Below, piece after piece: positions 1-26,467 of a DNA stretch of 26,467 nucleotides. The stretch lies in the IMG/VR virus record IMGVR_UViG_3300009428_000057, positions 1-26,467 of that record; one strand, given 5' to 3'. Source of the DNA: a virus. Made by a program: the position numbers and the translations under genes. Numbering within the stretch: position 1 is the stretch's first letter; each line of letters begins with the position of its first letter. The notes beneath the pieces are model-generated. The model was not told where the DNA came from. It was given only the letters and a program-made list of their open reading frames with translations, and did no database searches.

Positions 1-2
1 AA

Positions 3-1496
3 CAATATTCACCTATCGGCAACAATACAAGCTACGGCGAAGTCGAGGATGGAAACATGATAGACGGTGGCATGCCAGAGTACAGTAATTCATTTGATGA
101 AGAAACTGGAACTTATACTCATCTTGGGGTTACTGGTTTAAATCCTGCTGATTATCAAGCTAGTGTTGCAGCTTATAATGCTTCTCAAGCAGGTGGTAGT
201 GCAGGTAATAGTGCAGATGAGGATGACCAAAATTATCGGGGTGCCGAATTAGAACAACTTGCGGATCTTGCGGATGCGGCGGAAGTTGATTCCTCCATGG
301 GAGTTGGCCCCGAATGGATGGATAAATACAACCATGGTGTAATAGACGGTAAGAAATACGGTCGTCTGGCTTACGACAACATGATCAACACTGGCAATGT
401 GTCTGGCGGCTTACCAGCCTCTACTGAGAATAATCAGCCCTCAAATCTAGGCTCTACAACATACGTTATGAGGCTTGGTTCAGATGGTAATTATTCCCCA
501 GTGTCTTTTCAAGGAAGTGGACGGGTGTCCACCGATCAGGAGATAACTGAAGAAGAATATAATCAGGTCACAAGCGGTGTTTCTGATCAAAATAGAACCC
601 AAACATCTGGTCTGCAAGCAGGCGCAGCTCAAGGCTTTACCTCTAGGGATATTCTTAATGCAAGTGTGGGGAACGCGGCACAGTTCCTTGAGTACGATGT
701 TAACGGTGACGGTGAAGTTACATCTTCGGATGCGTTAGCATTTGCTAAACAAACGGGTGGATACGATGTCGGACTAAGCCAAACATCTGGTCTGCAAGCA
801 GGCGCAGCTCAAGGCTTTACCTCTGAGGATATTCTTAATGCAAGCGTTGGGAACCAGCAACAGTTTTTAGAGTACGATATTAACGGTGATGGTAAGATCA
901 CATCTGCGGATGCTAGGGCATATTTACTAGACGAAGTTGGCAAACAGACTGGTGGTGGTTTTACTGAGGATGAAGTTTTCTTAGACGAAGACGGTAATCC
1001 TTATACTGGCGATCTTGATGTAAACGGACGTCCGTACACTTTTGAAAATGGCGAGGCTAAACAGCAAGCAGAGAAAGTTGCAGAAGTAGTATTAGCAAAC
1101 ACAGACCCTAACGACTTTGCTGGTCAGATAGCTGCCTTAAAAGCAGAGATAGCAAAGCTATCAACATCGGCAGAGGAAGAGCAGGAAGTTGAGGGTATAA
1201 ACGACTTTGATGGTTTAATAGCTAAACTTACAGAACTTTTCGAAAAGTACATGACTTCTGGTTACAGTCCATCAGCTCTACTGAATATGTTTGGCTTCAC
1301 AGACGGCAACGTGGAAAAAGACTTTAACTACATGATCCCAACGTACTCAGGATCAGATAATGTCTACACACGCAAGGCAGTCAAAGACCGCGACACAGGC
1401 GAAGTACGGTACATCAACGTACCAATAGGCGACATGGCCTCTGGCGGCGGCAGCTTCCAGGAAAACCGCCGAGCAGGTTTCGGAAGCATGTTTTAA
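3..1496 (+). CDS. Probable phage structural protein with two EF-hand/dockerin-like repeats (5' end outside window)
   Basis: The reading frame is open from base 3 without a stop, so the gene probably starts upstream of the window. An ATG at 57 with GAGG eight bases before it is a possible internal or true start, giving 479 residues. Two 60-residue repeats each contain a calcium-loop pattern, D-V/I-N-G-D-G-x-I/V-T-S-x-D, at bases 696-731 and 876-911, as in dockerin type I or EF-hand loops. A looser D-E-D-G-N stretch follows near base 984. The rest is acidic and rich in Gly, Ser and Asn. The C-terminus is Gly-rich with Arg and Phe. It lies directly upstream of large virion-type genes, with the next ribosome-binding site overlapping its stop, so a particle protein (tail, fibre or internal) is inferred. 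Calcium binding is a family-based expectation. The specific structural role is not recognised. Confidence 0.55.
   Translation, partial: QYSPIGNNTSYGEVEDGNMIDGGMPEYSNSFDEETGTYTHLGVTGLNPADYQASVAAYNASQAGGSAGNSADEDDQNYRGAELEQLADLADAAEVDSSMGVGPEWMDKYNHGVIDGKKYGRLAYDNMINTGNVSGGLPASTENNQPSNLGSTTYVMRLGSDGNYSPVSFQGSGRVSTDQEITEEEYNQVTSGVSDQNRTQTSGLQAGAAQGFTSRDILNASVGNAAQFLEYDVNGDGEVTSSDALAFAKQTGGYDVGLSQTSGLQAGAAQGFTSEDILNASVGNQQQFLEYDINGDGKITSADARAYLLDEVGKQTGGGFTEDEVFLDEDGNPYTGDLDVNGRPYTFENGEAKQQAEKVAEVVLANTDPNDFAGQIAALKAEIAKLSTSAEEEQEVEGINDFDGLIAKLTELFEKYMTSGYSPSALLNMFGFTDGNVEKDFNYMIPTYSGSDNVYTRKAVKDRDTGEVRYINVPIGDMASGGGSFQENRRAGFGSMF
600..923 (+). repeat. Two in-frame direct repeats, period 180 bp
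   Basis: Bases from 600 and from 780 repeat with a period of exactly 180 bp (60 codons). The first 44 bases (601-644 versus 781-824) are identical. The following part, coding for the EF-hand-like loop, has diverged. Each unit encodes QTSGLQAGAAQGFTS, then DILNASVGN, then the calcium-loop pattern. The near-identical 5' part suggests a recent duplication or gene conversion. Confidence 0.9.
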
Positions 1497-1508
1497 GGAG
1501 TAACTGCC

Positions 1509-2948
1509 GTGAGCGCATTTAGTAAAGCTTTTGGAAAGTTAAGTGAGATTCTGCCCAATGACTTGGGAGATGTCGTAGAACTTTATTCGGTAGTTCAAGC
1601 CGTAAACAACGGAAATAAAACGCAAGACCAGCTAGATGCGGCATTGGCCTCGTCAAGCGATTCAGCCAGAGCCAGCTTGGACATGCTGCTTGCCGCACAG
1701 GAGGATTATACTGAAGGCGGTGACGCCATGATGGAAAATCTTCAAACCCTTTCCGAAGAGTTTGGGACGTTCGGTCAGATTAGCCCTGATATTTACGATG
1801 AGTTTGCGGAATATTTGTCCACTCAAAGAGCCAATGAGGAAAGTTCTAACGCAACGTCGGTTTCCGAAGCAATCACCCAATACAAGACAGACGTTAAAGA
1901 TCTTTCCGACGAAGATCTGTTAGAGCTAGATAGGCTCGAAAAAAACTTTCGGGACATGTCGGACGCAGACCTAACCGAACTTTACGGGGACACGGTAAAC
2001 AGAGATATAACCACTGCGGCCAGCGCTCCTAATGTCGATGATTACTTGGCTGCGCTTGAGTTACGGGACGACGATGCTCTGGGTTCAGCCCCAGACATCA
2101 TGCAGAAAGCGCAGCAAACAGACCAGATAGCTTCCAAGTTTTTTCAGTTAAGGCAAGCAAACTCTGACAAAGCGATCAACGAGCAATACGAACAAGCCAG
2201 AGTTGACTTACCCGATGGCATGAGGAACAGCACGATGGCTGTTCAACTTGAAAAGGCTCGTATGAATTTAGCCGCAGAAAAAGCTAACGAAAATTTGTTG
2301 GCTGCGTTCGACGACGCATACGCGTACATGAACAACGTGACGGGCAGCACGGAAGCGCAGCAAGGTCTGGGCATGAACGAACGCAATATGTCCCGCAACA
2401 TTTACAGCGATGGCGCAAACGCGACCACAACCAATCAGTCTCTAGGCATGAACGAGCGCAACATGACTAGAAATCTTAGAGGCGATGCGGTGAGCGAAAA
2501 CAGTACGATGGTTAGCAACGCGCTGTCTGGCGGGAATTACGGACAGAGTAAGTTCAGCCTTCAAAAAGGTCTTGACGGTGTGAACCTTTCCTACACGAAT
2601 ACTTTAAACAACGCACCGATCAGTGACATCAATAACTTGCAAGGTATGCGTAACAATACAGCGATGACCGACATGAACAACGCGCTTACTTCGGTAGCAA
2701 ACCGTTCGGATGTAGCGCAGGGCTACATGAACAATACGATGGACTTGTATTCTAAACCGTACTCGTACACCGCAGGCGGATACAATTCGACTAATTCTTC
2801 GGGCAGCGGAACGCTTGGCACACTATCGGAAAACGTAAAGTACGCAAACGCCGCCGCAACTCAAGCAGGCAGCGCGGTAGGTTCCATGTACGATACGTTG
2901 GATAAGAAGGGTTACTTCGATAGCATAAAGCTACCTTGGGCCTCATAA
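1509..2948 (+). CDS. Putative internal virion protein (479 aa)
   Basis: The gene starts with GTG. TAAGGAG at 1495-1501 overlaps the upstream stop codon and gives a good Shine-Dalgarno at proper spacing. The product has no membrane segment, signal peptide or enzyme motif that I can see. The first half is acidic and helical-looking. The second half is rich in Asn, Met, Ser and Thr and carries short repeats: GMNERNM occurs with its Met at about residues 289 and 314, a 25-residue spacing, followed by related M-N-N motifs. By position it is followed by a 905-residue and a 3445-residue gene. The three recall the size order of the ejected core proteins gp14, gp15 and gp16 of T7-like podoviruses, but no sequence similarity to those was established. 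The function is therefore inferred from context only. Confidence 0.5.
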   Translation: MSAFSKAFGKLSEILPNDLGDVVELYSVVQAVNNGNKTQDQLDAALASSSDSARASLDMLLAAQEDYTEGGDAMMENLQTLSEEFGTFGQISPDIYDEFAEYLSTQRANEESSNATSVSEAITQYKTDVKDLSDEDLLELDRLEKNFRDMSDADLTELYGDTVNRDITTAASAPNVDDYLAALELRDDDALGSAPDIMQKAQQTDQIASKFFQLRQANSDKAINEQYEQARVDLPDGMRNSTMAVQLEKARMNLAAEKANENLLAAFDDAYAYMNNVTGSTEAQQGLGMNERNMSRNIYSDGANATTTNQSLGMNERNMTRNLRGDAVSENSTMVSNALSGGNYGQSKFSLQKGLDGVNLSYTNTLNNAPISDINNLQGMRNNTAMTDMNNALTSVANRSDVAQGYMNNTMDLYSKPYSYTAGGYNSTNSSGSGTLGTLSENVKYANAAATQAGSAVGSMYDTLDKKGYFDSIKLPWAS

Positions 2949-2965
2949 GCGTAGAAAGATAAGCA

Positions 2966-5683
2966 ATGGTTAATATAGTTGGGTTCCTACAAGGCATTCG
3001 TGAAAGTGATGACTACTGGACAAAGAAATCGGCAGAGGCTCGTGACGAATATAACCGTTTTGTTCAGTCCAATCCCGACAGCACGGTAGCTGATCGTATC
3101 GAACGTCAAAAACTTCTCGGCGGCGACATGGACTACCTCACACGCTTAATGCCCGATGAGGGCAACGTAACAAAAAACGTGGGCGTTCGAACTCAGTATC
3201 GTCAAGACGAGCAAAACCAACGTAATCGTGCTGCTGCGAGTGCAGCGCAGTCGGCAGCTAGGTTTGAAGAGTGGGAAGCAGGTGCGGATAATCGAAAAAA
3301 GTTACAAGAGCTTCAATTATCAAATGCAACTACAGGGGTACAATTAGCTAAAAGGAAGGAAGTTATTGATGGCCTTGCTTTAGAGCCAGATGCGACATTC
3401 GAAGATTATCAAAAGGCAATGGGCGAAAAGGGAATTTACCCTTCGTTTGGAGATGAGGTTCTATCGCTTAATAAAAATCAATTTGATACACAAATGCAAG
3501 ATCGCAAGAACGCCATAAAACTTGCGCAACAAACAGCACAAAGCCAAATAACAGCAAACGACATGAGGAATGGCGAAGGTTCCATACCGTCTTTAATAAA
3601 CCTTTATACTACTGGTTTTATTGACAGCAACACTCCTCCTGATCAGGTAATAGCAGAGTTCACAAAAATTAGCCCTAATTTTGGCAACCTAGTCGAAGAA
3701 GCTCAAATTTCCGCAGTGTTTCAAGCAAAGGAAAAACACGACGATACGGTCGCCCAAAGAATTCAAGCGAGTATCGCCGCTTGGGCTGACAAGAAAACTG
3801 GCTCTAATGCTGACCCCGCCCAGTGGGGCGGCAAAGGGCAGATTGGTTCTGAATTTGATCTAACAAAACTAAGCGAACGCAATAAAGATTTGATTACTAA
3901 CCTAACAGCTCAGGCAAGCAATACCGCCAGAACCAACGAGGAAAGAGAAGTGAAACTTTTATTTTCTCAGCGAGTAGCCGGTGCGGAAAGAGAAGAAGAG
4001 ATAGAGGCAATAAAGGTCGGTCTTAAAGCTGAGTACCCGTTGCTGTCTCCCGCAGCAATTGAAAGGGCTTTCAACAGCGCTGGAGCTGTCGAAAGCAGAG
4101 TTAGAAAAGGACTTACAAACGGAAGAAACGAGGCAGTAAATAATATCACATCAGAATTGCAGGATAAGATTGCATCTGGTAATTTTGCTAACAGTGCGGA
4201 TTTAGACAGTGCAATTCAACAGGCTTTTGGTAGTTTTACAAGCTTAAACATTCCCTCGGAATCAATAACTGAAACACAGAAAAAACTCCAAGAAGCTTTC
4301 GAAAGTACCTTAAGTCTTGCGGCTTCTGAACAGGATGCCGCAGAACTTCAATTAGCAGCGACAGCCGTTGGTAATGATAATAGCGCAGTTAATTCTAGTG
4401 GGATGGATGCGAAAACTTCTCAAGCCAGCATTGAATCGGTGGGTGCCCTTATAGCTAACAAGTTCGGTTTAACTAAAGACAGGGATATAAAAGATTTAAA
4501 ACAGCCTCTTGTTAGGACTTTTAGACGAGTGCAGACTTTGGCAGAACAGTTAGGTATCCCTGCAAACAAAGAGTTCATTGAAGCAACCGTTGATCATATA
4601 TTCAATGGAGGTTCAGCAGATGGCATCGAGGCTTTTGGTGAAACAGGCGCAAGCGAGAGAACAATTTTAGACGCTATGGAGGCTAATCTTTCTAAAACGT
4701 ATTCCGTCAGTGCATCTATGGTTTCGTACATGGCTGTTTTTGAGGGCAAACCGCTGTCAAGTATGGCTGACAACCCTAGACTACGGTCAAACTATAAAAA
4801 CCGGTGGAATACATTAGGGAAACAATTATTCTACAATAAAGCAACGGATGTTGTGGTTGAAGAGATTGGCAATCCAAGACACGGCAGAAGCAAACTTGTA
4901 ACCAATATAGAAGATCTTGAACGAGGCGTGTCAACCGATGTACATGCGTCTTCGATAGGAGTAAAAGACGTTTCACTTAAAATAAAAAAATTACAGGCTT
5001 CCGCAGAATCATGGAAGTATATGTACTCTGGTGAAAACGCAATCAAACCCTTTGCCGATAAAAAGAAAGACGAGTTTACCGCATCCCGACAAATAATAAC
5101 TGCGGATATAGGTAAAACTGCGGCCGCGCTGCGCCAAATGATAATCGAAACTAAAGACGATATCGATAGAATAGGCGCCCAAATGAAAGTTGGCAGCTTT
5201 TATCAATCTCAGCTTAGCGGGAACAACGAAGGCGTTGGAAGAAGAATGGTTGCCCACATGGAAATCTTAAAACAAAATATCGTTCAGTTTGACGGAATGC
5301 TAAAGACCATTGTATCTACACAACAAACCTTATCGGAAACCGAAATGGATTTAGCTCCACCAGATGTTTCTGCCGTAACGAATAAATATGATATACCTAG
5401 TCCAACGGCTGACGAAAAAGACGATATAAGTATGTTTAAAAAATTTACAGAAGGTTTATCGGTTGTTCTTGACCGTCTTTTAGTAAAACCAAATGCAAAC
5501 GTTAACGATATATATAGTGAACTTGACAAACTTAAGCAAAAAATATTAGTCAGCAGAAAGGGAGATGGCACCGTAAGAGTTAGCCAAATATTTGCAGACG
5601 CGGAAAAAGTCGCTCTATCGCGAAAAGACTTTTTGGAGATGCAAGCGAACGAACGGCAATTCTTTTCTGGTAGTGAACCATAG
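2966..5683 (+). CDS. Putative internal/ejection virion protein (905 aa)
   Basis: This is a long hydrophilic protein with many charged, Gln- and Ala-rich stretches compatible with extended helices and coiled coils. Examples are residues 70-200 and the Lys/Glu-rich C-terminal quarter. I see no transmembrane segment, signal peptide or catalytic motif. The ATG at 2966 has only a weak purine-rich Shine-Dalgarno (GAAAGATAAG). Translation may be helped by the upstream gene, whose stop is 17 bases away. It sits between a 479-residue protein and the giant 3445-residue protein on the same strand, the place where podoviruses often keep their middle-sized ejection protein (gp15 position in T7). That role is inferred from order and size. 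A scaffold or tail-associated protein is also possible. Confidence 0.5.
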   Translation: MVNIVGFLQGIRESDDYWTKKSAEARDEYNRFVQSNPDSTVADRIERQKLLGGDMDYLTRLMPDEGNVTKNVGVRTQYRQDEQNQRNRAAASAAQSAARFEEWEAGADNRKKLQELQLSNATTGVQLAKRKEVIDGLALEPDATFEDYQKAMGEKGIYPSFGDEVLSLNKNQFDTQMQDRKNAIKLAQQTAQSQITANDMRNGEGSIPSLINLYTTGFIDSNTPPDQVIAEFTKISPNFGNLVEEAQISAVFQAKEKHDDTVAQRIQASIAAWADKKTGSNADPAQWGGKGQIGSEFDLTKLSERNKDLITNLTAQASNTARTNEEREVKLLFSQRVAGAEREEEIEAIKVGLKAEYPLLSPAAIERAFNSAGAVESRVRKGLTNGRNEAVNNITSELQDKIASGNFANSADLDSAIQQAFGSFTSLNIPSESITETQKKLQEAFESTLSLAASEQDAAELQLAATAVGNDNSAVNSSGMDAKTSQASIESVGALIANKFGLTKDRDIKDLKQPLVRTFRRVQTLAEQLGIPANKEFIEATVDHIFNGGSADGIEAFGETGASERTILDAMEANLSKTYSVSASMVSYMAVFEGKPLSSMADNPRLRSNYKNRWNTLGKQLFYNKATDVVVEEIGNPRHGRSKLVTNIEDLERGVSTDVHASSIGVKDVSLKIKKLQASAESWKYMYSGENAIKPFADKKKDEFTASRQIITADIGKTAAALRQMIIETKDDIDRIGAQMKVGSFYQSQLSGNNEGVGRRMVAHMEILKQNIVQFDGMLKTIVSTQQTLSETEMDLAPPDVSAVTNKYDIPSPTADEKDDISMFKKFTEGLSVVLDRLLVKPNANVNDIYSELDKLKQKILVSRKGDGTVRVSQIFADAEKVALSRKDFLEMQANERQFFSGSEP

Positions 5684-5714
5684 GGACGACCTGCTAAAAC
5701 AAACACGATAATTT

Positions 5715-5742
5715 ATCTTAGGTAAACTGGAGAACCTAAGAT
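5715..5742 (+). promoter_or_regulatory. Start-codon hairpin with the ribosome-binding site in its loop
   Basis: ATCTTAGGT (5715-5723) pairs perfectly with ACCTAAGAT (5734-5742), a 9-bp stem with a 10-base loop AAACTGGAGA. The loop presents the Shine-Dalgarno GGAG (5729-5732). The last two paired bases are the A and T of the ATG at 5741. Folding would hold the start codon in a helix and expose the ribosome-binding site at the tip. This is an arrangement typical of translational operators bound by a protein, or of mRNA stabilisers. The pairing is seen directly. Regulation is inferred. Confidence 0.6.
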
Positions 5743-8700
5743 GGCTAGAACATTTGACGAAATCTATAACGACGTTTCGGCTTTATACGATCAAGAACAA
5801 GAAGTAAAAGTAGCAGAAGACTACACAACTCTGTCAGGTTCGCAGCTATTAGAGAACAACCAATTCCTACAAGACCTCACAAAATATTATAGAAATTCTG
5901 GTCAAAGTTTTACTTCGACCGAAGACATGCTTGACGAGTGGTACACCGACGAGCGATGGGACGATTGGAACTCTTTGTGGAAAGCAGGAGATTTAATTGA
6001 GTACGCCAATGCTGGAACAGACAAAGAGCTTATAGCGCGACTAGGTAGAGCGTGGTCAAACGCTCCCACTCGCGGCTCGTGGTGGGATAAGACACGCGAC
6101 ATCGGTGGCGCGTTAATCGCTGACCCGCTGAACTTTGCTGGTGGTGCAGGCGTAGCGGCTAAAGGTGCGAAGGCGGCACAGCTTGCGACACAGGCTGGGA
6201 AGTCTGCTGCTCAAGCTAAACGTGCAGGAATGTTTGCTGGTGCAGCAAAGGGTGCAAAGCAAGAAGGCGCAATTAGCGCGGGCGTTGAGCTGGGCTTCGA
6301 CGCGATGGATCAAAAGCGAGAAATTGATTACGGCCTGCGTGACGAATATTCCGTGGGCGATGCCGCGAAAGCGACTGCAATCGGTGCTGGCGTAGGTGGT
6401 GCAGTCGGTGGATTAATCGGTGGCGGCATAGGCCGGTTTAGCGGAGCAACTGAGAGCGCAATAGCAGATACTAACGCCGTAGCTATGGCTTCGAACCCAG
6501 ACTTTGCAGACTTTTCAAAGATTACGGATGCGGATTGGATCGAGGGCGGCACCAACTTAGCGATTAACACACGCAGACGTATAGCTGACTTGGAAGCTGA
6601 CATTCAAGAAAGCCAAACTGTAATTAACGATCCAACGTCACCTGACAAAGCATCAGCCGCCGAAAACATCGTTGCATCACAAACTGAGATCAACGACATC
6701 AGAATGTCGATTGAGCAAGTATCGGCTATCGAACGCGCGGTGGTCGAACGCCAACGTACAATAGATGCTGAATACCAGAAAGCATACGGCCAAGACGGTA
6801 AGGTAAATACGGAAGCGCAAGCGGAAGTCTCTGGGAAGATTAACGACCTTACGGCTGAGATGAGTGGGCTGCAAAACCAAGCACGAGATTTGCTGTCCAG
6901 ATCGTACTTAGACGAACCTGTTGAGGTCGATACTACACCCCCAATATCTAAGAAAGCTCAGAATAAAGCTGCAAAGAAAACGAAAGCGACAGAAGCAAAG
7001 GCAAAAGAACCGGCGGATGCAGCCGACACGCCAGAACCTTTTGCTGAAATTTTGGAAGTGGGAACGGCTGATGGCGTAAAAACGAAGGGTATTATGACCC
7101 ACACGCTTGACGCAAAAAGGAAAGCTATTGCTGAAAATGTTGGCGAGGAAGCCGCCGCAGCATACGAGAATGGCGTAAAATCTAATTTACAAGAAAGCGC
7201 AACTTCAACGCCAAAAGTAGAAGCAGAGCCAGTACAACTCAATGCTCTTGAGACTAAAGCAGCAAGTAGCATCGAGGGCGTTGCTCCGAAAAAAGCTGTG
7301 ACTTCGTTCGACCAGATTAAATACAACTCCCCAAGCCAAAAGGCAGCAGTACGCAAGCTGCTTGATGGGAAGAGCAGCGTCATCACGGAACAAGACGTTG
7401 TAGAACTATTTAATGCAGGAAAACTAAAAGCAAACGGAGCTAAGTTAGCGGCTCGTACGCCAATAGCTGTACTCCGAAAGGTTAACAACGAAATCCGTGA
7501 GGCTGCTGGGCAGGAAGTAAAAGATTTCGTAAAAGGTAAAGCTGCGACAGCAGCCGACGAACCAGCTACCGAAGCTGTCGAAGACGGAATAGACGCGGAA
7601 GCCGTTGTGCAGCAGGACATGGCAGACGCTGATGACATGGCGCAACTCGACAGCGAAGGGTCAGTCGAGGAAACACCAGACGGTAGCGTAGAAGAATACG
7701 TTCAAGCTGAAAACGATGGCAGCGAATTAGAGTGGGATTTTAGATCTTCAGGCCAGCAAGCCTCCATCGAAGCGTCCTACCAGAAATACGGTGTAGACGA
7801 AGACTTCCTTGATGGCCTGGTCCAGAAGGGAATTGTAAAGCTCACACCAAAAGGCAAACTGTCTCAAGAAGGTAAGAAGACTTTTGAGAAGGAAGCCGAA
7901 GAGTATTCGAAAGACATAGACGAATACCTCAAAAAGCCAGAGGGCAAGACAGCTCAAGAAAAGATCGACGCTGACGAGCAGGCAATCAACCAAGAAAATT
8001 ACGAAGGCGAGTGGGGGACCACTAATCTGCATGCCGAAATTGTTTATCGGGCCATTGTCGAAATGGTTGCTGATGCAAGTGACCCTACGAAAGAACTTAA
8101 CAGATTAATAGAACAAGTATCTACGCACGAAGGTTACAGTGGTGAGCTTAAACGTCGCGTAAAACAAATGATTACGGCTCAGTTGGAAACAGGCCAAGAC
8201 CCTGTTCCAAACCGCACCATTCGTAGCGGCGGTAGCCGTGTCGAAACTGCGATGAAGCGTGAAAAGAACGCTGGTATTACGTTCCGACTGGAACCTGACA
8301 CGAAAGAAGGGCGCTCAGTCTACAAGGGAAAGATACAGTCTTTCCTCAAGAGAGGCTACGCAAGTGGCAGCGAAGACGGTCGCACAGTCATCAGCATTGA
8401 TGACGTAATAACGAACTCCAAGCTCAAAAAGATGGAAGCGCAATCTATTCTTGATGAGGATACTCGCGGAGTTTCAATTGCCAAGCTGGAAAAAACAATA
8501 GCTCGGCTAGAAAAGCAAAAAGCTAAAAACAAATCTGGCAAACTAAAGCCAGAGGCCGAGGCAAACTTAGCAGGTCTTAAAACAAGACTAGCAACAGAAT
8601 TAGCTACTCCTCCCACAGACACATACATTGCATACAAGCCGAACGGCAATCAAACCGCAGACGACCTACCGCAAGGCACACGATTTAGAGATACGGATTT

Positions 8701-11700
8701 CGATACGGCCTACGAAGTAATCGTACGTACAAAAGATGGGGCCAAGTTTCGTACATTTTCTACGCTCGAAAGGCTCAACGAATTTCTAGGGAATGTCCGT
8801 AAGGCTGACGAGGAAGAAGTGCAGTCTATCGTTCGCAGCGCAGAAGATATGACAGCCGCTATCGACGACGCTCTTTCTGGCGATAAGAGCTTGGAAGAAA
8901 AGGCTGCGCTAGTCGAAGAGTTGAGGCGCACAACCGTCAAGCCAAAAGCAAAGCCTAAGACCGCCGCGAAAGACATACCAAACGTGCCTGTTTTCCGCGA
9001 CGAAAACGAGGACATGGTTCTTGCATTAGTGCCGCGCGATATGGTCGGTACATCGGTTAAGAACGCTGGCTCTAAGCTTGCGAGAATAATTAACGAAACG
9101 CAGATAGAAGCTGGGGCAAATGTTAAAGAGCTACTGGGGTCACTAGAGAAGAATGATCTGAACGAATTTGCTATTGGATACTTGCCCGTACAAGCCAGAA
9201 AGTTCCGCTCGAACAGACGGCGAATCGAAGACTTGTTCGTACCCCTCAACAAAGAGAATGGTCTGGGCGCAGCTTCGGAAATAGGCAGGGATGCTGAAGG
9301 CTTTGAGGCGTTCGTACCTCGCAAGATGCCCTTAACTGCGGCTGAAACAAACCAGACAACATTTAAGTTGAGCGATGAGAAAGTATCCATCGGTGCGGAA
9401 CGTGCAATCTTTAAGGTTCTTGATGACGTTGGGGCAAGCGGCGTACCCGAAGAGCTACGCGGTGGTAAGCGGTTAGAACACTTCAATGACAACATGAAGA
9501 ACCGCGATTTTACGTTGAACGAATTGAACCAAATCATTCGTACATACGAAGTTGCGCCGTTTACTTTTAAAGGACAAGATCAAAGAATAGTCCCGATGCA
9601 GACGCGGCTGCAAGTGCTGTCGTTCCTTGAGGGTCTGCGGTACGACCTAGCTCCAAATGGATTTAGAAAACCAACTTCTACATTGGTGGAGGCGCAGCAG
9701 CAGTTAGCTTACATAACCAAAGGCGTATCCAAAAAGGAGCGCCAAGTTGCCGAAGAGCTTTTGGGGATTGTTTCGACGGAAAGCAAAGCGCCTGTCTTGC
9801 GCTTTAACCAAGACAGCGGCGATGTTATGGGCGCGTTCGATCCGTCTACGAATGCTGTGGAAATCGCTGATAAAGCTGGGCCAATAACATTTAACCTAAC
9901 TCTTGCGCACGAATTGGGCCACTGGTCTTGGGACAACATCGCATCCTCGCAACTCAAGCGTGAGTTCTGGGAAATAATGAGTGAGAAGTTTTCCACTCCG
10001 ACAGGCCAAGTAAAGTCTGGTGCGGATGCAGTAATGGAAGAGATGTCTCCTGTCATGCGCTGGGGTCAAAAAAGCCAAAAGTCGATTGGTCAGGACATAT
10101 CGGAGCATACGCCGCAAGAAATGTGGGCTAACCAATTCTCCATGTATCTCTTGCATCGCAAAGGGATTGACGTTGGAGAAAAAGAATTCTTCAAGCGGCA
10201 TAAGTTCTTCTTCGAAAAGTGGTTCGATAAAATCAAGGTTCTTTACAAAAAGATCCGTGGCGAAAACATATTCGATCCGCAGCTAGAACCCATCTTCCGT
10301 AACTTAATCGCTGACAAGCGCGAGTTTGTTTATCGTAACTACCTCAATCCTGTCGAAGCCAAGTCATCGAAAGGCAAAGCTTTGGAGCGTAGATACAGAG
10401 AAGTGTATGACGCTCGCAAAGTCTTGCAGGACAAATTAAAGTCTGGTGATCCCGAAGCTGTGGCTATTGCAGCGCGTGAAATTCAGTCGGCTCTTTACTC
10501 TATGGGTATGAGTAAAAAAGATGCTGAATTTATCGTACGCTCTCAGAACAAAAAGATTGTATCTGATGCTGCGAAACAAGGCAGAACACCAACCGATGCA
10601 GAGATGCGCCAGGTTAATACTAGCGGTACATTGTCGGTGATGAAGGGCAAAGGACTGAGCAACAAGATGGTTACTGCTGGTCGTAGAATAAACGAGCTGA
10701 TCGTAAACGAGAAGGACGTATTCGATCCGAACGGAAACGAAGCAGGCGTAGTCGGACTTAATACTGTCGAAAACGTAAACGAATTTTATAACACTGAGCT
10801 AAAGCAACTTCTTACAGAAGTGATGGAACGTCTTAACACTGGGTTCCAAGACGTAGAATATGGTGACATGCCATCATACGTGCCTACGAAAGACTTCATG
10901 GGATTACGTGAAGTCATTGGCATGGACACTATTAACAAGGCCCGTAAGTTTAAGGAAGTTAAGCGAGCCATTAATCAGAAGAGTGCGTCTGGAAAGCAAG
11001 CAGCTAAAAACGCTGTTAACAATATTGATAAAATCAAAAGCGAGAATGACGGCTCTGTATCCAAGGAAACAATGGAAGGTGCAGAACTTCTTCACGCGAA
11101 CGCTGACATTCCAGAGCTGGTACGCACACTTGTTAATGCCAAGGGAAAGACAGAAGAGGCTGCTGCCAAGCATGCGCTTGCTGATGCCATGCACCGTAAC
11201 TTCATTCCAAAAATAAACGACAAAGACCGGCGGTATAAAGAGGCAAACATAAAAGAATTGCCAGCTTTAGCTCTTGATCGCTTGATAAAGCACGACGATA
11301 AAGTCGGTTACTTTCAAGCAATGGCCGAGCTTGCAAATAAAAAATACTACAAGAACTTCAAGATTAACGCGCTCCCAGACAAAAAATCCGAGATGCGTGT
11401 TCGCCTGCCAAGCGAAGACAACTTGGGGATCGATCCAGAACTCGACCTCATCACTACGGAAGTTCTTAAAACAAAGAGCCATCGCACAGAGCGTAAGTCT
11501 TACGTCTTAAAAACTATGACTACTCGTCTAATCGACGAGGGCTTAGACATAAACGTGATGGAAGACCCAGAAAGTGCTGGGCTGAGTATGAACGCTGCGC
11601 GTAAGCAACTCCGTTTGGTTACGAACAACATCACTTCCAGTAACGGTGGCGACGTGCGTGTGGGCATTGGTCAGATTATGGACATGCTTCTGAACAGCTA

Positions 11701-14700
11701 TGGCGGGGCAAACAAATTCGCGTTCAATATGGATGTGTTGGAATACAAGCCAGATGAACTTGTCAATACGTTTGATGAACTAATGAACGAAACTGAGGTA
11801 GCGGGTTTCAAAACCAAAAGTCCGACACCGCAGATTTCTGTAATGAAAGAAGCGTTGATACCGATGGTGTTGGACGCGCTTGATTTCACAGGCGCCGAAG
11901 ATTTAATGAATAAATCAGTGCTATCAAGCGGCGACATCAAATCTTGGAAAGAACGTGCGAAACTTTCCAATTTGGACGTCGAGGCTATTAAGGACACATA
12001 TCGTTCGATAAACCCAGCCGCAGCCGACGATCAGGTCCAAGAGTTAATGAGAGCCGTGGCGCACATAACTTCTGGGATGATAAGCAATGCGGATGCACAA
12101 CGCCGCTTTTTGCCACTTAGCTTGTACGATATTGGAGGTGAGTACGCTCAGAGAATGCGTGGCTCTCCTGCTATAGAATATCTCGACGGTGAGGTTCCAG
12201 CGATCCTGGCAAAAGACTTCTCCGATGACCTGATGGATACGCATAGTATTCAGCAGAAGAAAGCCATTCGTAACTGGACTGGGAGTAAAAGCCCGATACC
12301 ACTTTACATTATGCGTGGTGGCACGAACGGGTTCCGCACGGCTGTCGCAGACCCGACGCGAATGCGCTACAATATGGAAGACTTTCTCAAACAGATGGAC
12401 GAAGAGGGGTTGGACGAAGACGCATTGGACGATGTAGTTTACGACGTGATTAACCTATCGGATAGTTACGATAGGATGGCAGAAGCTAAGTCATCTGGCG
12501 CAGACGCAGAGGAAATCATTTCCATACAGAGAGAAATCGCAGATGCTCACAGATACTTGAAAGGTAAGCCTGAGACTAAAGCGGTTTACGATAGAGAAGA
12601 CTTTGTTACGCCCGTATACGTGAAAGACGATGACCCTCTCTTTATCCCACAGGTAATAAACGTTGAACCAGAGGGCGATGGCGCAAGATACCTACAGGAT
12701 ATAAGCGACCGCCTTTCAGCGGTGATGAAAGCCAAGGGTAGACTGAGCGATTACATTTTTGAAGTTAATGACTACGACAGCACCTTCGACTTGCCGCGAG
12801 GTACTCGTTCGGTGAGAGGCGTAGATGTATTGACCGGAATGTATAAATTCGTAGCTGCCTCCATGCCTCACAAGGCACAAGACGTGGAGCGCGAACTGTT
12901 CCGTAAGCTGCGACAGGCTGGGTTCTCCACGCTCACTGTGCGATCACCTGACTGGGCTAAATACTACGATCCGTACGCTCCAGAAGTTATCTCACGCTAC
13001 CAAAGGACGATGGCAAACTTCACGGGCGAACCGTCGATGGCCGATATCGGTGCGCAGTACAAAGATAGCACTCTTAGTGCTATCCGAGACATGAATTTGT
13101 TTAGCCCATCGAGTAGGTACACTGCGCCAATTGCGAGAGGCATCAACTCGACTATCATTCTTGACCCCGCGAAAGCCAAGAAAGTAAACGACCCTTACTT
13201 TTCTAATCTTAACATACCATCCGAGAAGTCATTCATGGCTTCGGGCGCACCATCCATGTCATACGTGGACGCTCTGATGGACAACCCAGACAGCGCATGG
13301 AAAGCGAGGCTACGTGCAGCCAAGCAGCTAGAGGCTGGTGGTATTCCGAGCGCAAGCCTCAACACTATCGTCAAGATGGGTAAAGGGCAGAAGGTTACTA
13401 AAGCAGACGTCGAGAAGCTCAACAAAGTCAGCAGCCTTTTCACCATGAAAACAAATGGTGGGATCATACGCGCATCTGGCATGAATTGGCTGGCACGTTT
13501 CGTAGAGCCAGAGGACGGTTCGGGCGGTCACTTTGAGCGCGTCAACGCAAAAATGGGACGGTTCCTTGTACCTCTCACACGTAAGCTGCACAGGCTCCCG
13601 AATAAGAATGGTCGATCTAGCAATATGGTCGAGCGTTACTACCAGCAAGGCTTCTTGCAAATGGCCGATGCAACGCGCAAGGGCTTCGGTTCTATCGTGG
13701 GCATGGCTCCAACAACACGCATCAACCAGCCGATAGCTCACGAAAGAATAGCGCAAGCGTTACGCAACAGAGGTAGTGCTGATGGACTTCGCCCTAAAGA
13801 AAAGGAAGTTTATGAGGAAATCCAGCAATACTTTAAGCAAGCGCACAACCGTCTGACCCAAGCTGGCATTCAGATCGGTGAGATAAAGGAAGATTATTTT
13901 CCGCAAATCTGGCGAAGAGATTTGATCGAAGCCAACGAAGAAGAGTTCAAACGTAACCTTGCTCGCTATTTCCAAGAGGAGCATCTCGTCCGTGAGGGCG
14001 ATAATCTCGCAGGAGATAAGGCACTAGCGAAAGCCAGCTCTGTATTCCTAAAGCTCACTGCCGAGGATGGGGTGCTGACTGGTGATCCTATGCAGTTCTA
14101 CTCTCGCAAGACAGCAGACAATGCCGACTTCCAAAGGCTTATCAGGCTCGACCAGTTCCCAGATTTCGTGAAGGCTGGTAATCCAAACAACTTGTCTAAG
14201 TTCCTAGAGAATGACTTGCTTATCGTAATGACTAAGTATGCGGATAACGTCGAGCATCGTCTGGACTTGGTTGACCAGTTCGGTGTCGGTGGTCACGCGC
14301 ATCACGATTATCTAGCTACAATATCTGGTGGGCCAGATGCTATATCAAGGCTGCTGCGCTCCAACAAAGTTCTCAAGCGTAACTACCGTACATTCCTCAA
14401 CAACCGTCTTGACGATGATGCGGATGTAGACGAAGGCGGCATGGTCGGTATCTTTAAGACTGACCACTTCAAAGCTCCGATACAAAAGTCTGGTATCGAA
14501 GGTAAGATGATAGCTGACAAGAGAGCAAACTCTTTAGTAAGCATGGCTAGGTCGGGCGCATCTTCGAAAGAAATGTTTAACGAGATGATGAAGTCTCTTG
14601 ATGTTTCGAAGGAAAGCTCTGGACCTGCTACGATGATGAAGAAGAACTTCGGCAAACGGGCCGAAGCTATAGCCAACGCGCTTTACGACACGAAAGGGTT

Positions 14701-16078
14701 TAGAGAACTTCCGAGCGAAGACAACATACGTCACGCGCAAGGCACGTTTAACGCTGTGCAGCGGCAACCGATTGATGGGTTCAGCCCACTCTATAACGGC
14801 AAGACTACATCAAAGTGGCTGCGGTCTATAAACGGCGTCACGTTACTGTCGTTCACAACGTTAACTTCATTGGGCGACTTGGTTCTCCCACTCGTAAGCA
14901 GTGGAGACTTTAAGTCTTCTTTCAACGGCATCCGTAAGTTTACCCAGTCAGGCACAGGTGGCGAAGAATATCGCGATATGATCCGTGGGGTAGGAGCCGC
15001 CGTAGAAAATATCGTACACCAGCGTATGACGACTGCGTTCGGTGTCGAAGCCACTCAGTTTAGTTCGGGCTTCTTTAATCTGTCATTGCTTACGCCGTGG
15101 ACCGATACGATGCGCGACATCTCTGCCGCTACGGGCTTCGAACACTTCAAGGCGCAGCAGAAAATTGCGCAGCGTTATTCTGGCACGAAGAAAGGACGTA
15201 TAGCCAAGCAAATTTTATCAGAGTACGGGCTTGCGGATCTTGCGGATGCGAAAGCCCCTCCGGTCGAAAGTATAATGAAACAATCGCCTTTGGGTCAGAC
15301 GCACGATATGTACGATAAGGTCGCTTCGTCCGTAATTAAATTTACGAACCAGTCTATCTTCACCCCCAATCCGAATGACATACACCTATGGGGTCAGACC
15401 CCTATCGGCGCTATCTTGTACCAGCTAAAATCATTCCCAATGATGATGGCGCGTCTTGGTGGCCGCAACATTCGTAAAGCAAAAGACGGTAACTGGAAGC
15501 CTCTCGCGTACATGGCTACGGTAATGCCCGCAATGGGCTACGGCGCAGCATCAATCAAGGACGTAGTGCAGGGCAGAGGTGGCGAGGAGAACAGAGAGTT
15601 TGCTTCACGCGAGCGCAAGCTGACAGACAGCTACGCAAGTGCAGAAGGCATGGTCAACAGGGTGTCCGACGACTTGGGCATAGATGCTGACAGATACCTC
15701 GGCATGTATCACGATGGTCTGATGATGTCGGGTGGTCTTGGCTTCGTCGGAGAAATGCTAGTGGACATAGCCAACCAAACTGACAACGGCTACTACGGTA
15801 TGTGGCGTACAGCCACGGCAATCGGTGGGCCATCCGTTTCACTGGGCGGCAGAGCAGTCAGAGTTCTTGGTGGGGTTCAGGATGCGGCCTTCGATGCAAT
15901 GGGATTTGAATCTACTAACTACAAAGAGCGTGACGCATTTGATGCTTCGTTCGGATTAGTTCCGTTTGTCGGTCAGATGCCAGCCGTAAAAGAAAATCTA
16001 AAAGATATGTTGCTAGGAGAAAGCTCTAAGAAGAGCCGGTCTTCGGATCAAGCATTTGGACTTGATTTTGATCTTTAG
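5741..16078 (+). CDS. Giant phage polyvalent virion protein with zincin-type peptidase motif (3445 aa)
   Basis: The single uninterrupted ORF is 10.3 kb, with ATG after GGAG inside a hairpin. Residues about 115-235 are rich in Ala and Gly with hydrophobic runs (for example AIGAGVGGAVGGLIGGGIG), plausible for membrane insertion. Residues 240-1000 are charged and coiled-coil-like. H1390-E-L-G-H1394 forms an HExxH zinc site, with E1460 (in QEMWANQF) as likely third ligand, resembling metallopeptidase domains of phage large polyvalent proteins. Near residue 2200 an LYIMRGG segment, with a later STIILDP motif, loosely recalls phage ADP-ribosyltransferase-like domains; this is weak. The last 850 residues (DYFPQIW, LKSFPMM, hydrophobic helices) look like the conserved C-terminus of giant virion proteins. 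It is probably packaged and ejected, as gp16 is in T7. Residues typical of the N4 virion RNA polymerase were not found. The 3' end overlaps the convergent gene by 53 bp. Confidence 0.72.
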   Translation: MARTFDEIYNDVSALYDQEQEVKVAEDYTTLSGSQLLENNQFLQDLTKYYRNSGQSFTSTEDMLDEWYTDERWDDWNSLWKAGDLIEYANAGTDKELIARLGRAWSNAPTRGSWWDKTRDIGGALIADPLNFAGGAGVAAKGAKAAQLATQAGKSAAQAKRAGMFAGAAKGAKQEGAISAGVELGFDAMDQKREIDYGLRDEYSVGDAAKATAIGAGVGGAVGGLIGGGIGRFSGATESAIADTNAVAMASNPDFADFSKITDADWIEGGTNLAINTRRRIADLEADIQESQTVINDPTSPDKASAAENIVASQTEINDIRMSIEQVSAIERAVVERQRTIDAEYQKAYGQDGKVNTEAQAEVSGKINDLTAEMSGLQNQARDLLSRSYLDEPVEVDTTPPISKKAQNKAAKKTKATEAKAKEPADAADTPEPFAEILEVGTADGVKTKGIMTHTLDAKRKAIAENVGEEAAAAYENGVKSNLQESATSTPKVEAEPVQLNALETKAASSIEGVAPKKAVTSFDQIKYNSPSQKAAVRKLLDGKSSVITEQDVVELFNAGKLKANGAKLAARTPIAVLRKVNNEIREAAGQEVKDFVKGKAATAADEPATEAVEDGIDAEAVVQQDMADADDMAQLDSEGSVEETPDGSVEEYVQAENDGSELEWDFRSSGQQASIEASYQKYGVDEDFLDGLVQKGIVKLTPKGKLSQEGKKTFEKEAEEYSKDIDEYLKKPEGKTAQEKIDADEQAINQENYEGEWGTTNLHAEIVYRAIVEMVADASDPTKELNRLIEQVSTHEGYSGELKRRVKQMITAQLETGQDPVPNRTIRSGGSRVETAMKREKNAGITFRLEPDTKEGRSVYKGKIQSFLKRGYASGSEDGRTVISIDDVITNSKLKKMEAQSILDEDTRGVSIAKLEKTIARLEKQKAKNKSGKLKPEAEANLAGLKTRLATELATPPTDTYIAYKPNGNQTADDLPQGTRFRDTDFDTAYEVIVRTKDGAKFRTFSTLERLNEFLGNVRKADEEEVQSIVRSAEDMTAAIDDALSGDKSLEEKAALVEELRRTTVKPKAKPKTAAKDIPNVPVFRDENEDMVLALVPRDMVGTSVKNAGSKLARIINETQIEAGANVKELLGSLEKNDLNEFAIGYLPVQARKFRSNRRRIEDLFVPLNKENGLGAASEIGRDAEGFEAFVPRKMPLTAAETNQTTFKLSDEKVSIGAERAIFKVLDDVGASGVPEELRGGKRLEHFNDNMKNRDFTLNELNQIIRTYEVAPFTFKGQDQRIVPMQTRLQVLSFLEGLRYDLAPNGFRKPTSTLVEAQQQLAYITKGVSKKERQVAEELLGIVSTESKAPVLRFNQDSGDVMGAFDPSTNAVEIADKAGPITFNLTLAHELGHWSWDNIASSQLKREFWEIMSEKFSTPTGQVKSGADAVMEEMSPVMRWGQKSQKSIGQDISEHTPQEMWANQFSMYLLHRKGIDVGEKEFFKRHKFFFEKWFDKIKVLYKKIRGENIFDPQLEPIFRNLIADKREFVYRNYLNPVEAKSSKGKALERRYREVYDARKVLQDKLKSGDPEAVAIAAREIQSALYSMGMSKKDAEFIVRSQNKKIVSDAAKQGRTPTDAEMRQVNTSGTLSVMKGKGLSNKMVTAGRRINELIVNEKDVFDPNGNEAGVVGLNTVENVNEFYNTELKQLLTEVMERLNTGFQDVEYGDMPSYVPTKDFMGLREVIGMDTINKARKFKEVKRAINQKSASGKQAAKNAVNNIDKIKSENDGSVSKETMEGAELLHANADIPELVRTLVNAKGKTEEAAAKHALADAMHRNFIPKINDKDRRYKEANIKELPALALDRLIKHDDKVGYFQAMAELANKKYYKNFKINALPDKKSEMRVRLPSEDNLGIDPELDLITTEVLKTKSHRTERKSYVLKTMTTRLIDEGLDINVMEDPESAGLSMNAARKQLRLVTNNITSSNGGDVRVGIGQIMDMLLNSYGGANKFAFNMDVLEYKPDELVNTFDELMNETEVAGFKTKSPTPQISVMKEALIPMVLDALDFTGAEDLMNKSVLSSGDIKSWKERAKLSNLDVEAIKDTYRSINPAAADDQVQELMRAVAHITSGMISNADAQRRFLPLSLYDIGGEYAQRMRGSPAIEYLDGEVPAILAKDFSDDLMDTHSIQQKKAIRNWTGSKSPIPLYIMRGGTNGFRTAVADPTRMRYNMEDFLKQMDEEGLDEDALDDVVYDVINLSDSYDRMAEAKSSGADAEEIISIQREIADAHRYLKGKPETKAVYDREDFVTPVYVKDDDPLFIPQVINVEPEGDGARYLQDISDRLSAVMKAKGRLSDYIFEVNDYDSTFDLPRGTRSVRGVDVLTGMYKFVAASMPHKAQDVERELFRKLRQAGFSTLTVRSPDWAKYYDPYAPEVISRYQRTMANFTGEPSMADIGAQYKDSTLSAIRDMNLFSPSSRYTAPIARGINSTIILDPAKAKKVNDPYFSNLNIPSEKSFMASGAPSMSYVDALMDNPDSAWKARLRAAKQLEAGGIPSASLNTIVKMGKGQKVTKADVEKLNKVSSLFTMKTNGGIIRASGMNWLARFVEPEDGSGGHFERVNAKMGRFLVPLTRKLHRLPNKNGRSSNMVERYYQQGFLQMADATRKGFGSIVGMAPTTRINQPIAHERIAQALRNRGSADGLRPKEKEVYEEIQQYFKQAHNRLTQAGIQIGEIKEDYFPQIWRRDLIEANEEEFKRNLARYFQEEHLVREGDNLAGDKALAKASSVFLKLTAEDGVLTGDPMQFYSRKTADNADFQRLIRLDQFPDFVKAGNPNNLSKFLENDLLIVMTKYADNVEHRLDLVDQFGVGGHAHHDYLATISGGPDAISRLLRSNKVLKRNYRTFLNNRLDDDADVDEGGMVGIFKTDHFKAPIQKSGIEGKMIADKRANSLVSMARSGASSKEMFNEMMKSLDVSKESSGPATMMKKNFGKRAEAIANALYDTKGFRELPSEDNIRHAQGTFNAVQRQPIDGFSPLYNGKTTSKWLRSINGVTLLSFTTLTSLGDLVLPLVSSGDFKSSFNGIRKFTQSGTGGEEYRDMIRGVGAAVENIVHQRMTTAFGVEATQFSSGFFNLSLLTPWTDTMRDISAATGFEHFKAQQKIAQRYSGTKKGRIAKQILSEYGLADLADAKAPPVESIMKQSPLGQTHDMYDKVASSVIKFTNQSIFTPNPNDIHLWGQTPIGAILYQLKSFPMMMARLGGRNIRKAKDGNWKPLAYMATVMPAMGYGAASIKDVVQGRGGEENREFASRERKLTDSYASAEGMVNRVSDDLGIDADRYLGMYHDGLMMSGGLGFVGEMLVDIANQTDNGYYGMWRTATAIGGPSVSLGGRAVRVLGGVQDAAFDAMGFESTNYKERDAFDASFGLVPFVGQMPAVKENLKDMLLGESSKKSRSSDQAFGLDFDL

Positions 16079-16277
16079 TCTCTAGCTCAATGATCATGTC
16101 AAGATAGTGTTGGGCTTTTCGCAAGTCGGATAGCCCACCTTTATCACGCCAGCGCACAACGTATTTAATTACGTTTGCCTCGGCAAAGGGTATTTGGTTA
16201 CGGATGATAAACTCTGTAGGCTGGATCACGTACTTACGATAGTGATCTCCGTCTACTTGCGTTTCTAATGCGCTCAT
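16026..16277 (-). CDS. DUF3310 family protein (T7 gp1.7-like)
   Basis: This 83-residue protein has the DUF3310 signature: G-D-H-Y near residue 10, I-Q-P-T-E-F, then A-N-V-I-K-Y-V-V-R-W with K-G-G and a final L-R-K-A-Q-H-Y-L-D-M-I helix. The family includes T7 gene 1.7, reported as a nucleotide kinase, but most members are uncharacterised. A role in nucleotide metabolism is therefore only a possibility. It is the last gene of the leftward operon. Its ATG overlaps the TGA of the upstream coiled-coil gene (ATGA at 16277-16274), which suggests translational coupling. Its 3' end runs 53 bp into the end of the giant gene on the opposite strand. No intrinsic terminator is evident downstream. Confidence 0.85.
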   Translation of the reverse strand: MSALETQVDGDHYRKYVIQPTEFIIRNQIPFAEANVIKYVVRWRDKGGLSDLRKAQHYLDMIIELETKDQNQVQMLDPKTGSS

Positions 16278-16543
16278 TTGTTTTCATAGTCCAACTTGGT
16301 GATTTCCGTTTCGACTTCGATCAGTTCACACCGAAGGCTTGTCACCCTATTTTTTTCGAAACGTAATTTCATTTTGGCTTTGTGAAGATCGTCTTTCTGC
16401 TCGTTTACATGCTCAGGCATATCTACTCGATTTTCTAACCGTTCTTTGACGTCTTCGACGCGAGTAATAAGACTGTCTATGTCACTTTCCTTGCGTACGA
16501 TTTCCTGCATTAATGTTGATCTGAGATTTAGTAAGTTAATCAT
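16274..16543 (-). CDS. Small coiled-coil protein of unknown function
   Basis: The 89 residues are almost entirely heptad-like and charged, with Leu/Ile/Val repeating through L-N-L-R-S-T-L, I-D-S-L-I-T-R-V, V-T-S-L-R-C-E-L and V-E-T-E-I-T-K-L. A coiled-coil oligomer or an adaptor for a neighbouring recombination protein is likely. No family is recognised. Start and stop each overlap the adjacent operon gene by 4 bp (ATGA junctions), which strongly supports that it is a real, translated gene. Confidence 0.7.
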   Translation of the reverse strand: MINLLNLRSTLMQEIVRKESDIDSLITRVEDVKERLENRVDMPEHVNEQKDDLHKAKMKLRFEKNRVTSLRCELIEVETEITKLDYENK

Positions 16544-17361
16544 GCTGGCCTCAGTAATATATACTTATCGCAAGGCGTTACAGCCTTGGAGCCGTCTAAA
16601 TTACAGAGCCAATCCCCATCCTTTGACGGTGACGCATTCTCGCAAAATCTACACTTCGGGTCTACCTCCGGCACGTACCAGCAGGCACTACGTTTAAAGC
16701 ATCCCTTACATCGATAATCGTTTTCTGTTTCCGCAATCCTGTCAGCCCTACCGTCGAGAGCAGCTTGAATTAAGGAGAACATAGCCACCCATTCCTCGTG
16801 ATCGTACTCGACAATCTCAGCGTGGTAGCGGGAACTATTTTTGCAGTACGAAATAAAGAAGCTGCGCTTGATGCCCGACATAGCCATCATCATTGTCATT
16901 TGGCGGTAATAATGGCGGTGAGAAACTTTCACCCCATGACGACTAAACTTCTTAAAGTTTGCATCGTTCATAGATTTGATTTCTAGTATCGCTCTGGGCG
17001 AACCATCCTCAAAGTCTACCATTCCATCCGTATTACATACGACATGACCGCCAAGCCATTCGTACCGAAACTGTTTACCAGTCCACTCGTCTTTTTCGTA
17101 GACAAGTAGATCAGCTTTTTCCTTGAGGTCTTTGACCACCATCGCTTCGGTACTGTGACCGGTGCGAAAAATCCGTAGTAGTTGTGGGTCTATTGGGTCT
17201 TCGGGAAATCCACGAAGGGACAACTGCATCTTTGCGGTACAGTCCGTACCGGCCATCGACGCACCAATGTACGACCTAGCCTCGCCGCGATCTTCTGCGG
17301 CGAAGCCTTTGTCTATATCACTGACAATTTTTGCAGCCAGATCAGAATGGGATTTCGTCAT
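16540..17361 (-). CDS. Cas4/RecB-like PD-(D/E)XK nuclease with Fe-S-type and extra cysteine cluster
   Basis: The protein has 273 residues. It shows the RecB/Cas4 nuclease order: H69 in R-T-G-H-S-T-E, D112 in C-N-T-D-G-M-V-D-F, then E127-I-K129 in A-I-L-E-I-K-S, and Q154 with Y151-Y152 in the next helix. C41 plus C218-x2-C221-x5-C227 has the spacing of the iron-sulphur cluster in AddB/Cas4 nucleases. A second group, C237, C240, C253 and C264, follows it and may bind zinc. Such enzymes are DNA exonucleases that produce single strands for annealing. Next to a single-strand binding protein and a RecA-like ATPase, this is probably the exonuclease of the phage recombination set. The ATG lies 20 bp inside the upstream gene, with GGGGA as ribosome-binding site. 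Confidence 0.85.
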   Translation of the reverse strand: MTKSHSDLAAKIVSDIDKGFAAEDRGEARSYIGASMAGTDCTAKMQLSLRGFPEDPIDPQLLRIFRTGHSTEAMVVKDLKEKADLLVYEKDEWTGKQFRYEWLGGHVVCNTDGMVDFEDGSPRAILEIKSMNDANFKKFSRHGVKVSHRHYYRQMTMMMAMSGIKRSFFISYCKNSSRYHAEIVEYDHEEWVAMFSLIQAALDGRADRIAETENDYRCKGCFKRSACWYVPEVDPKCRFCENASPSKDGDWLCNLDGSKAVTPCDKYILLRPA

Positions 17362-17806
17362 CCAGTGGTTTCCCCGCTTCTGGCGCTTGACTGTCCGACG
17401 CCTTCAATGTCGTAGATTTTATCGGCATCGTGTAGTTTACTTCGTCCCTCGCTTGATTATCTTTCTTGCTGATTTTATTCACGACATTGATCGTCAAAGG
17501 AATTCCACGGATTGTTTCGATAGGCGGCGTGACGGTGGCGTCCATACCCAGAGAATGTAAAATTTTAGCGAAGCGTTCTCTGCCCCACTTCTGGTGGTCT
17601 TCAGTCTCAGATACCCATGTGATCCACTGACGGATTTGACCATTGTCGTTAGCATATTTTAATTCGATCTGTACGTCTGTATTTGACTTTACGTTCACCT
17701 TACTCTCGGTGATTGTTACGTCATGCCTCCCAGCGTTGAAGATCGGGGCCATGCCACTCGCTTCTATTTCTGGTAACGCTTGCCCATCAAATCTAAAATC
17801 ACTCAT
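17342..17806 (-). CDS. DUF669-like single-stranded DNA-binding protein
   Basis: This 154-residue protein resembles the DUF669 family of phage recombination operons. It has a beta-rich middle part and ends in D-D-E-I-P-F, matching the acidic tip (DDDIPF) with which bacterial SSB recruits partners. By analogy it would coat single-stranded DNA and dock replication or recombination enzymes. AAAGGA nine bases before the ATG is a good ribosome-binding site. It overlaps the RecA-like gene by 8 bp and the nuclease by 20 bp, consistent with co-translation and joint action. A conventional OB-fold SSB is not obvious from motifs, so the assignment rests on the tail, length and context. Confidence 0.75.
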   Translation of the reverse strand: MSDFRFDGQALPEIEASGMAPIFNAGRHDVTITESKVNVKSNTDVQIELKYANDNGQIRQWITWVSETEDHQKWGRERFAKILHSLGMDATVTPPIETIRGIPLTINVVNKISKKDNQARDEVNYTMPIKSTTLKASDSQAPEAGKPLDDEIPF

Positions 17807-18578
17807 TATTCATTTGTCCTTTCATTTCCGTTACTCTTTTCATTAATACTGTTATGTCGCTATCGTTCTCGACGGGACGAAGAACACGCTTCGGATCACG
17901 GACTTTGCCGTGCCAGCCCTTCACGTTGTCGGTAATCAAATAGCGGCTAACTACCATCTTGTTGTCTTGCTCAGACGTTTTGCGAACTAAGCAGAATACA
18001 AAATCAAAGTTGGCCCCGAAGTTTTTCTGCACTTTCTTCTGATCCAGCATGGGCCAATACTCGGTTGAACCGTTGTCGTTAGTTTCTTCTGCCGCTAGGC
18101 AGATGGTAAGGGACGGAACATCTAAGCTCCTTACCCAATCCTCATAATTGTGTAGACGCGACTGATACTGAGAGAATACATCCCATCCAGTAAACTGAGC
18201 CTTGCACTCTTCCATAATCAAACTGGAAAGCGCAGTCATACTGTCGATACCGACCCACTTGTACTTAGATTTAAAGTCAGCCGAGTTGCAGTAGTTCATC
18301 AAGTCACGGAAGCGGATGTGGCGGCGGCGAGACTTGTTACCTTCGTCGTCAACCACATCATAAGTTTCTGTTTCGTATGCGGTAAACTCATACGCATCAA
18401 TGTCGATATCAGCGATGGAGCTTAACCCCTTCTCGCCTGATAGGATCAAACCTTTTCCGTATGCCTTTTCCATGTTGGCGAGGTTAGTAGATTTACCAAC
18501 GCCACTGTGTCCGACGAGCAATGCTCTCATGCTCGCCATCGTGTCCTTCGTCGAGAAGGGTTGCGGTAGTTTAACCAT
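17799..18578 (-). CDS. RecA-like P-loop ATPase (Sak4 / AAA_24-type phage recombinase)
   Basis: The chosen start is the ATG at 18578, giving 259 residues, with AAGG about nine bases upstream and an 8-bp overlap with the upstream gene. Extending to an in-frame start at 18641 would add 21 residues coded inside that gene. Walker A is G23-H-S-G-V-G-K29-S-T31. Walker B is K-W-V-G-I-D112-S. The compact RecA-like core and length fit the Sak4 / AAA_24 group of phage nucleotide-binding proteins that promote single-strand annealing with an SSB. Here an SSB-like gene follows immediately. It probably acts on the phage genome in recombination-dependent replication or repair. Confidence 0.83.
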   Translation of the reverse strand: MVKLPQPFSTKDTMASMRALLVGHSGVGKSTNLANMEKAYGKGLILSGEKGLSSIADIDIDAYEFTAYETETYDVVDDEGNKSRRRHIRFRDLMNYCNSADFKSKYKWVGIDSMTALSSLIMEECKAQFTGWDVFSQYQSRLHNYEDWVRSLDVPSLTICLAAEETNDNGSTEYWPMLDQKKVQKNFGANFDFVFCLVRKTSEQDNKMVVSRYLITDNVKGWHGKVRDPKRVLRPVENDSDITVLMKRVTEMKGQMNNE

Positions 18579-18975
18579 TATTTGTAACCTTGAATGTTGT
18601 TGTGCCACGTTTAATTGTGAGGGCTTCTGACAGTACGGCACGAGCCTCTGGCTCTGCTCTGTCGAAGTCGCGCTTTGCTATAGTCAGAGATTTTGTGACG
18701 ACATCTGAGTATTGTTCTAGTTCTGCTGACCCGACAATCTCTGCCAGCCGCTCCTTGTCCCAGTCGTACTTCTGGGCTGTCTTGATCACAAGATCGGTAT
18801 CCAGTGCGATTTGTATTTTATGCTCTTCGAAATCTTCGGGCAAATCAGAGAGTACAATCTCTTTCAGGTCGACAATCTCTTCCTTGATTACATCAGACCT
18901 CTTCAGCAGCTCCGCCAACTTCTCAGCGTTGTCTATCAGACGCGTTTCTTTAGCCAGGTTAATATTGATATTCAA
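18571..18975 (-). CDS. Conserved-looking hypothetical protein, first gene of the recombination operon
   Basis: The 134-residue protein starts at TTG, chosen because GGAGG lies five bases before it and no ATG fits better. It is acidic in the middle, helical and without membrane segments or known motifs. The family is not recognised. It is the promoter-proximal gene of the leftward operon, about 52 bases from the predicted transcription start. It overlaps the RecA-like gene by 8 bp, so its product is probably needed early or together with the recombinase. It could be a recombination accessory, a host-nuclease inhibitor or a regulator. The sequence does not decide. Confidence 0.7.
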   Translation of the reverse strand: MNININLAKETRLIDNAEKLAELLKRSDVIKEEIVDLKEIVLSDLPEDFEEHKIQIALDTDLVIKTAQKYDWDKERLAEIVGSAELEQYSDVVTKSLTIAKRDFDRAEPEARAVLSEALTIKRGTTTFKVTNNG

Positions 18976-19014
18976 TTTTTCCTCCGTTCGAAGTTTGAAA
19001 GTTATATTTAAGAC

Positions 19015-19043
19015 TTGTTCAAACTGTCTTTAGTTGTTAATAC
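19015..19043 (+). promoter_or_regulatory. Sigma70-type promoter for the Cro-like/primase operon
   Basis: TTGTTC (19015-19020), a 17-bp spacer, then TAATAC (19038-19043). The predicted start near 19050 leaves a 35-base leader before the ATG at 19085. Its -10 overlaps the -10 of the opposing promoter. Confidence 0.6.
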
Positions 19044-19062
19044 GCAAACGATAGACAGTCAA
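19034..19062 (-). promoter_or_regulatory. Sigma70-type promoter for the leftward recombination operon
   Basis: On the minus strand TTGACT (19062-19057), a 17-bp spacer, then TAACAA (19039-19034). The predicted start is near 19027, about 52 bases before the TTG start at 18975. The -35 is strong and the -10 weak. It overlaps the rightward promoter almost completely. Confidence 0.55.
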
Positions 19063-19084
19063 GAACTAAATGAAAGAAAGCTAA

Positions 19085-19324
19085 ATGAAGCTAGATATCG
19101 AACAGCTAGTAGAGGATCTCGGTGGTTGCAGAGAGATCAGCGATAAACTTAGTATCAAGAAATCAATACCTTATGGATGGCTCCGACGAGACTTCCTAAG
19201 TTCGGATTATTTGAGCCTCATCAAGAAGGCGTACCCATCAATAAAAATCGATGCCTACTTTACAAAGAAAGAGGAGATAAAGAAACATGGACAAAAAGGA
19301 TATGCTGTTAAACGCGGCACTTGA
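19085..19324 (+). CDS. Cro-like helix-turn-helix regulator
   Basis: The 79-residue protein has a compact helical DNA-binding pattern: L-V-E-D-L-G-G-C-R-E-I-S-D-K-L followed by P-Y-G-W-L-R-R-D-F-L, like Cro/YdaS-type phage regulators in which a W-x-x-R recognition helix follows the conserved Gly turn. It is the first gene rightward from the overlapping promoters and so fits an early switch protein that represses one or both. Its last 38 bp overlap the primase gene in another frame, tying its expression to replication. The ribosome-binding site is a weak purine run. The repressor versus Cro role cannot be told from sequence. Confidence 0.7.
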   Translation: MKLDIEQLVEDLGGCREISDKLSIKKSIPYGWLRRDFLSSDYLSLIKKAYPSIKIDAYFTKKEEIKKHGQKGYAVKRGT

Positions 19325-21239
19325 GTACCTCGACCGAGGCTGGCTACCAATACCCATAAGAGAGGGAGAGAAAGCGCCTTCAATAAAATGGGGTCATTAC
19401 GTTGACAACTCTGTTTTGCCCAGCGAAGACGAAGTGATAAACTGGTGGACAAAATGGCCTGATGCAAAAATAGCATTGGTTACGTCACGCCTAACCAACT
19501 TAGTAGTCGTGGACTGTGATAGCACAGAGGCAATGAAACAAGCCGCCGATCTGGGCATAACCCACACACCGATAGCGGTGAAGACTAAGCGAGGCCACCA
19601 CTTCTATTTTGAACACGGAGATTTTGACTGGCACAAAAATGCAGTGGGCAGTAGCGCCAATGGTGTAGACTGGCCCAAGGTTGACGGATTAGATTTTCGT
19701 GGAAGCAAGGGCTACGTGATCGCACCGCCTTCGAATAATTACGAGTGGAAGATCGGCGTGGGCGCAGACGTAGACGACATGCCACAGTGGTTGCCGCAAA
19801 AGTTTACGCAATCGAATGTAGTGAGCATTGACCCGAACAAACAATTTATCTTCGAGGGAACTGACCTCTCTATGTTCAAGCCCAACACCATCTGGGAAGA
19901 AACGCAGGAAAAGGTTGACGCTCTCGGCCATAAGCTACCGGATGGTGGCGAGAACGGTAGGGATCATCGCCTGTGGTTGTGCATCTCGGAAGCTGCCGCG
20001 CAGAAAGAAGGTGTTAAAGGTCTTAGAGGTGACGAACTATTCAACAACGCCTGTCTGTTTATGGACACGTTCTTCCAGAACAACATTGACCATCAAAAAG
20101 TATGGCAGATGTGCGAGCGTGTTTCAGCAACGGATGATCGTAACCACCCAGATGTTGAGCCAGCAGTTCAGAAGGATGATGTGCCGACCACGAAAAGCAT
20201 CAAGCCTATCACGACAGGAGACATCGACAGACTTTCGGCAGAGGATGGTCAGAAAGAATTCTTCATTGAACCTTGGCTGGTCAAGTCAGGCACAATTGTA
20301 CAAGTCCACGGCTTTTCTGGACACGGCAAGTCGATGATAACTAGACACGCCTTGTACGCAGCCGCCGCAGGCCAGCGCAAGTTTGGGCCTTGGGACATCA
20401 ACGCTCGTCCGAGGGTGTTGTATCTTGACCACGAAAACTCTCGCAGCAACGTGATCTCTTTTCTATCCCAAGCGAAGAAAATGTACGGTGACGCAGGAGA
20501 AAACTTTATGCTCTGGTGTCCGTTCGATGATAGCGAGGATATGAACCTAAAGACCAAGGCTGGCGTGAGCAAGATGCAGGATTGGATCAACGAATGTAAG
20601 CCAGATGTAGTCGTGATCGACACGATAAGGTCGGCCTATCTCGGACTGTCTGAGAACAATTCGGAAGAGTGGTCGCTCATAAATTCGATGGCTATGCAGC
20701 TACGGAACAATCGGATCAGCGTAGTCATGTTGCATCATAGTAATAAGCCGCAAGAAGGTACTGTCTCTGGGCGTGAAGCTGGATCGTCCAACCAGTTATC
20801 TGCGCTCGAAACCCAGATAAAAATTACGCAAGTATTTGCTGACGAAGAGACAGCGCAAGTCCGTGCCGCTATCCACAGCCCTGACCTCTGGGAAAATCTA
20901 GGCCGAGGTCTGGAGACAGGCGAACGTTTGCAGATGGTAATCGAAGCTCGCTACGGAAAGACGAGAGAGTGGACGGACGTACATGAGCCTGTGCATCAGA
21001 TTGGATTTGCATCGAACGATGCCGAAGACATGCGAGTGGTGGCCCAGAAGTCAACGAAACAACGGGTTACTGGTTGGGCTGATGAGTGGGAAGACGCCCA
21101 AGGCAAAATGCGCCCAGCGCTTACGGATGCAGAGATCCAAGATAGGATAGGTGGGGTCAAACCTCTCAGCGTAATCAAAAAGTGGACGATGCCGATACGT
21201 TCGCTCAAGCACGTCCAAGGATTACTAGCTTCGAAATAA
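19287..21239 (+). CDS. Primase-polymerase fused to RepA-like helicase ATPase
   Basis: The protein has 650 residues. The N-terminal domain (1-170) is a bifunctional primase/polymerase: V-V-D76-C-D78 metal site, R-G-H-H105-F-Y-F, and D136-F-R138-G-S-K-G-Y-V-I-A-P-P-S. The C-terminal half is a RecA-fold ATPase with Walker A G342-F-S-G-H-G-K-S349 and Walker B V-V-V-I-D445-T, then M-L-H-H-S-N-K as in RepA/AAA_25 helicases. It would prime and unwind phage DNA at the origin. The start at 19287 is supported by AGGAG nine bases upstream, inside the Cro-like gene. No DNA polymerase is visible in the window, so elongation may rely on the host or on genes outside. Its TAA is immediately followed by the terminator of a minus-strand RNA. 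Confidence 0.9.
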   Translation: MDKKDMLLNAALEYLDRGWLPIPIREGEKAPSIKWGHYVDNSVLPSEDEVINWWTKWPDAKIALVTSRLTNLVVVDCDSTEAMKQAADLGITHTPIAVKTKRGHHFYFEHGDFDWHKNAVGSSANGVDWPKVDGLDFRGSKGYVIAPPSNNYEWKIGVGADVDDMPQWLPQKFTQSNVVSIDPNKQFIFEGTDLSMFKPNTIWEETQEKVDALGHKLPDGGENGRDHRLWLCISEAAAQKEGVKGLRGDELFNNACLFMDTFFQNNIDHQKVWQMCERVSATDDRNHPDVEPAVQKDDVPTTKSIKPITTGDIDRLSAEDGQKEFFIEPWLVKSGTIVQVHGFSGHGKSMITRHALYAAAAGQRKFGPWDINARPRVLYLDHENSRSNVISFLSQAKKMYGDAGENFMLWCPFDDSEDMNLKTKAGVSKMQDWINECKPDVVVIDTIRSAYLGLSENNSEEWSLINSMAMQLRNNRISVVMLHHSNKPQEGTVSGREAGSSNQLSALETQIKITQVFADEETAQVRAAIHSPDLWENLGRGLETGERLQMVIEARYGKTREWTDVHEPVHQIGFASNDAEDMRVVAQKSTKQRVTGWADEWEDAQGKMRPALTDAEIQDRIGGVKPLSVIKKWTMPIRSLKHVQGLLASK

Positions 21240-21286
21240 AAAAAGCCGACTACTAGGTGGGAGGAAACAAAACCTTTGTAGTCGGC
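21238..21286 (-). terminator. Intrinsic terminator of the minus-strand RNA
   Basis: Read on the minus strand, GCCGACTAC (21286-21278) pairs perfectly with GTAGTCGGC (21253-21245), and seven T follow at 21244-21238. Inside, AGGT/ACCT (bases 72-75 and 55-58 of the 21200 block) can extend the helix and leave a 13-base loop. The plus strand has no T-run after the stem, so the signal is directional. It overlaps the primase stop codon. Confidence 0.8.
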
Positions 21287-21423
21287 CAGTTACCACAATG
21301 GAATTGTGGCAGGGAGAAAGAAAACAACCGGACGAAATCGCGGCTTACGCTGATCGTTAAACGATCTACTTTGGCTAAACTCCTAAAGAGTTTCGCCATT
21401 AAGCTCTGAATTCGCTTAATCGC
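21238..21423 (-). ncRNA. Putative novel structured small RNA, about 186 nt
   Basis: A consensus-like promoter (TTGACT, 17 bp, TAAAAT) predicts a start near 21423 and a strong intrinsic terminator ends it at 21238. Between them, in transcript order, lie: hairpin ATTAAGC/GCTTAAT (21420-21414 with 21404-21398); hairpin GGC-AAACTC/GAGTTT-GCC with one mismatch (21397-21373); perfect hairpin GATCGT-TTA-ACGATC (21366-21352); a pyrimidine-rich single strand; hairpin CCACAAT-TCC-ATTGTGG (21309-21293); then the terminator hairpin. No ORF of note lies within. C/U-rich CTCCCTG and CCTCCC segments, the second in the terminator loop, could pair with ribosome-binding sites. The known RNA families I considered do not fit. 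An oop-like RNA, a replication primer or a trans-acting RNA are possible roles. Confidence 0.62.
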
Positions 21424-21433
21424 ACCGCGATTT
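21335..21433. other. Cloverleaf-like four-stem fold (DNA or plus-strand RNA)
   Basis: AAATCGCGG (21335-21343) pairs perfectly with CCGCGATTT (21425-21433), closing a multiloop that holds the three consecutive hairpins at 21352-21366, 21373-21397 and 21398-21420. This closing stem includes part of the minus-strand -10 box, so it would form in DNA or in a plus-strand readthrough transcript rather than in the minus-strand RNA. It resembles a tRNA outline but has no T-loop and the wrong arm lengths. An origin structure is one possibility. Confidence 0.5.
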
Positions 21434-21458
21434 TAGGCTTGCTTGTCAGAAAAGTCAA
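21430..21458 (-). promoter_or_regulatory. Strong sigma70-type promoter of the minus-strand RNA
   Basis: On the minus strand TTGACT (21458-21453) and TAAAAT (21435-21430) are separated by exactly 17 bp. Five of six bases match the consensus in each box. The predicted start is the G at about 21423. It reads toward the primase gene end, with no protein gene downstream. Confidence 0.72.
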
Positions 21459-21467
21459 CCCGAAAGT

Positions 21468-21485
21468 CTAATATTAGTTTGCTAA
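21468..21485. promoter_or_regulatory. Palindromes between back-to-back promoters
   Basis: CTAATATTAG (21468-21477) is a perfect 10-bp palindrome and overlaps a second inverted pair TTAG-TTTG-CTAA (21474-21485). Both lie in the AT-rich gap between the leftward RNA promoter and the rightward promoter. They are a possible operator controlling both. Confidence 0.35.
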
Positions 21486-21509
21486 TTTATTATGTTAGTT
21501 GTATATAAT
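21479..21509 (+). promoter_or_regulatory. Probable promoter for the HTH/nuclease/lysis genes
   Basis: A perfect TATAAT -10 lies at 21504-21509. The best -35, TTGCTA at 21479-21484, has a long 19-bp spacer, so an activator may help. Transcription would start near 21516, about 25 bases before the ATG at 21541. Confidence 0.45.
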
Positions 21510-21540
21510 CGCCCATCGGATACAACATCTAGGAGGCCAG

Positions 21541-21882
21541 ATGGGTAGACGGCTAAGTTTGTCGCAAGACGACATCAACTGGCTTACAGACAACCATGAA
21601 AGACTTTCTCTACGAGCGTTAGCAAGTGAGTTTAGCTGCTGCGTAGACACAATCAAGCGCATACTTATGAGACACGAGTTACGACATTTCGAGGGCGCAA
21701 AGTACCAGTTTAAAATACCAGAGAAAACTTGGGGTCGCGCATGTATAAAGTGCGGCTGCGAAAAACCTCGTCCGAAATTTCAGTACAAGTGCATTCAATG
21801 CACTACGCGTGACAGCCTGTGTCGCGTTCGTAACGATGAGCCGAAGCCAATCTCACTAGCAAACTTAGAAGGTATCGTATGA
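21541..21882 (+). CDS. Small HTH plus zinc-ribbon DNA-binding protein
   Basis: The ATG at 21541 follows a strong AGGAGG (21531-21536). An upstream in-frame TTG at 21499 lies inside the promoter and was rejected. In the 113 residues, positions 8-50 form a helix-turn-helix typical of phage regulators or terminase-small-subunit-like proteins (L-R-A-L-A-S-E-F-S-C-C-V-D-T-I-K-R). C68-x2-C71 and C84-x2-C87 form a zinc-ribbon-like knuckle. It is the first gene after the structured RNA locus, and its stop overlaps the next start (ATGA). A transcription regulator of the late or lysis genes is the simplest reading. A specific family is not recognised. Confidence 0.65.
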   Translation: MGRRLSLSQDDINWLTDNHERLSLRALASEFSCCVDTIKRILMRHELRHFEGAKYQFKIPEKTWGRACIKCGCEKPRPKFQYKCIQCTTRDSLCRVRNDEPKPISLANLEGIV

Positions 21883-22283
21883 CTACTCCTCAAAAAAACA
21901 AAGGCGACAACTATGAACGCGAACTCGCAAAGTTTCTTAACGAAACAGTTTATGGGCAAGATGTCTGTGCGAGGGCGCCTTTATCGGGCGGCGGCACTAT
22001 TGGGCAAAGCGGCGGTGCGGATTTAATCAACACCGAAGGCTTGTTCGTAGAGGCCAAGCGCGTCGAGCGTCTTAACTTTCGTGATGCAGTCGCACAGTCG
22101 GAGCGCAATATGGGCAAGAGAAAGCTCAAGGAAACTCCCATCGTAATCACGCGCCGTAATCGCGAAACGATGGAGAATAGTCTGTGCGTCCTTAGACTTA
22201 AAGACTTCATAGAATTCTATCGGGCATGGCTACAGAGTAACGGATCATCCCCTTTGCGGGGGATGACCGCGAGGGACGACTAG
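21879..22283 (+). CDS. Holliday-junction-resolvase-like PD-(D/E)XK endonuclease
   Basis: The protein has 134 residues. The pattern G9-D-N-Y-E13-R-E-L-A-K-F-L, then G-G-G-T-I-G-Q-S-G-G-A-D48-L, then V-E58-A-K60-R matches the catalytic layout of small Hjc/VRR-like PD-(D/E)XK nucleases: Glu in helix one, Asp, then E-x-K. Phages use such enzymes to cut branched DNA before packaging or during recombination. It overlaps the HTH/zinc-ribbon gene by 4 bp, with AGAAGG as ribosome-binding site. The last 20 codons contain a strong hairpin in the DNA. The substrate is inferred from the fold only. Confidence 0.75.
   Translation: MTTPQKNKGDNYERELAKFLNETVYGQDVCARAPLSGGGTIGQSGGADLINTEGLFVEAKRVERLNFRDAVAQSERNMGKRKLKETPIVITRRNRETMENSLCVLRLKDFIEFYRAWLQSNGSSPLRGMTARDD
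22245..22266. other. GC-rich hairpin inside the 3' end of the resolvase-like gene
   Basis: TCATCCCC (22245-22252) pairs perfectly with GGGGATGA (22259-22266) across a six-base loop. It has no following T-run on either strand, so it is not a classical terminator. It may stabilise or process the mRNA ahead of the 80-bp gap before the next gene. Confidence 0.45.
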
Positions 22284-22363
22284 CGAATGATCGATGATTA
22301 GACTGTAGCAGACACTCTTAAAATAACTCTCATAACGACCTAACATTATGGGAGATACCAGTT

Positions 22364-22591
22364 GTGCTAGACCACATTAACGAGATCATGCGCTGGATAG
22401 TTGCGCCCACCGCCGCATTTGTCTGGTTCATTTACATGCGCCAACAAAAAAATAATACGGACATCGCCGTAATTAAAAGCGAGCTATCTTCGTACCGCCT
22501 GTCAAACGACAGGGAGATAAAGGAGATGCGAGAAACTGTCCGTGCGATCTTTATGAAGCTCGACAGCATAGAGCAATCCCTGCGCAAGTGA
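22364..22591 (+). CDS. Small membrane protein with coiled-coil tail (possible holin-like or DUF2730-like)
   Basis: This 75-residue protein starts at GTG, with GGGAGA upstream. Residues about 10-26 (M-R-W-I-V-A-P-T-A-A-F-V-W-F-I-Y-M) form one membrane helix. The rest is a charged helix ending I-F-M-K-L-D-S-I-E-Q-S-L, a likely coiled coil in the cytoplasm. It lies two genes before the amidase, so a holin or another lysis-associated membrane protein is possible. A single N-terminal helix with a coiled coil also fits DUF2730-type phage proteins. An 80-bp gap precedes it. Its stop overlaps the next gene's GTG by 4 bp. Confidence 0.6.
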   Translation: MLDHINEIMRWIVAPTAAFVWFIYMRQQKNNTDIAVIKSELSSYRLSNDREIKEMRETVRAIFMKLDSIEQSLRK

Positions 22592-22971
22592 ACAGGCGCA
22601 TATACATCGGACGTCAGGGCGAGCTATTAGCCGCAAGCATCCTCGAAAGCTACGACATACGAACGTGCCATGTAGACATTGCCCGCGATGACCTCTGGGC
22701 TAAAGCACCTTCGAACAAATTCTTTTCCGTCCAGGTTAAGACTGCTTCGTATCCGAGTATCAACTCTGCACATCACACTATAGCTAAGTATAATTTCAGT
22801 CTGCACAAGAACCAAAATTACACTGGTGTTTTCTTATTCGTAGCACTCGACCTCAAACTGATCTTGGGCAGGAGTGGGACGACCGTATCTACCAAGACGA
22901 TTAAACTAAATCCAATCGAATTTACGAAGCAAGCTCAAGATCAAACAATCCGCGAGGCATTCGAACTATGA
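22588..22971 (+). CDS. PD-(D/E)XK endonuclease-like protein (PDDEXK_5-type)
   Basis: The 127-residue protein starts at GTG in a GTGA overlap with the upstream stop. The order G8-R-Q-G-E12-L-L-A-A, D34-D35-L-W-A, then V48-Q49-V-K51-T is the signature of the small PD-(D/E)XK family in which E-x-K is replaced by Q-x-K. Members are predicted DNA endonucleases, some linked to introns or host-DNA degradation. It sits between a membrane protein and the amidase and overlaps the latter by 4 bp, an odd place for a nuclease. It may be co-expressed late. Its biological target is unknown. Confidence 0.7.
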   Translation: MNRRIYIGRQGELLAASILESYDIRTCHVDIARDDLWAKAPSNKFFSVQVKTASYPSINSAHHTIAKYNFSLHKNQNYTGVFLFVALDLKLILGRSGTTVSTKTIKLNPIEFTKQAQDQTIREAFEL

Positions 22972-23633
22972 GAAAGATTAAACGCATTATCATCCACTGC
23001 TCGGCAACACGCCCAGAGTGGATGGAAGATACCACATTAGACGAGAGCATAGCAGAAATAAAACGCTGGCATTTAGACAGAGACTTTTCAGACATAGGTT
23101 ATCATCTGGTCATTTCCCAAAGCGGATTGGTTGGTGAGGGTCGCCCTATCGAAATCGCTGGCGCCCATTCCAAAGGTCAAAATTCTGATAGTATTGGCAT
23201 CTGCTTACTCGGCGGCTTCGGCGGCGATTCTACCGACCGCGCACTTGAACACTTCACTGCCTCACAGCTTCAATCTCTCTGGGAATTGATAGCCGAACTG
23301 AAAAAAGAACACGGCAAGCACATCACCGTCCACGGACATAACGAGTTCAGTTCCAAGGCATGCCCCTCATTCAACGTAGCGCGATGGATGGCTGGGCAAA
23401 CAATCACCGAAACAAACGCTCACAAACCCATCCGTAAAAATCCTGTGCAATCCAAAACCGTAAAGGCATCCGCCGTATCCGTAGCCGCATCGGCTGGTTC
23501 GGCAGCATCCGTACTCGGCGGCATGGATCAGTACGCACAATACTTAATCCTTGGCTTCTGCGGCCTGACTATTTTGCTTGGCATCTACATAATGCGCGAG
23601 CGAGTTAAGTCTTGGGCAGAGGGTTGGAGATAA
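22968..23633 (+). CDS. Endolysin: N-acetylmuramoyl-L-alanine amidase with C-terminal membrane segment
   Basis: The protein has 221 residues. Residues 1-145 are an Amidase_2 domain. H10, H124 and C132 match the zinc ligands of T7 lysozyme, and Y45 and K130 match its catalytic residues (K-x-C spacing identical). It would cut the amide between muramic acid and the stem peptide. After a linker (145-170), A-S-A-V-S-V-A-A-S-A-G-S-A is weakly hydrophobic, and L-I-L-G-F-C-G-L-T-I-L-L-G-I-Y-I-M near residue 195-211 is a clear membrane helix followed by a basic tail. Such a C-terminal anchor is absent from T7 lysozyme. It may hold the enzyme at the inner membrane or act as a built-in holin-like segment. 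It overlaps the upstream gene by 4 bp and spanins follow. Confidence 0.88.
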   Translation: MRKIKRIIIHCSATRPEWMEDTTLDESIAEIKRWHLDRDFSDIGYHLVISQSGLVGEGRPIEIAGAHSKGQNSDSIGICLLGGFGGDSTDRALEHFTASQLQSLWELIAELKKEHGKHITVHGHNEFSSKACPSFNVARWMAGQTITETNAHKPIRKNPVQSKTVKASAVSVAASAGSAASVLGGMDQYAQYLILGFCGLTILLGIYIMRERVKSWAEGWR

Positions 23634-23636
23634 AAC

Positions 23637-23864
23637 ATGGCACGGATACAACTTTACGCGCTTATCTGCGCGGCCTTCGTACTCGGCGTTCTTGGAATTT
23701 ATTCCTCTGGTATCGCACGAGGCCAAGATAAAATTAAACGTAAACTAGATAAAAAGCTGATCGACAACATGCGAACAGCAAAGGATGTAGACGATGAAAT
23801 ATCTGAGCTTAACGATACTTACCTCGCTCATCGCGCTAACAAGTGGCTGCGGCGCGACGATTAG
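23637..23864 (+). CDS. Rz-like inner-membrane spanin
   Basis: This 75-residue protein has an N-terminal membrane helix (about residues 5-24, L-Y-A-L-I-C-A-A-F-V-L-G-V-L-G-I-Y) and a charged helical periplasmic part (K-I-K-R-K-L-D-K-K-L-I-D-N). GGAG seven bases before the ATG supports the start. It follows the amidase by three bases. A lipoprotein gene begins inside it in another frame (71-bp overlap), the classic Rz/Rz1 design. It is shorter than lambda Rz (153 residues), so the reach across the periplasm would depend mostly on its partner or on a different complex. Confidence 0.7.
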   Translation: MARIQLYALICAAFVLGVLGIYSSGIARGQDKIKRKLDKKLIDNMRTAKDVDDEISELNDTYLAHRANKWLRRDD

Positions 23865-24006
23865 TGGCGACACTTACTGCGACATCGCTTCACCAATCTA
23901 CTTCAACGGGCCTGAAGGCATCGACATGTTGATGCGTGAGGACAAAGAACTCCTCATCGACGTAATGGTTCACAACGAAACACACGAAAGGATTTGTGGT
24001 GGTTGA
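23794..24006 (+). CDS. Rz1-like outer-membrane lipoprotein spanin
   Basis: The 70-residue protein has a short signal peptide, M-K-Y-L-S-L-T-I-L-T-S-L-I-A-L-T-S-G-C19, with C19 as the likely lipidated cysteine. The mature part has two further Cys and ends H-N-E-T-H-E-R-I-C-G-G, resembling the S/T-D...C-D...P-I...H-N-E-x-W...C pattern of Rz1-like spanins. AAAGGA eight bases before the ATG supports translation within the Rz-like gene. With the inner-membrane partner it would fuse or disrupt the outer membrane after endolysin action, which implies a Gram-negative host. Confidence 0.75.
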   Translation: MKYLSLTILTSLIALTSGCGATISGDTYCDIASPIYFNGPEGIDMLMREDKELLIDVMVHNETHERICGG

Positions 24007-24008
24007 TT

Positions 24009-24206
24009 ATGTGGCTGATCGTTTTCCTAATGTTCGACGGCTTTGGGCAATTCAAAGTAGCTAGTGACCAAAAGGTTTACGCCAACTGGGGCTTGTGTAA
24101 CGACGCACGGATACAAATTCATAAAGAATTGGAGCGTATAAAGCCAAGCCCCAACGCCGTAGTCTTCTCCACCTGTTCAGACGTGGACGGGCAAGAGAAC
24201 GCTTAG
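24009..24206 (+). CDS. Small membrane/secreted protein of unknown function
   Basis: The start is uncertain. I chose ATG 24009. TTG codons at 23994 and 24003 are in frame, and 24003 has AAAGGA at a suitable distance. From the ATG it has 65 residues: a hydrophobic N-terminus (M-W-L-I-V-F-L-M-F-D-G-F), then a soluble part with two Cys (G-L-C-N-D-A-R and S-T-C-S-D) likely in the periplasm. It follows the spanin genes without a gap and may be part of lysis or superinfection control. The family is not recognised. Its stop overlaps that of the convergent gene. Confidence 0.55.
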   Translation: MWLIVFLMFDGFGQFKVASDQKVYANWGLCNDARIQIHKELERIKPSPNAVVFSTCSDVDGQENA

Positions 24207-24481
24207 ACGAAACTCATCGACGTAAGGTCAGCCTTTCTTTTTTCATCTTCCAAAGTTTCTATTAATTGTGACAACTCCAATCCGACTTCACACAACTTTA
24301 TGTTATCGCTCCTCAACTGAACGACCGCCATGAGTATCGGCTTCACCATTTGGGCTGTGAGTATCATGTCCACCCTTTTGCCTCTTTTTAGTGCTGCTTC
24401 TACTACATCTATGTATTCGTCTGTCTCTTCACATATAGAGAAAGAGTTTTTTTCTACATTCTTATTTTCTATGTTGACCAA
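24203..24481 (-). CDS. Hypothetical protein, divergent from the LuxR-type gene
   Basis: The protein has 92 residues. The TTG start at 24481 is chosen because AGGAG lies eight bases upstream, and an ATG does not fit. The protein is acidic, helical and has no membrane segment or motif that I recognise. A central K-R-G-K-R and a Leu-rich second half might form a helix pair. It is the only leftward gene in the right part. It faces away from the LuxR-type regulator across a 204-bp gap and ends tail to tail with the preceding gene (stops share bases 24204-24205). Its isolated orientation suggests a gene expressed in a different state, for instance from the prophage. That is inference. Confidence 0.6.
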   Translation of the reverse strand: MVNIENKNVEKNSFSICEETDEYIDVVEAALKRGKRVDMILTAQMVKPILMAVVQLRSDNIKLCEVGLELSQLIETLEDEKRKADLTSMSFV

Positions 24482-24685
24482 CTCTTAACTCCTATTAAAG
24501 TATTTAGTCATCTACCTACTAAGCAGTAAAAACCTTCTAGGTTACTCAAAAGACTACAAAAAGTTTATATCTGCGGCAACTAAAAAAAAACTTGGAGAAA
24601 TATATTGACAAATAGATTGCGGATAGGCAACTTAAGTAGTGCTCACCAACCGGTAGGTAAAAACTTAAACAACGAGGAAACAACT
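24482..24685. promoter_or_regulatory. Divergent intergenic control region
   Basis: This AT-rich 204-bp gap lies between two divergent genes. Visible items: an exact -35 consensus TTGACA at 24605-24610, plus strand, without a matching -10 at 16-18 bp (CAACTT lies there); the inverted repeat AACCT-TCT-AGGTT at 24531-24543; and a duplicated TGCGG...GCAACT motif near 24573 and 24618. A poor -10 with a perfect -35 would fit an activated promoter, but no start site can be fixed. Confidence 0.4.
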
Positions 24686-25153
24686 ATGAGTAATTTAAAT
24701 TTGGCCCTAGAGATAGCGAGGCTAGAAGCAAAGGTTGATGTTCTTATTAACTTAGTATCGAACTTAAATGTAACTCACAACAATGCGCCACCAAAAGTGG
24801 AGCAACCATTACAACTGAACGCAAGTCAAGTCGGGGTAATGAGAGACATGTCGCCACGCCAACACGCAGCATTACAATTGCTGATCCAAGGCTGGCAGAA
24901 CAGGGAAATGTCAGAGCTAATGGGCGTCACAGAAAGCACAGTTAAGATGCACGTAAAAAAAGTATGTGACCGCTTCGGAGTAAAGACAAGAGGACAAGCA
25001 GCGATGCTTGGGCAAGAGATCATAAACATGATGCCGAAAGAAGACTACACTCGTTACTCTGGCGGGTTCCCCCCCGACTGGGGAGGATCGCTGTCATCCG
25101 CTGCCGGCCAAGACGACGCTTACTACCAGCTATACAAGCCAACTAGAATTTAA
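24686..25153 (+). CDS. LuxR/GerE-type helix-turn-helix regulator
   Basis: The ATG at 24686 is chosen, with GAGGAA eight bases upstream, giving 155 residues. A TTG at 24605 would add 27 residues of unlikely leader and coincides with a -35 box. Residues 1-27 form a short amphipathic helix (L-A-L-E-I-A-R-L-E-A-K-V) that could dimerise. Residues 55-110 are a full GerE domain: M-S-P-R-Q-H-A-A-L-Q-L-L, W-Q-N-R-E-M-S-E-L-M-G-V, T-E-S-T-V-K-M-H-V, G-V-K-T-R-G-Q-A. No receiver or autoinducer-binding domain is present, so it is a stand-alone reader of another cue or a constitutive regulator. Lying between lysis genes and integrase, it may act in lysis-lysogeny control. Confidence 0.85.
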   Translation: MSNLNLALEIARLEAKVDVLINLVSNLNVTHNNAPPKVEQPLQLNASQVGVMRDMSPRQHAALQLLIQGWQNREMSELMGVTESTVKMHVKKVCDRFGVKTRGQAAMLGQEIINMMPKEDYTRYSGGFPPDWGGSLSSAAGQDDAYYQLYKPTRI

Positions 25154-25182
25154 CTAGCGACTCAAGCCAAGGACTTATTAAA

Positions 25183-25431
25183 ATGAGTTACCGCATCACA
25201 AAAATATTTGCTGGCGGTGTGTATACGTGGGGATATATTTGTAGTCTCAGTGGAAGAACACATACAGCAAACCAGAATAAGCACAGATTTTCTGTGAAGT
25301 CCCTAAAGAATATTAGCGATTGGGTTGGAGCGGACTACTATGTAGAGCGATCCCCAGTGGCCCCGCCACATCCAGATTCAACTTCAACTTCAACTCAAAC
25401 AGAGAGAAAAGGACATGCTTACATTAACTAA
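25183..25431 (+). CDS. Small hypothetical protein upstream of the integrase
   Basis: This 82-residue protein starts with ATG after AAGGA. It has an aromatic, basic N-terminal half (G-V-Y-T-W-G-Y-I-C, H-R-F-S-V-K-S-L) and a low-complexity C-terminus with S-T-S-T-S-T, coded by a TTCAAC repeat at about 25374-25396. It overlaps the integrase gene by 17 bp, the position in which many temperate phages encode an excision factor. However, no winged-helix excisionase pattern is clear. The role is unknown, with a recombination directionality factor as a testable option. Confidence 0.55.
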   Translation: MSYRITKIFAGGVYTWGYICSLSGRTHTANQNKHRFSVKSLKNISDWVGADYYVERSPVAPPHPDSTSTSTQTERKGHAYIN

Positions 25432-26395
25432 AAAAGGAAAGAACTTCCAACTGGAAGGAACAATGGCAGGTCGCAGGATACGTGAGAGCACCCACACATC
25501 CGACAAGCAACTTGCTAATCTAAAGAAAGCCGAAGTAGAGCTTGCCATTATCAACGGCACATACGAATGGTCGGCTGGTAAGAAAACAAAGTCTTTTGGT
25601 GACGTGGCAAAAGAGTATCTTGCTTCGCGTCGAACTGGCAAAAGCAGAAGTCATAGAACCATAGTGAACGATCTAATTGATTACTTCGGTCACATGCCGG
25701 TGAACCAGATTACTGAGGCCAATGTGGAAGCCTACATAAACGAGCGTTGTCAGACTAGATCAGACAACAGTGTGCGGACATACCTTAACCGTATCACTGC
25801 TGTCATAAATTACGCAGTTGACGCAAATTTATGTGAAAAAATAAAGATCAGAAGGCCAAGTGAAAGTGAGAGCCAATCCAACGCTATTGAGGACAGCGTA
25901 CTCGAAACTATCATGGGCCTGATGAAACTAAAGTACATACCAGTGCTAACCTTCATCAAGTTTACGGGGTGTCGCCCCATCGAAGCCTTCAATATAACCT
26001 ATGGGCAAGTTAACTACAGAGCTAAACTTGTGAAGCTGATAAGCATCAAGGGGAGTGGTGGAATTCGACCAAGAACACTACCACTCCACGACAATGTTTG
26101 GCCTTACCTTCTGCAAGAGGGTTTAGCCAAGAAGACTGATCGTATCTTCGACAATGTAAGTTTAGCAGGATTGCAAACTGCGTGGAAGGTTGCCCGTCAA
26201 GAGGCCAATGCTATCGAAGGTTCACACAAGAATACCCTGTACTCAATACGACACAGGTTCGGCACAAAACTTGGTAGAGAGGGCGTACCAGTCGTCGTTA
26301 TCAAGGATCTCATGGGTCACGCATCGCTTGACATGACTATGCGGTATGTGTCTACTCAACTGGCCGATCACCAACTGGCGATTGGCAAACTTTAG
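25415..26395 (+). CDS. int: Tyrosine-type phage integrase
   Basis: The protein has 326 residues. The N-terminal arm-binding-like part (1-50, G-T-M-A-G-R-R-I-R-E-S-T) and SAM-like core domain (60-140) precede the catalytic domain. R187 (T-G-C-R-P), K212 (I-K-G), R279 (S-I-R-H-R-F), H302 (L-M-G-H-A-S) and nucleophile Y311 (M-R-Y-V-S) form the active site. The usual first His of HxxR is Y276, as in many alphaproteobacterial and phage integrases. It would recombine attP with a host attB. The ATG overlaps the preceding gene by 17 bp, with AAAAGGA close by. No attachment core could be named, because the sequence downstream is only 72 bp and no repeat is shared within the window. Confidence 0.93.
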   Translation: MLTLTKKGKNFQLEGTMAGRRIRESTHTSDKQLANLKKAEVELAIINGTYEWSAGKKTKSFGDVAKEYLASRRTGKSRSHRTIVNDLIDYFGHMPVNQITEANVEAYINERCQTRSDNSVRTYLNRITAVINYAVDANLCEKIKIRRPSESESQSNAIEDSVLETIMGLMKLKYIPVLTFIKFTGCRPIEAFNITYGQVNYRAKLVKLISIKGSGGIRPRTLPLHDNVWPYLLQEGLAKKTDRIFDNVSLAGLQTAWKVARQEANAIEGSHKNTLYSIRHRFGTKLGREGVPVVVIKDLMGHASLDMTMRYVSTQLADHQLAIGKL

Positions 26396-26412
26396 ACAAA
26401 GTATCTTTATAC

Positions 26413-26441
26413 GTCTTTTGTTTCTCAATAAAAACAAAGAC
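26413..26441 (+). terminator. Possible weak terminator after the integrase
   Basis: GTCTTTTGTTT (26413-26423) pairs with AAACAAAGAC (26432-26441), apart from one bulged T, around an eight-base loop. Only TTATAA follows. It is AT-rich and lacks a strong U-run, so termination would be weak. The hairpin could instead be part of an attachment region. Confidence 0.35.
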
Positions 26442-26467
26442 TTATAACGCTCATAGTAGCCCACTGG

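Follow-up and report, generated by a model that had tools for sequence, protein, structure and literature searches.

A predicted anti-Shine-Dalgarno small RNA and a promoter-containing stem-loop beside the Prim-Pol gene of CRP-810-type marine phages

Gene context of the locus

The window analysed in this work is the whole 26,467-nt stretch of a 26-kb IMG/VR record (IMGVR_UViG_3300009428_000057). The phage is marine and temperate, and it belongs with the phages of the Roseobacter phage CRP-810 type. As the type phage, CRP-810 represents a marine family that is mostly temperate and comprises 251 metagenomic genomes (PMC11288001). It is the only named relative that carries the P2 gene; its gene order is the same as in the window and its Prim-Pol is about 40% identical. 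No similarity to named phages was found at the DNA level.

The gene of the replication protein that combines Prim-Pol (PF09250) and AAA_25 is located on the plus strand (19287-21239) and lies upstream of the element described below in almost every relative with enough sequence. The divergent neighbour of the element is P2 (21541-21882, plus strand), a small protein with CxxC pairs that is probably an HTH plus a zinc ribbon. P2 is followed by a PDDEXK/RusA-like resolvase gene. The left operon contains Sak4-, SSB-, and Cas4-exonuclease-like genes, and an integrase gene is present at the right. A TATAAT at 21504-21509 is probably part of the divergent plus-strand promoter of P2. In relatives, repeated AGGTGT/ACACCT or CTTTAGG motifs are found between the two promoters (in the window, the region to 21460) and are possible operators. 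We have also identified an unannotated P2 homologue in CRP-810 (6407-6697 of locus L007; about 14026-14316 of OR671924.1).

Predicted small RNA at the window locus

The original prediction for this DNA had proposed a structured minus-strand small RNA of no recognised family next to the Prim-Pol gene, with a near-consensus promoter, four hairpins, and a perfect terminator. All of these features are present at their proposed places. The sigma-70-type promoter (21430-21458, minus strand) consists of the -35 hexamer TTGACT (21458-21453), a spacer of 17 nt, and the -10 hexamer TAAAAT (21435-21430). The promoter pattern is not significant by itself (2 in the window against 3.2 expected from shuffles); a similar promoter is found at the same place in most relatives. 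The intrinsic terminator (21238-21286, minus strand) consists of a perfect 9-bp stem, GCCGACTAC (21286-21278) and GTAGTCGGC (21253-21245), followed by seven T (21244-21238), and its 3' end touches the Prim-Pol stop codon. This terminator was missed by a simple terminator scan because its loop is long. The promoter and the terminator together delimit a predicted small RNA of about 186 nt (21238-21423, minus strand).

Four hairpins are located in the predicted RNA, all read on the minus strand. Hairpin 1 (GCGATTAAGC / GCTTAATGGC, 21395-21423) is at the predicted 5' end, and it is followed by hairpin 2 (GGCGAAACTC / GAGTTTAGCC, 21372-21398) and hairpin 3 (GATCGT / ACGATC, 21352-21366). Hairpin 4 (CCACAAT / ATTGTGG, 21293-21309) precedes the terminator. 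The fold of the minus strand has a free energy of -61.3 kcal/mol with a z-score of -5.1, and none of 200 shuffles is as stable; the plus strand of the same region also has a stable fold (z-score of -3.7). No Rfam 15 family matched the sequence at the gathering score, and the only matches at E<=5 were sub-threshold and to unrelated families. A search of the sequence for tRNA and tmRNA also gave none.

Two features had been overlooked by the original prediction, namely the anti-Shine-Dalgarno loops and an inverted repeat that contains part of the promoter. The motif UCCUCCC (21259-21265, minus strand) is located in the loop of the terminator hairpin, where it is predicted to be unpaired (0.89 for its CTCCC part), and it is invariant across the window clade. 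A first C-rich motif of this kind, CUCCC (21312-21316, minus strand), is located in the linker and is CCUCCC in L005. The inverted repeat is a perfect 9-bp complementarity on the minus strand between AAATCGCGG (21425-21433), which overlaps the -10 hexamer, and CCGCGATTT (21335-21343). It surrounds the three 5' hairpins. This repeat is not significant in the window alone, where eight repeats of at least 9 bp with such loops occur in 26 kb, and it becomes significant through the comparison with relatives.

Compensatory changes in close relatives

Relatives were gathered with P2 as the marker gene in two IMG/VR scans that gave more than 150 loci, so elements located away from P2 would be missed. 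The element is present in four IMG/VR loci whose Prim-Pol is 94-96% identical, and two of these loci (L003 and L004) do not differ in sequence there. The covariation test was performed on only four distinct sequences, the window included, with the structure of the window as the reference. Standard pairs occupy 94.9% of the cells of this structure, and changes on both sides were found in six pairs. The structure has a covariation score of 0.155, compared with 0.089 for shuffles (none of 500 reaches it) and at most 0.042 for the slid controls.

Hairpins 2 and 4 and the terminator stem account for the changes. Within the window clade, the long-range stem hardly varies, and hairpin 1 is invariant in the four sequences except for its basal pairs. 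Stem covariation in related phages had been named by the original prediction as the comparison that could speak against a small RNA. The stems of the window clade do show compensatory changes, so this comparison does not speak against it.

Terminator and anti-Shine-Dalgarno motif in the window clade

A strong U-run terminator together with the (U)CCUCCC motif is found only in the clade that contains the window. The promoter, the fold, and the terminator recur there in 25 records (16 non-redundant) that have no conserved ORF, which together with the compensatory changes strongly supports the predicted small RNA. The C-rich motif was first noticed by eye and then tested on the same records. CTCCC is present in the minus-strand 3' regions of all 16 non-redundant records (2.8 expected from shuffles) and in none of the 16 on the plus strand. 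UCCUCCC is present on the minus strand in 11 of the 16 (0.15 expected; maximum of 2 in 200 shuffles) and is absent from the plus strand. The motif is often unpaired in a hairpin loop and flanked by stems of changing sequence, for example GGCAGAACAATCCTCCCTGTTCTGCC in L157 and GACAGACCAAACTCCTCCCATTGGTTCTGTC in L139. Among the sequence clusters, CTCCC lies within 150 nt of the stem in 10 of 10 with a terminator and in 4 of 35 without one. The terminator-bearing records also group together in the Prim-Pol tree, separately from the records with the ORF architecture; the exception is L145, which is inside the terminator group and has no U-run terminator.

The phages of the CRP-810 clade have a minus-strand ORF after the stem-loop. 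This ORF mostly encodes a conserved small protein (...RNR.KYPE.A.FVDEVR..FPDAKV..), and some relatives have a RuvC-like or nuclease-like ORF instead. In CRP-810 itself, an unannotated 105-aa minus-strand ORF that is conserved in relatives lies upstream of the P2 homologue and overlaps the Prim-Pol 3' end; its similarity to the DGQHR domain is weak and sub-threshold. A RuvC-like Holliday-junction resolvase ORF lies directly downstream of the stem-loop on the minus strand in L111, L112, L116, L120, L124, L180, and L182. Members of this family additionally have a gene for the PDDEXK/RusA-like resolvase, which is separated from these ORFs by P2.

A second promoter-like sequence (e.g. TTGTGC-17-TACATT, minus strand) is located just before the CCUCCC hairpin in many relatives, among them L157, L149, L140, L133, L132, and L160. 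A shorter RNA that starts before the anti-Shine-Dalgarno hairpin may therefore be made in those relatives, and in several of them this shorter RNA, rather than the long form, may be the active one. No second promoter before the motif hairpin was found in the window.

Proposed action of the small RNA in trans

Taken from the sequence, the reading that we somewhat favour is that the locus encodes a phage small RNA of about 186 nt that blocks translation through its C-rich motifs, with the promoter stem-loop overlaid at its 5' end. Transcription of the minus strand would start near 21423 and end at the terminator at 21238, where it would touch the Prim-Pol 3' end. The 5' half of the RNA would form a bundle of hairpins, and the 3' half would expose two C-rich motifs, namely UCCUCCC from the terminator loop and CUCCC from the linker. 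These C-rich stretches would most likely act in trans and pair with the Shine-Dalgarno sequence of at least one mRNA, of the host or of the phage, and the pairing would stop translation as the alpha-r14/AbcR-type RNAs do in Alphaproteobacteria. The family-wide stem-loop with the -10 hexamer would overlay the 5' end of this RNA and probably has a role at the DNA level, in promoter control or in replication.

A C-rich loop complementary to the Shine-Dalgarno sequence is the working part of the alphaproteobacterial alpha-r14/AbcR RNAs (PMC10746234). The hairpin loops of the alpha-r14 RNAs carry CCUCCUCCC, and these RNAs silence mRNAs by acting on the ribosome-binding site (PMC10746234). Because the loop works in this way there, we infer that the window RNA may repress mRNAs with GGGAGGA-like sites. 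Among the gene start regions of the window, the best duplexes were those with Prim-Pol (-14.1) and with a 75-aa gene (-15.3), which barely exceed random 39-mers (5th percentile of -13.2) and are not significant. GGGAGGA is seldom found at the start sites of these phages (3 in 9 records). Host mRNAs are thus plausible targets, given that the window holds no convincing target and that such sites are rare in the phages.

The predicted RNA resembles the alpha-r14 or 'cuckoo' RNAs (NfeR1) and AbcR1/2 in that hairpins with variable stems display a C-rich anti-Shine-Dalgarno motif. By the features tested, however, it is not a member of alpha-r14. It is encoded by a phage, its promoter is embedded in a long-range stem, and it carries UCCUCCC rather than CCUCCUCCC. 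Seven of the nine letters of the alpha-r14 9-mer are thereby kept in 11 of the 16 records, and CTCCC in all 16, whereas the full 9-mer is absent from the window RNA. The alpha-r14 RNAs have three hairpins that each carry the motif (PMC10746234), whereas in the window RNA the terminator loop holds a single motif and the linker a partial one.

Neither the predicted small RNA, whose loop could pair with ribosome-binding sites, nor the promoter-in-stem repeat seems to have been described before. Non-coding RNA is seemingly unreported for this phage family, and the CRP-810 paper is silent on small RNAs, promoters, and terminators (PMC11288001). With the predicted RNA, a family of marine phages with a global distribution would gain a small-RNA gene that is conserved and so far undescribed, and the finding suggests that such phages may share the anti-Shine-Dalgarno strategy of alphaproteobacterial small RNAs.

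Promoter-containing stem-loop across the phage family

The long-range stem is more widespread than the terminator and the motif. In every locus of the first scan that has enough sequence, and in nearly every locus of the second, a perfect stem forms the longest inverted repeat upstream of P2. Clustering at 75% identity gave 45 clusters with 37 arm sequences, and the cluster representatives have stems of 9-15 bp that enclose loops of about 70-130 nt. The 5' arm contains the minus-strand -10 hexamer in most clusters, usually with the hexamer starting 3 nt from the outer end of the arm, and most relatives have a TTGAC-like sequence (TTGAY/TTTAC) 16-17 nt upstream of it. Stems of at least 12 bp were found in 27 of the 45 clusters against 0 of 360 shuffles, and promoter scores of at least 9/12 in 32 of the 45 against 3.3% of shuffles; the shuffles, here as in the tests above, do not model phylogeny, and the clusters are related to each other, so the counts are not independent events. 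CRP-810 also carries the stem-loop. Only about 8 bp of the stem, as read by eye, are kept in loci of the L139/L140 type, no clear equivalent of the stem was found in L171 and L179, and the stem is present without a clear promoter at that place in L180, L190, L192, L195, and L196.

The predicted start of transcription is just downstream of the 5' arm, so most of that arm must be missing from any RNA made from this promoter. The perfect complementarity of the arms therefore points to the DNA, or to an unforeseen transcript, and the stem-loop may be a DNA-level element rather than part of an RNA, for example a replication origin like that of pRN1. The pRN1 origin is a stem-loop of about 100 bp, 54 bp downstream of the Prim-Pol gene, which is required for replication and conserved in structure and not in sequence; a similar loop occurs in phage BIP-1 (PMC4234260). 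By this analogy, the stem-loop at 21335-21433 would be the phage origin and the small RNA secondary, a reading that we hold as a tentative possibility. Prim-Pol/helicase would assemble on this DNA once it is folded or extruded, and the embedded promoter would drive transcription that helps in opening the origin or supplies RNA.

Besides the pRN1 precedent and the position of most of the 5' arm outside any RNA stem, the origin reading is supported by the striking likeness of the two elements, each a stem-loop of about 100 nt beside Prim-Pol whose structure is retained while its sequence changes. The element is almost always near the Prim-Pol gene and lies directly 3' of it in the window and most relatives. 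In L120 and L124, the stem is still perfectly complementary with its 3' arm inside the predicted start of the RuvC-like ORF. However, the element keeps its place beside P2 and not beside Prim-Pol where other genes intervene (L111, L112, L125, and L180), and unlike the pRN1 origin it holds a -10 hexamer. The pRN1-type protein combines an AEP primase with an SF3 helicase, whereas that of the window combines PF09250 with AAA_25. The GC skew of CRP-810 has no standout turning point at the element and is uninformative on this point.

It is conceivable, although doubtful, that the stem-loop is a family-wide switch, in which a candidate Prim-Pol origin holds the -10 hexamer of the divergent promoter and folding and transcription are mutually exclusive. 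Such a switch would link replication to the expression of the small RNA in one clade, and of a small protein or a resolvase in others. Kept over large divergence, the promoter-in-stem element is a concrete, testable candidate for the start of replication in such Prim-Pol phages or for its coupling to transcription. CRP-810 is in culture.

Antisense, leader, and other readings

The original prediction had compared the RNA to lambda oop. The layout agrees, since both are short minus-strand RNAs in the replication region that stop where the upstream plus-strand gene ends. The remainder of the comparison does not hold. The OOP RNA overlaps a regulatory coding gene in antisense at its 3' end, whereas the window RNA overlaps only the Prim-Pol stop codon, has no Rfam match, and carries a C-rich motif suited to action in trans. 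A cis-acting antisense RNA that pairs with the plus-strand transcript from Prim-Pol to P2 and lowers the expression of either gene, through RNase III or interference, is in our view unlikely. The position of the RNA makes it fully complementary to the intergenic part of that transcript, it ends at the Prim-Pol stop codon, and the promoters are divergent. However, it covers nothing of Prim-Pol beyond that codon, its predicted start is about 118 bp upstream of the P2 start codon, and perfect pairing does not need a conserved C-rich motif.

That the stem-loop is a structured 5' leader for attenuation or antitermination, left in the window clade without its downstream gene and without a function in trans, is quite improbable. 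The minus-strand ORF directly after the stem-loop in the CRP-810 clade and the lower free energy of the inner hairpins on the minus strand (27 of 30 clusters) are consistent with a leader. However, the energy z-scores do not differ between the strands (17 of 30), the 5' arm is mostly upstream of the predicted start, and much of the terminator-bearing clade conserves both the C-rich motif and the terminator, which would not be expected of a relic. The counts of G-U against A-C in conserved helices (13 against 14 in the inner stem-loop; 4 against 4 in the 3' domain) have no power as a strand test for selection on the RNA rather than on the DNA, because the 3' domain, which was the intended positive control, also shows no bias.

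A pair of operators bound by one protein is unlikely because P2 has a nearly invariant probable recognition helix (CCVDTxKRI), whereas the arm sequences vary from clade to clade; the loops of about 70-130 nt are also continuous in length without helical phasing. The element has the same orientation in all close relatives, which argues against an invertible promoter, no reverse transcriptase of a retron-like element is present among the genes examined, and a single-stranded promoter of the F-plasmid type is unlikely since the -35 hexamer is not paired.

Other observations in the window

A single 3445-aa ORF without a Pfam match occupies 5741-16078 and presumably encodes a giant internal virion protein. 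A LuxR/GerE-type HTH protein is encoded beside the integrase gene (24605-25153). Such a protein is known in CRP-810-type phages and has been proposed to affect lysogeny (PMC11288001).
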